From Maribacter sp. (GTDB lineage: Bacteria; Bacteroidota; Bacteroidia; Flavobacteriales; Flavobacteriaceae), in NCBI GenBank assembly GCA_011050675.1, contig DRFI01000029.1:62001-126000 (forward strand): a DNA stretch of 64,000 nucleotides, in the 5' to 3' direction. The notes below the pieces were generated by a model. The model was given only the letters and a program-made list of their open reading frames with translations. It was not told where the DNA came from and made no database searches. The stretch's first letter is position 1. Each line of letters starts with the position of its first letter. Positions 1 through 64,000 of the stretch are shown here, piece by piece. A program made the position numbers and the translations under genes.

Positions 1-676
1 CTGTCACGATTAGAATGATTACTGGAATGAATAATAACCATGCATAGTCTTTTGCATCATCACCTGCCCACGCAATTAAACTCTCATAATCAAACTCATT
101 ATTCTTAAAGAAAGGAACCGTTGTCATGGTCGACTTAATTTCCGCTCCTTTTACTTGCTCTACCGTATACGCTTGTGTAATTATCGTTTTATCGTGATCA
201 CGCATGGTCACCTCTGGGTGAAAATAAAGTACCGCACCTACGATAAGCCCTAATACAACTTGCCCTAATACCTTAAACTTACCTTTTAGACCTTCTTTGT
301 TTTTTTTGAATACTTTGATGTAATCATCCAAGAAGCCAATAGCACCCATCCACAACATGGTAAATATCAATAGGATGATGTAAATATTTTCTAATCGAGC
401 AAAAAGTAACACCGGTATTAATGTTGCCATTATTATGATAACACCACCCATAGTTGGCGTACCTGCCTTTTGCTTTTGACCATCTAAACCTAGATCACGA
501 ATAGTTTCACCTACTTGCTGCTTTTGTAAAAAAAGAATAACACGCTTACCGTAAACAGTTGCTATCATTAGTGAAAACAGTATAGCCATTGCAGCACGGA
601 ATGTGCTAAACTGAAACAGCGAAGCTCCAGGCAACTGGTATTGTTTTTCTAAATATTCGAACAGGTAGGTTAACAT
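1..676 (-). CDS. mraY: Phospho-N-acetylmuramoyl-pentapeptide transferase, partial (N-terminal part)
   Basis: MraY makes lipid I at the inner face of the cytoplasmic membrane by moving phospho-MurNAc-pentapeptide from UDP onto undecaprenyl phosphate. The reading frame is open from the ATG at 676 to the window edge, about 225 codons, so the C-terminal part is missing. It begins [20 protein letters not shown] and contains the family motif GTPTMGG and the catalytic acidic motif FLDDYIK, between hydrophobic membrane segments. It is the last visible gene of the minus-strand dcw cluster and starts 30 nt after the murE stop, the normal order. Family assignment is secure; only the truncation by the window edge is unusual. 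Confidence 0.96.
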
Positions 677-706
677 ATAATCTGTATTCTTGCTACTAAG
701 CCTTGG

Positions 707-2170
707 TTATTTATCTAAGCTTGTTAAAAGCTCTTTTACTATTTTAAAATCATCAAAATCTATACGAACGCCATTGGTTTCTTGATAGGTCTCATGACCC
801 TTACCAGCTATTAATATGATGTCGTTATCGTTTGCTAGTTGACATGCCGTTTTAATGGCCTGTTCCCTATTTTCAATAGACAATATTTTCTTTACGTTCT
901 GTGGCTCTACGCCTGCCTCTATTTCCGAAATAATCTCAGTTGGGGATTCGGTACGCGGATTATCAGAGGTGAAAATAATTTTATTGCTCATTTCTGATGC
1001 GATATTGCCCATTACCGGACGCTTTGATCTGTCTCTATCGCCACCACACCCCACAACGGTGATGACGTTTTCATTTCCAGTTCTCAAAGTGTTGATTGTC
1101 TCAAGCACATTCTTAAGGGCGTCCGGCGTATGGGCATAATCAACTATTGCCGTAATTTTATTTTTCGATATATAATATTGGAACCTTCCATCTACATTCT
1201 CCAACTCGCTTATTAAGCGCAGCGTTTCTAAATGTTCCAATCCTAATAAATCTGCAGTAGCATAAATTGCCAGCATATTATAGGCATTGAAATGACCTAT
1301 TAATTTGGTCCAAAGTTCATTGTCATTAATTTTCAGTAATTGACCATCGAACTGGTTCTCTAAAATCTGTGCTCTGTAATTCGCATAGTTTTTCAATGCG
1401 TATGTTGCTTTTTTAGCCTTTGTATTCTGCAACATTACCAAACCGTTCTTATCGTCGATATTCGTCAATGCAAATGCCGTTTTAGGCAATTGATCAAATA
1501 ATATTTTCTTGGTATCGCGGTACTCTGCGAATGTTTTATGGTAGTCTAGGTGATCATGAGAAAGATTCGTAAAAATTGCTCCTTCAAATACTAGACCTTC
1601 TGTTCTCTTTTGGTGAATACCATGAGAGCTTACTTCCATAAAGCAATACTCTACACCGGCATCGTTCATCAATTTCAAATGCTTATTTATAACCAATGCA
1701 TCTGGCGTGGTATGTTTTGTTGCGAATTCAGTATCATCGACCATGATTTTAATGGTGGACAATAACCCAACTTTATATCCTGCTTTTTTAAATAACTGAT
1801 ATAACAAACTAGATACGGTCGTTTTACCATTTGTACCCGTAACCCCAACTAATTTTAAATTTTTTGACGGTGTACCGTAGTAGTTAGATGCCATTAACGC
1901 TAATGCTTGATTACCGTTTTCAACTTCTATATACGTAACATCATCTACCATGTTCGCTGGCAATTGCTCGCAAACAATAGCTCTTGCACCAGCCGCAACT
2001 ACTGCATCTATATATTTATGACCATCTGTCAACGTGCCTTTTATAGCAACGAAGGCATCTCCTTTTTGAACCTCACGAGAGTCAAAACGAACAGACGCTA
2101 TATCACAAGAGGTAGTACCGCTAACAGCAGCAATACGCACTCCATACAATATGTCTTTTAATGGCATCAT
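707..2170 (-). CDS. murE: UDP-MurNAc-L-Ala-D-Glu--meso-diaminopimelate ligase
   Basis: MurE adds the third residue of the peptidoglycan stem peptide in the cytoplasm, using ATP. The P-loop GVTGTNGKTT lies in the central Mur ligase domain, and the DNPR motif (in SDNPRTESP) near the C-terminus marks the meso-diaminopimelate-specific type rather than the lysine type. The frame is open further upstream, but that extension is basic, low-complexity and lies wholly inside ftsI. I therefore start at the ATG at 2170, which overlaps the ftsI stop as ATGA and suggests translational coupling; the adjacent ATG at 2167 is an alternative. The product is about 487 residues, normal for the family. Confidence 0.95.
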   Translation of the reverse strand: MMPLKDILYGVRIAAVSGTTSCDIASVRFDSREVQKGDAFVAIKGTLTDGHKYIDAVVAAGARAIVCEQLPANMVDDVTYIEVENGNQALALMASNYYGTPSKNLKLVGVTGTNGKTTVSSLLYQLFKKAGYKVGLLSTIKIMVDDTEFATKHTTPDALVINKHLKLMNDAGVEYCFMEVSSHGIHQKRTEGLVFEGAIFTNLSHDHLDYHKTFAEYRDTKKILFDQLPKTAFALTNIDDKNGLVMLQNTKAKKATYALKNYANYRAQILENQFDGQLLKINDNELWTKLIGHFNAYNMLAIYATADLLGLEHLETLRLISELENVDGRFQYYISKNKITAIVDYAHTPDALKNVLETINTLRTGNENVITVVGCGGDRDRSKRPVMGNIASEMSNKIIFTSDNPRTESPTEIISEIEAGVEPQNVKKILSIENREQAIKTACQLANDNDIILIAGKGHETYQETNGVRIDFDDFKIVKELLTSLDK

Positions 2171-4173
2171 ATTAATTCTAATACTATTTTCTTCACAGAT
2201 TTTAAATCCGTGCCTTTGTTGATGGATTGGTTTTTTACCTTTCCGTTTCCTTTTACTATTACTTCTATTCCTAAATTCTCTAAAATGGCAACCGCATCCA
2301 TACCGCACATACCTTTTACATTTGGTACGGCTGAATATTTCTGTTGCGCCGCTTTATAGTATCCTTTATGAGAATCTTCATTTTTTGCGATCAATACATC
2401 TCTTACATCTACTTCACTAGTTAATGGAGATGTAGCATATACTTTTTGTGCTACAGATTTAAATACCGGACCAGATACATCTGCACCATAATACCCTACG
2501 CTTTTGTCTGGCTTATGGATAACCACAATACAAGAGTACTTTGGCTTGTCTGCCGGAAAATAACCTGCGAACGAAGAAATGTATTCGTACTTAGATTTAT
2601 CCTTAGACACATAGTTCGTCTGTGTTGTTCCTGTTTTTCCTGCCATAGAAAAGTTCTTTGAATACATACCATGACCTGTACCGTGATCTTTCTCTACTAC
2701 ATTCTTTAATATCTGCTGTACCTTCTTTACTGTAGACTGCGAGCAAATTGCAGGATTCAGTACTTTTTTATCAAACTTCTCTATAGACTTGTTCCACTCC
2801 TTAACTTCTTTTAAAAGTCTTGGCTTTACCATTTCCCCGTCATTTGCAATAGCATTATAAAAAGCCAAAGTCTGTAGCGGCGTCATTGAAACCTCGTAGC
2901 CATATGCCATTTGTGCCAATGAAAGTCCAGACCAACCTTTGTCACCAGGGTAACGCAATACAGGTTTACCTTCACCAACAACCGGAAGTCCTAATTCTTT
3001 ATGAACACCCATACTCATTAGTCTGTTCACATACTTCTCTGGGTCGTTCTTATACCCATTATGTATCATTTTAGCAAAGGCAACATTCGAGGATACTTCA
3101 AATGCTCTAGACATTGTTATTTTACCATGTCCACCGCGCTTAGTATCTTTTACCCAGTGCTTATATATTTTCCATCTTCCTTTTTCAGTATCTATTACGG
3201 TACTGGTATCGATTATTTTATCTTCTAGAGCAGCTACCAAATTCATTAACTTAAAAGTAGAACCTGGCTCATGGGATTCGCCAATAGCATAGTTTAAACG
3301 CTCGTAATATTTTCCGTCTGTCGTTTGCCCTAAATTCGATATCGCCTTTACTTCTCCGGTTTTCACCTCCATTACGATTACCGTACCGTGGTCTGCTTGA
3401 TATTTCTCTAACTGACCTAATAATGCATGATGCGCTATATCTTGTATATTAATATCAATAGTAGAATACACATCATAACCATCTTTAGGCTCTATGATAT
3501 TATCGTTACCAATAGGCTTCCACTGTCCTTTTGCTATTTTTTGCTTTAAACGCTTTCCAGATATTCCTCTTAGGTATTCCCCAAAAGCACCTTCCATACC
3601 TACACGGGTATAATATCCGTTTTCATCTTTACGCTCGTACCCAACACTACGTTCTGCAATTTTGCCTAACGGGTGCTCTCTTTTAATATGTTGCTCGATG
3701 ATCAAACCACCTTTGAACGCACCTTTATTAAATAGCGGAAATTTCTTTACCGCCATGTATTCCGAATAATCTAGATTACGTACTATTAAGGTGTACCTAT
3801 TTTTATTCTCTCTTGCCTTTCTTAAAATTTGCTGATAGTGAGAAGATGTTTTTCCAAATTCTTTTGACAAAGCATCTGAAAGTGGTTTTACATTTTCCTT
3901 GAAATCTTCGCTACTTACGGTAACGGCATCAAAATGGACCGTGTATTTAGATACTGAAGTTGCCAAAAGACTACCGTCGTCTGAATATAGGTTACCTCTA
4001 TTTGGCTCAATAGTAAACATGCGCTCTGTACGCGTATCTGCTAATGCCTGGTATTTTTCGCCGTCTACAAATTGTATGGAGACCAGCTTAAATAACACCG
4101 CACCCGCAAAGAGTACCATGAACCCTGCTACAACGTAGAGCCTTTTTAATATGCTTTTATCTGTTGCCGCCAT
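2167..4173 (-). CDS. ftsI: Division-specific penicillin-binding protein (FtsI/PBP3) with PASTA domain
   Basis: This is a transpeptidase that cross-links septal peptidoglycan in the periplasm. A single N-terminal membrane anchor (about residues 12-32) is followed by the PBP dimerisation domain and the transpeptidase domain. The active-site motifs are visible: the SxxK serine in GSTFK, SSN in EVSSNVAFA, and KTGT in AGKTGTTQ. The last 55 or so residues (VPNVKGMCGMDAVAILENLG and onward) form one PASTA domain, as is usual for Bacteroidetes FtsI. Its start touches the ftsL stop and its end overlaps the murE start, so the genes are tightly coupled. At 668 residues it is normal for the phylum. Confidence 0.95.
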   Translation of the reverse strand: MAATDKSILKRLYVVAGFMVLFAGAVLFKLVSIQFVDGEKYQALADTRTERMFTIEPNRGNLYSDDGSLLATSVSKYTVHFDAVTVSSEDFKENVKPLSDALSKEFGKTSSHYQQILRKARENKNRYTLIVRNLDYSEYMAVKKFPLFNKGAFKGGLIIEQHIKREHPLGKIAERSVGYERKDENGYYTRVGMEGAFGEYLRGISGKRLKQKIAKGQWKPIGNDNIIEPKDGYDVYSTIDINIQDIAHHALLGQLEKYQADHGTVIVMEVKTGEVKAISNLGQTTDGKYYERLNYAIGESHEPGSTFKLMNLVAALEDKIIDTSTVIDTEKGRWKIYKHWVKDTKRGGHGKITMSRAFEVSSNVAFAKMIHNGYKNDPEKYVNRLMSMGVHKELGLPVVGEGKPVLRYPGDKGWSGLSLAQMAYGYEVSMTPLQTLAFYNAIANDGEMVKPRLLKEVKEWNKSIEKFDKKVLNPAICSQSTVKKVQQILKNVVEKDHGTGHGMYSKNFSMAGKTGTTQTNYVSKDKSKYEYISSFAGYFPADKPKYSCIVVIHKPDKSVGYYGADVSGPVFKSVAQKVYATSPLTSEVDVRDVLIAKNEDSHKGYYKAAQQKYSAVPNVKGMCGMDAVAILENLGIEVIVKGNGKVKNQSINKGTDLKSVKKIVLELI

Positions 4174-4514
4174 TAATCCTCAACATTTAAAGATTTCACT
4201 TTAATTTTCTGCGGGGGAGTTTCTGACGGAAAAAGTCCTTTTTCGGAAATTTTACCTGTAATGCTCGACTCTAATTTTAACTGCTGCACATCTGATCGCA
4301 TATCCACGAACTCGTTACGCAATTCCTTTACCTCTTCATTCAATAAAGCGATACGGTGTACTTTTTGGTCGGCACTATGAGAGCTACTGATCATTACTGT
4401 TGCCAAAAAAGAAATGAAAATTAGGAACAGCCAATTTTTAGGGGCGTCACCGCTCACCAAAAATTTACCCTTCAAAAGGTCTAATACACCCGTTTTCATT
4501 TTATTTTTCGCCAT
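4173..4514 (-). CDS. ftsL: FtsL-like cell division protein
   Basis: This is a small bitopic membrane protein of 113 residues. A short basic cytoplasmic part is followed by one transmembrane segment (about residues 29-45, WLFLIFISFLATVMI) and a predicted coiled coil (HRIALLNEEVKELRNEFVDM and on). Size, topology and position between rsmH and ftsI are those of FtsL, a divisome scaffold subunit that partners FtsB/DivIC and FtsQ. FtsL sequences are poorly conserved, so the name rests mostly on topology and gene order. The gene overlaps rsmH by 14 nt and ftsI by one base. Confidence 0.85.
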   Translation of the reverse strand: MAKNKMKTGVLDLLKGKFLVSGDAPKNWLFLIFISFLATVMISSSHSADQKVHRIALLNEEVKELRNEFVDMRSDVQQLKLESSITGKISEKGLFPSETPPQKIKVKSLNVED

Positions 4515-5403
4515 TTCGCTCTGCTATCCTTAATTTTGCACTACGTGCTCTGTTATTCAATTTTATTTCTTCTCTCGTCGGCACTATCAATCCACCAACC
4601 TTTTTTAACGGTACATCTATATTCCCGTAAAAATCTTTCTCTGGCTCCCCTTCAAACTGCCCTGCTCTTATAAATCTTTTTACAAGTCTGTCTTCTAAAG
4701 AGTGGTAACTTATTACACTTAGCCTACCGTTATCATTCAATAATTCTGGCACCTGCTCCAAAAATTCTTTGATCACTTCTATCTCTTGATTCACCTCTAT
4801 GCGAATCGCCTGGTATATCTGTGCCAAAATCTTATGTTGCCTGTGCTCTGGCAAAAACTGCTTCAACGCTACTTTCAACGCATCTGTAGTTTGTATCTGC
4901 TCTACTTCCCTACTGGCAATAATAACTTTTGCCATTGCGTTCGCATTTCTTATATCTCCGTATTCAAATAATACCTTACGCAAATCGTCGTACGTGTATT
5001 TATTGACTACCTCAAAAGCCGAAAGCGTATTACGCTTGCTCATTCGCATATCTAAATCTGCATCGAAACGGGTAGAGAATCCTCTTTCCGCTTGATCGAA
5101 CTGATGCGATGAAACGCCGTAATCTGCTAATATTCCATCAACCTTACGAATGCCATAGAACTTTAAAAACTGAGCGATGTATCTAAAATTTTCCGCTATC
5201 AGCGTAAATCTTGGGTCACCTAACGCATTTGCTTGCGCATCTTCGTCTTGATCAAAAGCAAACAATTTGCCTTCTGCACCCAACCTTTTTAATATCTCTT
5301 TAGAGTGACCGCCACCGCCAAATGTCACATCTACATACACGCCATCTTCTTTGATGTTCAAACCATCAACCGATTCTTTCAGTAATACTGGATTATGATA
5401 CAT
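4501..5403 (-). CDS. rsmH: 16S rRNA (cytosine(1402)-N4)-methyltransferase
   Basis: RsmH (MraW) uses S-adenosylmethionine to methylate N4 of C1402 in the decoding centre of 16S rRNA. The 300-residue product starts MYHNPVLLKESVDGL, a typical MraW N-terminus, and has the SAM-binding loop VDVTFGGGGHS, the ADYGVSSHQFD motif and the late ISYHSLEDRLVKRF motif. It overlaps mraZ by 11 nt at its start and ftsL by 14 nt at its end. Everything about it is ordinary for a dcw cluster. Confidence 0.97.
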   Translation of the reverse strand: MYHNPVLLKESVDGLNIKEDGVYVDVTFGGGGHSKEILKRLGAEGKLFAFDQDEDAQANALGDPRFTLIAENFRYIAQFLKFYGIRKVDGILADYGVSSHQFDQAERGFSTRFDADLDMRMSKRNTLSAFEVVNKYTYDDLRKVLFEYGDIRNANAMAKVIIASREVEQIQTTDALKVALKQFLPEHRQHKILAQIYQAIRIEVNQEIEVIKEFLEQVPELLNDNGRLSVISYHSLEDRLVKRFIRAGQFEGEPEKDFYGNIDVPLKKVGGLIVPTREEIKLNNRARSAKLRIAERNGEK

Positions 5404-5866
5404 CTTTATCTTCTTTTTGGTTCAACATTACACGCTTCACCAAATTCTTCTTCTCTTCTTTAGATATAGATATGGTAGCCTCGTACTCCTTAACATCCCA
5501 TATCTCTAAATGCTTTCGCATTGGCACTATTTTCACCTCTTTTGTAATTCCTGCTAACGAAATCACATCTTTCGCTAATAAAAGCCTACCGGTACCGTCT
5601 ACTTCCACAGGTCTAAGTCCATCCATAAAAATTCTTTGAAAAAGTTGACTTTCTTCATCAAATCTGTTATTCTGGTCCATTTCTGCCATGATCTTATACC
5701 ATTCTTGTGCAGGGTATAACTCTAAACAATCATTGTAATAAGACTTCTTTATAAAAAACCCTTCATTTAATACCGGTGTCATTTGATTGCGCAGCGCGAC
5801 AGGAAGCATGATGCGTCCCTTGGCATCGGCCTTGCAGTTAAATGTCCCAAAGAAATAAATGTCCAA
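5393..5866 (-). CDS. mraZ: Transcriptional regulator MraZ
   Basis: MraZ is the DNA-binding autoregulator that heads the dcw cluster. The conserved half-motif GTFNCKADAKGRIMLP is present near the N-terminus and the second copy (VDGTGRLLLAKDV) follows, matching the duplicated SpoVT/AbrB-like fold. A GTG at 5926 would give 177 residues, but it lies upstream of the likely promoter -7 element (5893-5900) and inside the GTGGT repeats, so it is probably not the start. I choose the TTG at 5866, giving 157 residues (LDIYFFGTF...), close to the usual length. The choice of TTG is an inference. The stop overlaps rsmH by 11 nt. Confidence 0.9.
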   Translation of the reverse strand: MDIYFFGTFNCKADAKGRIMLPVALRNQMTPVLNEGFFIKKSYYNDCLELYPAQEWYKIMAEMDQNNRFDEESQLFQRIFMDGLRPVEVDGTGRLLLAKDVISLAGITKEVKIVPMRKHLEIWDVKEYEATISISKEEKKNLVKRVMLNQKEDKDVS

Positions 5867-5892
5867 AATGGAGTGGTTTTGTTTATATAACT

Positions 5893-5900
5893 CAAATATA
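5893..5900 (-). promoter_or_regulatory. mraZ promoter -7 element (TATATTTG)
   Basis: Read on the minus strand the bases are TATATTTG, an exact match to the Bacteroidetes -7 consensus TAnnTTTG. Transcription would start near 5886, about 20 nt before the TTG start proposed for mraZ. The region where a -33 element should lie is occupied by the GTGGT repeats. No clear TTG -33 box is visible. Confidence 0.65.
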
Positions 5901-5911
5901 TAAATATTATT

Positions 5912-5936
5912 ACCACATTTTACCACTAAAAACCAC
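5912..5936 (-). promoter_or_regulatory. Candidate MraZ-binding repeats (three GTGGT at 10-nt spacing)
   Basis: On the minus strand GTGGT occurs at 5936-5932, 5926-5922 and 5916-5912, exactly one per 10 nt, directly upstream of the mraZ -7 element. Known MraZ operators are short TGGG-type or GTG-type direct repeats with about 5-nt spacers in front of mraZ, so this fits autoregulation by MraZ. The family rule is established knowledge; binding here is inferred. Confidence 0.75.
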
Positions 5937-6075
5937 TTTGTTAATAAATTACCCCTTTTTCGAACCGCTTTTTACACTTCATCGATTTTTACGGGATAAT
6001 TTTCCCACTTGACCCGTAATTCCGGAAAAATTCAAATCTTAAAGTTTCAACTACCCACCTAATCGAAAAGAGTTG

Positions 6076-6105
6076 TTTGCTATTCTAGGTAATTACCTAT
6101 ATTTG
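6076..6105 (+). promoter_or_regulatory. Promoter of the alpha/beta hydrolase-engB pair
   Basis: TTTG at 6076-6079 and TATATTTG at 6098-6105 are separated by 18 nt, an exact Bacteroidetes-type -33/-7 pair. Transcription would begin near 6112, shortly before the ATG at 6130. The two divergent promoters share the 260-nt region between mraZ and the hydrolase gene. Confidence 0.65.
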
Positions 6106-6129
6106 GACAATTACTGATGAGTAGTGCGC

Positions 6130-6894
6130 ATGGAAAACGAATTGATCAACGAAGGAGGCTTTAAGTATATAGAGAAAGGCGAAGGCAAACCCATAATTAT
6201 CCTTCACGGACTAATGGGCGGACTTAGTAATTTTCAAGGAGTATCTGACTATTTTCCTCCCAAAGGTTATAAAGTACTTATTCCCGAATTGCCCTTATAC
6301 TCTATGCCGATGTTAAAGACAACGGTGAAGAACTTTGCCAAATACCTTAAGAAATTTATAGATTACAAAGAGCTAGACGATGTTATTCTTTTAGGCAACT
6401 CTTTAGGTGGTCATATTGGTCTATTACATACCAAATTATACCCAGCAAAAGTAAAAGCATTAATTATTACCGGTAGCTCTGGACTTTATGAAAGCGCTAT
6501 GGGTGACGGTTACCCTAAACGTGGTGATTATGAGTTTATTAAAAAGAAAGCACAAGATGTTTTCTATGACCCAGAAATTGCTACCAAAGAAATAGTAGAT
6601 GAAGTTTTTGCTACGGTTAACGATCGTGTTAAATTGGTAAAGACCTTAGCAATTGCAAAAAGTGCTATTCGCCATAACATGGCACAAGATTTACCTAGCA
6701 TGCAAACCCCTATTTGTATTATTTGGGGGAAAAATGATAGTGTTACGCCGCCAGATGTTGCAGAACTGTTCGATGAGCTTTTACCTAATTCAGATTTATA
6801 TTGGATGGATAAATGCGGACATGCACCTATGATGGAGCACCCAGACGAATTCAATACCATTCTTGATGAGTGGTTGACGAAAAACAATTTCTAA
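6130..6894 (+). CDS. Alpha/beta hydrolase
   Basis: This is a 254-residue alpha/beta-fold hydrolase of unknown substrate. The oxyanion-hole motif HGLMGG, the nucleophile elbow GNSLGG, the acid loop [10 protein letters not shown] and the catalytic histidine in [10 protein letters not shown] are all in the normal order. There is no signal peptide, so it is probably cytoplasmic. A GTG two codons upstream (6124) is possible, but the ATG at 6130 gives the cleaner N-terminus [10 protein letters not shown]. It stands 11 nt before engB and is probably cotranscribed with it, a pairing that may be chance. Confidence 0.85.
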
Positions 6895-6905
6895 ATACCT
6901 TACGG

Positions 6906-7526
6906 ATGAAAATAAAGTCGGCCGACTTTGTAATGAGCAATTCTGATGTTGCCAAATGCCCTAAAGAACCCTTACCTGAATATGCCTTTATTGGTCGTTC
7001 TAATGTAGGTAAGTCTTCTTTGATAAATATGTTGACCGAGCGTAAAAGCTTGGCGAAAATTTCTGGTAGACCCGGAAAAACACAGCTTATTAACCACTTT
7101 AAAATCAATGAGAATTGGTTTCTGGTAGATTTACCTGGTTACGGTTATGCCCGTGTTTCTAAAAGAGATAAAAAGACCTTTCAAAAATATATTACCAATT
7201 ACTTTTTACAACGAGAGCAACTGGTTTGTTCTTTTGTACTAGTAGATGTACGCCACGATCCGCAACCTATAGATATGGAGTTTATGCAATGGATGGGCGA
7301 AAACGGAGTACCCTTTGCCATTATCTTCACTAAGGCAGATAAATTAAAGCCTAAAGCAGTTGAGCGCCAAGTTCAAAAATACTTGGACCAACTCTTAGAA
7401 GATATGTGGGAAGAAGCACCACCGCACTTTGTTACCAGCTCTAGCCACCGTAGTGGTCGCGATGAAGTACTTGCCTATATAGATGATATTAACGAGAAGT
7501 TTTTTGAAGCAACTAAGAATGGTTGA
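6906..7526 (+). CDS. engB: Ribosome biogenesis GTP-binding protein YsxC/EngB
   Basis: This TrmE-Era-EngA-EngB family GTPase is needed for late assembly of the large ribosomal subunit. The G motifs are intact: GRSNVGKSS (G1), DLPGYG (G3), TKAD (G4) and SSS (G5). The frame is open upstream to 6870, but that would overlap the hydrolase gene; the ATG at 6906 gives [14 protein letters not shown], the usual EngB start, and 206 residues. Identity is secure. Confidence 0.95.
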
Positions 7527-7591
7527 TGGTTGTTTGTTGTTCATTTTTTAACGCTGCGCATTTTTTGTTGTATTAAGTAGTTGTTTTTTAG

Positions 7592-7620
7592 TAATCAGTT
7601 TTCAGTAACAGTTGGCAGTT
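7592..7620. repeat. CAGT-rich intergenic repeat, copy 1
   Basis: The stretch reads as repeated CAGTTTTCAGT and CAGTTGGCAGT units. The same type of sequence occurs in the opposite orientation at 9004-9072 and in a shorter form near 20450-20470. Its origin is unknown. Confidence 0.55.
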
Positions 7621-7730
7621 TTTTGTATTAAGTATTAAGTACAAAGCTGTTCGTGCTATTTCTTTGTACTTCGTACTGTTTCCCTTTCGCTTTTCACAAC
7701 TTACTACTCTTTATTCCTGTAAAAACAAAA

Positions 7731-7837
7731 TGTCAGTTCGAGTGTTTTCTGCAAGAAAATGTATCGAGAACCGTCGCGTGTTCCGAACCTGTTCTCGATA
7801 CTAATTCCTCGTATCTCGAAACCCACCTGAACTGACA
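7731..7837. repeat. Palindromic intergenic element with TGTCAGTTC ends, copy 1
   Basis: The ends are TGTCAGTTCGAGTG and, inverted, CACCTGAACTGACA. The inner part pairs GTATCGAGAAC with GTTCTCGATAC, so the whole 107 bp could fold into a branched hairpin. A second, left-damaged copy lies at 8925-8998. It has the look of a small non-autonomous mobile or REP-like element; no transposase is nearby. Confidence 0.65.
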
Positions 7838-7942
7838 CATAAAAAAAAGAACTGCTTTGACACTGACTTAAAAGTGTAAAAATATTCCATTTATACAAAA
7901 TTTATGACTTCTCACCCATTCCTATAAGTTCAGCTGAACTAC

Positions 7943-7963
7943 AAATTGTAAGTTTATTCTTTA
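7943..7963 (+). repeat. 21-bp direct repeat, copy 1
   Basis: The sequence is an exact 21-bp match to 9518-9538, 1575 nt away; its core is TGTAAGTTTATTC. Each copy lies 80-105 nt in front of an accessory gene (8068 and 9621), and a TAAGCTTT follows both copies. It may be a shared leader or a recombination boundary. Confidence 0.7.
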
Positions 7964-8067
7964 TTATCATCTAAACCGCTCGCTTCCTTAAGCTTTATCA
8001 AGCATAGCCATAAGTTGTTCCCCATATACAATAGAATATCATTTTTAATTAAATAAAATCTATTATT

Positions 8068-8865
8068 ATGAAAAATAAGGAAGGGAATTACCAAGGTACG
8101 GCAAAGCAAGATTTTAAACCTGTTTTAGATTTATTCAATAATGCGAGCACTTCTAAAGAAATTGAGGACGTTTTAAAGAAAAACAGGAATATTTCTAACT
8201 TAACCGAATTATCTGAGTCAATAATTGCACATCGAAATAAATTGGATGGTTTTACTGAAATTGACCAAATAACTAAAGTATTAGGACTGGACAGCCAAGC
8301 GTTTTCTGCTTTATTCTCTGCATTTGACAAACCAACTTTACCGGTTGAAGAAGAAATATTACAAGAGGTAATGTGGCTACATGGAACAAGTGTACATATT
8401 GAAAAACCTGAAGTGTTTTCAAATATTTCAAGAAACAAAAATGGAACCCGTATTACTGGTTTTTCAGAGTTAAAGAATGAATATCAGTCATTTGTTCATT
8501 ATGCTATTCCAACACCTACATTTTCTTCAGGAAATAAATTTTACATACGCTCTATATATGTTCTTTGGAGGACCTCCTTCACAACCCAATCCCTTGGGAC
8601 TTATACATATGTTACTGACATGGAAGTTTGGGACGGACATCAACAAATAAGTAGTAATCCACCATTTCAAATAATTGATATTGGAAATGGGTACTTCATC
8701 ACAAAACTAAGAATCAACTCAAGTCGTAAGATTAATTTTGGTGTTGGCGTGTCTTTTAACCAAGTTATAGATACCGGTGATCCTGCCAACCTTGGTTGGG
8801 TTGATTATGTTTCTTTAGGGGTAGAATTTGTAACAAGAAGCAACTCTGGTCTTTTATCCTTTTAA
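8068..8865 (+). CDS. HhH-like plus DUF6623-like protein of unknown function
   Basis: The function is unknown. The N-terminal third (about residues 25-85) resembles a ComEA-type helix-hairpin-helix unit: SIIAHRNKLDGF, then TKVLGLDSQAFSALF. The rest (from about residue 110, MWLHGTSVHIE, through HYAIPTP and IRSIYVLW) resembles the DUF6623 family, a predicted beta-sandwich. Both assignments are from memory of family patterns. No signal peptide is present. The gene stands alone between two inverted sets of intergenic repeats, which suggests acquisition by transfer. Confidence 0.7.
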   Translation: MKNKEGNYQGTAKQDFKPVLDLFNNASTSKEIEDVLKKNRNISNLTELSESIIAHRNKLDGFTEIDQITKVLGLDSQAFSALFSAFDKPTLPVEEEILQEVMWLHGTSVHIEKPEVFSNISRNKNGTRITGFSELKNEYQSFVHYAIPTPTFSSGNKFYIRSIYVLWRTSFTTQSLGTYTYVTDMEVWDGHQQISSNPPFQIIDIGNGYFITKLRINSSRKINFGVGVSFNQVIDTGDPANLGWVDYVSLGVEFVTRSNSGLLSF

Positions 8866-8924
8866 AAGAATAGACAATTGTCTCAAAGAATAATTTTAGC
8901 TGTAGTGCACCGGAAGCCTAAAAT

Positions 8925-8998
8925 TTTATCGAGAACCTTTAGAACACGAAAGGTTCTCGATACTAATTTATGTACCAAAAAATTCATTCGAACTGACA
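8925..8998. repeat. Palindromic intergenic element, copy 2 (left-damaged)
   Basis: The central hairpin ATCGAGAACCTTT...AAAGGTTCTCGAT and the right end TTCGAACTGACA match the element at 7731-7837. The left TGTCAGTTC end is not recognisable. With copy 1 it brackets the HhH-DUF6623 gene. Confidence 0.6.
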
Positions 8999-9003
8999 TA
9001 CGA

Positions 9004-9072
9004 ACAGCAACTGCCTACTGATACTGAATACTGAGAACTGAAACTGCCTACTGAACACTGATACTACCAACT
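9004..9072. repeat. CAGT-rich intergenic repeat, copy 2 (inverted relative to copy 1)
   Basis: The stretch is built from ACTGCCTACTGA, ACTGAATACTGA and ACTGAAACTGCC-like units, the reverse complement of the type at 7592-7620. Its right part runs into the 3' end of the minus-strand gene that stops at 9048, so the last residues of that protein are read from the repeat. Confidence 0.55.
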
Positions 9073-9437
9073 GATGCCTCAACAGCAGCTATCAAATCCT
9101 CCACACTCTCCATCGCATCCATCTTCTCTGTAGACAACAAGACTTCTAAATCATGGTCTGTTTCTACCAATATGATAGGAAAGGTAAACTTGTGCCCAAA
9201 CTTACTTTTGTACTTTTCTTGAAACACGTCTTTATGAAAGAATTCAAGCTCAAAGTCTTTTGCTAACAAACTCTCCCTAAACGTTTTCCACTGCTTGTTT
9301 TCTGTAAATGAACCAAAAGTTAACGAGCACAGCGCGCAATTATACGTGGCTGGGTTTATAATCTTATGGGCGAAATCTAGCATTTTACTACCAGCATTGC
9401 TATTGGCATTATAGATAAATAGAATTTTCTTTGACAT
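9048..9437 (-). CDS. Conserved hypothetical protein with CxxC motif
   Basis: This is a 129-residue soluble protein. It begins MSKKILFIYNANSNAGSKML, has the motif NCALCSLTFGSF with a CxxC pair near residues 34-37, and ends with an acidic helix. I recognise the pattern from conserved hypothetical proteins in other bacteria, sometimes labelled GTPase without evidence; no G motifs are visible here. The last nine or so residues (ASVGSISVQ) are encoded by the CAGT-type intergenic repeat, so the original C-terminus may have been replaced. It is the only minus-strand gene in this accessory stretch. Confidence 0.7.
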   Translation of the reverse strand: MSKKILFIYNANSNAGSKMLDFAHKIINPATYNCALCSLTFGSFTENKQWKTFRESLLAKDFELEFFHKDVFQEKYKSKFGHKFTFPIILVETDHDLEVLLSTEKMDAMESVEDLIAAVEASVGSISVQ

Positions 9438-9517
9438 CTGCTATCTGTCGTAAAAAACGACCAAACCATACACGAAAATTCACCAGTTATGGTTTCCCGT
9501 AATGTGGTGTGAAATGT

Positions 9518-9538
9518 AAATTGTAAGTTTATTCTTTA
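9518..9538 (+). repeat. 21-bp direct repeat, copy 2
   Basis: Exact match to 7943-7963, located 82 nt before the start of the PD-(D/E)XK gene. The downstream sequence also shares TAAGCTTT with copy 1. Confidence 0.7.
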
Positions 9539-9588
9539 GTGGTATATAAGCTAGGTAAGCTTTAACCAACAAAACTAGAAATAAACGT

Positions 9589-9604
9589 ACGTTGGCAACA
9601 ATGC
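9589..9604 (+). repeat. Accessory-gene boundary motif ACGTTGGCAACAATGC
   Basis: GTTGGCAAC at 9591-9599 is the exact inverse of GTTGCCAAC at 11100-11108, so the PD-(D/E)XK gene is bracketed by a 9-bp inverted pair. Related CGTTRGC-type motifs occur in the following spacers. It does not match the canonical integron attC core (GTTRRRY). Confidence 0.45.
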
Positions 9605-9620
9605 AAGACAAACATCATCT

Positions 9621-11093
9621 ATGAAAATTTACTTCTCTGATTTCTTCGAATTAAACCCTTCAGTTCTTGAGGAATTTGGAGCATTTAATATTTCACTTAT
9701 AAATGATTTGCCTCTTTTTATCGACCCATTTTTATTGTTTGGGAGTAAAAAAGAAGAATATCAAGAACTTCACGAAAACATTCTTAAATACTTAACTTTT
9801 CTCAAAACAAAAGCAGAATACGGAATTAATGATTTTGCAGTAGTAAAATCTTGGTATTTATTTCCCGAAGTAAAACAGAACTGGTTCGGATATAGTAAAG
9901 TTGGAAATGGAGGAAGTGGATTGGGTCAAAAATTTGGGAAAGCATTTTCTTCTTCAATTCATATTGTTTTTGATGATTTAGGAAAAGAGCAAGTAACACA
10001 ATCTTCGCATTTAGAAAAAGCGGGGCTTTTTGAAATTGGTGTTGGAAAAGACAACATAAGCGATTTTACAACTAATCTTATAAAACAGTACTTATTAGAA
10101 TACACACAAGAATTTGCAAAAAAGAATATAAATAAAAAGTACATCCAAAAAGTAAGCGTTAACAAAGTTTACTTTGACTATCAATTAGAAAGATGGATGC
10201 CAAAAGAATATGAACTTCCTTTTTTGTTTGGAGACTTTGTTCTGTTAACGCCAAGAGATATATTAACCAAAGATGACAATTGGATTAACAGCAATGATTT
10301 AAGAGGAGATTTTACAAGAATTTGTGGAAGTATTCCAAATGACCAATTGAGACACGAAATATTCAATTATTTCAAAAAATCATTGCCAAAACCACCAAAG
10401 AATAAGAAAAACACTCAAAAGGAAATTTCGCTTGCTATTCATAATACAATAAAGCAATTCCCTGAAATTATAAAATATTACGTAAAGCAAAAAGAGGAGA
10501 ACAAAGTTGGAGCAAAAAATATTTCCAAACAGAAAGTTGAAGAAGTGGAAAGTATTTTCATCGAACAATTAGGAAAATTTGTTGAACTTTTAATGAACAA
10601 ATCGGACTTTTATGAAATAAATCCTGAAAGTTCATATGAAGAGTCTTTGAAAAGAATAAATTACTTAAAAACAGTAATTGAGGACAATGACGGTTATAGA
10701 CTTTTCTATGTTAACCATAAACCAATTAAGCGAGAAGAAGATTTACAAATTATTTATCGACTAACCTGGTTTGCATCTGACTTTGACGTTAATAGAGAAC
10801 CGAATAATGGACGTGGACCTGTTGACTACGCTATTTCAAAAGGCTCGAAAGACAAAACACTAATAGAATTTAAGTTAGCATCAAATTCCAAATTGAAACA
10901 GAATTTGGCTAAACAAGTTGAAGTTTATGAAAAAGCAAACGCAACCAAAAAATCGATAAAAGCAATACTCTATTTTGACGCATCTGAATATAATAAAGTC
11001 AAAAAAACATTAAAAGAATTAAATTTAGAAAAGGCCGAAAATATTCTATTAATTGACGCTGGTAGAAAGATTTCAGCATCGAATGTAAAATAA
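9621..11093 (+). CDS. PD-(D/E)XK nuclease-like protein of unknown function
   Basis: This is a 490-residue protein without signal peptide or membrane segment. The N-terminus has the conserved-looking run FNISLINDLPLFIDPFLLF. The C-terminal domain carries a PD-(D/E)XK-type signature: Asp402 in GPVDYAIS, then Glu416 and Lys418 in LIEFKLAS, followed by a Gln-containing helix (AKQVEVYEKA). That suggests a nuclease or nuclease-derived domain. I do not know a named family for the whole protein. It is isolated, preceded by a shared 21-bp repeat and bracketed by an inverted 9-bp motif, which points to horizontal acquisition. A defence role is possible but not shown. Confidence 0.7.
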   Translation: MKIYFSDFFELNPSVLEEFGAFNISLINDLPLFIDPFLLFGSKKEEYQELHENILKYLTFLKTKAEYGINDFAVVKSWYLFPEVKQNWFGYSKVGNGGSGLGQKFGKAFSSSIHIVFDDLGKEQVTQSSHLEKAGLFEIGVGKDNISDFTTNLIKQYLLEYTQEFAKKNINKKYIQKVSVNKVYFDYQLERWMPKEYELPFLFGDFVLLTPRDILTKDDNWINSNDLRGDFTRICGSIPNDQLRHEIFNYFKKSLPKPPKNKKNTQKEISLAIHNTIKQFPEIIKYYVKQKEENKVGAKNISKQKVEEVESIFIEQLGKFVELLMNKSDFYEINPESSYEESLKRINYLKTVIEDNDGYRLFYVNHKPIKREEDLQIIYRLTWFASDFDVNREPNNGRGPVDYAISKGSKDKTLIEFKLASNSKLKQNLAKQVEVYEKANATKKSIKAILYFDASEYNKVKKTLKELNLEKAENILLIDAGRKISASNVK

Positions 11094-11099
11094 AACACA

Positions 11100-11122
11100 G
11101 TTGCCAACAATGGCTATAAGTA
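11100..11122 (+). repeat. Accessory-gene boundary motif GTTGCCAACAATGGCTATAA
   Basis: The sequence directly follows the PD-(D/E)XK gene and is the inverted partner of the motif at 9589-9604. I recall similar strings (CCAACAATGGCTATAAG) beside accessory genes in other Bacteroidetes; that is memory, not a search result. Confidence 0.45.
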
Positions 11123-11162
11123 ATTGCTTGTTCTTGTTTGTATCTAGAAAACCAGAAAATTT

Positions 11163-11798
11163 ATGAAAAAAGTAATCGAAATTGTCTTGTTGCTTTTTAT
11201 TATTTCGTGTAGTAATAAACCAAAATATGACTACATAATAATAAACGAAGATACAGACAGAGTCTTTGATAAAACGAGCATCGAAATCCAATTAAAAGAA
11301 GAGTTAAGCGAAGCAGACTTAAAAAAGATTGCATTAGAAATTAAAGATAGAAGAAGTGAATATCACAAACTTTATATTTTCTACTTTCTACCTGACCAAG
11401 AGCCTGGAAATGGAGCTTGGGCAACTTCTCACTTCAAACCTGAATTGAAGGTAGAAATCTTAGGCGCAACAAAAGAAGATTCTTCAAAAATGAATACAAC
11501 TAAAGTTACGGGCGAAATATTAAATTCTTGGTTTGAAAATGACCCCATGCTTCCAAACAAAAAGTATTTGGTCAAAGAAAATGACAAGTTATATATGAAA
11601 TCGATTTATGCAAAAAGCAAGTTAGCTGGAGATGGTGGAGAAATGAAAGAAGAGATTTTTATAAATAAATTAAAAGATGGGTCAACAAGATACGATTACA
11701 AAAATAATCACGGAGAATATTATCTAATTGAAAAGAATGGAAATTTAGGTTTGTATGATGATTCTGGAAAATTCATGGAAGCTGAACAAATTAATTAA
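11163..11798 (+). CDS. Putative lipoprotein of unknown function
   Basis: This is a 211-residue protein with a lipoprotein signal peptide (MKKVIEIVLLLFIISC, lipobox IISC), so the mature protein is probably attached to a membrane facing the periplasm. The middle is polar with DPMLPNKKYLVKENDKLYMK, and the C-terminus (HGEYYLIEKNGNLGLYDDSG) may form beta hairpins. I do not recognise a family. It sits between two accessory genes with boundary-type spacers on both sides. Confidence 0.65.
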   Translation: MKKVIEIVLLLFIISCSNKPKYDYIIINEDTDRVFDKTSIEIQLKEELSEADLKKIALEIKDRRSEYHKLYIFYFLPDQEPGNGAWATSHFKPELKVEILGATKEDSSKMNTTKVTGEILNSWFENDPMLPNKKYLVKENDKLYMKSIYAKSKLAGDGGEMKEEIFINKLKDGSTRYDYKNNHGEYYLIEKNGNLGLYDDSGKFMEAEQIN

Positions 11799-11883
11799 TC
11801 ATAAAATATCGATAGCATTAATTAATTGGAAATAAGACAATTGAATTAACCACATCAAAACATTAACGCTAGCAATTACTATA

Positions 11884-12507
11884 ATGAAGCATTTTCACCT
11901 AACATGCTTAGCTCTTCTACTATCGTTATATTCTTATTCACAAACAGATAAGGAAATAGATCAATTAGAAAATCAAAAGAAAAATATTGAATTAGAGGTT
12001 AAAAACTTAACCGACTCAATAAGAAGTATTGATTTAAAAATAGCACAATTAAAGTCCCAAAAATTTTTGGACAAAATAAAAGATTCTTCACTTACTGCTA
12101 TTGCGAGAAAAGGAGCTAAACTAAAAAACAAGCCTAGTTTATATGCTGACATTATTTCAACCTTTATAGAAAACAAGGAAGTTATAATTCTAGAATATCA
12201 CGACAGTTACTTTGAAGTCTGCCAAGGCTCACTTTGTGGCTACATGAGCGAAATTTGGATCAAAAGTAATGCCACAACTTCCGAATTCATTAAATCAATT
12301 GAAACAGAAAAAAAACTTAGTACGAACTTCAATAGTACTCCATCCTCTTTTAGTTCATCAGTAAAGAGTACAAATTCAAGTAGTTCATCTTATAAGCCAA
12401 ATAGATATCGCTCTTCTAGAACCTATTATAGAGGGTCAAGAGGCGGTTGCTACTATATAAATTCAAGTGGCAATAAAAGTTACGTCTCTAGAAGTTTATG
12501 CAATTAA
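11884..12507 (+). CDS. Secreted coiled-coil protein with SH3-like domain and PBCV basic adaptor-like C-terminus
   Basis: A signal peptide (residues 1-20, ending in SYSQ) precedes a coiled coil (about 22-60, ENQKKNIELEVKNL) and a bacterial SH3-like domain (about 70-125, ARKGAKLKNKPSLYADI to CGYMSEIWIK). A serine-rich linker follows. The C-terminus, YYRGSRGGCYYINSSGNKSY, resembles the PBCV-specific basic adaptor domain, with a pair of cysteines that could bridge. It is probably periplasmic or surface-exposed; binding to cell wall or another polymer is a guess from the SH3-like fold. Confidence 0.65.
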   Translation: MKHFHLTCLALLLSLYSYSQTDKEIDQLENQKKNIELEVKNLTDSIRSIDLKIAQLKSQKFLDKIKDSSLTAIARKGAKLKNKPSLYADIISTFIENKEVIILEYHDSYFEVCQGSLCGYMSEIWIKSNATTSEFIKSIETEKKLSTNFNSTPSSFSSSVKSTNSSSSSYKPNRYRSSRTYYRGSRGGCYYINSSGNKSYVSRSLCN

Positions 12508-12636
12508 TACGAAAAACAACGTTAGCTAATTACACTTATAATAATTGTTGTCTTTGAGCTATTTCATTTTAAATATTTTCCAATTTCAATTTCTGTACTA
12601 CACAACTAATCTTACACAAATACGTTACTAAACCTA

Positions 12637-13203
12637 ATGAAAAAAACTCTGATATTATTAATACTAGCTCTGACTTCAAATTTAGCTGAAGCACAGTTTA
12701 TTAAAGAAAAATCAATAAATGCCCAAATTGGATATGGTATTAGTGTCCCATTCAATAGCATTGACCAAGTCGCTGATAAAGGCATTTTTGCACAAGGCGA
12801 ACTCGTGTTAAAAGTAACTTCTTGGTTTGAATTAAGACCATACGCAGGTTTTATATTGACAAATTCAAACGGAAAAGATTTAAATAACAACCTCACTAAT
12901 GAAAAAGCCGAATCAAAGGCCATTTTACTTGGAGGAAAAGCAAGAGTTCGCGCACCAATACCGTGGGTTGCACCATACGTTGAAATTGGACTAGGAACCT
13001 CTATTGGAAAATTTGAAACATTAACAGCTTTTGACACTATTGATAAAGGTGGAATTATTTACCATATACCATTTTCAATTGGACTAGAATTAGGAAAAAA
13101 CAATAATGTTGATTTAGGATTTGCTTATTATTTTCAACCATCGGTCGAACAATTCGTTGGAGCTATTGCAGTTGGAATTACATTTCCGCTGAATGATAAA
13201 TAA
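12637..13203 (+). CDS. Outer membrane beta-barrel protein
   Basis: This is a 188-residue protein with a signal peptide (MKKTLILLILALTSNLAEAQ) and alternating hydrophobic strands typical of a small eight-stranded outer membrane barrel (SINAQIGYGISVPF, FELRPYAGFILT, WVAPYVEIGLG, VDLGFAYYFQP, GAIAVGITFPL). The final strand ends close to the C-terminus, as expected for barrel insertion. Function unknown. It lies in the accessory block in the same orientation as its neighbours. Confidence 0.7.
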   Translation: MKKTLILLILALTSNLAEAQFIKEKSINAQIGYGISVPFNSIDQVADKGIFAQGELVLKVTSWFELRPYAGFILTNSNGKDLNNNLTNEKAESKAILLGGKARVRAPIPWVAPYVEIGLGTSIGKFETLTAFDTIDKGGIIYHIPFSIGLELGKNNNVDLGFAYYFQPSVEQFVGAIAVGITFPLNDK

Positions 13204-13338
13204 TAACGTTTTAAAATACCGTGTATAGTTTATTGCAAGTTCTAACGTACAACGAAAACCAGAAACCAAGAATATTAAAATTACCTTAGACATTAATTTA
13301 ATAACTCATAAAAAATACACTTTCCACAAACGCAAAAC

Positions 13339-13797
13339 ATGGAACAACAAGGCTCAGATTTAATTAAAAATAGATACAAGAAATTTATAAAAACGGTTTG
13401 CGAAACAGACATTGTTTATGCGCTGCAAAATCATGACGGTTTTGCAACCTCAGCCTCTGTACAATATGATGACGAAAATGACAAACCTGTTGGTGTATTA
13501 TGTTTTTGGGCAGAAAGTGCGAGGGCGAAATCTTGTATAAAAAATCATTGGGATAACTACCAGATTACTGAAATACCATTAACAGACTTTATAGAAAATT
13601 GGTGCGTAGGTATGGAAAATGATGGAATACTCGCTGGTACCGGGTTTGACCAAAATATGTTTGGCTATGAAGCTAAACCCCTAGATTTAATTCTGGACTT
13701 AGTAGCTGAAATAAAAGCTACCAAAAAAAGTATACCTCTTCAAAAATTCGAAGATCTTGCTGACTTAGAAGAACAGGCGAAAGTTGCAAATGGGTAA
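13339..13797 (+). CDS. DUF2750 family protein
   Basis: This 152-residue soluble protein matches what I know of DUF2750: PVGVLCFWAESARAKSCIKN, EIPLTDFIENWCVGMENDGI and an acidic C-terminal helix. Members are found in accessory regions and their role is not known; a relation to toxin immunity proteins has been suggested for similar small families. No signal peptide. It precedes a SUKH-like gene by 45 nt. Confidence 0.7.
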   Translation: MEQQGSDLIKNRYKKFIKTVCETDIVYALQNHDGFATSASVQYDDENDKPVGVLCFWAESARAKSCIKNHWDNYQITEIPLTDFIENWCVGMENDGILAGTGFDQNMFGYEAKPLDLILDLVAEIKATKKSIPLQKFEDLADLEEQAKVANG

Positions 13798-13842
13798 CTA
13801 ATAGCCAAAACGTTTATTCTTGATTTAAATTAGTATTATAAA

Positions 13843-14307
13843 ATGGACATACCGCAAGAAATAAAAAATTTTATATCGAGAGCGGTGGAATTAGAAAACT
13901 TCTGTCTTCCTCATTTTTACCCGAAATTAAACTCATTTGAAGATTTTCAAATTGGCTATAAAACCAATGGAAATACGGGCGAAAAAATTACAGGTGAGAA
14001 AGAAGGAGATTTTAAAGAAAATTGGTTTGTGATTTGCTCTGGTTACTCAAATGATCCTTTTTTTATTAATATAGAGGAAGCAAACAAAAATTTCCCAGTT
14101 TATTTTGCGTGGCACGGAGCCGGAAGTTGGAAACCGATTAAGGTGTCCAACAATATTTCTGAGTTTTCTGATCAACTTGATATTCTTAATAAATTAGAAC
14201 TAAGCGAGAAAGACATTCAAACAGAAATGAAATCTAATTTCGACTTAAATAATAAATTCTGGAGCGAAGTATATATTGAATATGAAGCGTATGATGATGA
14301 TGAATAG
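13843..14307 (+). CDS. SMI1/KNR4 (SUKH)-like protein
   Basis: This is a 154-residue acidic protein. The pattern of a short helical start, WFVICSGYSNDPFFINI, a PVYFAWHGAGSWKPI strand pair and a C-terminal helix ending in YDDDE resembles SUKH superfamily proteins, many of which are immunity proteins against polymorphic toxins. The match is by overall pattern and is moderate. No toxin gene is recognisable beside it, so it could be an orphan immunity gene. Confidence 0.55.
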   Translation: MDIPQEIKNFISRAVELENFCLPHFYPKLNSFEDFQIGYKTNGNTGEKITGEKEGDFKENWFVICSGYSNDPFFINIEEANKNFPVYFAWHGAGSWKPIKVSNNISEFSDQLDILNKLELSEKDIQTEMKSNFDLNNKFWSEVYIEYEAYDDDE

Positions 14308-14396
14308 AAATAGTTGAGAGAAACACAAGTCGTTGCTAATACGAATATTTGGTCATTTTTGAAAAATCAAACATAAATCAAATCAAAATCAGTAAT

Positions 14397-14435
14397 ATGA
14401 AAAATCTACTAATTTTATATTTGGCTGTTATCTAA
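14397..14435 (+). pseudogene. Twelve-codon signal-peptide remnant
   Basis: ATG opens MKNLLILYLAVI followed by a stop. The composition is that of the first half of a signal peptide with nothing behind it, as if a secreted-protein gene had been cut away. It could also be chance. Confidence 0.35.
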
Positions 14436-14506
14436 TAAATTAAGTACTTAAAACACGCAATAAACTATATAAAAATACGTTGGTTGTAATTCGAGAAACA
14501 TCCTAA

Positions 14507-15556
14507 ATGGCTAGAGTATATAGAACCATAGAATCATTAAAATCCCTAAAATCTGAGTTAGTAGACAAAGGAATTACCAGATTTAAATCTGTAAGAGAAA
14601 TAAAAGATTTTTTAAAAAATTTCAATTCAGAAAAACTCACAATTCTTAATGACATCTCAGATGAATTAGATAAAGAGTATTCTAAAACGTGCAGTAGCCT
14701 TAAACAAAAGATTCAGAATAAAGTTGAAGCAATCAATTTAGAGACGGAACGAATAGATAGTAGAATTTCTGACCTACAAACAAAGATTGATTTAATCCTT
14801 AAAAAGAATGGCGATAATTTTTTAAAAAAAATAATATCAAGTTTAAGACTTTATTATCTAAAAAAAGAATCTAAACATTTTCTAAACAATAAAACTAAGC
14901 TGATAAGTCTATCAGCAAAAGAACTTTCTAATACAATAGGAAAAGACAAACTTTTTATAGAAGAATACAAAACTGACAGGCAATTACTTATTAAAAATAG
15001 AGTAAAACTTAAAATTGAAAAGTTAGAATATATTTGTAGTGTTTTAGAAAGCTCAAAAAATCTCATTTCAGGAGCAATTGGAGAAAATTTAGTTGTTAAA
15101 GAAATCAAGAAACTTTCTGATGATTATGTTTTGATTAATGACTTCAAGTTAAATTTTTCTCCTCCAATTTTTTACAAACAACAAAACGAGAGAATTTATT
15201 CCATACAAATAGACCACCTTTTAATCTCAAAAGCAGGGATATTTATAATTGAAACTAAAAATTGGAGCAAAAAATCTATTAATTCTATTAGTTTAAGGTC
15301 ACCTATCGAACAAATTAGAAGGTCAAATTTCGCTCTTTACACGTACATTTCGAAAAATATATCTCTAGACCAACATCATTGGGGAGAACAAAAAATTCCA
15401 ATTCGGAACCTTATAGTCATGATTAATAATAAACCAAATACTCAATTTAAATATGTAAGTATAAAGTTACTTAGGGAATTGAATGATTATATTAAATACT
15501 TTGAACCAATTTTAACCGAAAAACAAGTAAATAATATAACTACCCAGTTGATTTAA
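14507..15556 (+). CDS. NERD domain protein with long coiled-coil N-terminus
   Basis: This is a 349-residue protein. The first 190 residues are lysine-rich and predicted helical or coiled coil. The C-terminal part is a nuclease-related domain: GAIGENLVVKEIKKLSDDYV, then Asp236 in IQIDHLLISKAG and Glu249/Lys251 in FIIETKNWS, the D...ExK pattern of PD-(D/E)XK folds. NERD proteins are often linked to mobile DNA or plasmids; the cleavage activity of this one is not proven. Strong A+T content and A-rich codons resemble the rest of the accessory block. Confidence 0.8.
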   Translation: MARVYRTIESLKSLKSELVDKGITRFKSVREIKDFLKNFNSEKLTILNDISDELDKEYSKTCSSLKQKIQNKVEAINLETERIDSRISDLQTKIDLILKKNGDNFLKKIISSLRLYYLKKESKHFLNNKTKLISLSAKELSNTIGKDKLFIEEYKTDRQLLIKNRVKLKIEKLEYICSVLESSKNLISGAIGENLVVKEIKKLSDDYVLINDFKLNFSPPIFYKQQNERIYSIQIDHLLISKAGIFIIETKNWSKKSINSISLRSPIEQIRRSNFALYTYISKNISLDQHHWGEQKIPIRNLIVMINNKPNTQFKYVSIKLLRELNDYIKYFEPILTEKQVNNITTQLI

Positions 15557-15565
15557 ATAGAAATT

Positions 15566-15802
15566 GATAGCTCCGCTTTTGCCCTAGTTCATATTTCGCA
15601 TTTCGGACTTGTTTTCCATAATCAACAATGGGAGTTTCTACTTCTACCAACGCTGATATGGGTATTGAGTATGTTTGCCGTTAGTATTCTATTTTACGCC
15701 TGCAGAAAACGTTCTGGCTCTATTCTAGGAGCAATAATATGCCACGCTGCTTTCAATTTAGGAATGACTTATTGTATCTTCTACCCATTATCCGGTAATT
15801 GA
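15566..15802 (+). pseudogene. CPBP intramembrane metalloprotease, C-terminal fragment
   Basis: The frame following the NERD stop codon reads DSSAFALVHISHFGLVFHN and later GSILGAIICHAAFNLGMTYC, ending in a stop at 15802. FALVHIS and ICHAAFN are motifs 2 and 3 of the CPBP (CAAX protease and bacteriocin processing) family, each with its metal-binding His. There is no start codon and no N-terminal half; the homology begins within about 10 nt of the NERD gene. This is therefore a decapitated gene whose 5' part was replaced when the accessory block arrived or rearranged. Confidence 0.75.
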
Positions 15803-15854
15803 AATAGATATTAAGCAATTACAAACCACTGACCACCAACTTATAAAACGAAAA

Positions 15855-16706
15855 ATGAAAACCTTAAAAATAGTATTAAGTCTTTTAATCGTATCGTTCT
15901 TTATTTCGTGTACCGATACTCCGAAGGCAGAAGAAGCAAGAACCAAAACCACACCAATAATACCCGAAAGTTCTAGCATAAAAGTATTGAACTTTGCAAC
16001 TTTTCATATGGGGTACACAAGTGATGCGAATACGGTTGAGTTCGATGAAAACAACAAGAAAAATGTAGATTCTATTCATCAAATTGCTAAAATGCTTTCT
16101 GATTTTAAGCCCACTGTTATTGTCGTAGAAACCGTACCTGAATACAATGAGACGCTACAAAATAACTACGCTACCTATTTAGAAGCGCCAGAGACAAGTT
16201 TTGAAGAACCAAATGAAGTTGAACTTCTGGCCTTTGAACTAGGAAGACTAGCGGGTGTTAAACGTATTTATGGTATTGATCATAAAATGGAGTATAACTA
16301 TGCCATTGGTTCAGAAATTACAAATGAAATTGATTCCGTAACACACGACAACTATCAAGCCAATCCGTTTGAGTCTATTCCCGATCAAAATTTATTAGAG
16401 AAGGGCATATCATTACATGAGAAATTGGCACGAATGAATCATCCTAAAATATTGGATTTTCTTATTACTATAAATGCAGATATTTTAACCTATGTAGGTA
16501 CTGAAAATGGTTTTGAAGGTGCTGATGAAGCCGCAAAGTATTATCAGAGAAATCTAAGAATCTACTCTAACCTAAACAGACTTAAACTAGATGCTAACGA
16601 GAGAGTTTTTATTATATCCGGCGGAAGCCACACTGCTTTTCTTAGAGAATTTATGCGCAGAGATGCTAAGTACGACATGGTAGATACGTTTGAATATCTG
16701 AAGTAG
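15855..16706 (+). CDS. DUF5694 family lipoprotein
   Basis: This is a 283-residue protein with a lipoprotein signal (LLIVSFFISC). The mature part matches DUF5694 as I know it: VLNFATFHMGYTSD, KPTVIVVETVPEYN, then histidine-containing IYGIDHKMEYN and FIISGGSHTAFLREF near the C-terminus. These conserved His and acidic residues recall the TraB/EreA-like superfamily, so a hydrolase-type activity is possible but unproven. Probably envelope-associated. Confidence 0.75.
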   Translation: MKTLKIVLSLLIVSFFISCTDTPKAEEARTKTTPIIPESSSIKVLNFATFHMGYTSDANTVEFDENNKKNVDSIHQIAKMLSDFKPTVIVVETVPEYNETLQNNYATYLEAPETSFEEPNEVELLAFELGRLAGVKRIYGIDHKMEYNYAIGSEITNEIDSVTHDNYQANPFESIPDQNLLEKGISLHEKLARMNHPKILDFLITINADILTYVGTENGFEGADEAAKYYQRNLRIYSNLNRLKLDANERVFIISGGSHTAFLREFMRRDAKYDMVDTFEYLK

Positions 16707-16767
16707 GAGCCACCAGACATCTGTCAATAAAAGAGATTATTCTAAAACTTAAAATTTCAAAAACTCC

Positions 16768-17256
16768 ATGTTACACCTCATCGTCGGTAATACAGGCTCT
16801 GGTAAAACTACCTATGCAAACCAATTGAAAGACAAGACCAATGGGGTTCTCTTTTCTATAGATACCTGGAACAATACCTTGTTTATGCCAGACAAGAAGG
16901 AGACTGACGGTTTAGAATGGTTTTTAGAGCGTATAGAAAGAGCCGAAACCATGATACTGAACGTGGTAGCCCAGCTAGAACAATCGAACACCGATGCTAT
17001 TCTTGACCTAGGATTATCAAAATTCGAGCACCGAGAAAAGTTCAGGAAATTTGCCGCAACCCACGGTTACGAAATACAACTTCATTTTTTAAATATCCCT
17101 AAAGAAACGCGCTGGCAAAGAGTACAACAGCGCAATACCGAAAAAGGAGCTACTTATGAGTTTGATGTATCTCAAGAAAATTTCGACTTTATGGAAAATT
17201 GGTTTGAAATACCTAACGAAAATGAACTTATGGGTAGTGTTACTATCACCGAATAA
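16768..17256 (+). CDS. P-loop kinase-like ATP-binding protein
   Basis: This is a 162-residue AAA_33-type predicted kinase. It starts with a Walker A motif, VGNTGSGKTTYA, has the DTWNN segment and AILDLGLSKFEHREKF in the middle, and a lid arginine region RWQRVQQRNTEK. The family includes small-molecule kinases and zeta toxin relatives; the substrate cannot be told from sequence. Cytoplasmic. Confidence 0.8.
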   Translation: MLHLIVGNTGSGKTTYANQLKDKTNGVLFSIDTWNNTLFMPDKKETDGLEWFLERIERAETMILNVVAQLEQSNTDAILDLGLSKFEHREKFRKFAATHGYEIQLHFLNIPKETRWQRVQQRNTEKGATYEFDVSQENFDFMENWFEIPNENELMGSVTITE

Positions 17257-17314
17257 TACTAGCTTTGCCGTTCTTATTACATTATAAAAACAAAAGCACA
17301 ACCAAACCAACCAT

Positions 17315-18043
17315 TTGAACGCAAAACACACTTTTGTCAACCTTTTTCTTAAGAGAAGTAGCAAACAAGAATGCCATATTGTACTTAGTAGATGGAACAC
17401 GTACTACGAAGCTTTATCTGAAAAGCACAAAAAGTCTTTTGTTGTTAGAACATTACTATTTCTGAACACTACAGATTTTGATTCTAAAGAAGGTTTTGAA
17501 CTGACCTTAGAAATGAAATTGGTAATTTCTAGCGCTTTCGTTCAAATTACATTTGGTCTAAAACAAGATGTGCTTCGTATTTTCAATACCATTTTTGTAA
17601 CGCCTACTTCTTATAAATATGCCAATAGAGATGTTTTTTTTAATGGTGATGTAAATACGGTTACTAAAAGGGTAAATCTTTCGTGGCCTGCCGTAGAAAA
17701 AGGTTTTATTATTACCAATGACGGTTTAAATATTGCCATTCATGAGTTTGCGCATTGCTTAATTATAGAGAATACCAAAAGATCGCGCCTTTCAAAAAAC
17801 ATCAACCAGAACGACCTCAACCAATGGAAAGACATCGCGAATAAAAAATTGCCACTTATTAGAGAGGGCAAGTATAAAATTTTTAGAGACTATGGCGGCA
17901 CCAACTTAATGGAGCTATTCGCTACTACGCTAGAAACCTTTTTTGAGCAACCTCACGAGTTTTATTCGTACGCACCCACTTTCTATCGTACTACCGCCAA
18001 AGTATTAAAACAAGACCCTAGAAATAGTAAAAATCCGAAGTAA
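17315..18043 (+). CDS. MtfA-like zinc-dependent peptidase
   Basis: This 242-residue protein has the gluzincin motif HEFAH followed by a downstream glutamate in NLMELFATTLETFFEQP, the arrangement of MtfA (DgsA anti-repressor) peptidases. In enterobacteria MtfA binds the Mlc repressor; no Mlc-type context is visible here, so only the peptidase fold is claimed. The chosen start is TTG at 17315 because no good ATG exists until the middle of the protein; the exact start is uncertain. Confidence 0.8.
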   Translation: MNAKHTFVNLFLKRSSKQECHIVLSRWNTYYEALSEKHKKSFVVRTLLFLNTTDFDSKEGFELTLEMKLVISSAFVQITFGLKQDVLRIFNTIFVTPTSYKYANRDVFFNGDVNTVTKRVNLSWPAVEKGFIITNDGLNIAIHEFAHCLIIENTKRSRLSKNINQNDLNQWKDIANKKLPLIREGKYKIFRDYGGTNLMELFATTLETFFEQPHEFYSYAPTFYRTTAKVLKQDPRNSKNPK

Positions 18044-18047
18044 ACTA

Positions 18048-18137
18048 CTTCTGGGCAAGTCCACGAGCCATTCGAAAGAGAATAATCGTATAATTTAGAG
18101 GCAATCCTCGGAGTATTAAAATCTCGATTATCGAGTA
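18048..18137. repeat. Structured intergenic element (GAGGCAATCCTC / CTCGATTATCGAG hairpins)
   Basis: The element contains the hairpin GAGG-CAAT-CCTC and the hairpin CTCGA-TTA-TCGAG. An outer pairing of AATAATCG with CGATTAT encloses the first. It is the only visible content of the 166-nt gap. I recall near-identical strings (AGAGGCAATCCTCGGAGTATT) in other flavobacterial genomes, which suggests a dispersed repeat; this is memory only. Confidence 0.5.
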
Positions 18138-18209
18138 AAACAATAAAAGAACTATTGCGTTGTTTTCATAATACTAGAATTTACCTAAATTAAAATCAAC
18201 ACCCATTTT

Positions 18210-18713
18210 ATGAAAAAGTCATTCATTTTCATTGCTTCTTTCCTATTCGTATTTATTTCTTGTAAAGAAACTTCAACCGCTAAAACAGAACGCTCTGGTG
18301 AGCCAGATGTTTATAATGTTGTAGATGACAATGCCAAAATGAACCAGGCGATGGTAGATGCCAAAAATTCTATTGAAGAGTTTAAAATTGCGCTTACCAG
18401 TAAAAATCCTAGTTATGAGTTTTTTACCATCAAACAAAAATTTGATGCTAACGATGGCGCAGAACATATTTGGGTAAGAGATATTCAGTTAGTAGATTCA
18501 GATTTTATGGGCATCATTGCCAATGAACCTGTATATACAGATAAGGTTCAATTAGGTGATACTATTAAAGTAGAACGCGCCAGCATTAGTGATTGGATGT
18601 ATTATGACGAGGGCAAAGTTGTTGGTGGTTTTACCATACGAGCTATTCGTGATGCATTATCGCCTGAAGAGCAAGCTGCATTTGACGCTGAAAACGGATT
18701 GATTTTTAAATAG
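18210..18713 (+). CDS. DUF2314 domain lipoprotein
   Basis: This is a 167-residue protein with a lipoprotein signal peptide (FVFISC). The body matches DUF2314: AKNSIEEFKIAL, FTIKQKFDANDGAEHIWVRD, VERASISDWMYYDEGKVVGG. The function of the family is unknown. Its stop is 3 nt before the next gene, so the two are probably cotranscribed. Confidence 0.8.
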   Translation: MKKSFIFIASFLFVFISCKETSTAKTERSGEPDVYNVVDDNAKMNQAMVDAKNSIEEFKIALTSKNPSYEFFTIKQKFDANDGAEHIWVRDIQLVDSDFMGIIANEPVYTDKVQLGDTIKVERASISDWMYYDEGKVVGGFTIRAIRDALSPEEQAAFDAENGLIFK

Positions 18714-18716
18714 CCT

Positions 18717-19619
18717 ATGTTCTCTTTTCTAAAGAAAAAACAGTCAAAAAATATACGTATTGTTGGTACGGATCAGGAGTTACTAATTAATGATGTAGCT
18801 ATAACGTTCCCCACCAACTATGAAACTTTAGTCACCGTTTTTGGTGAACCTTCGCGTACTTCAAAAACTAAACTCTCGAAAAGTCCGGTAATCTGTTGGG
18901 ATGCCGAAGGTGTTTACGGCTCTTGTGGTAGCTATAGTCATATCTATGGCTTTAGTCTTATTTTTTCTAAAAACCATGACCTTGATCTTATTCCTGAAAA
19001 TAATTTTTCGGGGTCTATCATCATAAATAATGAAGAAGTGCAGTTCGATAATTTTTCAAAAATTGAGCATCCTACTTATTTGGTCGATAAACTCACCTAC
19101 AAGGATAAAGAGGAACCCTACGCACTTTCGTTCAGAACCAATTTAGATTATAAAAAGGAAATTCCAAAAGATAAATACATACTACAAAAACAAACCGAGC
19201 CCCATATAGAATTCATCGATTTCGGATTTAAATTGGCTGTCATCGAAGAATTGATGTACACTCAAGAAGTGCTTCATCCCAAGTTTGAATTGTACGAATT
19301 TGTGGAGTGGTATACCAAACGAAAAATAGATATTGAAGAAGAGGGCTATGAACCTATTGCAGAAGTGACCCAGTTCTTTAATGATCTTCAAATACCAAAA
19401 CATATGGCTCCTCTTTTGACCGAAATCTACCAAGATGGCGGTAACGATGTTTACATGAACTTACTTCGATTTGGTAGCGGTAGCGAAGATTACTGGGATA
19501 TTAAAAGCGCTGCAGATGTTAAAAATTTCCCTAATCTTAAAAAAGCAACCTTGTGCTACGCCGAAGATACTGTGTACGATGAAATGATTGCGATGGGAAT
19601 TGATGCCGAGAGTTTATAA
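18717..19619 (+). CDS. DUF6892-like protein with N-terminal DUF7738-like region
   Basis: This is a 300-residue soluble protein. The first 150 residues (LINDVAITFPTNY, VFGEPSRTSK, VICWDAEGVYGSC) resemble a DUF7738-type region. The C-terminal half (FIDFGFKLAVIEELMY, YQDGGNDVYMNLLRFGSG) resembles DUF6892. Both names rest on pattern memory. No activity is known. It follows the DUF2314 lipoprotein with a 3-nt gap. Confidence 0.65.
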   Translation: MFSFLKKKQSKNIRIVGTDQELLINDVAITFPTNYETLVTVFGEPSRTSKTKLSKSPVICWDAEGVYGSCGSYSHIYGFSLIFSKNHDLDLIPENNFSGSIIINNEEVQFDNFSKIEHPTYLVDKLTYKDKEEPYALSFRTNLDYKKEIPKDKYILQKQTEPHIEFIDFGFKLAVIEELMYTQEVLHPKFELYEFVEWYTKRKIDIEEEGYEPIAEVTQFFNDLQIPKHMAPLLTEIYQDGGNDVYMNLLRFGSGSEDYWDIKSAADVKNFPNLKKATLCYAEDTVYDEMIAMGIDAESL

Positions 19620-19644
19620 ATACCTGAGAAGTGTCATAGTTTAG

Positions 19645-19683
19645 CATACAGTTGTTTTATACTATTGTAAAAACAACTGTATG
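19645..19683 (+). promoter_or_regulatory. 14-bp perfect inverted repeat over promoter and start codon of the cupin gene
   Basis: CATACAGTTGTTTT (19645-19658) and AAAACAACTGTATG (19670-19683) are perfect complements with an 11-nt centre. The right arm ends in the ATG of the cupin gene, and the centre contains TACTATTG (19660-19667), one mismatch from the -7 consensus. It may be a repressor operator, or a hairpin hiding the start codon in read-through RNA. Confidence 0.65.
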
Positions 19684-20025
19684 GAAATAATATCTTTCAC
19701 TGAAAATCTAAATTTCAACGACCAAAAAATTGTCACTAAGGTTCTTTTAGAAACATCGTTCTCTAAAGAGATTCGTATTTTATTAAAAGAAGGACAACAA
19801 ATGAAAGAGCACAAAGCTCCTTTCCCTATTATAGTCCATATAGTACAAGGCGCCATGGATTTTGGGGTTCAAGGTACTTTGCACAAACTAAAACAAGGAG
19901 ATATTATTACCTTAGCCTCTAATATACCGCATGACCTTTTAGCTTTATCCGATAGTATTGTGCGTCTTACCCTTTCTAAACAAGATGCTGCCGAACGGGT
20001 GCAAAAAGTAGTTGCTGATTCTTAA
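19681..20025 (+). CDS. Cupin domain protein
   Basis: This is a 114-residue single-domain cupin: KEHKAPFPIIVHIVQGAMDF for the first motif and KLKQGDIITLASNIPHDLLAL for the second. Metal-binding histidines are partly conserved (His in EHKAP, His in IPHDL). The role is unknown. It lies 9 nt before a truncated haemoglobin gene with which it is surely cotranscribed, so a role in nitric oxide or oxygen stress is a reasonable inference. A strong dyad covers its promoter and start codon. Confidence 0.8.
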   Translation: MEIISFTENLNFNDQKIVTKVLLETSFSKEIRILLKEGQQMKEHKAPFPIIVHIVQGAMDFGVQGTLHKLKQGDIITLASNIPHDLLALSDSIVRLTLSKQDAAERVQKVVADS

Positions 20026-20034
20026 ATATAGACA

Positions 20035-20439
20035 ATGACCCAAATTACCAATAGAGAAGATGTTAGTGTATTGGTGCATACCTTTTACGATAAAATACGA
20101 CAGAATGAAATGTTAGGTCCCATTTTCAACGGACACATTACTGACGAACAGTGGCCTGCGCATTTAAGCAAGCTTACAGACTTTTGGGAGTCTAACCTTT
20201 TTGGTGTTCGTACGTTTAGAGGGAGCCCGTCTAAGGCACACGTAACCGTTGATAAAAATCTAAAGCACACTATTTCTCAAAATCATTTTGCGCAATGGCT
20301 ACAGCTTTGGTTCGAAACTATTGATGAGCTTTACGAGGGCGAATTAGCCAATAATGCAAAAGATATGGCACGTAGAATGTCTACCGGTCAGTATATTCAT
20401 ATTTGGCAGAATAGACCAGAGGAGTTTAAAGGGGAGTAA
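20035..20439 (+). CDS. Group III truncated haemoglobin
   Basis: This is a 134-residue 2-on-2 globin. The N-terminal VLVHTFYDKIRQNEMLGPIF, the E-helix region GSPSKAHVTVDKNL and the proximal histidine in QNHFAQWLQLWF fit group III truncated haemoglobins, as does the conserved TrHb3 Trp in QLWFETID. Such proteins bind oxygen or nitric oxide in the cytoplasm. It follows the cupin gene closely in what is likely a two-gene operon. Confidence 0.88.
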   Translation: MTQITNREDVSVLVHTFYDKIRQNEMLGPIFNGHITDEQWPAHLSKLTDFWESNLFGVRTFRGSPSKAHVTVDKNLKHTISQNHFAQWLQLWFETIDELYEGELANNAKDMARRMSTGQYIHIWQNRPEEFKGE

Positions 20440-20545
20440 GTAGTATCTGTTGGCAGTATTAGTTCTCAGTTTATAGATTCTTTAGCCTTTGACAAGAAAC
20501 AAAATGACATTATTAATGAAAAAAGTTTCGTTTTAAATGAATTCC

Positions 20546-20583
20546 TTCGTGCGAATTGCCCATAGCATTCGTCGCACAACGAA
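20546..20583. other. Imperfect hairpin in the spacer
   Basis: TTCGTGCGA can pair with TCGCAC and GAA across a 17-nt loop with a small bulge. It is followed by an A-run, not a T-run, so it is not a plus-strand intrinsic terminator. Role unknown. Confidence 0.3.
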
Positions 20584-20655
20584 TAAAAAAATCGTTATCT
20601 TAGTCTGTAGTATTTAATTGAATTTTTTAGAACAAATTCCCAAAGACGCGGCATA

Positions 20656-21291
20656 ATGGATTACCTATCCCCTACCTATTTTTATGACTATGAAAGTGAC
20701 GAAATCGAAGCTTTTATTTCTGAGTTCAAAAACACATCGCTTTCTAAGAAGGAAATAGCCAAACAGTTATATTTAAAAGTAAGGGATACTTGGAGATACG
20801 ACCCATACAGCCTAAGCCTTAACAAAGAAAAATACCGCGCCAGCGAAATTGCCAAACGTACTAAAGGGCATTGTATAGATAAATCTATTGTTTTAATTGC
20901 TAGCCTTCGTGCTTTAGACATACCTGCTAGAATTCATTTGGCGAAAGTTAAAAACCATATTGGCGTAGAGCGATTAATAGAAAAATTCGGCTCTAACGAA
21001 CTTACCCCTCATGGTATGGTAGATGTTTTTCTTGACGATAAATGGCTTAAAATTTCCCCAACGTTTAACGCATCTTTATGCGCTATGCTCAACGTAGCAC
21101 CTTTAGATTTTGATGGAGAAAATGATGCTGTATTGCAACCTTTTAATGAAGAAGGTACCCAGTTTATGGAATATCTAGAAGACTATGGTCATTTTGAAGA
21201 CCTACCCATAGCATTTATGGTAAGAAATGCTCGTGAACACTACCCGAATATATTTAATGCAGATTCTAAGCAGACAGAATTTCTATTGTAG
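20656..21291 (+). CDS. Transglutaminase-like domain protein
   Basis: This is a 211-residue cytoplasmic protein with a transglutaminase-like core. The catalytic Cys lies in KGHCIDKSIVLIASLRALDI, the His in TPHGMVDVFLDDKWL, and the triad acid region follows in KISPTFN. Unlike the four DUF3857 proteins later in the window, it has no signal peptide. Family members act as peptidases or amidases; the substrate is not known. Confidence 0.82.
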   Translation: MDYLSPTYFYDYESDEIEAFISEFKNTSLSKKEIAKQLYLKVRDTWRYDPYSLSLNKEKYRASEIAKRTKGHCIDKSIVLIASLRALDIPARIHLAKVKNHIGVERLIEKFGSNELTPHGMVDVFLDDKWLKISPTFNASLCAMLNVAPLDFDGENDAVLQPFNEEGTQFMEYLEDYGHFEDLPIAFMVRNAREHYPNIFNADSKQTEFLL

Positions 21292-21378
21292 GTTTTAACA
21301 AACTTTAATACGCTATCCAACTTTTCGGCAAATAACGAACTACTTTTTATAGTACATTCGGTTGAAAATTTGATTTCC

Positions 21379-21963
21379 GTGAAAAACTACCTTTTCGTAT
21401 TAATATTAGCATTTTCATCCACATTTGTTGTTGCCCAAGAACCATTAGAATGGAACCCAGACTATGAGCTACAATTAAGTGACTACCTATCTCCAGAATC
21501 GGAGATTAATGCTGCGCTTACCTCCTATTCCATATATTCAGGCTCAAAGATCGACTTCAGTTTTAATATGAACTCAGTCTCGTTTATGTTCACCAAAAAC
21601 TTCAACAGCAAGGTGAAAGCTATTTTCCAGAAGAATCTAGCGGTATTGATTGCTCCTGATTCTATCACTGCAAATCAGCTACTACAATTTGGCAGGTACG
21701 ATTTTGATTTGGTAGAGCTTTATGCTAGAAAAATACGCAAGAAAATATATGAGGAAAAAGGAGCTTTTAGCGACTCCAAATTATTTCAACCTATTTTCAA
21801 CGAGCTACAAGAAGAAATGAATACGGTTAGCGCACAGGTTTTTAAAGCAACCGATTTTGGAAAAGATGGCGAATTGCTTCAAAAAGAGCACGACAAAGTT
21901 ATTCTAGAAATAAATAACCTTTCAGATTTCTGTCAGACCTGCAAGCCAAAGAAAAACCGTTAG
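21379..21963 (+). CDS. Secreted protein of unknown function
   Basis: A GTG at 21379 gives a textbook signal peptide, VKNYLFVLILAFSSTFVVAQ, and a 194-residue product; a TTG three codons earlier is the alternative. The mature protein is largely helical with a C-terminal CQTC pair (DFCQTCKPKKNR). I recognise no family. Probably periplasmic. Confidence 0.65.
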   Translation: MKNYLFVLILAFSSTFVVAQEPLEWNPDYELQLSDYLSPESEINAALTSYSIYSGSKIDFSFNMNSVSFMFTKNFNSKVKAIFQKNLAVLIAPDSITANQLLQFGRYDFDLVELYARKIRKKIYEEKGAFSDSKLFQPIFNELQEEMNTVSAQVFKATDFGKDGELLQKEHDKVILEINNLSDFCQTCKPKKNR

Positions 21964-21990
21964 TAAGTTGCCTGTTGATAAAAGAATATC

Positions 21991-22012
21991 ATCTTGAGCG
22001 AAATCGAAGGGA
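21991..22012. repeat. TTGAGCGAAATCGAAGG-type dispersed repeat
   Basis: The sequence ATCTTGAGCGAAATCGAAGGGA belongs to the same loose family as the GGTCGAGCGCAGTCGAGG string at 57060-57082. Strings of this kind are frequent between genes of flavobacteria. It is written here as a likely repeat; copy number cannot be judged from one window. Confidence 0.45.
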
Positions 22013-22170
22013 CCGGAATCAAACCCTCTATTAACTGTATTATCGATACGGCTGTGCTCAAGCACCACACGATTAATACAACTCAGCACACTAAACCTAC
22101 AATTGAGTTATAATAGTTACCTTGATGTTTGTGTTTACCTCATCTTTGGGTAACACAAAACCAACCGACC

Positions 22171-22830
22171 ATGGAAAACATTATTGAAATTTTTATTTAC
22201 ATACATGCCTTTTTTGGTGGTATAGGGCTTATTACCGGTATTGGAAGTATCATCGTTAGAAAAGGAAAACTAAACCACAAACGTTTAGGCAAATGGTTTA
22301 CCTGGTCTATGATTGTTAGCTCTGCCATTTCATTAGTTATAGCACGTTTACCAAACCACATGAACACCTTTTTATTTCTCGTGGGCATATTTACCATTTA
22401 CATGATATTAGCAGGCAACAGAGCGCTGACATTTAAATCAATCAAAAAAACAGAAGCTAATTTAGTAGATAAACTTGTTTCGGGCACAATGGTAGCAAGT
22501 GCACTGCTAATGATAGGCTTCGGCCTCACCGGTTTAATAAACGGTTATTCGCACGCTATACTTTTTCTTTTCTTCGGATTAATAGGTCTCTTTCTACCTT
22601 ATGGGGATTACAAATTATTTAAGAATACCCTAAAAAACAGAAAGCTTTGGCTCATTAACCACCTTAGTAGAATGTTAGGCGCACTTATAGCATCCGTTAC
22701 AGCATTTATAGTTGCCGGAATGAAATACGATACCATGTGGGCATGGATGATTCCGTCGGTTATTGGAACCGTCTATATCATCTATTGGATTAAAAAAGTA
22801 AAAGGAAAAAAGAGACTAAAAACTGCTTAA
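22171..22830 (+). CDS. DUF2306-like integral membrane protein
   Basis: This is a 219-residue protein with about seven hydrophobic helices and conserved-looking cytoplasmic motifs: HAFFGGIGLITGIGSIIVRK, KGKLNHKRLGKWFTW and NHLSRMLGALIASV. The pattern resembles DUF2306 predicted membrane proteins. The frame is open to 22129, but the ATG at 22171 gives the natural membrane-protein start MENIIEIFIYIHAFFG. It converges on gldC with a 1-nt gap. Confidence 0.7.
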   Translation: MENIIEIFIYIHAFFGGIGLITGIGSIIVRKGKLNHKRLGKWFTWSMIVSSAISLVIARLPNHMNTFLFLVGIFTIYMILAGNRALTFKSIKKTEANLVDKLVSGTMVASALLMIGFGLTGLINGYSHAILFLFFGLIGLFLPYGDYKLFKNTLKNRKLWLINHLSRMLGALIASVTAFIVAGMKYDTMWAWMIPSVIGTVYIIYWIKKVKGKKRLKTA

Positions 22831-22831
22831 C

Positions 22832-23167
22832 CTATTCTTTTAGGTTTAAGTTCTCTGCAAAGTAATCACAAAAATCTTTCATAGTAGCGGTCATTTTTTC
22901 GTCTTGTGTTGCCTTTAAAAAAGACTCTGATAAAGAAACCAATGTTTGATGAAAAAATGTTTTCATCTCATCTACAGGCATATCTTTTGTCCACAAGTCG
23001 ATCTTTAACGATTCTTGATTCTTGCTATCCCAAACGGATAATAACATTGCCTTTGCTTCCTCATTTTCAATTCCACCGTCTTGAGCAGACCAGTTTAATG
23101 TTTCAGGAATTCTATTTTCATCTAATCCTACGCGCAACGTAATTTCTGAAGTATGTAAATCTGCCAT
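22832..23167 (-). CDS. gldC: Gliding motility protein GldC
   Basis: This 111-residue soluble protein matches GldC: SEITLRVGLDENRIPETLNW, a WDSKNQESLKIDLWTKDMPV centre and the C-terminal DFCDYFAENLNL. In Flavobacterium johnsoniae GldC improves gliding but is not fully essential. It lies directly downstream of gldB, touching it, as in other flavobacteria. Confidence 0.93.
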   Translation of the reverse strand: MADLHTSEITLRVGLDENRIPETLNWSAQDGGIENEEAKAMLLSVWDSKNQESLKIDLWTKDMPVDEMKTFFHQTLVSLSESFLKATQDEKMTATMKDFCDYFAENLNLKE

Positions 23168-24145
23168 TTAAATTCTCGGTTTGTAATTTGATTTCTTAAA
23201 AATTTCATCTGCAGGCATCGTCAATAACTGTATCATGCTTACATCATTGTTTTCCATAAAAGCACGCACTATTTGCCAGCCTATATAACGACCTAATCTA
23301 CCAGGAGATTCATTATCCAACTCTAACCCAAATTTAGAAAATGGGGCAGGTTCTAAAAATCGCTGATTTAATTTGTTGTCGGTATCGTATAAATATTCGT
23401 TCTCAATAAAATTTCTCCACATTGGCTCTTCATTGGCTATAGCCCAATCGATATCCTCTTGAGAGTATCCTATTTTTTTACGGTCTTCTGCCTCTGGCAT
23501 CAATTTATCCTTTAGGTATAACTCTTTACCAAAATAAATCATACGCGCTAAGTAAGTACGATCTCGTGGTTTCGGCACTACTTGCTTTGCAAATGAACTA
23601 GCCACATCGCTTACCAAATAATTACGATCTAAGGATTCTGCTATATATCGCTGAAAACCTCCATAATACTTATGCTCAGAACCCAAATAATTATCTAGGC
23701 TAATAAACAAAAGACTATCGGTCATTATAATCCTATTATTATAATCTACATCATTAGTTACCGTAATTACCTTTGGCACGTTATAGTCTGGAAAGTAATA
23801 CTTTATGTGCTTAAACAATTGTACAAGCCCCTCTTCTTCTACCTCAAAACTGCGAAAGGAATTACCAACCTCTTGAAATAGTTCTATTTGCAGAGAATCT
23901 TCCATCTTAGCTATCCAAACACTATCGGGTGCAGGAAACAAGTATGGATACATTTTACGCAATGCCGGTAAACCTTCTTCTCCCGAAGATGCAAATTCAC
24001 GATCAAATCGAGAAATTTTCAGGTCCATAGGTATAGCAGCAATCTCTTCGGCTACCTTAACACTATCATTACAGCTAGAAAGAATGAAAAAAACTGACAA
24101 TAGCATAAAAATAGGTTTGACCTTTGTAAGTATTTTACAATACAT
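23168..24145 (-). CDS. gldB: Gliding motility lipoprotein GldB
   Basis: GldB is a lipoprotein required for gliding in Bacteroidetes. The N-terminus from the ATG at 24145, MYCKILTKVKPIFMLLSVFF, ends in the lipobox LSSC. The body has DLKISRFDREFA, PYLFPAPDSVW and IGWQIVRAFMENN, familiar GldB features. An ATG at 24166 is possible but would lie only about 7 nt after the expected transcription start, so 24145 is preferred (325 residues). It is followed by gldC and divergent from nadE, a conserved order. Confidence 0.92.
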   Translation of the reverse strand: MYCKILTKVKPIFMLLSVFFILSSCNDSVKVAEEIAAIPMDLKISRFDREFASSGEEGLPALRKMYPYLFPAPDSVWIAKMEDSLQIELFQEVGNSFRSFEVEEEGLVQLFKHIKYYFPDYNVPKVITVTNDVDYNNRIIMTDSLLFISLDNYLGSEHKYYGGFQRYIAESLDRNYLVSDVASSFAKQVVPKPRDRTYLARMIYFGKELYLKDKLMPEAEDRKKIGYSQEDIDWAIANEEPMWRNFIENEYLYDTDNKLNQRFLEPAPFSKFGLELDNESPGRLGRYIGWQIVRAFMENNDVSMIQLLTMPADEIFKKSNYKPRI

Positions 24146-24179
24146 TTTATTATTCACGGTGTTCAACTTATTTTTAGGG

Positions 24180-24187
24180 CAAAGTTA
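24180..24187 (-). promoter_or_regulatory. gldB promoter -7 element (TAACTTTG)
   Basis: On the minus strand TAACTTTG is an exact TAnnTTTG match. Transcription would start near 24173, which supports the 24145 start of gldB over 24166. No clear -33 TTG is seen. Confidence 0.5.
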
Positions 24188-24215
24188 ATTGATTTTACTA
24201 AATAATTAGAGTGGT

Positions 24216-25004
24216 ATGCAAACGGAAAAGGTAATTGAGCACATTGTTAATTGGTTAAAGGATTATGCTACTAATGCAAAACAGAAAGGTTTTGTGATTG
24301 GTATATCTGGAGGAATTGACTCTGCGGTTACTTCTACCCTTTGTGCAAAGACAGGTTTGGACCTACTTTGTTTGGAAATGCCGATTCACCAAGCCGAGAA
24401 TCAATCTGACCGAGCATCTAGACATATTGAGTGGTTACAAAAGAATTTTTCTTCTGTAAAAAGGCAACCCGTAAACCTTACACCAGTATTTGATAGTTTG
24501 GTAACAGCCTTACCTCCTGTAGAAAATGAGGCAGATAGATTTATGTCTTTAGCGAACACTAGAGCTCGATTACGTATGACGAGTCTTTACTATTTTGCAG
24601 CACTTGAACGCTATCTTGTAGCAGGTACCGGCAACAAGGTGGAAGATTTTGGTGTTGGTTTCTATACTAAATATGGTGATGGAGGAGTAGACTTAAGCCC
24701 CATAGCCGATTTAATGAAAACAGAAGTTTACGCTATTGCAAAGGTTTTAGGTATAAACGAAGAGATTATAGGTGCAGCACCAACAGACGGACTTTGGGGT
24801 GATGACAGAACTGATGAGGACCAAATTGGCGCCTCTTATCCTGAGCTAGAATGGGCGATGACGATGAAAGATGAGGGTAAAAAAGTTGATGATTTTGAAG
24901 GTAGGAAAAAAGAAGTATTTACTATATTTACACGATTAAATACTATGAACCAACATAAGATGATGCCCATACCTGTTTGTGAGATACCAGAACGGTTAAA
25001 ATAA
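24216..25004 (+). CDS. nadE: NH3-dependent NAD(+) synthetase
   Basis: NadE converts nicotinate adenine dinucleotide to NAD with ATP and ammonia. The ATP pyrophosphatase P-loop is GISGGIDSAVT, and the family motifs GTGNKVEDFGVGFYTKYGDG and DLSPIADLMKTEVY follow. At 262 residues it lacks a glutaminase domain, so it is the ammonia-using short form. Divergent from gldB-gldC. Confidence 0.95.
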   Translation: MQTEKVIEHIVNWLKDYATNAKQKGFVIGISGGIDSAVTSTLCAKTGLDLLCLEMPIHQAENQSDRASRHIEWLQKNFSSVKRQPVNLTPVFDSLVTALPPVENEADRFMSLANTRARLRMTSLYYFAALERYLVAGTGNKVEDFGVGFYTKYGDGGVDLSPIADLMKTEVYAIAKVLGINEEIIGAAPTDGLWGDDRTDEDQIGASYPELEWAMTMKDEGKKVDDFEGRKKEVFTIFTRLNTMNQHKMMPIPVCEIPERLK

Positions 25005-25168
25005 CAACTCAACTAAGAATCAGGGTATTAAAACGAAAATAAAGTCCGAAATTATACGTTACTAATAAAAAAATGCAACTTTGACTTCTAATTTAGAATT
25101 TTAAGCCTTACATTGCATGTAGTCTTTTCAGACAAAATAGGTTCTAAAATCTATATAAAAAAATATTA

Positions 25169-25798
25169 ATGATCAAAGTTTTAATAGCGGATAACCACCC
25201 TATCATAAGAATGGGAGTAAGGAAGGTTCTAGAAGCCGCTGAGGGATTTGAATTGATCGATGAGGTAGCTACTACCGAAGAACTTTTTGAAAAACTTAAA
25301 GACACAACCCCCGATGTAGTCATGCTAGAAATGGATATTCCAGATATTAATGGAATAGCAGCATTACGAAAAATCAAAAAAGATTACGCGGACGTAAAAG
25401 TCCTTATGTACAGCGGTCAATCTGAAGACGTTTACGCTCTTAGCGCCATTAGAGCTGGTGCTTTTGGGTATTTATCAAAATCATCTGGTGTAGAATATAT
25501 TACTGCAGCAGTAACTAAAGTAAGTGAAGGTAGTATGTTCATTACAAATGAACTTGCACAACGTCTTGCTTTTGATGAAGGAACTAAGAAACCAAGAAGG
25601 TTCTTTAGAAAACTGTCTACTAGAGAAATAGAAGTGTTGAAACTTTTAGCTAGTGGTAAACGAAATAAAGAAGTTGCTTTAGGATTAAACCTAAACGAAA
25701 AAACAGTTAGCACCTACAAAGCTCGTTTAATGAAAAAATTAAATGTAGACAATATGGTCGATTTATTACAACAGGCAAAAGCCTTAGAATTGTACTAA
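25169..25798 (+). CDS. NarL/LuxR-type response regulator with Glu at the phosphorylation site
   Basis: This is a 209-residue protein: receiver domain (residues 1-120) and LuxR-type helix-turn-helix (about 145-205, LSTREIEVLKLLASGKRNKE). The position of the phosphorylated Asp, four residues before the proline of the DIPDING loop, is Glu54 (VVMLEMDIP), and the acidic pocket is Asp8-Asn9 instead of Asp-Asp. Ser82 and Lys104 are retained. Such a receiver is unlikely to be phosphorylated in the normal way and may be locked active. Asp56 is the only nearby alternative. No histidine kinase gene is adjacent. Confidence 0.85.
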   Translation: MIKVLIADNHPIIRMGVRKVLEAAEGFELIDEVATTEELFEKLKDTTPDVVMLEMDIPDINGIAALRKIKKDYADVKVLMYSGQSEDVYALSAIRAGAFGYLSKSSGVEYITAAVTKVSEGSMFITNELAQRLAFDEGTKKPRRFFRKLSTREIEVLKLLASGKRNKEVALGLNLNEKTVSTYKARLMKKLNVDNMVDLLQQAKALELY

Positions 25799-25820
25799 AT
25801 TCCTACAACTGGAATAAAAT

Positions 25821-25853
25821 AAAAAAAGACCTGCTTTTAGCGGGTCTTTTTTT
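25821..25853. terminator. Bidirectional intrinsic terminator
   Basis: AAAGACCTGC and GCGGGTCTTT form a stem around TTTTA, flanked by A-run and T-run, between the convergent response regulator and dnaG genes. It can serve both strands. Confidence 0.85.
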
Positions 25854-25874
25854 ATTTAAAACATTTTCTCATTA

Positions 25875-27866
25875 CTAAGACAACACTCTATTCAATTTCT
25901 GATTCAGTAATTTGTTCAACTGAATGTAATTCATAATTTCCTCTAGCGCTTCTCTATTATCTTTTTCTGCTCCCTCTGTTGTATTTTGTAACGTTGACAT
26001 TCTCTTTTTAATCAAGAAACAACGCAGCGTTAAAATTGTTTCGCTGACCAACTGAGCAACTCCTATTTCCTTTTTCTTTGGGAAAATTTCTTTACGCTCC
26101 CAATCATGTAACGAATAACGCTCCTCTTCCATTAGAATTGAGGAAATCTGATTTGCCATTTCCTGCTCCAATCCATTTACAAAAGTGGTAATAGAAAACT
26201 CTTCTGCCTCATTTAAGGCTTCAATTAACTTGGCATACATTTTACGAAAATCTTCATTAGCCAACTCAATTTCATCTTCTTGAAGGTCCAAGAATATTTT
26301 CTCGTATACTTTTATATTAGAGGACTCTGGCTCTAATACTAAATCGCCAGATTCATTCTCCTTCAACACCAAATCTTCAAATTCTTCTTTGTGATTACCA
26401 TACAGCATAAGCGATTCTATAATCTTTCGCTCTAATACATATAGCACATCAACTTTCTCTTGTTTCTTCTCCTCTTTATCTTTACCGCGAACTACATCAA
26501 AAGCTTTCTGTTCTTCTTTAGGTTGGCTTTTTACATCCTTCTCTTCTTTCTTCTCTATCTGCGCCAGCGTATTGTACAATACCGCTTCAGATATATTCAT
26601 GATCTGGGCGCATTCTTGAATGTAGATTTCTTTCTTTATACGATCAGGAATCTTAGAAATACTATTAACAATATCCCTAACCGTATCTGCCCTTTTTATA
26701 GGATCGTTATCCGCTTCTTCTACTAAAAGTGATGCTTTGAACTGAATAAAATCTTTTGAATTATCACCTAAATAAGACAACACATCTTCCAGTTCATTAT
26801 TCTTGGAAAAACTATCTGGATCTTCTCCTGCCGGAAAAGTACAGATACGAACATTCATACCTTGTTCCAAGATTAAATCTATACCACGAAGCGATGCACG
26901 CAGACCAGCCGCATCTCCATCGAACAATACCGTAATATTTTTAGTAAGCCTATTAATTAATCTAATCTGCTCTGGTGTTAAAGCAGTACCACTAGAAGAT
27001 ACTACGTTATCTATACCTCGTTGTGCAAACTGTATAACATCTGTATACCCTTCTACCAAATAACAATTGTCCTCTTTGGCGATAGATTGTTTAGCATGGT
27101 AAATACCATACAGCACTTTACTCTTATGGTAAATATCACTCTCTGGCGAGTTTAAATACTTCGCTGCTTTTTTATCATTGGTTAAAATACGACCACCGAA
27201 ACCTAGTACGCGCCCACTTAAGGAATGTATTGGAAACATGACCCTACCTTTAAATCGGTCAAATTTTCTTGATCCGTTAGGGTTATTAGGATCTTCCTTA
27301 ACTATGGTCAATCCTGTTTTTTGAAGGTATTCTAACTTATAGCCTTTATCTAAAGCAGCGGTAGTAAAACCGTCCCACTGATCTAAACAATACCCAAGCT
27401 CAAATTTCTTTATAGTCTCGTCTGTAAAACCACGCTCCTTGAAATAGCTAAGTCCAATTGCTTTACCTAGCTCGGATTCCCATAGCATTTCTTTAAAATG
27501 GGTTTGGGCGAACTCAGACACCAAGTACATACTCTCTCGCTCACTAGCCTGCTCTTTCTGCTCGTTAGATTGCTCGGTCTCATCAACTTCTATATTATAC
27601 TTCTTAGCTAAATACTTGATAGCTTCTGGATAGGTAAAATGCTCGTGCTCCATTAAAAAAGCAACTACGTTACCCCCTTTTCCACTACTAAAATCTTTCC
27701 ATATCTGTTTTACAGGAGATACCATAAAACTAGGCGAGCGCTCATCTGTAAACGGACTAAGCCCCTTAAAATTAGTACCCGATTTCTTTAATTGCACAAA
27801 ATCACCAATAACCTCCTCTAAACGAGCAGTTTCATATACTTTATCTATGGTAATTTTTGAAATCAT
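25875..27866 (-). CDS. dnaG: DNA primase with degenerate zinc-finger domain
   Basis: DnaG makes RNA primers for the replication fork. The 663-residue protein has the N-terminal CHC2-like domain, the TOPRIM core (YLVEGYTDVIQFAQRG and FDGDAAGLRAS) and a helical C-terminal helicase-binding part. In the CHC2 region the four usual zinc ligands are replaced: GLSPFT has Ser37 and Thr40 for Cys and His, and KDFSSG has Asp58 and Ser61 for the two Cys. The fold signature PSFMVSPVKQIWKDFS is otherwise kept. The catalytic core looks intact. Preceded divergently by a small zinc-ribbon gene. Confidence 0.95.
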   Translation of the reverse strand: MISKITIDKVYETARLEEVIGDFVQLKKSGTNFKGLSPFTDERSPSFMVSPVKQIWKDFSSGKGGNVVAFLMEHEHFTYPEAIKYLAKKYNIEVDETEQSNEQKEQASERESMYLVSEFAQTHFKEMLWESELGKAIGLSYFKERGFTDETIKKFELGYCLDQWDGFTTAALDKGYKLEYLQKTGLTIVKEDPNNPNGSRKFDRFKGRVMFPIHSLSGRVLGFGGRILTNDKKAAKYLNSPESDIYHKSKVLYGIYHAKQSIAKEDNCYLVEGYTDVIQFAQRGIDNVVSSSGTALTPEQIRLINRLTKNITVLFDGDAAGLRASLRGIDLILEQGMNVRICTFPAGEDPDSFSKNNELEDVLSYLGDNSKDFIQFKASLLVEEADNDPIKRADTVRDIVNSISKIPDRIKKEIYIQECAQIMNISEAVLYNTLAQIEKKEEKDVKSQPKEEQKAFDVVRGKDKEEKKQEKVDVLYVLERKIIESLMLYGNHKEEFEDLVLKENESGDLVLEPESSNIKVYEKIFLDLQEDEIELANEDFRKMYAKLIEALNEAEEFSITTFVNGLEQEMANQISSILMEEERYSLHDWERKEIFPKKKEIGVAQLVSETILTLRCFLIKKRMSTLQNTTEGAEKDNREALEEIMNYIQLNKLLNQKLNRVLS

Positions 27867-27936
27867 AATTGGCCAGAAGTACCTCCCCTAAAAGAGAAAC
27901 AATTTTACGTAATTTAGAACATCAAAAGTACTAATT

Positions 27937-28188
27937 ATGATTCTATTCTTTGGCACTAGACCAGGTAAACCAGAAACCATAACCCTTTTTAATTCTACTT
28001 GCCCTTATTGTCAACAAAGAGGCACACTAACGGCAGTTACACAGAAAAATTATTTTCATATATTTTGGATTAAATTATTTAAAATTTCAAGCAATACTAC
28101 CGCTGAATGCAGTCATTGTAAACGCGGGTACTATGAAAACGAGTTCACCGATGAAATGAAGCTTGAATTGTCCAAAACAAAAAAATAG
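27937..28188 (+). CDS. Zinc-ribbon protein
   Basis: This is an 83-residue protein with two CxxC knuckles, STCPYCQQRG and AECSHCKRGYY, separated by about 35 residues with aromatic content (FHIFWIKLFKISS). The arrangement matches a zinc-ribbon family common in Bacteroidetes. Metal binding is inferred. Divergent from dnaG with a 70-nt gap. Confidence 0.75.
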   Translation: MILFFGTRPGKPETITLFNSTCPYCQQRGTLTAVTQKNYFHIFWIKLFKISSNTTAECSHCKRGYYENEFTDEMKLELSKTKK

Positions 28189-28249
28189 CTGTAGTAACCG
28201 GTTTTTACACACGGCACCACAGCTAAATTGATTGATGAATATTTTTGTA

Positions 28250-29332
28250 TTATAAATCGAAACGAAGACCTAAGGATACATTTCTTTGATCCACGGCAGC
28301 GTTCTTAAATATCGGGTTTAAATCGTACTTCACATATAATAGAACACCATCAACACCTGCATAGGCACTTAAACCATATATTAAATCATTGGTGTTATAG
28401 CTACGTTTTAATTTGTCTTTCACATTATCACCGTCAATTTCATATTTCAATTTCTGACGCGTTCCTATATTAAAACCTCCGTAACCCCCTAACCCTACTC
28501 TAAATTGATTTTTTAATGAATATCGCATGGTTTTATCAGCTGTCTTTAACTTCGACGGACCAAATTCGAAATGCATTGGGAACACCAAATTATCCATTCT
28601 AAATTTTGATTTATTCAACTCATATTCGAACTCCTGAAGCTCCGATTGACCGTTTTCAAGTGAAACCAAGTATTGATTATCCTTAGCCTTTAATCCATTA
28701 AACTGAAAAGAGAACCCATAATTGAATCTTAAGAAATTAGAATTTTTCAGTACTCTAGTACGCCATTGCCATCCCATTTCAAAAAACCTACTCCCGCCAA
28801 TTTTATAAGGAGAATCATTTAAAGATTGCCCCTCAGTTATAACATTATTCAACCCGACGGCCATTATAAAATCTGAATAGGTTCTTCTATCATATTTTGG
28901 CTCTATTCTTTTAGAATTCTCATTTACTCTTATTCCAAAAAGCTTTGCATCATCCCCGTCATCATCACCAAACCCAATTTGAAAAGCAAATTTATAATTC
29001 AAGGTATCCAATTCTTTTACCTCTCCATTATTCCTTTCCAATAATGAAATCTTATTATCGATTATAGCTATTCTTTCTTCAATATTCAACGCTCTTTTCT
29101 CGGCAGCTTTAATTTTCAACGAATTGGCTTCCTCTTCTGTAATTTCCCCATTCTTCAATTTCCTGACTATTTCTTCTAGTTCGAATTTTAAAGCTTCCTT
29201 TTCTTGATTCGTTATATTGAATTTCTGCTCTTTTAATACTTCTATTTTCTTTTCCAAGCCTTCTTGGGCAGTCAAATTTTGCACCATAAAAAGCGCAACC
29301 AGCCCTACTAAATACATTGTAATTGTTCTCAT
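28250..29332 (-). CDS. Secreted coiled-coil/beta-barrel-like protein of sigma-factor operon
   Basis: From the ATG at 29332 the product is 360 residues: signal peptide MRTITMYLVGLVALFMVQNL ending in TAQ, a charged coiled coil (about residues 22-115), then beta-rich sequence with aromatic strand ends (FLRFNYGFSFQFNGL, YGLSAYAGVDGVLLYVKYDL) and a final strand VSLGLRFDL. This looks like an outer membrane barrel with a periplasmic coil. The frame is open upstream to 29440, but without a signal sequence there. It lies 88 nt after the anti-sigma gene and is probably in the same operon. Confidence 0.65.
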   Translation of the reverse strand: MRTITMYLVGLVALFMVQNLTAQEGLEKKIEVLKEQKFNITNQEKEALKFELEEIVRKLKNGEITEEEANSLKIKAAEKRALNIEERIAIIDNKISLLERNNGEVKELDTLNYKFAFQIGFGDDDGDDAKLFGIRVNENSKRIEPKYDRRTYSDFIMAVGLNNVITEGQSLNDSPYKIGGSRFFEMGWQWRTRVLKNSNFLRFNYGFSFQFNGLKAKDNQYLVSLENGQSELQEFEYELNKSKFRMDNLVFPMHFEFGPSKLKTADKTMRYSLKNQFRVGLGGYGGFNIGTRQKLKYEIDGDNVKDKLKRSYNTNDLIYGLSAYAGVDGVLLYVKYDLNPIFKNAAVDQRNVSLGLRFDL

Positions 29333-29420
29333 TTCGATTTGATTTTTTTGATGAATAAAACTCCGCTCCCTGTCCCTATAAGATTTTATAGAGATGAAGA
29401 ATAAAACGATTTGTGTTTGA

Positions 29421-30173
29421 TTAATTATTGCGATCTGCAACCGCAGTGCGCACCTTGATAAAACTGGCTTTTAATGAATTAAATATTTGGTCTCGGAAGG
29501 ATTGATCAAGCTCACCCTCAACCTCTGTCAACAAAGCCATTGCATCGACAGATTTATCTGTATTAAATATTTTCTCTCTTAATATTTCATCTTGTGCACG
29601 TTTCAATAATGAATCTACCTCTGCATCTGTCACAGCACTATACTGTTCCAACTCATTTAGCTGGGCAACTATACCCGCCACTTTAGTATTTATAATATCA
29701 TCTGAAATTTCTAATTTATTATCTTTCTTTTCAGACTTGATATGTTCTACAGAAGCGATTTCGATTTCATCTTTTGTATTGATGATTTCTATATTTTCTA
29801 TTAGTTCTGGTTTCTTTTCTACTACGTTATTAATTTTCTCTACATTATCAATCGTAGCTACAGCTTCTTGTACTTTCTCTAAAAACGGTACCGACTCAGT
29901 ATTTATCTTCTCTTCCTTTACTTCTTTATTATCGGTATCAACAACTTTAAACTGCCTTTCATTGATATCATCACTACTATTAAAGAAGAACATTGTAATA
30001 CCTATTAAAACAATAACACTAGCAGCAATACCCATCCATAAATACACGGGGTTCTTATCTCTATCATCAGTATTCAATTCTGAAGAAAGTTTTTCCCAAG
30101 CATTTTCTGAAGGTTGGATTTCTCTTTCCTTAAATTGGGCTTTAATATGTTTCTCAAATTTATCAGTTCCCAT
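29421..30173 (-). CDS. Probable anti-sigma factor, membrane-anchored
   Basis: This is a 250-residue protein with a short N-terminal cytoplasmic region (HIKAQFKEREIQPSENAWEKL), one transmembrane segment (about 45-63, LWMGIAASVIVLIGITMFFF) and a long acidic periplasmic part. The N-terminal motif with SENAWEKL is common in anti-sigma proteins of Bacteroidetes. It overlaps the sigma factor gene upstream by 11 nt. The function is inferred from topology and position. Confidence 0.7.
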   Translation of the reverse strand: MGTDKFEKHIKAQFKEREIQPSENAWEKLSSELNTDDRDKNPVYLWMGIAASVIVLIGITMFFFNSSDDINERQFKVVDTDNKEVKEEKINTESVPFLEKVQEAVATIDNVEKINNVVEKKPELIENIEIINTKDEIEIASVEHIKSEKKDNKLEISDDIINTKVAGIVAQLNELEQYSAVTDAEVDSLLKRAQDEILREKIFNTDKSVDAMALLTEVEGELDQSFRDQIFNSLKASFIKVRTAVADRNN

Positions 30174-30723
30174 ACCCTATAATATTTTGTTGCCTTAATT
30201 GACCTTGTAACAATTTTCGGGCTTTTAATAATTGTGTTTTTGAAGTGCTTTCGGTTATAGAAAGCATTTCTGCTATTTCTTTATGCTTGTACCCCTCTAC
30301 GGTATATAAAACAAAGACCATTTTATATCCCTGCGGTAAAACATCTATTAACCGTTGAATATGTTCGGTGTCTAAATCTGTACTCTGCGAAATTTCTTCA
30401 GACTGATTTTTTTCGTACACCTCATCATCATAAACAACAAATTGTTGCTTTCTTAAATAAGAGATACTTTCCCTAATCATTATTCTTCTTAACCAACCCT
30501 CAAAACTACCTTCGAATTTAAAAGTGTTCAGATTATTAAACATTTTCAAGAATCCTTGCACCATTACATCCTCGGCAAAATGAATGTCTTTTATATATTG
30601 TCTACAGACACTCAACATTTTTGGAGCATGTTTTTTATATAAACGCTCTTGCGCATCTCGGCTTCCCGATATTGCTCTTTTAATGAGCTGGTTTTCGTTT
30701 TTATAAAAAGGTATAATTTTCAA
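30163..30723 (-). CDS. ECF-type RNA polymerase sigma factor
   Basis: This is a 186-residue sigma-70 family protein. Region 2 reads DAQERLYKKHAPKMLSVCRQ and FAEDVMVQGFLKMFNNL, then EGWLRRIMIRESISYLRK; region 4 has LPQGYKMVFVLYTVEGYKHK and the helix-turn-helix ITESTSKTQLLKARKLLQ. It heads the operon with the anti-sigma gene and the secreted barrel-like protein, an arrangement typical of envelope stress or surface regulation in this phylum. The target signal is unknown. Confidence 0.92.
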   Translation of the reverse strand: MKIIPFYKNENQLIKRAISGSRDAQERLYKKHAPKMLSVCRQYIKDIHFAEDVMVQGFLKMFNNLNTFKFEGSFEGWLRRIMIRESISYLRKQQFVVYDDEVYEKNQSEEISQSTDLDTEHIQRLIDVLPQGYKMVFVLYTVEGYKHKEIAEMLSITESTSKTQLLKARKLLQGQLRQQNIIGYGN

Positions 30724-30856
30724 AATATTGGTTTGGTCTTCTATTATACTAGACGCAGATGTTTTAGTAATAGTTGCCTGAAGATAAATAAATTTTAAAA
30801 TTTATTTACAAATAACTGTTTTACAGCATATTAAAATAAAATAATTTTAGACGAAA

Positions 30857-31792
30857 TTATTTTTTACGGTCTACCACGTAATTTACCATCAACTCTAAAG
30901 CTGCTTTGTAGTCAGATTCTGGATAGGTACCAAGTAACTCTAAAGCCTCGTCTCTGTACTGAAGCATTTGATCAACGGCATAATCGAGTCCGCCCTTTTC
31001 TTTCACAAAGGCAATAACTTCCTTCACGCGTTTTTTATCCTTGTTGTGGTTTTTAATAGAATTAATAACCCAACTCTTTTCTTTCTTGGAACAGTGGTTT
31101 AAAGCATATATCAAAGGTAAAGTCATTTTTTGCTCCTTAATATCTATACCTGTTGGCTTACCTATCTTCTGACCGCCGTAATCAAAAAGATCATCTTTAA
31201 TTTGAAATGCCATACCACAGAGTTCGCCAAATTTCCTGAACGTTTCTACATCTGTACTTTCTGGTTTCACCGAACACGCACCCAATGAACAACATGCCGC
31301 TATAAGAGTTGCTGTTTTCTGTCTTATGATTTCGTAGTACACCTCTTCGGTAATATCTAAACGCCTAGCTTTCTCTATTTGTAATAATTCGCCCTCGCTC
31401 ATTTCACGAACCGCTACGGAGATTATTTTAAGTAAATCGAAATCGCTATTATCAATGGATAACAAGAGTCCTTTAGAAAGTAGATAATCGCCCACTAAAA
31501 CAGCTATCTTATTTTTCCACAGGGCATTAATAGAGAAGAATCCTCTACGCTTATTGCTTTCATCAACTACATCGTCATGAACCAACGTTGCAGTATGTAT
31601 AAGTTCTATTACTGAAGCACCACGATATGTCCGTTCATTTACCTCTCCATTATTCAGCAGTTTTGCGGTAAGAAATACAAACATAGGACGCATCTGCTTC
31701 CCCTTGCGATTAACGATGTAATGGGTAATTCTGTTGAGTAGAGCAACCTTAGAGGTCATTGAATCTCTAAACTTAGATTCAAACAGCTCCAT
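30857..31792 (-). CDS. Polyprenyl (octaprenyl-type) diphosphate synthase
   Basis: This is a trans-isoprenyl diphosphate synthase that builds the quinone side chain or a similar long prenyl chain. First Asp-rich motif LVHDDVVDES, second QIKDDLFDYGG, and GKQMRPMFVF at the N-terminus. From the ATG at 31792 it has 311 residues. The frame stays open upstream and reads KIVAQIKEPVYQE before this Met, preceded by a CTG at 31834; with it the length is 325, and this extension looks like the family N-terminus. The true start may thus be a CTG codon. The chain-length product cannot be told from sequence. Confidence 0.9.
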   Translation of the reverse strand: MELFESKFRDSMTSKVALLNRITHYIVNRKGKQMRPMFVFLTAKLLNNGEVNERTYRGASVIELIHTATLVHDDVVDESNKRRGFFSINALWKNKIAVLVGDYLLSKGLLLSIDNSDFDLLKIISVAVREMSEGELLQIEKARRLDITEEVYYEIIRQKTATLIAACCSLGACSVKPESTDVETFRKFGELCGMAFQIKDDLFDYGGQKIGKPTGIDIKEQKMTLPLIYALNHCSKKEKSWVINSIKNHNKDKKRVKEVIAFVKEKGGLDYAVDQMLQYRDEALELLGTYPESDYKAALELMVNYVVDRKK

Positions 31793-32070
31793 TTCCTGGT
31801 AGACAGGTTCCTTTATTTGCGCTACTATTTTCAGTTGCTCTTTATTAGAACGCTAAAATTAGGCAAAAGCTAGCAGTTAACAGTACTCGGAGAGGAGATA
31901 ATGATTACTTGATGATCGGAAAAAAAACCGAAGTTCAAACTCAAAAATCAAGTTCAAGTTCAATAATGCTTTTGGCTTTTGCCAAAACATCAATATAACT
32001 TTGCTAAATACGCAAAATCAAAATAAACCTTTAATCTATACTCTTTTCCAACTTTGTACTTAATACTTCC

Positions 32071-33114
32071 TTACGATTTATTTGCCAACTGGCCACAAGC
32101 GGCATCAATATCCTTTCCTCTAGAGCGACGAACGGTAACTACAATATTATTTTTCTCTAACGTATTTACGTAACGATCAATTGCTGCATTAGATGCTTGT
32201 TTAAACTCGCCATCATCAATTGGATTATATTCTATCAAATTCACTTTAGACGGTGCAAAGCGGCAGAATTCTACCAAGGCATCTACATCTTTTTGACTAT
32301 CGTTTATTCCGTCCCAAACTACATATTCATAGGTAATTCTACTTTTTGTTTTCTCATACCAATACACTAGCGACTCTCTTAAATCACTTAAAGTGAACTT
32401 AGCATTAAAAGGCATAATAGAAGTACGTATCTCATCTATTGCAGAATGTAAGGAAACTGCCAACTTAAATTTGACTTCGTCATCTGCCATTTTTTTGATC
32501 AACTTAGGTACACCTGAAGTAGATACGGTAATTCGCTTTGGAGACATTCCCAAACCGTCTGGAGAAGTAATCTTATCAATTGCCTTTAACACATTGTTAT
32601 AGTTCATTAAAGGCTCTCCCATGCCCATAAAAACAATATTGCTCAATGGTTTTTCAAAATATAATCGGCTTTCGTTGTCTATTACAACTACTTGATCATA
32701 AATTTCATCGGGATTCAAGTTTCGCATGCGCTTTAAACGAGAGGTTGCACAGAACCTACAATCTAAGCTACACCCAACCTGACTAGAGACACATGCTGTC
32801 GTTCTTGATTTTGTAGGTATTAATACCGACTCTACAATCAAATCATCGTGCAAGCGTACGGCATTCTTAATAGTACCGTCACTACTGCGTTGCATTAGAT
32901 CTACCTTAATATGGTTGATAACGAAATTAGCTTCTAGCATTTCCCTAGTTTCTTTAGACAGATTTGTCATCACATCAAAAGAATAGGCAGCTTTCTGCCA
33001 CAACCATTCATACACTTGGTTACCTCTAAAAGCTTTGTCTCCATTAGAAACAAAAAAGTCCCTAAGCTGCTCACGCGTTAATGCCCGGATATCTTTTTTC
33101 TTTATTTCTTCCAT
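32071..33114 (-). CDS. rlmN: Dual-specificity 23S rRNA/tRNA methyltransferase RlmN
   Basis: RlmN is a radical-SAM enzyme that methylates C2 of A2503 in 23S rRNA and A37 in some tRNAs. The iron-sulfur motif CSLDCRFCATS is present, along with MGMGEPLMNYNNV and the C-terminal VRRSRGKDIDAACGQL with the resolving Cys. Length 347 is normal. Confidence 0.97.
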   Translation of the reverse strand: MEEIKKKDIRALTREQLRDFFVSNGDKAFRGNQVYEWLWQKAAYSFDVMTNLSKETREMLEANFVINHIKVDLMQRSSDGTIKNAVRLHDDLIVESVLIPTKSRTTACVSSQVGCSLDCRFCATSRLKRMRNLNPDEIYDQVVVIDNESRLYFEKPLSNIVFMGMGEPLMNYNNVLKAIDKITSPDGLGMSPKRITVSTSGVPKLIKKMADDEVKFKLAVSLHSAIDEIRTSIMPFNAKFTLSDLRESLVYWYEKTKSRITYEYVVWDGINDSQKDVDALVEFCRFAPSKVNLIEYNPIDDGEFKQASNAAIDRYVNTLEKNNIVVTVRRSRGKDIDAACGQLANKS

Positions 33115-33141
33115 TACTTAAAGGTAGGTATTACTAATTAT

Positions 33142-33179
33142 AAAAATCCCGCTTTCTCAATTTGCAGATAAAGCGGGAT
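33142..33179 (-). terminator. Intrinsic terminator after queA
   Basis: On the minus strand a perfect 10-bp stem ATCCCGCTTT/AAAGCGGGAT with a 14-nt loop is followed by a T-rich tail (TTTTTATAAT). It lies between queA and rlmN and separates them. Confidence 0.8.
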
Positions 33180-33217
33180 ATTCAATTTTCCTTTTTAAAA
33201 AAGGAGTTATTCTTAAC

Positions 33218-34267
33218 TTATATAATCAACATGGCATCACCATAAGAATAGAACTTATAGTTTTCCAATATTGCTTCTTTATATGCTTTGTTCATTAAAT
33301 CGTGACCCATAAATGCAGATACCATCATCAATAATGTAGATTTTGGTAAGTGGAAATTAGTGATCATTGCATTAGCAATACTAAAATCATAAGGAGGGAA
33401 AATGAACTTGTTTGTCCAACCTTCATATGTGTTTAATGTATGCTTAGATGAAACTGCACTTTCCAATCCTCTCATTGCAGTAGTACCAACCGCACATATA
33501 CGACGCTTTTCTACCTTAGCGTTGTTTACGATATCAGTTGCTTTTTCATCAATAAATAGCTCTTCACTATCCATTTTATGCTTAGATAAATCTTCAACTT
33601 CTACAGGGTTAAAAGTACCTAACCCAACGTGCAAAGTCAATTCTGCAAAATCAATACCTTTAATCTCTAAACGCTTTAATAAGTGCTTAGAAAAGTGAAG
33701 ACCAGCTGTTGGAGCAGCAACTGCACCTTCATGCTTTGCATAAATAGTTTGGTAACGCCCTTCATCTTCTGGCTCAACTTCTCTTTTTATGTACTTAGGT
33801 AACGGAGTTTCACCTAACTCTCTTAGTTTTCTTCTGAAATCTAAATAAGCACCATCATAAAGGAAACGTAACGTTCTACCTCTAGATGTTGTATTATCAA
33901 TAACTTCAGCTACCAATGTTTCATCATCACCAAAATATAACTTGTTACCAATACGTATTTTACGTGCTGGATCTACAAGAACATCCCAAAGACGTTGTTC
34001 TTCGTTCAATTCGCGCAAAAGAAAAACTTCGATACGCGCACCAGTTTTTTCCTTGTTGCCGTATAAACGAGCAGGGAAAACTTTGGTATTATTAAGAACC
34101 ATAACATCACCTTCATCAAAATAGTCGATCATGTCTTTGAACATCTTATGCTCAATCTTTCCGGTCTTTCTATGGATGACCATTAACTTAGACTCATCTC
34201 TATTTTCAGAAGGATGCTCCGCCAATAATTCTTTTGGAAGCTCAAAATTAAAATTTGATAATTTCAT
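33218..34267 (-). CDS. queA: tRNA preQ1(34) S-adenosylmethionine ribosyltransferase-isomerase
   Basis: QueA makes epoxyqueuosine in the wobble base of tRNA from preQ1 and SAM. Motifs: [14 protein letters not shown] at the start, [12 protein letters not shown] in the middle and [20 protein letters not shown] near the end. Length 349 is normal for the family. A good promoter is visible upstream. Confidence 0.96.
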
Positions 34268-34302
34268 GTAGCTATTATATTTAATGTAGCAAATTGCGGC
34301 TG

Positions 34303-34334
34303 CAAATATACAATCTGCAGATAGGCCTTGTCAA
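34303..34334 (-). promoter_or_regulatory. queA promoter
   Basis: On the minus strand TTG (34334-34332) and TATATTTG (34310-34303) are 21 nt apart. The -7 element is an exact consensus match. Transcription would begin about 30 nt before the queA ATG. Confidence 0.6.
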
Positions 34335-34346
34335 GTAAATCCCTAA

Positions 34347-35576
34347 TTATAATTCTTTTATACTGAAATCTAGTTGTTTTAAATCATTCCAAAAATCTGG
34401 ATATGACTTAGAAACCACTTCTGCATCGTTTACAAACATGGTCGTTTTCATTGCCAAAGGTGCAAAAGCCATAGCCATTCTATGATCATTATACGTATCA
34501 ATAGCTACCTCTGGAATAATGGTTTCAGATGGAATTATGGTAAGTGTTTTATCTGTTACAGAAATATTTGCACCCAATTTAGAAAGCTCTGTATGTAAAG
34601 CCTCTAGGCGATCAGTTTCTTTTATTTTTAGCGTATGCAACCCAACTAAATGACAACCTACACCTAACCCAAAGCAAGTTACCGCTATAGTTTGTGCAAT
34701 GTCCGGAGCATTTGCCAAATCAAACTCATTTTCAGCTAATACTTTTTTGTCGGTCTTTCTTAATGTGATTTTATGCTCACCAAAAGTAGTTTCTACGCCA
34801 AATGAAGTATAAATATCTGCTAACACACTATCTCCCTGAAGACTCTTCTGCTTGTAAGCGGACAAGGTGATTTCTGTTCCTGGAGCTGCGAGCGCACAAA
34901 TACCATAAAAGTAAGATGCCGAACTCCAATCAGATTCTACCACTAAAGTTGTAGGCGCAACTTTATCTTTAGCAGAAACTTTTATTATATTTCCTTGAAA
35001 AGAGGTTTCTACCCCAATTTCTTCCAATAACGCTAATGTCATTTTAATATAAGGTACCGAAGTAATCTTACCGACCAACTCTAATTCTAGTCCGTTTTCT
35101 AAACTCGGCGCAATTAATAGTAGAGAAGAAATGTACTGACTACTAACATTTGCAGGCAAGCTCACTTTATCTTTAACTATTCTTTGTCCCTTTATTTTTA
35201 TAGGAGGATAACCTTCTTCTTGTTCATAAGAGATTTCTGCCCCTAATGATCTTAAAGCATCAACAAGTATTTTTATAGGTCTTTCTGTCATTCTTTTAGA
35301 CCCGGTTAAAATTACTTCTTTACCTTCTTGCGAAGAGAAAAAACCTGTTAAGAAACGCATAGCCGTACCTGCATGGTGAATATCTACCGTGCCGTCTGAA
35401 ATTTTCAACCCTTTCGCCATAACCTGGGCATCGTCAGAGTTTGAAATATTCTCTATTTTAATATCTTTAAATAATGCAGCAAGTAATAAACTACGGTTAG
35501 ATTCACTTTTAGAACCTGTTATAGTAATTGTATCGTTTAGCTGATTGTTTGCTGGGCCGGTTAGGTGAAGTTTCAA
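34347..35576 (-). CDS. aroA: 3-phosphoshikimate 1-carboxyvinyltransferase (EPSP synthase)
   Basis: AroA makes 5-enolpyruvylshikimate-3-phosphate in the shikimate pathway that feeds the aromatic operon at 49-53 kb. Motifs: ITGSKSESNRSLLLAAL, HHAGTAMRFLTGFF, LTGSKRMTERPIKILVDAL and the C-terminal DTYNDHRMAMAFAPLA. Length 409 is normal. The second motif is LTGSKRMTERP rather than the more common LxGDxxLRxRP, so it is somewhat divergent, as is usual for this phylum. Confidence 0.94.
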   Translation of the reverse strand: MKLHLTGPANNQLNDTITITGSKSESNRSLLLAALFKDIKIENISNSDDAQVMAKGLKISDGTVDIHHAGTAMRFLTGFFSSQEGKEVILTGSKRMTERPIKILVDALRSLGAEISYEQEEGYPPIKIKGQRIVKDKVSLPANVSSQYISSLLLIAPSLENGLELELVGKITSVPYIKMTLALLEEIGVETSFQGNIIKVSAKDKVAPTTLVVESDWSSASYFYGICALAAPGTEITLSAYKQKSLQGDSVLADIYTSFGVETTFGEHKITLRKTDKKVLAENEFDLANAPDIAQTIAVTCFGLGVGCHLVGLHTLKIKETDRLEALHTELSKLGANISVTDKTLTIIPSETIIPEVAIDTYNDHRMAMAFAPLAMKTTMFVNDAEVVSKSYPDFWNDLKQLDFSIKEL

Positions 35577-35602
35577 TGCGTGTCGTTTTAAAAATCAAGC
35601 CA

Positions 35603-35610
35603 CAAATATA
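35603..35610 (-). promoter_or_regulatory. Possible aroA promoter -7 element (TATATTTG)
   Basis: An exact TATATTTG on the minus strand lies 27 nt before the aroA start codon, just behind the stop of the MazG-like gene. No convincing -33 box is seen, so confidence is limited. Confidence 0.4.
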
Positions 35611-35613
35611 CGC

Positions 35614-35940
35614 CTATTTCAACTTTTTATTGTTGTGATGACGGTCATGATCACGCTTTGTTTTCAAATCTAACTTTTTATCGAAAGCTTGTTGCAAATC
35701 GATACCTGTCTGATTTGCTAAACATAGTACAACGAACATTACATCTGCCAATTCCTCGCCTAAATCTTTATTCTTATCTGACTCCTTTTCGCTCTGTTCA
35801 CCGTAGCGTCTGGCAATAATTCTTGCTACCTCTCCTACCTCTTCTGTTAGCTGTGCCATATTGGTCAGCTCATTAAAATAGCGAACGCCATGTTCTTTGA
35901 TCCAATTATCTACTTCTAGTTGTGCGTTTTCGATGTTCAT
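35614..35940 (-). CDS. MazG-like nucleotide pyrophosphohydrolase
   Basis: This is a 108-residue all-alpha NTP pyrophosphatase. The metal-binding pattern ExxE...ExxD is seen in LTEEVGEVARII and GEELADVMFVVLCLANQTGI. It probably hydrolyses nucleoside triphosphates or modified nucleotides in the cytoplasm. The C-terminus is basic and His-rich (KTKRDHDRHHNNKKLK). It precedes aroA by 37 nt. Confidence 0.88.
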   Translation of the reverse strand: MNIENAQLEVDNWIKEHGVRYFNELTNMAQLTEEVGEVARIIARRYGEQSEKESDKNKDLGEELADVMFVVLCLANQTGIDLQQAFDKKLDLKTKRDHDRHHNNKKLK

Positions 35941-35980
35941 ATAATATATCCTGTTAACTTTTGATGCTTTAAATAACGAA

Positions 35981-37957
35981 TTATATCTTTTCTAAAACAA
36001 TCAAAGATTGATTTTGACTTTTTACAGCTTCATTAAAAAGTTGTTTTATTCCTGAATAATAACCATTAGTATAATGAGCGGAATTTAATTCAAAAGTAAA
36101 AAATAAATTAAGGCTACCGATTTCGTTCTTGGATACATTTAACTTTAATATCCCGCCATTATTAGGGAGGGTAAAATTTTTATTTTCTGGTATCGATTTT
36201 AACTTATAGCCATCAGGCACTTTCATATTAAGTATGTATTGATATTTGGTAGTATAACCAAAATCTACTGGGTAATTTCTTTCTGAAGAAGTAAAAGGAT
36301 TTTTTTCGAAGAATTTTATAGCAAATGGATTCAAATAAATATTATCTCCTTGAAATACATTTTCAATTTCAAAATTGAATCTTTCTGTAATCTTTTTTTC
36401 ATCTGAATACTCTAATTTCTTTTCATGAGAGACAATATGAAAATCATCTGATATTTCTTCTTCTAATTTCTCTAGGTAATCTTCTTCCTTAGTTGTTTCC
36501 AATATTTCCTCTTGAGAAACTTTCTTATAACCCATAGTAATGTAATCAAAAATCCCAGAAAGCTTTTTTTCTATTGGATCAATAGTCATTTGAGCTCTGA
36601 TCATTTGAGAATTTGATTTCTCTGGCACAATATCATACCAATAGCTTTCATTATCAAAATCCATTACCCTTCCGTAATAATTTAGACAACGAAAAGGCAA
36701 CATTCCGAATGGCATATATTTATTTGTTGCATCTAACAAATATGACTCACCGCCAATATCCACTTTTGCCACCAAGTAATTAAAATCATTCATTACTGGA
36801 TGGGTCTTTTTAGGTAGTCCTCTGTTCCTAGTTGCTAATACCATCATATTAGCCTCTATATCTGCAGCATTAAGCAAGTTTATTAGAGCTATATTTATTT
36901 CAGCTACATTACCTCTTTTTTCATCAAAAGCTGTTTTTACCTTATTATCTTGCCAAATACTATATTTTTCATTCCAGGTAAAATGGTCTTTTACAAATTC
37001 AAAAATATTTTTTGCACGTGTTAACTCATCCCCTTCTGTTAGTAATTTCTTGTCTACATTTTTTTCAAAAAAATTCTTCTTTCGCAGTTGACTACCGATA
37101 TCCTTATCCGTTTTAAATTCCTTATCTACGTCTTCCCAGGATTTTGTATATTTTTCGGTTCCGCCATAGAAACTTTTATATTCAGATAACTCAAATTCTA
37201 ACTTAGACCTGTAATTATTAGATGAGAGCATATACTCTTCAGAATCTTCAAATGCAGGTATGTCTTTCATTACATATTTTAAAGCTTCGCAGTCGCTATC
37301 ATCTTTAGTACCAGGAAACTTAAAACACCCTTTAACGATTTCTGCTTCATTTACCGCTAAATCCAGCTCACCTTTTAAACTCCTATTATATAACCAATTA
37401 CCAGGTATTTTGGCATTAAATTCTGAATATAACTTTGGTATTTCCTCTTGAAAACTCCATCCAGTAAATGTAAAATAGAAAGGAGATTGCATTTCATACT
37501 CATACTCAATTATTGAACCCTCTTTTATATTCGGAAAAGTGAATTTTATTTGTGACCATTTCTCACTTACTTCCTCCTCAAAAAATTCTGGTTTCTTTAC
37601 GTAAGTCTTTACCTCTCCATTATGAGTTAGTCCTTTAATTTTAACTATTTTCTCTTTTCTATCTTTTGAACGATAAAGAGGAATTTCAATATTTGAATAG
37701 TCAAAACCTTCCTTTTCTAAAATTTTAATTTTGGCATGATATTTTGTTATTAGCCATATATAATTATCTCTAATCTCGAAATAATTATTTCCGTACTCAT
37801 AAAGATAAACCGCTGTTGCAGCTGAATCTTTTTCATAAGATGTAAATGTACTTTCTGATTCTGAAAGAACACTGAATTCCACTTTGTCTTGAGCATTAAT
37901 GACCGTAACACTTAACAGGAAAAGGAATAAGAATACCAATTGGCAAGATTTATACAT
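35981..37957 (-). CDS. DUF3857/transglutaminase-like protein, paralogue 4 (Cys replaced by Val)
   Basis: This is a 658-residue exported protein: signal peptide ending NAQ, then a DUF3857 beta domain (about residues 60-230), a transglutaminase-like domain (about 300-400) and a C-terminal beta region. In the transglutaminase fold the usual Cys position reads GNVAEIN, and the His position reads FNYLVA; only the Asp in YLLDATNK remains. It is therefore probably not a catalyst. Last of four tandem paralogues on the minus strand; function unknown, likely periplasmic. Confidence 0.82.
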   Translation of the reverse strand: MYKSCQLVFLFLFLLSVTVINAQDKVEFSVLSESESTFTSYEKDSAATAVYLYEYGNNYFEIRDNYIWLITKYHAKIKILEKEGFDYSNIEIPLYRSKDRKEKIVKIKGLTHNGEVKTYVKKPEFFEEEVSEKWSQIKFTFPNIKEGSIIEYEYEMQSPFYFTFTGWSFQEEIPKLYSEFNAKIPGNWLYNRSLKGELDLAVNEAEIVKGCFKFPGTKDDSDCEALKYVMKDIPAFEDSEEYMLSSNNYRSKLEFELSEYKSFYGGTEKYTKSWEDVDKEFKTDKDIGSQLRKKNFFEKNVDKKLLTEGDELTRAKNIFEFVKDHFTWNEKYSIWQDNKVKTAFDEKRGNVAEINIALINLLNAADIEANMMVLATRNRGLPKKTHPVMNDFNYLVAKVDIGGESYLLDATNKYMPFGMLPFRCLNYYGRVMDFDNESYWYDIVPEKSNSQMIRAQMTIDPIEKKLSGIFDYITMGYKKVSQEEILETTKEEDYLEKLEEEISDDFHIVSHEKKLEYSDEKKITERFNFEIENVFQGDNIYLNPFAIKFFEKNPFTSSERNYPVDFGYTTKYQYILNMKVPDGYKLKSIPENKNFTLPNNGGILKLNVSKNEIGSLNLFFTFELNSAHYTNGYYSGIKQLFNEAVKSQNQSLIVLEKI

Positions 37958-38026
37958 TTCAGTTCGATATTTAATTCATCATTTTAAGGAGTAATAAATT
38001 ACCATTGCAGGCAAATTATCCGTTAT

Positions 38027-40048
38027 TTATAATCTTGACAGCACCACTTTCTCTGTCTGCTTAGAAACCATTTGACCGTAAAATTCTTTTAAAGACTCGT
38101 AATAAAAAGCAGGAATAATTGCTTCATTAATTTTAGTGGTACTTATCACCTGTAAAAGATTCCCATTCTGTATAATAGCGAAATTGAACATACCTATTTT
38201 ATTAGGTAGACCTATTGTAATTTTCTCTGGCATAGATTCTATTTTATAACCCTCTGGTAAGGTATACGTAGCACTAATCTTATTTGAAAATGAATAATTA
38301 AAATCTACAGGGTATTCTCTAGCGTCAAGCTTAAAAGGGTTTTCATTTAAAGTCAAAAACATTAAAGGATTAAAATATAATTTATCTCCAATGACTTCTA
38401 CTTGACCTTCATAATTAAAGCTTAAAGAATACTCTAAAGGTTTATCTGGAGCTTTACTATTTTTTAATTCAAAATCATCTATTTCAATATTCTCAAATAA
38501 TGTAGAAGAATTCTTTAAAATTTCATCTTGAGTTTTATCATAATTCTCTGTTCTATAGTCAAAAGCTAAATTATCACTTAGACGAGTTTTCATTTTACCT
38601 TCAACTGAACCATCATCTATAATATTCCCTTGCATAAAAATGAACTTATTTGAAATATTCTTAGCAGCTAAAGAAACTTCTTTCGAAGTTCCGTCTTCTC
38701 TAACTAAACGACCGTTCCAATTCATTGCACGTATAGGTAGTTCATTTATTGCCAACATTTTTTCAGTAGCATCTAATAATATGAAATTCTCACCGTTTTC
38801 TATAGCTGCAATCACATAGTTAAAACCATTGGTTGTAGGAAAAATTGGAATCCCGTTAGACTTTGTGCTTACTAGTACAGGATTAGCCTTAAGCCCAGCA
38901 TACCTTAGCATTGAAGTAAGCAATAAATTTATATCTGCAACATTTCCTTTCTTGTCTTCATATGCTTTCTTTACTCCACTATTACAACCAACGCCATAAT
39001 AATCATTCCACGTCATTCTATTTTGAACATATTTATATATTTCCGAGGCTAATAGATTTGAATCTTTGTTTTCTGCTATAATTGCATCTAAGTCATTTTG
39101 AAAAAAACGGTGTTTATTAAGCTCATTTCCAAATTCATCATATTTATAGATAGAACTTGCAACATCTTCCCAAGACTTACTGTATACCTTGTAACCCACG
39201 CTTGGAAATTTTGTAGACTCTAGCTCAAACACAATAGCACTTCTATAGTTCTCAATATTATTGGTGAAATCTACTTCTTTTAATGCTGGAATATTCTCTG
39301 CATTTATTTCGTAGTGCTTCTCGAAAAATTCAAGTTCGGCCAATTGATTTGTTGATTTTGAACCTACCGACCCAAAGCTATCATCTCTCTTCGTTTTATA
39401 GTTATAGTTAATTTTTCTATTACTTTGAGATTCTTTTAACGAAATTGGATGAAACCCTTTTGTAAATCGTTTGAAATTAAAATATTCTGGCACTTCCACA
39501 CTTAATTCTACATAATCTAACGGAATACCATATTGTAGTCTAAAATCATCCATATAACCGACCATATCTGAAGATATATCGTACTGTATATCAATGACAC
39601 TACCTACTTTGACATTTGGCATAGTAATAGAAACATGATTACGATATTTACTAACATTTTCTAAAAACGAGCCTTCCTTTTTCAGCTTGTCTTCTTCGAT
39701 TTTTCCATTAACAAGATTATAAGTATATCCTTTAATATTATAAATCTTTTGTTCTCCAGAACTAGACGTATAAAGAGATACAACTCTTGTAGCCCAGTCT
39801 AAACCAGATTTATTATATATCTTAATTCTTAAATGGACTTCTCGTGTAGTTCCAAAACCTTTACCTGAAGAATAATTATAAAACATTCTTTCTTTTTTAA
39901 AAAGAATGGCTGCTTCTGCATCACTATTTATAACATGTTGTTTTTGAGAAACCTCCTCTATTGAAACCTTCCCAAATTTCACATCACTACTTTGTGCGTT
40001 TATTGAGATTGAAATAATTGCAAAGATGATTGTTAAATGTAATTTCAT
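38027..40048 (-). CDS. DUF3857/transglutaminase-like protein, paralogue 3 (Cys replaced by Val)
   Basis: This is a 673-residue exported protein (signal peptide MKLHLTIIFAIISISINAQ). Same architecture as its neighbours: DUF3857 region with VGSVIDIQYDIS, transglutaminase-like region with KKGNVADINLLLTSML and GFNYVIAAIENGENFILLDA. The nucleophile Cys is Val and the His is Asn, so catalysis is unlikely. Sequence identity to paralogue 2 is evident from shared strings such as PVLVSTKSNGIP and PVLVSTRSNGMP. Confidence 0.82.
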   Translation of the reverse strand: MKLHLTIIFAIISISINAQSSDVKFGKVSIEEVSQKQHVINSDAEAAILFKKERMFYNYSSGKGFGTTREVHLRIKIYNKSGLDWATRVVSLYTSSSGEQKIYNIKGYTYNLVNGKIEEDKLKKEGSFLENVSKYRNHVSITMPNVKVGSVIDIQYDISSDMVGYMDDFRLQYGIPLDYVELSVEVPEYFNFKRFTKGFHPISLKESQSNRKINYNYKTKRDDSFGSVGSKSTNQLAELEFFEKHYEINAENIPALKEVDFTNNIENYRSAIVFELESTKFPSVGYKVYSKSWEDVASSIYKYDEFGNELNKHRFFQNDLDAIIAENKDSNLLASEIYKYVQNRMTWNDYYGVGCNSGVKKAYEDKKGNVADINLLLTSMLRYAGLKANPVLVSTKSNGIPIFPTTNGFNYVIAAIENGENFILLDATEKMLAINELPIRAMNWNGRLVREDGTSKEVSLAAKNISNKFIFMQGNIIDDGSVEGKMKTRLSDNLAFDYRTENYDKTQDEILKNSSTLFENIEIDDFELKNSKAPDKPLEYSLSFNYEGQVEVIGDKLYFNPLMFLTLNENPFKLDAREYPVDFNYSFSNKISATYTLPEGYKIESMPEKITIGLPNKIGMFNFAIIQNGNLLQVISTTKINEAIIPAFYYESLKEFYGQMVSKQTEKVVLSRL

Positions 40049-40171
40049 TAATTTCTACTTTTTAATAAATACAATTTTTGATGCTTAAATCAGTAATAGA
40101 ATTAATTATAGTATGCCTAGTTATAATACAGAGTATATAATTCGAAAAAGAAAAAAGTTGGTTTTTTAATT

Positions 40172-42208
40172 CTATACTTTGGTCAGAACAACTTTTTCAT
40201 TCAATTTTTCTATCATCTTGCTATAATATTCTTTTAGACTAGGATAGTATTCTGCAGGTATAACTGGATAATTAATTTTCTTCGATACTTTTAATTGTAA
40301 AACATTACCAACATTATTAATCGCATAACTAAAACTCCCCATTCCATTAGGCAAAGCTATAGCTATAGCTTCTGGAATAGATACTACCCTATACCCTTCT
40401 GGAAGGTTAATTATACTAGTTGATATGTTTTCAAATGGAAAACTAAAATCTATTGGAAATTCTCTTTTTTCTTGTTTAAAAGGGTTTTCTTTTGTGGCTA
40501 AAAACAATAATGGTGAAAAATATATCTTATTTGAAACTACATCGATTTCACTTTCTGTAGTAAAATCAAAAGACTCTATCGGCAGTTTAGCTAGTTCATT
40601 GCTATTCTTTACTTCCAAATTGTTTATTTCAATCCCATCATACTTATCTACCAATTGATTCAAATATGATTCTTGTTTATTTTTACGGTATTCATCCCTA
40701 AAGGACAGAGCCTGATGCTCTTTATAAACATTTCTAATTTTGCCTACTGCAGTTCCGTTTTCACTTAAACTAATATTCTGAAAAGTTTGAATTGACCCCT
40801 TACTGGTCGGGTAAAGATTTATTATGGTAGACTTACCATCTTTTGAAATCATGCGACCTTCCCAATTTAAAGCCCTAATAGGCAATACACTAGGTAAGCT
40901 ATTTTGACTTGTAGCATCTAACAAAATAATATCTCCATTTAGCCTAACACTACTTACTATATAATTAAACCCCTCTCTAGTAGGAAAAAGTGGCATTCCA
41001 TTAGACCTTGTACTCACTAAAACAGGATTAGATTCTAGATTTGCAAAATCTAACATAGCCGTTAACATTAAATTAATTTCCGCAGTATTTCCTACCCCAG
41101 TCTGATAGGCTTGTTTAACACCTTGTTTGGTATATTTACCATAGCTCTGGTCCCATTTAACTTTAGACTTAACAAATGAAAATATTGCATTTACTTTCTC
41201 TTTAATATTAGTTAAATCTTTAATTATTACATTTAAATCTTCTTTGAAATAGTTTTTCTTTTTTAATTCATCTCCAAATCTTGGATTCTTATATACAGTT
41301 TCAACAACATCTTCCCACGTACGCGAATAAAACTCCTTGTTTGAATTAGGAAATTGTGTGTAAGACAACTCATACTTAACCCCTGACCTGTAATTTCTAA
41401 GTTCATTTACAAATGGTTCTTCTTTTAATGGTTCTATATCACTTAAATCAAAGCTAATTACATTGTTCATATATTTTACACTACCTCTTACTTGAGTGGT
41501 TCTACCAAGGCCCTGACCCGCACCAGCACTGGTAGTACCACCAGATGCTACACGTTGAGTGTAATCTAACGACTTATTAAATTGTTCTCGCTTAGGCATT
41601 ACATTCATAAAACCTTTAACATTCATTCTAAAAACAAAATATTCTGGTGCTTCAAAAAAAGCTTCTATTTTCTTTACTGGAATATCATGCTGAAAGATAA
41701 ATTCATCTATGTTGTATATGAAGGGCGAGCTTATACTATACCTATATTCTATTATTGACCCTTCTTTAATATTTGGCATTGTAAATGATTCCTCATTAAC
41801 ATTCTCTGATATTTCAATTTTGAATTTCCCTTCTTTTTTTAGAGGGGTTTCTTCTATTTTATCATCTATTAAATTGTAAGTTTTAGCCTTAAGCTTATTT
41901 ACATCCTCAATTTCATTTCCATCTTTATATAATCGTATCTTTTTGGTGGCAAACTCAAATCCTTCTTTACTATAAATCTTAATACGTTCATGTACATCGG
42001 TAATTAAACTAAAACCAACACCAGAAACGTAATTGAAATAAGTTTTTCTGTATTTATATAAATACTCTGCAGATGCTGTGCTATCTATAGAACTAAAGCC
42101 TTGTGTTAGTTCTTCTTTTGAAACTTTACCGTAATCAATGTTTTGAGCTACTAAAAAAGTAGACGTAAAAACTAGAGAAATTAGTATATAAAAGTTCTTG
42201 CCTAACAT
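40172..42208 (-). CDS. DUF3857/transglutaminase-like protein, paralogue 2 (Cys replaced by Thr)
   Basis: The start at 42208 gives a good signal peptide, MLGKNFYILISLVFTSTFL ending VAQ; an ATG at 42229 is also in frame. The product is 678 residues with the DUF3857 region (IKEGSIIEYRYSISSPF) and a transglutaminase-like region reading GNTAEINLMLTAML and GFNYIVSSV, so Cys is Thr and His is Asn. A small glycine-rich insert (SAGAGQGLG) is unlike the neighbours. Probably a non-catalytic periplasmic protein. Confidence 0.82.
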   Translation of the reverse strand: MLGKNFYILISLVFTSTFLVAQNIDYGKVSKEELTQGFSSIDSTASAEYLYKYRKTYFNYVSGVGFSLITDVHERIKIYSKEGFEFATKKIRLYKDGNEIEDVNKLKAKTYNLIDDKIEETPLKKEGKFKIEISENVNEESFTMPNIKEGSIIEYRYSISSPFIYNIDEFIFQHDIPVKKIEAFFEAPEYFVFRMNVKGFMNVMPKREQFNKSLDYTQRVASGGTTSAGAGQGLGRTTQVRGSVKYMNNVISFDLSDIEPLKEEPFVNELRNYRSGVKYELSYTQFPNSNKEFYSRTWEDVVETVYKNPRFGDELKKKNYFKEDLNVIIKDLTNIKEKVNAIFSFVKSKVKWDQSYGKYTKQGVKQAYQTGVGNTAEINLMLTAMLDFANLESNPVLVSTRSNGMPLFPTREGFNYIVSSVRLNGDIILLDATSQNSLPSVLPIRALNWEGRMISKDGKSTIINLYPTSKGSIQTFQNISLSENGTAVGKIRNVYKEHQALSFRDEYRKNKQESYLNQLVDKYDGIEINNLEVKNSNELAKLPIESFDFTTESEIDVVSNKIYFSPLLFLATKENPFKQEKREFPIDFSFPFENISTSIINLPEGYRVVSIPEAIAIALPNGMGSFSYAINNVGNVLQLKVSKKINYPVIPAEYYPSLKEYYSKMIEKLNEKVVLTKV

Positions 42209-42255
42209 AAAATTATTGTCAATTGTCATAAAAATCGAATGGTTTTAATTGGTAT

Positions 42256-44148
42256 TTATTTTTTCAGCAGGACAATCTTATTTTTATCTGATTTTGCTAT
42301 TTCTTTTCTGAAATTTCGATAATCATCATAAGTTGTATTTGAAAAGACGCCAGGTTTAATTAATAATCTTCTATTGTATTTAAACTGACTTTCTGAAACC
42401 TTAATTAAACTAACTGAATACTCACCAAAATTATTTTTTAAATCTATCGTCTTTAAGCTAGATTCTATTTCGTAGTTGTCCGGTAACTCTATTAAGAACT
42501 CATCTTCATCTAAATACCCCCTTTTAATTACCACATCTCGGCTTCTATCTTTCCCCCTTTTAGGTACATACTCATTTCTATTTAACATGTTTGGAGCAAA
42601 TAGAAGTCGTTCTCCTGCTTTAGAAAGATACCCTGAGGTCTTAAATTCAACATTTTCAACAGTAATAATACTATCCTTATCATTTTTTACATCATGATTT
42701 AGAATGTGAACATCATTGACATAATCCCAATAATGTTTATAATATTTCTCTATATCTTCTTTACTGTCATTTACTAACCCGTATTTTTGATTGTATTGAA
42801 TACCGGTGCTTTTTATTTCTACTACCGCATTAATCTCGTTTTCTCCTATTGTAATTTTCGCTGTCGTTATTTGCTTACTTTGTTCTGGCAAATATTTTCT
42901 TGACTTAACCATTTCCCCTCCATCAGGACCGACTTTCAACACATATCTGTCATCCGTAAAGGTCCCTAAAAAATTAGCAGGCACTACTTGACTAGTACAC
43001 TCCAACCACAGTTCCTCACCATCTAAGGGTACATTTAAAAAAGCATGGTTACCTTGTAATGAAGGAAAGTCATAATCTAAACTTCGCATGCTTGAGTCTG
43101 CAGAAACAATAGTATAATATGAATCTATACCTACTGCTTTTAATAAAGCCATGGTATAATTGGTTAATCCTTTACAATCTCCATACTTAACTCTATCAAC
43201 TTCGTTAGCACTAATTGGCTCCCAACCGCCAATACCCATTTGCACACTTATATACCTAGTATTATCCTGGACATATTGATATACCCGTCTAATTTTTTCT
43301 TTGGGATCTTCTGTATCCTTTACTAAGTTTTTTATTTTTTGAGTAGTAGCAGAACTAAGTTCTCCCCTTTCCTGTAATAGGGAATTATATATCCAACTAC
43401 CAAATTCTTTCCATGTAGTTGCATGCCCATCTACCCCTTTCAAGTGAAAATTTTCTAAGGCTAACTGTACATTAGGTGCAAAATCTCTAAATTCAGGATC
43501 AAAATCTTCAGATTCAAGTGCCTTTAAATCAACAACTTTATAGCTTAATCCTATATTATTATTAGATTTTTGAACCCCAAATGTTTCTAGGTTATTATCC
43601 TTGAACCTATATTTCATATTGGACGGCAAACTCAAATGAAACTCACTTTTTTCAACACTTAATCGGTACCCATCTATAAAATACCACCTTGGCATAAAAG
43701 CGGTATCAGAGGTTGTATATTTTTTAGTTAAAACAACCGTATATGGGTATTTTATAGGAGTATATCTAAGAAATTTTACTCGAGAGTCCGAATAAAGGGT
43801 TCCTTCACCAGTAGCAGTTTGATCAATAAAATCTTTTTCTTTAAACTTTTCTATTTCCTTACCACCAGCATCTAATATTAATGCCTCAAGGTCTTTTATT
43901 GATGTTTCTTTGTCGTAAAACACAGTCGCATTTACATGTTTTGAACCACTTTCATTTAAAACCGTAACCACTCTTTTTGATGTAACCTCCATATAATCAG
44001 AAGATTTTACTAGAATAGTGCTTTCATCTAAACGAACAACTGCATCTGAGTTTTTTAATAGAGAAGGTTTTATTTTTATAAAACTGTAATCTTGGGAACT
44101 CGTAGTATGAGTTACCGTGAAGAAAAGGAATAAAAAGAATAAGCGCAT
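42256..44148 (-). CDS. DUF3857/transglutaminase protein, paralogue 1 (catalytic residues present)
   Basis: This is a 630-residue exported protein with a short signal peptide (MRLFFLFLFFTVTHTTSSQ). The DUF3857 region holds YPYTVVLTKKYTTSDT. The transglutaminase domain keeps Cys in KYGDCKGLTNYTMALLKAVG and His in GNHAFLNVPLDGEELWLE, with Glu rather than Asp in LECTSQ. It is the first gene of the tandem set and the only one with a plausible active site. The substrate is unknown; peptide or glycan processing in the envelope is possible. Confidence 0.85.
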   Translation of the reverse strand: MRLFFLFLFFTVTHTTSSQDYSFIKIKPSLLKNSDAVVRLDESTILVKSSDYMEVTSKRVVTVLNESGSKHVNATVFYDKETSIKDLEALILDAGGKEIEKFKEKDFIDQTATGEGTLYSDSRVKFLRYTPIKYPYTVVLTKKYTTSDTAFMPRWYFIDGYRLSVEKSEFHLSLPSNMKYRFKDNNLETFGVQKSNNNIGLSYKVVDLKALESEDFDPEFRDFAPNVQLALENFHLKGVDGHATTWKEFGSWIYNSLLQERGELSSATTQKIKNLVKDTEDPKEKIRRVYQYVQDNTRYISVQMGIGGWEPISANEVDRVKYGDCKGLTNYTMALLKAVGIDSYYTIVSADSSMRSLDYDFPSLQGNHAFLNVPLDGEELWLECTSQVVPANFLGTFTDDRYVLKVGPDGGEMVKSRKYLPEQSKQITTAKITIGENEINAVVEIKSTGIQYNQKYGLVNDSKEDIEKYYKHYWDYVNDVHILNHDVKNDKDSIITVENVEFKTSGYLSKAGERLLFAPNMLNRNEYVPKRGKDRSRDVVIKRGYLDEDEFLIELPDNYEIESSLKTIDLKNNFGEYSVSLIKVSESQFKYNRRLLIKPGVFSNTTYDDYRNFRKEIAKSDKNKIVLLKK

Positions 44149-44227
44149 ATAATTTGGTAAGCTGGTTTTTATCCAAACGACAAAAACAGTAGATTTCTTA
44201 CAAAATATGCGAAAAATTTATTGAATT

Positions 44228-44680
44228 TTAAGATTTATCCTTAGTATCAATAAGTATAGTCACAGGACCATCATTCAATAATTCAACTTTCATATCTGCA
44301 CCAAATTCACCAGTACCAACTTTCTTATCCATTTTAGATTCTATAGTAGCAATAAAAGCTTCATATAATGGAATAGCTACTTCTGGTCGTGCAGCTTTTA
44401 TATAAGATGGGCGATTTCCTTTTTTGGTACTTGCATGTAAGGTAAATTGACTTACCACAATGGCATCGCCGTTTTGATCCAACAGAGAATTGTTCATCAC
44501 CCCTTCGTCGTCATTAAAAATACGTAGGTTGACTATTTTATTCGTGAGCCAGTCAATATCTTCTTGGGTATCTAGATTTTCAATTCCGATAAGAATTAAA
44601 ACACCTTCTTCAATGGCACTTATCTTTTCTCCATTAACCGTTACACTGGCTTTTGAAACACGTTGTATTACTGCTCTCAT
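44228..44680 (-). CDS. dtd: D-aminoacyl-tRNA deacylase
   Basis: DTD removes D-amino acids and glycine wrongly attached to tRNA. The 150-residue product has MRAVIQRVSKASVTVNGE, the SQFTLHAST motif and the NDGPVTILIDT end, all hallmarks. It overlaps rsgA by 4 nt (ATGA) and is cotranscribed with it. Confidence 0.96.
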   Translation of the reverse strand: MRAVIQRVSKASVTVNGEKISAIEEGVLILIGIENLDTQEDIDWLTNKIVNLRIFNDDEGVMNNSLLDQNGDAIVVSQFTLHASTKKGNRPSYIKAARPEVAIPLYEAFIATIESKMDKKVGTGEFGADMKVELLNDGPVTILIDTKDKS

Positions 44681-45630
44681 TTCTTCTCATCATGTATATC
44701 TACCCTATAATGCTCGTCTTCACCCTTTATCATTTGCAGGTAACTATTATACCTACTCCATGCTATATCACCTGCATCTAAAGCATCTTTTACGGCACAT
44801 TTTGGCTCGTCTACATGAATACAATTATTAAATTTACAATGTTGTTTCAGCTTAAAGAACTCTGGAAAATAGTTTCCTATTTCTTCTTTTTCCATATCAA
44901 CGATACCAAATCCTTTTATACCAGGAGTATCTATAATACGTGCATCAAAGCTTAAATCGTACATTTCTGCAAACGTCGTAGTATGCTGACCTTGTGCATG
45001 CTGCTGAGAAATCTGTTTTGTCTTAATATCTAAATTAGGCTCTATGACATTAACCAATGTCGACTTACCAACCCCAGAATGACCAGAAAACATAGAGGTC
45101 TTACCTACCATCATTTCTTTTACCTTATCTACATTTTTTCCTGTCGCTGCCGAAATACCAATACAGGTATACCCTATTTTTCGATATAATGCCGCTAAGA
45201 ATTTAATTTCATCTAACTCTTCTGGTGTATATGCATCTACTTTATTGAATAGTAATACTGCAGGAATTTCGTATGCTTCGGCCGTAATTAAAAATCGATC
45301 TATAAAAACGGGATATGTAGGCGGATTATTCAATGTAACCAATAAAAATACTTGATCTAAATTAGCCGCTATAATATGGGTCTGCTTAGATAGGTTAACA
45401 GATTTACGAATGATGTAATTTTTACGTTTTTCGATTTCATTTATAATACCAAAGGTATCATCACCAGTAGCCTCCACTTCAAAACGCACATAGTCACCAA
45501 CCGCAACAGGATTTGTACTTTTTATACCCTTTATCCTAAACTTTCCTTTTATTCTACATTCATAGAAATCGCCATTTTCTGCCTTAACAGTGTACCAACT
45601 TCCCGTAGATTTGTATACAATTCCTACCAT
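44677..45630 (-). CDS. rsgA: Ribosome small subunit-dependent GTPase A
   Basis: RsgA checks late 30S assembly. An N-terminal OB fold is followed by a circularly permuted GTPase with NKVD (G4) before the P-loop GHSGVGKSTLVN (G1) and DTPG (G3). The C-terminal zinc-binding motif HCKFNNCIHVDEPKC is intact. Length 317 is normal. Confidence 0.96.
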   Translation of the reverse strand: MVGIVYKSTGSWYTVKAENGDFYECRIKGKFRIKGIKSTNPVAVGDYVRFEVEATGDDTFGIINEIEKRKNYIIRKSVNLSKQTHIIAANLDQVFLLVTLNNPPTYPVFIDRFLITAEAYEIPAVLLFNKVDAYTPEELDEIKFLAALYRKIGYTCIGISAATGKNVDKVKEMMVGKTSMFSGHSGVGKSTLVNVIEPNLDIKTKQISQQHAQGQHTTTFAEMYDLSFDARIIDTPGIKGFGIVDMEKEEIGNYFPEFFKLKQHCKFNNCIHVDEPKCAVKDALDAGDIAWSRYNSYLQMIKGEDEHYRVDIHDEKK

Positions 45631-45737
45631 TTATCCAAAATACCTTCCTTTTATACAAAGTAACTGCTTTAAATATAAAAATTAACATAAATTTGGATTT
45701 AGAACTATAACATTAAAAATTAACCAAAATCAAGAAA

Positions 45738-46550
45738 ATGAAATCCGTTAAAAATTTATTGCTGACACTAGCCCTATCAGCGTTTACTTTTGGGGCTGCC
45801 CAAGAGACAATTACAAACGAATCTGTAGTACAAATGGTCGAGCTTGGTTTCGACGATTATATGATAATTGATAAAATAAACACTTCGGATGTAAAATTCG
45901 ATGCTTCTATTACCGCCTTAGGTGCAATGAAAAATGCAGGTGTTTCTTCTGAAATATTGTCTTTAATAATGGACAAGTCTAAACAGAACACAAAATCTAA
46001 AACAGGTATCTATTATACTGATGCTAGCGGAGAAGACAAATTGGTTCAGCCAAGTGTATTTTCTGGAGCAAACTCTAATCAGGTAGCACAAAAATTGGTT
46101 TCTGGTTTAATCAACGCTAAGCAAAAAGCACAATTACCTAAAACACAATCCAATAATGTTATTCGTCAAAATCAACCAGAGTTCACTTTTGTCTTTGATC
46201 CAAATGTAACTGAAGTTGATAACATGCAGAACAACCAAGGTGGCGATACAGGCATCTTTAACTGGTGGTTTAGAATGGCAAGTAACCCTAACGAGTTTGT
46301 TTTGGTAAAACTTACAGTAAAAGAAAGAAAGAACCTTAGAGAAGTTATTACCGGTAAAAGCAGCTGGATAACTAGTAGTAGTGGTATAGATCCAAAATAC
46401 GCGCTTAACTTCGCTATCGAAGAAATCGAAGGAAATAAATTCAAAGTTACTCCTGATTCTTTAGAGCCAGGTGAATATTGCTTTATTTACCAAGGTCAAG
46501 TACCTCAAGGAAGAGATAATCAATCTGTATTTGATTTCTCTATTCAATAA
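45738..46550 (+). CDS. Secreted protein of unknown function
   Basis: This is a 270-residue protein with a signal peptide (MKSVKNLLLTLALSAFTFGA, ending AAQ). After it comes a helical region (VVQMVELGFDDYMIIDKINT, GVSSEILSLIMDK), a Gln/Asn-rich linker and a C-terminal beta region (FVLVKLTVKERKNLREVITG, LEPGEYCFIYQGQV). The C-terminal part looks like a carbohydrate- or surface-binding beta domain, but I recognise no named family. Confidence 0.65.
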   Translation: MKSVKNLLLTLALSAFTFGAAQETITNESVVQMVELGFDDYMIIDKINTSDVKFDASITALGAMKNAGVSSEILSLIMDKSKQNTKSKTGIYYTDASGEDKLVQPSVFSGANSNQVAQKLVSGLINAKQKAQLPKTQSNNVIRQNQPEFTFVFDPNVTEVDNMQNNQGGDTGIFNWWFRMASNPNEFVLVKLTVKERKNLREVITGKSSWITSSSGIDPKYALNFAIEEIEGNKFKVTPDSLEPGEYCFIYQGQVPQGRDNQSVFDFSIQ

Positions 46551-46570
46551 AAAAATACACTTCTTATTTA

Positions 46571-46600
46571 AAACCCGATGTAAATACATCGGGTTTTTTT
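46571..46600 (+). terminator. Intrinsic terminator
   Basis: AACCCGATGTA and TACATCGGGTT form an 11-bp stem with a 2-nt loop gap followed by a T-run, 21 nt after the stop of the secreted-protein gene. Confidence 0.88.
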
Positions 46601-46740
46601 ATACCTAATCTTACATCTTAACACAACAAAAATAGATATACTTCAAAGTTTCAGCATGTTTTATACAATTAATTAAATTATAACCTGTTAATAATTCATA
46701 ATCATCAAATAGGTGACCAATTTTATAAAAAACCAAAATC

Positions 46741-47181
46741 ATGAGAAGAAGTATTTTTAGTGTTTTATTAATTATATGTGGCGCATTAAGCTTGAGTGCA
46801 CAAGAGTTTAAAGTTATTACCAGTGTAGAATCTATCGTATCAAGTGGCATGGGACGTTCTAGAATTATAGATGGTAACGAAGAAAAGAATTATGCAGAAT
46901 TTACCACAACCCAAACCGAAGATGATAATAGCCGTAACAAATCTAAAAGAGATGAAATTAGGGTAAGAGATTTTGACGAAACTAAACTCTTGAATTTTTT
47001 CAATATTGGAGGTATCCGTTTTCAGAATATAGCTGCCAATGATGCTGTTATAACTTCTAAAATAAATGCTATGGTTGCCGAAGGATGGGAATTAGCATTT
47101 GTTACCAGTGCCGTAGAAAGTGATAGCGGCAAGGGTGATTCCTCAGGTATTTTCATTACCAGATATATTTTTAAAAGATAA
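46741..47181 (+). CDS. Secreted protein with DUF4177-like C-terminus
   Basis: This is a 146-residue protein with a signal peptide (MRRSIFSVLLIICGALSLSA, then Q). The C-terminal INAMVAEGWELAFVTSAVES and FITRYIFKR resembles the DUF4177-type pattern of a helix with EGWEL followed by a terminal strand ending KR. Function unknown. Confidence 0.6.
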   Translation: MRRSIFSVLLIICGALSLSAQEFKVITSVESIVSSGMGRSRIIDGNEEKNYAEFTTTQTEDDNSRNKSKRDEIRVRDFDETKLLNFFNIGGIRFQNIAANDAVITSKINAMVAEGWELAFVTSAVESDSGKGDSSGIFITRYIFKR

Positions 47182-47191
47182 AAAATACCAT

Positions 47192-47222
47192 AAAAAAAGC
47201 CCAGTTTTACTGGGCTTTTTTA
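47192..47222. terminator. Bidirectional intrinsic terminator
   Basis: AAAAAGCCCAGT and ACTGGGCTTTTT form a 12-bp stem around a short T-rich loop, between the convergent 46741 and 47240 genes. Confidence 0.88.
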
Positions 47223-47239
47223 TTGAATAAATTTTAAAA

Positions 47240-49330
47240 TTATTGTGCTAAATTTATCTCAACACGTCTATTTTTCTGCCTACCATCTTTATACATATTA
47301 GTAGCAATTGGCTTACTTTCTCCATAACCGATAGCAGTTAACCTTGATGGTGAAATACCACCAGTAATTAAAAATTGTAATACGGCTTGTGCTCTTTTCT
47401 CTGATAATTTTTGATTCGTAATTTCAGAACCTACGCTATCTGTATGTCCTTCTATCGTAAAATCAGCATTTGGGTATTCATTTAATATTCCAATTATATC
47501 TACCAATACTGGTGTAGATTCATCTTTAAGTAATGATTTACCTGTAGTAAATAAAATTGTTTTTGCATACTCATTCAAAGACTTTTGAACCTCAGCAGTA
47601 ACTACCGGCTCAGGACAACCTTTGTTTGCAACAGTACCCATTTCATTAGGACATTCATCGTCCTTATCAATAACTGAATCGCCATCAGAATCTGTCCAAG
47701 GACAGCCATTATTCTCTACCGGTCCTACTTCATCTACACACTGATCTTCATTATCCATTATAGTATCCCCATCAGTATCTACCCATGGGCAACCGTTGTT
47801 CTCTACTGGTCCTGCTTCATCTGGACATTGATCTTCGTTATCCATTACAGTATCGCTATCAGTATCTCCCCAAGGGCAACCGTTGTTTTCAATTGGCCCT
47901 GCTTTTTTAGGACAACCATCTTCCTTATTAGGAATGCCATCATCATCAGAATCTTTAGGCTGACCATAATACACCGGTATTTTTAAACCTGCATAAACAT
48001 CTGCTCCTTGAATTTCATTCTTAGTGAATGTAGATATTACAGAACCCGAACCAATGTAAAGTGGACCCGCACGTAAACCTGCACCTATTTGCAGACCGCT
48101 ATATTGATAGCTACTTACCGGTAAATAGAAACTAAACCATTTACTCTCAAAACGTGGTGTCAATGAAAATACATTTGCTGTTCTTAATACATTTTCACCA
48201 GCAGAACGCATTGATAGATCTGTATTGAAATTTAAATAAAAATTGTTTTTAATATTCCAATCTGCGTTAAAATGAAGTGCAGTTGGCAAACCAGCTTTCA
48301 TGTCTTCTGTAGCTTGCGTAAAGGTATATAGATTCTGCAAATCATCAGAATCTTCAATGTTGTCATAATCATCTTGGGTAATGGTGTTGTTGATATTATA
48401 AGTATCAATTAAACTACCCTTATAATTAACCGATCCAATATCAGTAAGCGACAAACCAAATTTAAGCTTGTATTTATTTTTGTCTTTCATAACAGTTTTT
48501 TCACCGTCTGCACCCGTAACTACATAATCTTCGTATTTAGGTCTCCATTCATATACAAAACCTAAATCGACTCCAAAACCTTTTGCATCTGGCACTTCGT
48601 AATCGTAATTATCGTTATCATAATCATCTGCACGACCATAAATTAAATCGCCTGTAGATTCTAAAGTTCCTATAGTTGAACTATCAGGTAATGTTGCACC
48701 GTCGGCATCATAATTTATAGTTACATTTCTACCTGTAACATACGCATTACCAAAACCTTTTAAATACTTTAAAGAGAGACCGCCTTTTAAGAAATGTTCT
48801 TCTTTATTCATCAACTCTTGCGCGTAGGTAAGACCTACTTCTGCCCAACCGTGACCTGATGCAAAGAAATCTCCTTCGTCCACTATAAAATCTTGACTCT
48901 CATCTATACTGTCATCAAGATCATCTAGACTTTCGCCATTAAACTCATTACCTGTAACAAAACTTCTTGCCCTGGTAAATATGGCTATAGATGATGTTCT
49001 ACCAATATTAAACATAAAGGATGGACCTAATATATCTACATTACCTGAAAAATTATTATTGTTTGATAACATTAGATTTGCGTCGGTGTCATATTCAAAA
49101 TCACTAGAAACTAATTCTGAGAAACCTACTCCTATATAATCATTGGCAAGAAAAGCACTTGCACCCACTAAATTGATATCTGTTTTAAAACGAGAATCTG
49201 CAATATTCGCAGGGTTAGAGATTACACTATTTACACCACTATAGTTATCAGTCAAATAGCCTATATAAGATTGTGCTTTTGCCGATATAGATGCAATCAA
49301 CATTATACCTACTAATACTATTTTTTTCAT
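47240..49330 (-). CDS. OmpA family protein with TSP3 repeats and N-terminal barrel domain
   Basis: This is a 696-residue outer membrane protein. Signal peptide ending SAKAQ, then a DUF5723-like barrel region (about residues 20-440), four Asp-rich thrombospondin type 3 repeats (about 450-575, DTDSDTVMDNEDQCPDE type, calcium-binding) and a C-terminal OmpA domain (FTIEGHTDSVGSEITNQKLS) that binds peptidoglycan. It probably links the outer membrane to the cell wall. Common in Bacteroidetes. Confidence 0.88.
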   Translation of the reverse strand: MKKIVLVGIMLIASISAKAQSYIGYLTDNYSGVNSVISNPANIADSRFKTDINLVGASAFLANDYIGVGFSELVSSDFEYDTDANLMLSNNNNFSGNVDILGPSFMFNIGRTSSIAIFTRARSFVTGNEFNGESLDDLDDSIDESQDFIVDEGDFFASGHGWAEVGLTYAQELMNKEEHFLKGGLSLKYLKGFGNAYVTGRNVTINYDADGATLPDSSTIGTLESTGDLIYGRADDYDNDNYDYEVPDAKGFGVDLGFVYEWRPKYEDYVVTGADGEKTVMKDKNKYKLKFGLSLTDIGSVNYKGSLIDTYNINNTITQDDYDNIEDSDDLQNLYTFTQATEDMKAGLPTALHFNADWNIKNNFYLNFNTDLSMRSAGENVLRTANVFSLTPRFESKWFSFYLPVSSYQYSGLQIGAGLRAGPLYIGSGSVISTFTKNEIQGADVYAGLKIPVYYGQPKDSDDDGIPNKEDGCPKKAGPIENNGCPWGDTDSDTVMDNEDQCPDEAGPVENNGCPWVDTDGDTIMDNEDQCVDEVGPVENNGCPWTDSDGDSVIDKDDECPNEMGTVANKGCPEPVVTAEVQKSLNEYAKTILFTTGKSLLKDESTPVLVDIIGILNEYPNADFTIEGHTDSVGSEITNQKLSEKRAQAVLQFLITGGISPSRLTAIGYGESKPIATNMYKDGRQKNRRVEINLAQ
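47611..47957 (-). repeat. Coding tandem repeats (TSP3 units of about 87 nt)
   Basis: About four copies of a 29-residue unit with the pattern D.D.D...DNEDQCPDE.GPVENNGCPW are seen. They encode calcium-binding thrombospondin type 3 repeats in the OmpA family protein. Neighbouring copies are nearly identical at the DNA level, so copy number could vary. Confidence 0.85.
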
Positions 49331-49435
49331 ACTCTTGGTTTGGTTAAAAATGGTTTTACAAAGCCCTAACGGATGACCGTTCGGTATATTGTTAAAACGT
49401 ATAACTTTTCTTACAATATTAAATTAACCACAAAA

Positions 49436-49460
49436 AAACATCCGCAATATGCGGATGTTT
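49436..49460 (-). terminator. Intrinsic terminator of the aromatic operon
   Basis: A perfect 11-bp stem (AAACATCCGCA/TGCGGATGTTT) with a 3-nt loop is followed on the minus strand by a T-run. It lies 25 nt after the DAHP synthase-chorismate mutase stop. Confidence 0.9.
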
Positions 49461-49484
49461 TATATTTATAAAGTTAAGCTAACC

Positions 49485-50567
49485 TTAAGCGTTTACTATT
49501 TTTTCTTGATGACGAATAGACTCTTGGTGAATTGCTTTGAACATACGAAGAACAAACTCTTCACTTAGCCCCTTGCTTTCTCCTTCAAGTATCATAGCTC
49601 CTAAAATTTCGTTCCAACGTGTACTTTGCAACACTGCTACGTTTTTCTCTTTTTTAAGCTCACCGATTGCATCTGAAGTTTTCATACGCTTACCTAAAGT
49701 TTCAATTAATTGATTATCAATAATATCAATATTGGCTCTAAGGTTGTTCAGCTTTGCATTATACTCAGCCTCGGTATTATCCTCTTTACGAATTTTAAGA
49801 TCTCTCATGATCTGAACCAATTTGCTTGGTGTCACTTGCTGTGCAGCATCACTCCATGCATTATCTGGATCATGATGTGTTTCTATCATCAATCCGTCAA
49901 AATTAAGATCAAGAGCAGTTTGTGATACATCAAAAATCATTTCTCTATTTCCTGTAATGTGCGATGGGTCATTGATAATAGGTAAATCTGGAAATTTAGT
50001 CTGTAAATCAATAGCCATTTGCCATTCTGGAATATTTCTATATTTAGTTTTCTCATACGTAGAGAAACCTCTATGTATTACTCCTAAATTTTTAATATCT
50101 GCAGTAGCCAAACGCTCAACGGCTCCTAACCATAAAGCTAAATCTGGATTTACAGGATTCTTTACCAACACCACTTTGTCGGTTCCTTTTAATGCATCGG
50201 CAATTTCTTGAACGATAAACGGGCTTACCGTTGATCTTGCTCCGATCCATAATAAATCAATATCATGCTCTAAAGCCAATTCAACGTGTGCACGGTTAGC
50301 AACTTCTGTTGCTGTTTTCATACCTGTTTCAGCCTTAACTTTCTGAAGCCATTTAAGACCTAAAGCGCCTACTCCTTCAAAATTTCCTGGGCGAGTACGT
50401 GGTTTCCAGATACCTGCTCTGTAATAATTTACATCGGTATCTTTTAAGGAGTGTGCTATGCCTAGCACTTGTTCCTCTGTTTCCGCACTACATGGCCCTG
50501 CTATTACTAGTGGATGGTCTAGGTTTAAGTCATCCAACCATGTTCTCATTTGTTTTGAATTTTCCAT
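49485..50567 (-). CDS. Bifunctional DAHP synthase / chorismate mutase
   Basis: This is a 360-residue fusion. The N-terminal 260 residues are a type I-beta-like 3-deoxy-7-phosphoheptulonate synthase (VIAGPCSAETEEQVL, YRAGIWKPRTRPGNFEGVG, PIINDPSHITGNREMIFDVS), the first step of the shikimate pathway. The last 90 residues are an AroQ-type chorismate mutase (NLRANIDIIDNQLIETLGKR, HQESIRHQEKI). It ends the aromatic operon. Feedback control through the mutase domain is known for related fusions. Confidence 0.93.
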   Translation of the reverse strand: MENSKQMRTWLDDLNLDHPLVIAGPCSAETEEQVLGIAHSLKDTDVNYYRAGIWKPRTRPGNFEGVGALGLKWLQKVKAETGMKTATEVANRAHVELALEHDIDLLWIGARSTVSPFIVQEIADALKGTDKVVLVKNPVNPDLALWLGAVERLATADIKNLGVIHRGFSTYEKTKYRNIPEWQMAIDLQTKFPDLPIINDPSHITGNREMIFDVSQTALDLNFDGLMIETHHDPDNAWSDAAQQVTPSKLVQIMRDLKIRKEDNTEAEYNAKLNNLRANIDIIDNQLIETLGKRMKTSDAIGELKKEKNVAVLQSTRWNEILGAMILEGESKGLSEEFVLRMFKAIHQESIRHQEKIVNA

Positions 50568-50572
50568 TTTAA

Positions 50573-51439
50573 TTATTCTATTTCTTGTTTAACGGTATTC
50601 TTTTTTAATATTCCTTTAATCTTATTCGTATTATTCATTTCATTATAAATGCCCTCGTAATCATCTTTCAGCAACAAATCTTTAAAAGCTGTAAGATTTT
50701 GAATGTACTCTTCTAATGTTTCTACTACATTCTCTTTATTCTGTTTGAAAATTGGTGTCCACATGGCTGGCGAACTTTTTGCCAAACGCACCGTACTTTC
50801 AAAACCACTACCCGCCATATCAAAAATATCGCGTTCGTTCTTTTCTTTCTCTATTACCGTTTTGCCCAACATAAATGCACTAATGTGCGATAAATGCGAC
50901 ACATAGGCAATGTGCTTATCGTGTGCCACCGGATTCATATACCGAATTCTCATGCCTACTGCCTGAAAAACTTTTAAAGCTTTTTCTTGAAGCTTAAAAG
51001 CAGTTAATTCTACCTCGCAAATAATATTCGTTTTGTCCTTGAACAAATTGTTTACAGCCGCAGACGGACCTGAAAATTCTGTTCCTGCAATTGGGTGACA
51101 TGCTAAAAAATTTCTTCTCTTTGGATGGTTTTCCAACGTTTTACAGATTAATGCCTTCGTTGACCCTACATCAAAAACTACACAGTCTTCATTAACAGCA
51201 TCTAAAATTGTAGGAAGCTCTGTTACCATTACATCAACCGGTATGCTAACAATAACCATATCTGCCAATTGTAAATCTTGATAGGTCGCTTTCTTATCGA
51301 TTATACTCAAAGCCAATGCCTCAGCTAAATTTGCCTCGTTAGATTCTATTCCATAAACAGTTACATTGTCAAAAGCAGACTTTATATCCTTTACCAGAGA
51401 ACCTCCTATTAAACCGATACCAATTACAAATACATTCAT
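50573..51439 (-). CDS. tyrA: Prephenate dehydrogenase
   Basis: TyrA oxidises prephenate to 4-hydroxyphenylpyruvate with NAD(P). The Rossmann motif GIGLIGGSLVKDI opens the protein, and HPIAGTEFSGPSAA contains the substrate-binding His. Length 288 without ACT domain. It lies 5 nt upstream of the DAHP synthase gene and 35 nt after the aminotransferase. Confidence 0.93.
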   Translation of the reverse strand: MNVFVIGIGLIGGSLVKDIKSAFDNVTVYGIESNEANLAEALALSIIDKKATYQDLQLADMVIVSIPVDVMVTELPTILDAVNEDCVVFDVGSTKALICKTLENHPKRRNFLACHPIAGTEFSGPSAAVNNLFKDKTNIICEVELTAFKLQEKALKVFQAVGMRIRYMNPVAHDKHIAYVSHLSHISAFMLGKTVIEKEKNERDIFDMAGSGFESTVRLAKSSPAMWTPIFKQNKENVVETLEEYIQNLTAFKDLLLKDDYEGIYNEMNNTNKIKGILKKNTVKQEIE

Positions 51440-51474
51440 TTTTAAAGCTACGCTTTAGTCGTTTTATCTAATTA

Positions 51475-52620
51475 TTAAAATCTTTTAATTGCTTCTTTTA
51501 TTTTATCCTGTGTAATACAAAGTGAAAAGCGAATATAGCCTTCACCATTACTACCGAATATAGTACCTGGTGTTATAAACAAATCTTTTGTATACAATAT
51601 GTCATCTATAAATTCTTCTGATGATACACTGCCTTTAGGTAATTTTGCCCAAACGAACATACCTACTGCATTTCTATCAAAAGTACACCCAAGTGTTTCT
51701 GCTAGCTGAAAAATCAATTCTCTACGCTCGCTATACACTTTGTTCAAATCATCAAACCAATCATCACTACTATTTAATGCTGCAATGGCTCCTTTTTGAA
51801 TTCCGTAAAACATACCAGAATCCATATTACTTTTTACCTTTAAAATAGCATTAATGTGCTCCTCACTACCTAATACAAAACCTACGCGCCAACCTGCCAT
51901 ATTAAAAGTTTTGCTCAAAGAATTTAATTCTAAGCACACTTCTTTAGCATTTGGTATACTCAAGATACTTGCAGGTTCTGCATTCAATACAAAACTATAT
52001 GGGTTATCATTCACCAACAGAATGCTATGCTCTTTGGCAAAACCAACAATCTTCACAAATTGTTCTTTCGTTGCCGTAGCTCCCGTAGGCATATGTGGGT
52101 AACTTAACCACATAATCTTAACCTTAGTCAAGTCTTGCTTTGCCAATTCTTCTAAATCTGGAAACCAACCGTTATCTGCAGTTAAATCGTAATATTTAGG
52201 CACTGCACCAACCAAATTGGTAACCGATGTATATGTAGGATAACCTGGGTTAGGAATCAACACTTCATCTCCTTCATTTAAAAAGGCAAGACTAATATGC
52301 ATGATACCTTCCTTAGACCCCATTAAAGGCAGAATTTCTGTCTCTGGACTTGCAGTTACATTAAATTTCTTCTTATAAAAATTAGCTATACCTGCTCTTA
52401 ATTGTGGTAGTCCTTGGTAACTTTGATATTGATGTGCACCACTTTCCAATACAGCTTCCTGTATTGCATTTAACACTTCTTGAGACGGAGCCAAATCTGG
52501 ACTTCCAATCCCCATATTTATGATAGGTTTACCCTGCGCCATTAAGCCGCGTACCTCTCTCAATTTTTTTGAGAAGTAGTATTCCTGTATGGTATTTAAC
52601 CTTTCGGCCGTACGTATCAT
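51475..52620 (-). CDS. Class I aminotransferase, probably aromatic amino acid aminotransferase
   Basis: This is a 381-residue PLP enzyme of fold type I. The PLP lysine lies in NSLSKTFNMAGWRVGF; other motifs are NPGYPTYTSV and WLSYPHMPTGATA. Its place between pheA and tyrA suggests that it transaminates phenylpyruvate and 4-hydroxyphenylpyruvate to Phe and Tyr. It overlaps the pheA stop by 4 nt. Substrate assignment is by context. Confidence 0.9.
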   Translation of the reverse strand: MIRTAERLNTIQEYYFSKKLREVRGLMAQGKPIINMGIGSPDLAPSQEVLNAIQEAVLESGAHQYQSYQGLPQLRAGIANFYKKKFNVTASPETEILPLMGSKEGIMHISLAFLNEGDEVLIPNPGYPTYTSVTNLVGAVPKYYDLTADNGWFPDLEELAKQDLTKVKIMWLSYPHMPTGATATKEQFVKIVGFAKEHSILLVNDNPYSFVLNAEPASILSIPNAKEVCLELNSLSKTFNMAGWRVGFVLGSEEHINAILKVKSNMDSGMFYGIQKGAIAALNSSDDWFDDLNKVYSERRELIFQLAETLGCTFDRNAVGMFVWAKLPKGSVSSEEFIDDILYTKDLFITPGTIFGSNGEGYIRFSLCITQDKIKEAIKRF

Positions 52621-53444
52621 TGTCTTACATTTTTATATTCACCTAAAACTTTAAAGTCCTCTGCCATGATGTCCAATAGACTTTTTGCTTTCACAAAGTC
52701 TCTATATTCTGTAAAAGTAACATCAACAAAAAAGGCATATTTCCATGGCGTTTCTATTACCGGTAACGACTGGATCTTTGTCAAATTCAATCTACAATCA
52801 CTCATAACATTAAGCACAGCAGCTAAACTTCCCCGTTTATGGTCGGTTATGAACCGTAATGAAGCCTTTGTAATTTCAGCTTCTGGCAATACATTGTTTT
52901 TTGTCTTTACAATGATAAAACGAGTGGCATTATTTTTAATGGTCTGTATGTCGTTCGCTACGATGTCCAACCCATATAATTCTGCCGCTACATTCGGTGC
53001 AATAGCTGCAACATGCTTTAATTTTTTTTCTTGTATGCGTCTTGCCGTCTCTGCTGTATCCACATCTTCCACCAATCTTATGTGCGGATATTGCCTGAAA
53101 TATTCCTTACACTGTAACAAAGCCATAGGGTGAGAACTTACCTCAGTGATATCTTCTATTTTCTGTCCCTTTAGCACCATAAGATTATGATGAATATTCA
53201 AATAATACTCACCGATTATGTGCAAATCATTATGATTAACCAATGCATAATTAGGTATTATAGATCCTGCAATCGAGTTCTCTATAGCCATAACTCCTTG
53301 ATCCGCTTCTTTAGACAATAATTTGTCTACCAACGCATCAAAAGAAAGACATTCCACTAGTGCTATATCATCACCAAAACAATCTTTTGCAACTTGGTGA
53401 TGGTTGCTCCCTTTAATTCCCTGTATGGCTATTTTTAAACTCAT
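52617..53444 (-). CDS. pheA: Prephenate dehydratase
   Basis: PheA converts prephenate to phenylpyruvate. The 275-residue product has AIQGIKGSNHHQVAKDCFGD, the periplasmic-binding-like fold with ENSIAGSIIPNYALV, the TRFIIVK motif and a C-terminal ACT domain (GSLAAVLNVMSDCRLNLTKI) for Phe feedback. It is the first structural gene of the operon, 121 nt after a leader peptide rich in aromatic codons and after a terminator hairpin. Confidence 0.94.
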   Translation of the reverse strand: MSLKIAIQGIKGSNHHQVAKDCFGDDIALVECLSFDALVDKLLSKEADQGVMAIENSIAGSIIPNYALVNHNDLHIIGEYYLNIHHNLMVLKGQKIEDITEVSSHPMALLQCKEYFRQYPHIRLVEDVDTAETARRIQEKKLKHVAAIAPNVAAELYGLDIVANDIQTIKNNATRFIIVKTKNNVLPEAEITKASLRFITDHKRGSLAAVLNVMSDCRLNLTKIQSLPVIETPWKYAFFVDVTFTEYRDFVKAKSLLDIMAEDFKVLGEYKNVRQ

Positions 53445-53504
53445 AATTCACATTTCAACTTACTACAAAACCCTTTGGCTACGTTTAGGATGATTTCAAT
53501 TTTT

Positions 53505-53539
53505 AAACAAAAAAAAAGTTCCGATGTACATCGGAACTT
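53505..53539 (-). terminator. Attenuator terminator upstream of pheA
   Basis: On the minus strand a 24-nt perfect palindrome (AAGTTCCGATGT/ACATCGGAACTT, 53539-53516) is followed by nine T residues. It lies between the leader peptide stop (53566) and pheA (53444), so transcription reaching pheA must pass it. Confidence 0.88.
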
Positions 53540-53565
53540 AGATTCTATTTTATATTTAAAATATA

Positions 53566-53637
53566 CTACAACAGTCCCGTACCTCTCTTAAAAAAGAAGT
53601 AAAAATAAAAACCGTTCCAGAAATATTGTTTTGTCAT
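53566..53637 (-). CDS. Aromatic leader peptide (Phe/Tyr/Trp-rich), candidate attenuator of pheA operon
   Basis: This is a 23-codon reading frame on the minus strand with ATG at 53637 and TAG at 53566. It starts MTKQYFWNG, and the core FYFYFFF follows, then KRGTGLL. Ten of 23 codons are aromatic (six Phe, three Tyr, one Trp). This is the make-up of a leader peptide such as PheL, where ribosome stalling at aromatic codons disrupts a downstream terminator. The terminator begins 26 nt after the stop codon. The next gene is pheA. No other gene occupies this stretch. Translation is inferred. Confidence 0.85.
   Translation of the reverse strand: MTKQYFWNGFYFYFFFKRGTGLL
53573..53579 (-). promoter_or_regulatory. 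Possible antiterminator segment CGGGACT
   Basis: On the minus strand CGGGACT (53579-53573), within the last leader codons, can pair with AGTTCCG (53538-53532) in the 5' arm of the attenuator terminator (seven pairs including one G-U). Such pairing would prevent terminator formation when a ribosome stalls at the aromatic run just upstream. The pairing is inference by eye. Confidence 0.5.
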
Positions 53638-53789
53638 TGTGCTTGTAAACTTTGGCTAAAGTAGTAATTTTATTTAAAAATGGTTGTTTTCCATTTTATT
53701 TTTTTGAAAAAATCAATTTCTGTCTCAAAAAGTGAAGGTTTTGTGTTAAATATTGAATGAATTTGTAAATAGCGCAACATGAGTAGATG

Positions 53790-55109
53790 CTAATTATGCG
53801 ATGTATTTGGTTGATAATAAAACGGAATAGACCAGTTAAATTCTCTCGCTTCTCCTAAGGTTTTGGTTACTTCAATAATATTCTTTCCTTTTTTTAATAA
53901 GTTTTTATCTATAAAACCAACAATACCGAATTGCTCTGAAATAGGATGATTTTTTTTAAGAAAATCAATTTTCAACAATTGACCGTTTAATTCTACAGAA
54001 TGATACTTCTCATAACAATCAAGATAAAACTGCTGTGCATTAACTCTGTTCCCATCTATTGACAAACTATCGTCATCGTTAAATTCACCACAGGTAGTTT
54101 TTTGATAATTACGCTCATGATGGAAAACTGGGATAAATAATTTTACAGTATTATCCTCTATTATATCTGATTGTATTTGAGGGGTTATTAAAAATGATTC
54201 ATTTATATTTTGATTCTCATAGTAACTCAATTGCATTTTGTGAACATCATAACTAATTGGATTAATCAAATGAAAAATATTGGTGTCTTGAATTTTAACA
54301 ATGGCAACACACATACCAGAAACAAAAAATAACAAAATTAAAAACACTAGTGATTTTTTCTTTTTAAAATTAGAACCAAAAACCATCGTTACCTGAAGTA
54401 AATACTTGTACAATGGACCATACGTTACCAATGTCGTAAGACGAACAAGCTTAAACATCCAAGTTTGGACCCAAACGTTAGTTTTGAACATTTTTAAATT
54501 TCCTATAACACTAAAAATAGTTTGCAGAACAAGTAAAATTAAAGATATAAAGAGGGGAATTAAGAGTATATAACTTGGAACATAGTCTATCAATAAATTA
54601 TATATCAACATGTAAACGCTCAGAAATACAGACATGTACATGTAAATTAAAAGAATTGTAAAAGCAGCCGAAAAAATCACACTACATAATTCATCTACTT
54701 TCTGAATAGTATCTTCTTGTTTGGGTAATATTCCTAAAATCTTCTCCGTATAAATTTTAGAATATGCACTGTCTTCAATGCTATAATCAGGAAAGACAGA
54801 GTTCAACCCAACTAGACCAATCCAATAAGCACGTAAAAAGAAATGAATTACAAACATGGATACTAGAATACTGATGGCCAACAAACCCATAAAAACTATA
54901 AAATATCCGTACTGATACTGTTCAATAGGTAATAAGTCAATATATTTATTTGTCACCCATTCTATCAGCCCAAATAGCTGAAACGTACCAAAAATTGCAA
55001 TTGCAGAAACTAATAATTCTGCTTCCCAACTTTCTTCTTTGAGTCGTTGAAGCCATTTTATGTTTTTCTTATTCTCTAAAACTTGGGAGGTCTCTGTTGA
55101 TTGACTCAT
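53790..55109 (-). CDS. Integral membrane protein of unknown function
   Basis: This is a 439-residue protein with about six hydrophobic segments in the first 270 residues (SAIAIFGTFQLFGLIEWV, GYFIVFMGLLAISILVSMF, FTILLIYMYMSVFLSVYMLI, and others) and a soluble C-terminal domain, probably outside the membrane (VKLFIPVFHHERNYQKTTCG). I do not recognise the family. It is on the same strand as the pheA operon but separated from it by 150 nt and the leader. Confidence 0.7.
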   Translation of the reverse strand: MSQSTETSQVLENKKNIKWLQRLKEESWEAELLVSAIAIFGTFQLFGLIEWVTNKYIDLLPIEQYQYGYFIVFMGLLAISILVSMFVIHFFLRAYWIGLVGLNSVFPDYSIEDSAYSKIYTEKILGILPKQEDTIQKVDELCSVIFSAAFTILLIYMYMSVFLSVYMLIYNLLIDYVPSYILLIPLFISLILLVLQTIFSVIGNLKMFKTNVWVQTWMFKLVRLTTLVTYGPLYKYLLQVTMVFGSNFKKKKSLVFLILLFFVSGMCVAIVKIQDTNIFHLINPISYDVHKMQLSYYENQNINESFLITPQIQSDIIEDNTVKLFIPVFHHERNYQKTTCGEFNDDDSLSIDGNRVNAQQFYLDCYEKYHSVELNGQLLKIDFLKKNHPISEQFGIVGFIDKNLLKKGKNIIEVTKTLGEAREFNWSIPFYYQPNTSHN

Positions 55110-55182
55110 AGGATACTCAAAATCTGAATGGTTGTCGAGACTAATATACCTCTTCTTTAAAACTTAAAAAATAATTAGCCCC

Positions 55183-56316
55183 CTAAGCGTTACCCACTTT
55201 GAAAAAACAATCGACAATTGCATCTAGGTCTGTCTGTATTTTTGGATCTGTACAGTTAATTAAAATTGAAAAGACCAATTGCTCTTTTGGATAAACAAAG
55301 AAATTAGAGTAGCCTCCTACTCCGTTGCCCACGTGACCATAGAATTTACTTCCTTTGGCATCTTCACTTACCTGCCAGCCTAAACCATAGTAAGATGAAG
55401 TACCCTGAACTTGTTGAGAAGTTAAAAATTGACTTAGAATTTCATCTTTAACTCCGATTTTATTGTCAATATAGGCTTGACCTAATTTTGCAATATCCGC
55501 TGATGTAGATAAATAACCACCACCTGCTAATTTGTAAAAATTATCTACTGGCATTGCTTTTCTAAATCCTACTAAATTCTTTGAATAGAATGATGTTATT
55601 TTATCAAACTCTTTAGATGAAGTAATTGCTTTTACTTCACTATTACATAGTTCTCGCTTATCCTTTGGGTGAGATTTCGGGATATAGGTGTCTTCCATTT
55701 TCAAAGGACTTAAAACATGATTCTGAACGTATTCTTCAAATGGAATTCCGCTTGCTTCTTGCATCGCTGCAGAAATCATTACCCAATCAAAACTATTATA
55801 TAAATATTCCGTTCCTGGTTCATATACCAAAGGATCATCCTTAAAAATCCCTAACCCTTCTATGATAGATAAAGGCTCGTTAAGTCCATATTCCTTGCCT
55901 TTATATACTCGTATACCTGCAGTATGACTAGCTAATTGCCTAATAGTGAAATCCCATTTTTTTCTTGGGTAATCTGGAAGATAGGTATAGAAAGATTCAT
56001 CTAAATCAATAATACCCTTTTGAACCATATGCGCCAATGCAGTTGCCGCGATAGGTTTTGACACACTAGCTATTCTAAAAATTGATTTTATGGGGTTTAC
56101 AAATTGCTTATGCTCCAGATCTGCATAGCCATAACCTTTTTGAAATATGGTTTTCCCTTCCTTTAAAACTGTAATAGAAATTCCGGGGGCTTTTTCTTCT
56201 TTTATTAATTGTTGTAACAAAAAATCTGCTTTTACCAAACCAGATAAATCAGTGTCATCTCCTAAAACACGCTTAGCAGCAAATACGTTTTTTAGATATT
56301 TAAGTATAGGATTCAT
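55183..56316 (-). CDS. Serine hydrolase of the beta-lactamase class C / penicillin-binding family
   Basis: This is a 377-residue protein. The nucleophile SxxK motif is in [14 protein letters not shown], a Tyr-Asn motif is in [13 protein letters not shown], and the third motif reads [13 protein letters not shown]. Many members are esterases or D-aminopeptidases, so resistance to beta-lactams should not be inferred. No clear signal peptide is seen. Its start overlaps the stop of the GIN-domain gene (ATGA), so they are coupled. Confidence 0.88.
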
Positions 56317-57116
56317 TCTACAAAGATCAAGCGACCGTTATACAATTCTTCAACGGCAACTGTTGCTGGTCGGTTATAACTTTGTAAATCTCCTGTTCCC
56401 CTTAATACTCCTGTAAGACTTGCTTGCGGATTAACCAATAGATCATTCGACCCTCTATGATTTACATTTACGCGTTCTGCAACTAATTCTTCTGCTTCTA
56501 TTCTAGAATCTCCTGCAGCAATGCTAATATTAAAACTTTCTACAGTTCCTTTTAATTTGAAATAGGAAATTCCGTTACTTGTAATCCTTAAACTAGTTAC
56601 GTTTAATTCTAAATTAAATTCTCCATCCGTTGTTTCTGCTTCCGGATTTGTAAAACTTTCCGACAACAAGCTTAGGCTATCAAAATTTAATATGCCGTCA
56701 CTGGTTATAGGAAAACCTGTACTGCTTCGAATACTAGTTAAATTTGGAGTGGTCACGTAAACTACTGTTGTACCGTAATCACGTACGTAATTACAATCGT
56801 TGGTATCTGTGAGAAGTAAACGTCCATCTTCAACTACTGCACCTACCTCGTTACGTAAATTTTCTCCTGTTTCAATTTCCACCTTTTGGGTGTCGCCTTG
56901 TTTAATCACTAAGGCTACATTTTCAAATACAGTTATGGCACTAAATGCATCTACATTAACTTGTTCCTTGACAATAGCTCCTGTTTCCTGAAAACAATCT
57001 GATGCATTTTCCGAATCACATGAAATAAATGAGAGTAATAGTATCCCAGACAAGACAAAAAGACCTCGACTGCGCTCGACCAGACTACTTTTTAAATTAT
57101 ATATAATTTCTATCAT
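56313..57116 (-). CDS. Head GIN/DUF2807 domain lipoprotein
   Basis: This is a 267-residue lipoprotein (signal ...[12 protein letters not shown]) with the DUF2807 putative adhesin fold: [20 protein letters not shown] at the start, then beta-helix-like repeats ending [16 protein letters not shown]. The N-terminal extension [15 protein letters not shown] is unusual for a signal peptide; LVERSR is read from a GGTCGAGCGCAGTCGAGG dispersed repeat, so the gene seems to have captured an intergenic repeat as its N-terminus. The ATG lies 1 nt after the preceding stop. Confidence 0.78.
57060..57082. repeat. GGTCGAGCGCAGTCGAGG-type dispersed repeat inside a coding region
   Basis: On the minus strand CTGGTCGAGCGCAGTCGAGG lies within codons 13-19 of the GIN-domain gene. 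A relative occurs at 21991-22012. I know this string as a frequent intergenic repeat in flavobacteria; that is memory only. Confidence 0.5.
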
Positions 57117-57117
57117 C

Positions 57118-58215
57118 TTACAATCTTATACCTATTCCAAATTCTACAGCTTCCGCTTTTGCCCCATGAGACTTTAATGTTACTGCACCATAAAGTTTGT
57201 CACCAAAATAACGTTTCAACCCTACACGTAGATACGTACGTCCCTCAAAATCAAAAGGATAGTACACATAATATCCGAACTGAGAGATTACCGACGTTCG
57301 ACTTATAAACAACTCATGCCCAGCAAATAGCCCCACTCTTTTATAATCGTCATCTGCAGCAACATTGTTTTCTGGAAAAGCAATGCTTTGATAACGTATC
57401 AATTCTTTCAAGAAATTTGAGAAGTAAACATCTGCACCTAGTTGAATGGCACTTTTTCTACCCAATCGTTTATCAGCATAAGCAGAAAGCACAACAAATC
57501 CATATTGACCCGAATCAATAACATCACTTTCGTTAATACCTGTTCTTAACGCAAAATTATAACGCAATGGCTCCGTTACTTTTTCTTTTTCGCGATGCAC
57601 ATATTCTATTTCTTTTCCTCCATCTAAATCATAAACAAAACCGGCATTAAACGCTAATGTATTGGTAGATGTATTTGGAGCTCTAAAATTTGCATTAGAA
57701 TAATGAATAACAGAAGCACCTGCCTTAAAACCCAATCCTTTAAAAATATTCTCTTTATGATAATTGAACATTAAATAAGTAGAACTCAACATGTCCGATC
57801 CGTAGGCATTATTCCTAAAGTTGGTTTCCTTGTCATATGGGTTCGTGGTATAAGATACACCCTGCCCAACACGAAGCTGTACATTTCGATTAAAAAAATA
57901 GAAATTATAGTGAGCGTAAAGTCCGTAATTATCACCCAAAGTGCTATTGTTGGAATTCTGGTATATGAAAGAATATCCTAAATCAGGATAGTTATATAAT
58001 TCTTCCCATTCGTCAGCACCATACGTTTTACGATTATAGCTCAAAATTACGCCACCCGGGTGCGAAGTAATTAAATGCGATATATCTGGATTATGTAAAA
58101 TAATAGACCCATAAAACTGACTTGCATCAAGGGTATACTTCTTAAGCTCTGTAGATTCCTGTGCAAAACAAAAGGAAACTGATACCAGTAAAATAGAAAG
58201 AAACTTGAAATTCAT
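57118..58215 (-). CDS. Acyloxyacyl hydrolase/PagL-like outer membrane protein
   Basis: From the ATG at 58215 the protein has 365 residues with signal peptide [19 protein letters not shown]; an ATG eight codons upstream lacks a signal start. The mature part is a beta-barrel with [20 protein letters not shown], which resembles the His-Ser catalytic strand of the PagL lipid A 3-O-deacylase family (HxSNA pattern). It may trim lipid A, but this is inferred from one motif and the family. It heads a three-gene operon with the GIN-domain lipoprotein and serine hydrolase. Confidence 0.75.
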
Positions 58216-58300
58216 TACCTGCAAAAATAAATATAACAATCAAGTAGACAGTACAAAGAACAAAGTTCTTTGTACCTAAAAAATTCTAACCAGCAAAAGT

Positions 58301-59254
58301 CTAAAAAAGTGCTTCTGCTATTGCCTTTATATTATCAGATTTACCCATAGAATAGTAATGTAAAACTGGCACTCCTGCAGCTTTCAACTCTTTAGATTGT
58401 TGAATTGCCCATTCGATACCTACCGCACGTACATCTTTATTAGTAGCGCAACTATCAACAGCCTCTATTAAATCTTGTGGCATATCTATTCTAAAGACTT
58501 GTGGCAACAGCTGCATATGTCGCTTCACAGCAATTGGTTTAATACCTGGTATAATTGGTACTGTAATCCCAATATTTCTGGCTGCTTCAACAAACTCAAA
58601 ATACTTTTTATTGTCGAAGAACATTTGTGTAACTACATAATCTGCACCAGCATCTACCTTTTCCTTTAATCGTTTTAAATCTGATTGTAAGGAAGGTGAT
58701 TCTAAATGCTTTTCTGGATACCCGGCTACACCAATACAAAATTCACTACAATGCTCGCTTTCTATAGATTCATGTAAATATTTACCACAATTTAAATCTT
58801 GAATCTGTTTTACCAAATTAATTGCAAATGGATGCCCACCATCTGTAGGTTCAAAATATTTTTGTTCACTACGTGCATCACCACGCAAAGCCATTACATT
58901 TTGTATCCCTAAATAATGACAATCTACCAACATGTATTCGGTCTCTTCCCTTGTAAAACCACCACAGATTACATGCGGCACCGTATCAACATTATATTTG
59001 TGTTGTATAGAAGCACAAATGCCTACAGTACCAGGTCTCATTCTGGTCGTTTTCTTATCTAGAAGCCCTTCTTTCTTCACATAAATGGTCTCCTCACGTG
59101 AAGTGGTTACATCAATAAACGGAGGCCTAAACTCCATTAATGGATCAATATTTTTGTACAATTCTTGAATATTACGCCCTTTTACCGGGGGTACAATTTC
59201 AAATGAAAAAAGTGTTTTTCCTTTAGCGTTGGTGATATGATCTGTTACTTTCAT
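58301..59254 (-). CDS. metF: Methylenetetrahydrofolate reductase
   Basis: MetF reduces 5,10-methylene-THF to 5-methyl-THF, the methyl donor for MetH. Motifs: SFEIVPPVKGRNI, DVTTSREETIY, HVICGGFTREETEYML, NVMALRGDAR and FFDNKKYFEFVEAARNIGIT. Length 317 is normal. It follows the two metH genes on the same strand with a 168-nt gap that holds a conserved-looking structured element. Confidence 0.95.
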   Translation of the reverse strand: MKVTDHITNAKGKTLFSFEIVPPVKGRNIQELYKNIDPLMEFRPPFIDVTTSREETIYVKKEGLLDKKTTRMRPGTVGICASIQHKYNVDTVPHVICGGFTREETEYMLVDCHYLGIQNVMALRGDARSEQKYFEPTDGGHPFAINLVKQIQDLNCGKYLHESIESEHCSEFCIGVAGYPEKHLESPSLQSDLKRLKEKVDAGADYVVTQMFFDNKKYFEFVEAARNIGITVPIIPGIKPIAVKRHMQLLPQVFRIDMPQDLIEAVDSCATNKDVRAVGIEWAIQQSKELKAAGVPVLHYYSMGKSDNIKAIAEALF

Positions 59255-59322
59255 GTGCTATACTATTACCCTGTTCACGAGCAAACCTCCATGAGGTATT
59301 ATTACTTATACTTTATTCTTTT

Positions 59323-59417
59323 GGGCGTTCGAGCGGGCTTTCAGCTCTATTATTTCTATTTAATCAGATAGTCTTAATTAAAGATTTAAATAGAAAAAGA
59401 TGCCGCTTCTATCCCTA
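59323..59417 (-). ncRNA. Candidate structured element (GGGATAGAAGCGGCATC ... AAGCCCGCTCGAACGCCC)
   Basis: On the minus strand the element begins GGGATAGAAGCGGCATC, contains a hairpin TCTATTTAAATC...GATTAAATAGA and ends AAAGCCCGCTCGAACGCCC. It is a G+C-rich island in an AT-rich spacer after the metH C-terminal gene. I recall closely similar strings in other Bacteroidetes genomes with a varying middle hairpin, which would suggest a conserved RNA or repeat. No name is known to me. Confidence 0.5.
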
Positions 59418-59422
59418 ACGTA

Positions 59423-62152
59423 CTAATCAACTATATTCGGTGCTAGCCATCTTTCTGCTTTCTCTAAAGGTATTCCCTTACGTTCGGCAAAATCTTTAAC
59501 CTGATCATCTTTAATTTTTCCTAGCCCAAAATAACGTGCTTGGGGGTTTCCAAAATAATAACCACTAACCGATGCAGCCGGCCACATTGCCAAACTATCT
59601 GTTAACTCTACCCCTATCGTTTCATTAACTTTTAAAATATCCCAAATGGTCAATTTCTCTAGGTGATCCGGACAAGCAGGATAACCTGGCGCGGGACGAA
59701 TACCTTTGTAAGACTCCTTAATTAAATCTTCATTACTCAAATCTTCATTTGATCCGTAACCCCAATGTTTAGTTCTCACTTGCTTGTGCAAATACTCTGC
59801 AAATGCTTCTGCTAATCTATCCGCCAAAGCCTTCACCATAATGGAATTATAATCATCTAAATCCTCTTCATATTTTTTTGCCAATTCCGCAGTTCCAAAA
59901 CCTGTAGACACGCAAAAACAACCCATATAATCTTGTTTTCCAGATTCTTTAGGTGCAATAAAATCTGCTAAAGCATAATCTGCAACACCCTCTCTTTTCT
60001 GCAATTGTTGGCGAAGTGTTCTAAACCTAAAATGCTCTTCATCTCGCCCTTCAACTTCACTTAAAGTGATATCGATATCATCCTCATTGATGGAGTTTGC
60101 AGGGAACAATCCAAAAATACCTTTTGCTTTTAATTTCTTCTCTGAAATAATTTTATTCAGCATTTCTTTAGCATCGGCAAATAATTCGGTTGCTTGTTCT
60201 CCAACAACATCATCCGTTAATATCGCAGGATATTTACCATGTAATTCCCAACTTCTAAAAAAAGGAGTCCAATCAATAAACGGTACTAGAATATTTAAAT
60301 CTAAATCGTCAATAACCTGGATACCTAAATTGTTTGGTTTAACTATATCAGAGGTTTTCCAATCGATCTTAAATTTATTTCTACGTGCAGCAGAAATAGG
60401 TTTGTAAGTTTTACTAGAAGAGCGATTTAAGAACTTCTCTCTAAAGACATCATAATCGTCCTTAATACTCTTTTTATAGCTAGTTGATGATTCTTTTTTT
60501 AGCAAATCACCTACAACGGTTACCGCTCTTGAGGCATCATTTACATGTACAACGGCTTCATTATACTGTGTATCTATTTTCACTGCCGTATGTGCTTTAC
60601 TTGTGGTTGCACCACCAATCAATAACGGAATCTTGAAGTCTTTGCGCTTCATTTCCTTTGCCAAATGCACCATTTCATCTAACGAAGGCGTAATCAAGCC
60701 GCTAAGTCCTATAATATCTACATTATGCTCAATAGCTGCAGCAATTATTTTTTCAGGTGGTACCATGACCCCCAAATCAACAATCTCATAGTTATTACAA
60801 GCTAAAACTACACCTACAATATTTTTACCAATATCATGAACATCACCTTTAACGGTTGCCATTAAAATCTTTCCTGCTCCCTTTTCATCACCTTCCTGTG
60901 GGTTGAGCAATTTCTCTTCTTCAATATATGGCAATAAATACGCTACCGCTTTTTTCATTACTCGGGCAGATTTTACAACCTGCGGCAAGAACATCTTTCC
61001 GCTACCGAATAAATCTCCAACCACGTTCATACCGGTCATTAAATTACCTTCAATAACCTCAATAGGTTTACTTGCAGCAAGCCTAGCCTCTTCTATATCT
61101 TCAATTATATATTGATCGATACCTTTTACCAAGGCTCGTGTTATTCTATTTTGTAATGGCTCTTCTCTCCAAGATAAATCTATCTTACTTTCTTTTGTTT
61201 TCCCTACTACAGATTCTGCAAAATCAAGCAAACGCTCGGTTGCATCATCTCTTCTATTAAGAATAACATCTTCAACTCGTTCTAATAAATCTTTAGGAAT
61301 ATCATCATAAACTTCTAACATACTTGGATTAACGATACCCATATTCATACCCGCTTTTATGGCATGATATAAGAATACAGAATGCATTGCCTCACGTACG
61401 GGATTGTTACCCCTGAACGAAAATGACACATTACTAACCCCTCCACTTACACTTGCATGTGGTAGGTTTTCGCGTACCCATCTCGTTGCCTCAATAAAAT
61501 CGATAGCATTTAATTTATGCTCATCCATACCTGTAGCAACAGGGAAAATATTTAAATCAAAGATGATATCTTCTGGTGCAAAATTTACCTTGTTTACCAA
61601 AACATCATATGAACGCTTGGCTATTTCAATTCTGCGGTCATAATTATCTGCCTGACCAACTTCATCAAAGGCCATAACGATAACTGCCGCACCATATCTT
61701 TTAATCAATTTTGCGTGATGCAAAAATTGCTCCTCGCCCTCCTTTAAACTAATGGAGTTTACCACACACTTACCTTGAACTACTTGTAGACCCGCCTCAA
61801 TGATTTCCCATTTAGAACTATCTATCATAATAGGTACACGAGAAATATCTGGCTCGGCAATAACTAGGTTCAAAAACTTGACCATGGCTTCTTTACCATC
61901 GATCAGACCATCATCCATGTTAATATCGATAACCTGCGCTCCATTTTCTACCTGCTCTCTTGCAACAGCCAGTGCCTCTTCAAATTTCTCTTCCTTTACA
62001 AGACGAAGAAACTTTTTAGAACCAGCTACATTGGTACGTTCACCAACATTAACAAAGTTAGTTTCGGGGGTAACAATAAGCGGCTCAAGACCTGATAATT
62101 TCAAGAATCTTGGTTCACTACTTTTCGATTGTTGTTCGTTAATTTCACTCAT
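59423..62152 (-). CDS. metH: Methionine synthase, pterin-, cobalamin- and activation-domain part
   Basis: This is a 909-residue C-terminal part of cobalamin-dependent methionine synthase: pterin-binding domain ([19 protein letters not shown], residues about 25-280), cap and cobalamin domain ([20 protein letters not shown] with the lower-ligand His), and SAM-binding activation domain ([15 protein letters not shown]). It lacks the homocysteine domain, which is encoded by the gene 10 nt upstream. Together they form a split MetH. SAM riboswitch control is likely. Confidence 0.94.
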
Positions 62153-62162
62153 AACTTTAATA

Positions 62163-63185
62163 CTATTGAAATACAGACACCTTTCTGGGCTTATAACTAG
62201 CCACCATTTCGGCTATCGCCGTAATATGCTCCGGTGTTGTTCCACAACAACCTCCTACAATATTTACTAATCCTTTTTCTGCGTATTCTTTTATTTGCGC
62301 TGCCATTTGATCTGGAGTTTCATCGTATTCTCCAAAAGCATTTGGTAAACCTGCATTAGGGTGTGCCGAAACCGCATGCTCACTTTTCTTAGATAATACT
62401 TCTAAATGAGGTACAAGTTGACTTGCGCCTAAAGCACAATTAAACCCTACCGATAAAATTGGAATATGGGAGATGGATATTAAAAAAGCTTCTGCTGTTT
62501 GTCCAGACAATGTTCTACCCGATGCATCGGTAATTGTACCGCTCACCATAATAGGAACATCAATATTTCTTTCCTCTTTAACTTCTTCTATAGCAAATAA
62601 TGCTGCTTTGGCATTTAAAGTATCAAATATGGTTTCTACCAATAATAAATCTGAACCACCATCTAATAAACCTTCAACTTGTTGTTTGTAGGCAATTCTT
62701 AATTCATCAAAAGATACCGCTCTATACCCTGGATCATTTACATCTGGAGACATGCTTGCGGTTTTATTCGTAGGTCCTATACTTCCAGCTACAAATCGTG
62801 GTTTATTCGGTTCTTTCGCCGTGAATTCATCAGCTACCATTTTGGCGATGCGTGCAGACTCATAGTTTAGCTCATACACCAATTCTTCCATGTAATAATC
62901 TGCCATGGCAATTGTTGTACCCGAAAATGTATTGGTCTCAACAATATCTGCGCCTGCGGCAAAGTACTTACGGTGTACATCGGCAATTGCTTCTGGCTGG
63001 GTAAGCGATAATAAATCATTATTACCTTGTAACGGGTGCTCCCAGTCTTTAAAGCGTTCTCCCCTAAAATCTTCTTCGGTGAATTTATATTGTTGTAGCA
63101 TAGTACCCATGGCACCATCCAATATTAAGATTCGCTCTTTTAAAATTTCTTTTATATCCTTCATTTTACGTTGTAAAAGATTCAA
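62163..63185 (-). CDS. metH: Methionine synthase, homocysteine-binding part
   Basis: This is a 340-residue homocysteine S-methyltransferase domain protein. It starts [20 protein letters not shown] and has [20 protein letters not shown], the zinc-ligand motifs GFNCALGA and [11 protein letters not shown], and ends where the pterin domain of a full MetH would start. A start at the later Met ([12 protein letters not shown]) is possible. It works with the 909-residue partner encoded directly downstream. Confidence 0.94.
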
Positions 63186-63227
63186 CGTTCAATAAAAAAC
63201 CAATTCGAAATCAAGTATGAAAAATTA

Positions 63228-63242
63228 GGCAAAGTGCCTTTT
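63228..63242 (-). other. Small hairpin in metH leader, possible expression platform
   Basis: On the minus strand AGGCA-CTT-TGCCT is followed by AATTTTT. It is a weak terminator-like hairpin between the SAM riboswitch and metH and could be part of the expression platform. Confidence 0.35.
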
Positions 63243-63303
63243 TTTTAAGTTATCTGTCTTTATTTTGCTATTGTAAAATAACAACTCCTGCACAAGTAAG
63301 CAG

Positions 63304-63395
63304 GTTAAAGATAGAATGTAGCACCTTCTTTTCCTTTAAGGAAAGGGTTGCCAAGGTTTCATAGGGTCTAATCCCTCCGCCTTTCTTGATAACGT
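63304..63395 (-). ncRNA. SAM-I (S-box) riboswitch
   Basis: On the minus strand the sequence GTTATCAAGAAAGGCGGAGGG, with GATTAGACCCTATGAAACC and TTGGCAACCC, then GGTGCTACATTC, follows the S-box consensus including the TTGGCAACC core and the GGTGC 3' part. It controls the metH-metF operon. High S-adenosylmethionine is expected to reduce expression. The outer boundaries are approximate. Confidence 0.92.
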
Positions 63396-63419
63396 TTCAA
63401 TCTATTAATGAACGATTTG

Positions 63420-63450
63420 CAAAGTAACGGCACAGTCCGTTCTAATCCAA
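63420..63450 (-). promoter_or_regulatory. Promoter of the SAM-riboswitch-metH transcript
   Basis: On the minus strand TTGG (63450-63447) and TTACTTTG (63427-63420) are 19 nt apart; the -7 element differs from TAnnTTTG by one base. Transcription would start about 20 nt before the riboswitch. Confidence 0.55.
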
Positions 63451-63498
63451 GACTTCTATAGGTTTTTTAACCAACGAAATTATGGCAAAATGTCACAA

Positions 63499-63533
63499 AA
63501 AACCTCTGTACACATAAAGCATCCAGAGGTTTT
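63499..63533 (-). terminator. Intrinsic terminator after the flavoprotein gene
   Basis: AAAACCTCTG and CAGAGGTTTT form a 10-bp stem; on the minus strand a T-run follows. It lies 19 nt after the stop of the reductase gene and isolates it from the riboswitch transcript. Confidence 0.82.
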
Positions 63534-63551
63534 ACTAACCAAATAATAACT

Positions 63552-64000
63552 TTATGCGATACTTTGAACCACTTCTTTTTTAGCCTCTTTCTTAGAACCA
63601 TCAAACCCTTCAACACCACCTACCGTAGTATATTTCATAACATATCGTTTACCAGGATTGATTTGTTGGTATGCAAATTGACACATTACCGCTGCTTCAT
63701 GGAAACCGGATAAAATCAGTTTCAATTTACCTTCATAGGTATTTACATCACCAATTGCATATACTCCAGGTATGTTTGTTTGGTAATCTCTTGCGTTATT
63801 TACCTTTATCGCATTTTTATGTATATCCAAGCCCCAATCGCCTATAGGACCTAATTTTGGAGATAAACCAAAAAGTGGAATAAAATTATCAACCTCTAAA
63901 TACGTGTCTTCTTTATCTTTATCTGTATGCTTTATAACTACAGCTTCAAGATTATCTTTACCATGCAGCTCTTTTACCTCTGCTTTAGTAATCAATTTAA
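63552..64000 (-). CDS. FAD/NAD(P)-dependent reductase, partial (C-terminal part)
   Basis: This is the C-terminal part of a flavoprotein reductase of the thioredoxin reductase/ferredoxin-NADP(+) reductase (TrxR-like) type. Visible motifs: YLEVDNFIPLFGLSPKLGPI and TNIPGVYAIGDVNTYEGKLKLI, the second FAD-binding motif. No CxxC motif is in this half, and the VMKYTTVGGVEGF tail fits ferredoxin-NADP reductase (YumC-like). The start lies outside the window; the frame is open to the edge. Confidence 0.85.
   Translation of the reverse strand, partial: KLITKAEVKELHGKDNLEAVVIKHTDKDKEDTYLEVDNFIPLFGLSPKLGPIGDWGLDIHKNAIKVNNARDYQTNIPGVYAIGDVNTYEGKLKLILSGFHEAAVMCQFAYQQINPGKRYVMKYTTVGGVEGFDGSKKEAKKEVVQSIA

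Follow-up and report, generated by a model that had tools for sequence, protein, structure and literature searches.

The enterobacterial pheL leader is Phe-rich and controls pheA alone, and in the enterobacterial thr and ilv attenuators a single leader responds through its codons to more than one amino acid of a related group. A described system from the same phylum is Bacteroid-trp (RF01692), a peptide leader with a terminator in Bacteroidota whose control codons specify Trp (WWW). A 2021 transcriptome of Flavobacterium psychrophilum identified structured 5′ elements before pheA and hisG that are conserved in other Flavobacteriaceae genera and have no Rfam match, and it reported clues to leader-peptide attenuation at amino acid operons (PMC9723704). 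That pheA element shares its gene and bacterial family with the element described here, which is thus not wholly unreported; the main-text section of the account gives no peptide, pairing or distribution (PMC9723704). Our literature search, which covered few subscription papers, found no account of a pheA leader peptide, its pairing or its distribution. A comparative study of attenuation was reportedly published by Lopatovskaya et al. in 2010. An earlier prediction of this attenuator is possible, for instance in that study. The text of PMC2965389 contains none of the words 'bacteroid', 'pheA', 'flavobacter' or 'aromatic'.

A putative attenuator of the aromatic operon in Maribacter

The DNA analysed here is a stretch of 64,000 nucleotides from Maribacter sp. 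(hereafter the window), in which four genes on the minus strand form an aromatic amino acid operon. The first controlled gene is pheA, encoding prephenate dehydratase (52617..53444; PF00800, 6.2e-58; 98% protein identity to Maribacter stanieri), followed by a class I/II aminotransferase (51475..52620; PF00155), the prephenate dehydrogenase gene tyrA (50573..51439; PF02153 and PF20463, with NF006307 over its cut-off) and a fusion of DAHP synthase with type II chorismate mutase (49485..50567; PF00793 and PF01817). Pfam matches thus confirm the originally predicted gene order. From its sequence we read the region upstream of pheA as a ribosome-mediated transcription attenuator of this operon, with a probability of roughly 0.93; its anatomy is confirmed, its mechanism is probable and its novelty is moderate.

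The locus resembles the pheL attenuator in its short aromatic leader frame, its alternative hairpins and its terminator before pheA, but its leader combines codons for Phe and Tyr with a single Trp codon and precedes a four-gene operon. The multi-amino-acid leader is also a likeness to the enterobacterial thr and ilv systems, with an aromatic set in place of Thr/Ile or Ile/Val/Leu. No Rfam 15 family reached its threshold at the element. The highest sub-threshold match at the locus was the enterobacterial Phe_leader (RF01859), which aligned over its full length with 25 bits (E 0.046), far under its gathering score of 55 bits. Bacteroid-trp was unmatched at the pheA locus, and no T-box was found there by gathering score or among the seven matches with E <= 5. 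The kind of attenuation is classical, but the present version, a candidate new cis-regulatory RNA without a match in Rfam 15, is little described in Bacteroidota.

Leader frame, terminator and RNA segments

The leader peptide frame, MTKQYFWNGFYFYFFFKRGTGLL followed by a stop codon, occupies 53566..53637 on the minus strand; ten of its 23 codons are aromatic (translation of 53637-53566), and its control codons are codons 5-16. When every ATG-initiated frame 8-50 codons long was counted on either strand of the window, this was the only one with more than seven aromatic residues in 12 codons, having 10, and 30 dinucleotide shuffles of the window reached at most 8. Translation thus confirms the predicted 23-codon frame, and the window-wide count together with the shuffles excludes chance as its origin. 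The peptide, which is too short for the usual gene callers, is presumably translated. The RNA from 53665 to 53505 folds with a z-score of -3.85, equally good folding being seen in one of 200 shuffles. A promoter-like box, TACTTTAG (53656..53663, minus strand), lies 26 to 19 nt upstream of the leader ATG and resembles the flavobacterial -7 box, given as TAnnTTTG in PMC9723704; the motif [TA]AnnTTAG occurs in all 80 sequences compared (the window and 79 loci), 24-28 nt upstream of the leader start in 76 of them, and probably acts as the promoter of the leader.

The perfect palindrome with a T-run that the original prediction placed after the frame is likewise seen in the sequence: a 12-bp palindrome, AAGTTCCGATGT/ACATCGGAACTT, at 53539-53516, starting 26 nt past the leader stop codon and leading into nine T on the minus strand. 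Four RNA segments can be assigned on this strand. Segment 1, AACGGUUUU (53608..53616), covers codons 8-10 and can pair with segment 2, CGGGACUGUU (53570..53579), the predicted antiterminator strand at codons 20-23, which includes GGGACU (codons 20-22) and can pair with either segment 1 or segment 3. An inner, pause-type hairpin, ACUUCUUU...AGAGAGGU, is located at 53581..53600. Segment 3, the 5′ arm of the terminator, is AAGUUCCGAU (53530..53539), and segment 4 comprises the 3′ arm AUCGGAACUU and the U-run (53509..53525); the terminator is formed by 3:4.

For comparison we took as a near set the pheA loci of the 80 best-ranking among 196 confirmed relatives, from genera including Maribacter, Arenibacter, Flagellimonas, Allomuricauda, Croceivirga, Saonia, Euzebyella, Muriicola and Poritiphilus. 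The region before pheA in relatives had been singled out in the original prediction as the place where close relatives without the leader would count against it; the aromatic frame is present at 79 of the 80 near loci, and other families have versions of it that have diverged. The single exception is a contig that begins 155 nt upstream of pheA, yet has the terminator (L051). The operon order pheA-aminotransferase-tyrA-DAHP synthase-chorismate mutase is kept in 79 of the 80 loci. The gene upstream of the leader in the window could be recognised in just 8 of 80 (tblastn E <= 1e-8, flank of up to 5 kb), which indicates that the leader and terminator go with pheA as a unit. A terminator between frame and pheA was detected at 77 of 80 loci by a first finder, and those of L024, L041 and L053 were recognised on later inspection and in the alignment-free count. 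The distance from stop codon to T-run is 45-49 nt in 75 of 79 loci, and that from T-run to pheA ranges from 2 to 121 nt. At 37 of 79 loci the T-run ends no more than 20 nt from pheA, leaving scant room there for a promoter downstream of the terminator; the gap in the window is larger. At one locus (L015:4862-4930) the leader is cut by an early stop (MTKQYFYNRFFFYFFFLRS), and a segment 2-like sequence, GGGCTGTTG, spans and follows the stop codon.

From this arrangement we infer ribosome stalling, transcription termination and a response to starvation, as follows. RNA polymerase would initiate just upstream of the leader frame, and a ribosome would translate the leader. Under a shortage of charged tRNA-Phe or tRNA-Tyr (in this clade possibly also of tRNA-Trp), the ribosome would stall within codons 5-16 and cover segment 1, leaving segment 2 free to pair with the 5′ arm of the terminator once this is made, and polymerase would continue into pheA. 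When charged tRNAs are plentiful, the ribosome would reach the stop codon and cover segment 2, the terminator would form and transcription would stop.

We modelled this switch by masking the leader with an assumed ribosome footprint of 31 nt and folding the RNA before segment 4 exists, under assumptions by which a ribosome on the last Phe codon (codon 16) has its leading edge only just short of segment 2. The 2:3 pairing formed in 73 of 75 sequences when the ribosome was placed at codon 7, 10, 13 or 16, and in none of 75 when it was placed at the stop codon, a result that follows by construction since segment 2 is then masked. Without a ribosome 2:3 still formed in 57 of 75, so that the 1:2 pairing would be a weak protector. 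On the finished RNA the terminator beat 2:3 on average in every modelled state; antitermination would therefore be kinetic, with the choice made during transcription.

Pairing, covariation and control codons

Counted without any alignment, the 2:3 pairing extends over 6 to 9 contiguous pairs in all 80 sequences. We also scored it in two alignments, in which the cells are not independent because the sequences share kinship. The first, A1, held 73 of the 80 sequences, leaving out L015, which has no full T-run in its stretch, and six identical copies. Here 2:3 was paired in only 72.6% of cells and the terminator in 66.8%, and sliding 2:3 by +1 gave 93.6%; these low counts are due to a one-column shift that MAFFT introduced in the terminators of the window's clade. 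The second, A2, realigned 49 of the 73 rows, the 24 left out being near copies or rows with shifted terminators (the window, L001, L002, L004, L008, L009, L011-L014, L024, L037, L039, L042, L045, L046, L052, L062, L064, L066, L069, L071, L074 and L077). Because rows were chosen for A2, the alignment-free count over all 80 sequences was added.

In A2, 2:3 was paired in 96.5% of cells, versus 22-60% (maximum 59.5%) when slid by 1-3 columns, and none of 500 shuffles was as high in cells paired or in covariation score; two 2:3 pairs showed double changes, a number matched by 67 of 500 shuffles. The terminator was paired in 97.3% of cells in the same 49 relatives, with double changes at four pairs. 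The 1:2 pairing, which is G-U rich and weak in folding, was paired in 96.4% of cells, and the inner hairpin in 93.0%, with a double change at no pair. The short frame rich in codons for the operon's products, the intrinsic terminator that separates it from the first gene, and the antiterminator 2:3, mutually exclusive with the terminator, are features of a Yanofsky-type attenuator. The conserved frame, the terminator and the covarying exclusive pairings thus support the original reading of the locus as ribosome-mediated attenuation.

It had further been suggested that the mixture of Phe, Tyr and Trp codons would fit control by all three end products of the pathway. The part of this suggestion that concerns Phe and Tyr is supported, these codons being the conserved property of the leader: among 34 divergent leaders, counted from 42 after removal of seven near copies and L225, 33 contain both. 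In favour of a role for Trp, codon 7 is Trp in 69 of 75 near leaders, a modelled stall at this codon likewise frees 2:3, and the operon includes a DAHP synthase, an enzyme that serves all three aromatic products. Against this, codon 7 has become Tyr or Phe in the other six near leaders, Trp occurs in 13 of the divergent leaders and is absent from 21, it makes up 4.2% of the aromatic codons of the divergent leaders (4.1% with L225) as against 8.5% in the proteins of the window, and trpE has a separate WWW leader. An attenuator that by design senses Trp as well, and hence all three products, is therefore doubtful, although in this clade, as in some others, Trp may exert control.

The near-set peptide is strongly conserved, its non-aromatic residues N8, G9, G21 and L22 included, and a leader peptide that acts in trans is on record (the part of PMC7298713 available to us), so that a functional small protein might be encoded instead of, or besides, a leader. 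However, N8-G9 sit in RNA segment 1 and G21-L22 in segment 2. Codon 20 is T, A, M, K, R, E or V in 75 rows, whereas its third base hardly varies (G in 73, A in 2). The two A-ending cases (L016 and L068) both have a GUCCU arm, a form present at 12 loci, and so make an A-U pair instead of a G-U pair; the other ten loci of this form retain G and with it the G-U pair. Gly21 is replaced by Glu in 4 of 75 rows. Each of these four has a GUUCC arm, the matching form of the terminator; of the 20 rows with this arm, the remaining 16 keep Gly (G-U pair). Divergent loci preserve the abundance of aromatic codons and the RNA pairing, but their other peptide residues differ. A functional small protein is on this evidence very improbable, and the changes at codons 20 and 21, which suit RNA pairing, are the clearest sign in the sequences of the RNA switch of an attenuator.

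Distribution across Bacteroidota

When 296 genomes of the order were searched with a covariance model built from the near set, 10 matches were strong (E < 1e-17, one of them in the Maribacter genome itself), and 31 further genomes had weak matches. A second match in the Maribacter genome itself (L082, E 0.0024) was rejected as a terminator between two converging frames, and among the covariance-model matches listed no further leader copy was recognised in this genome. Covariance searches yielded at least 49 new loci (L089-L137), 30 before pheA and 19 without pheA. At each of the 30 the richest short frame has 5 to 10 aromatic codons of 12; these loci fall in the families that we label f1, f2, f13, f15, f17, f18 and f22.

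In a survey of the phylum, PDT was present in 172 of 198 genomes, and 90 pheA loci, 30 best-scoring and 60 for spread, were picked by gene rather than by leader. A leader, a terminator and a possible 2:3 pairing were jointly present at 23 of the 90, whereas none of the 90 reverse strands and none of 3600 shuffles had all three. The test was passed by all examined loci of f1 (9/9), f17 (4/4) and f18 (5/5), by 5 of 20 loci in f22 (1/4), f33 (1/2), f48 (1/3), f30 (1/10) and f42 (1/1), and by none of the 52 in the rest of the survey (f5, 0/2, included); two passes, L205 and L213, have pairings of only 5 and 4 nt. None of the 67 negatives has a short frame with seven aromatic codons of 12; two have a frame with six, far upstream. 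Five loci of f5 and f22 without a leader (L156, L177, L181, L184 and L190) have a long open frame whose end is 8-29 nt upstream of the match to pheA, as though the attenuator had been lost once pheA came to lie inside another operon.

Segments 2 and 3 change in concert across families, as GGGACU/AGUCCC, GAGGCU/AGCCUC, AGGAUU/AAUCCU and GCCGGGACU/AGUCCCGGC. A first permutation test of this match used 52 of 54 loci (L120 and L131 were lost to the terminator finder). Since 23 of its loci had been chosen by a pairing criterion, we repeated it on 18 divergent loci not so chosen, also dropping L089-L097, which belong to the near set, L102 and L103, which are near copies, and L120 and L131. The score of a segment 2 with its own segment 3 was 19.4 versus 14.6 for cross pairs, and none of 5000 permutations was as high. 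Divergent Phe/Tyr-rich leaders, each with its own matching pairing, thus precede pheA in a number of other families of Bacteroidota, though not in every one.

A structured RNA upstream of an amino acid operon might also sense a ligand or tRNA directly, in the manner of a riboswitch or T-box, with the frame incidental. This is scarcely credible for an element at which no Rfam family attains its gathering score, in which the control codons match the operon's products and segment 2 is placed to suit a stalled ribosome, and whose divergent versions have in common the coding property and the switch pairing, an informal look having brought no shared aptamer sequence to notice among them. That the hairpin merely terminates the upstream gene (53790-55109), which is on the same strand, and that the aromatic frame is a chance product of U-rich DNA, which favours Phe codons, is negligible as an explanation given how seldom that gene is recognised at the near loci, the separate terminator farther upstream in L003, L005, L007, L008 and L034, the failure of shuffled frames to reach 10 aromatic of 12, and the joint-test result against its shuffled and reverse-strand controls.

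If it works as an attenuator, the element would provide aromatic amino acid synthesis with a well-delimited switch open to testing, of a sort thinly described in the phylum. On a broader reading, for which we see an even chance, it is an ancient Bacteroidota attenuator, spread over several families, that reads the charging of Phe and Tyr tRNAs (and in some clades Trp) on interleaved codons as an OR gate on the whole Phe/Tyr branch and on DAHP synthase, the entry enzyme; together with the trp, his and ilv leaders it would make ribosome-mediated attenuation a main control of amino acid synthesis in these bacteria, implying tight coupling of transcription and translation. Bacteroidota make little use of Shine-Dalgarno sequences. 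The leader could serve as a natural reporter of whether their ribosomes follow RNA polymerase closely, and a working ribosome attenuator would, if true, agree with coupling in this phylum, which in the accessible part of a 2026 study is absent from the phyla classed as showing runaway transcription (PMC13323073).

Three further leaders were seen in the Maribacter genome. Before the likely trpE (L228, G000:C5) stand the leader MKNLNVNTWWWNNLRKTS and a terminator, with a Bacteroid-trp match at L228:751-867 (54.9 bits, threshold 49). A His leader, MKNRTTHHHIHTHAQAR, stands with a terminator before hisG (L232, G000:C23), where no Rfam family reaches threshold; it is possibly of the same type as the hisG element that PMC9723704 reports. 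Before the likely ilvD (L233, G000:C18), an Ile/Val-rich frame, MNLTNINIEVVIVIPEWR, is followed by a terminator, making a candidate Ile/Val attenuator. With leaders before trpE, hisG and ilvD, attenuation looks like a habit of this genome. The window also contains a SAM riboswitch, at 63257-63395 on the minus strand (55.4 bits).
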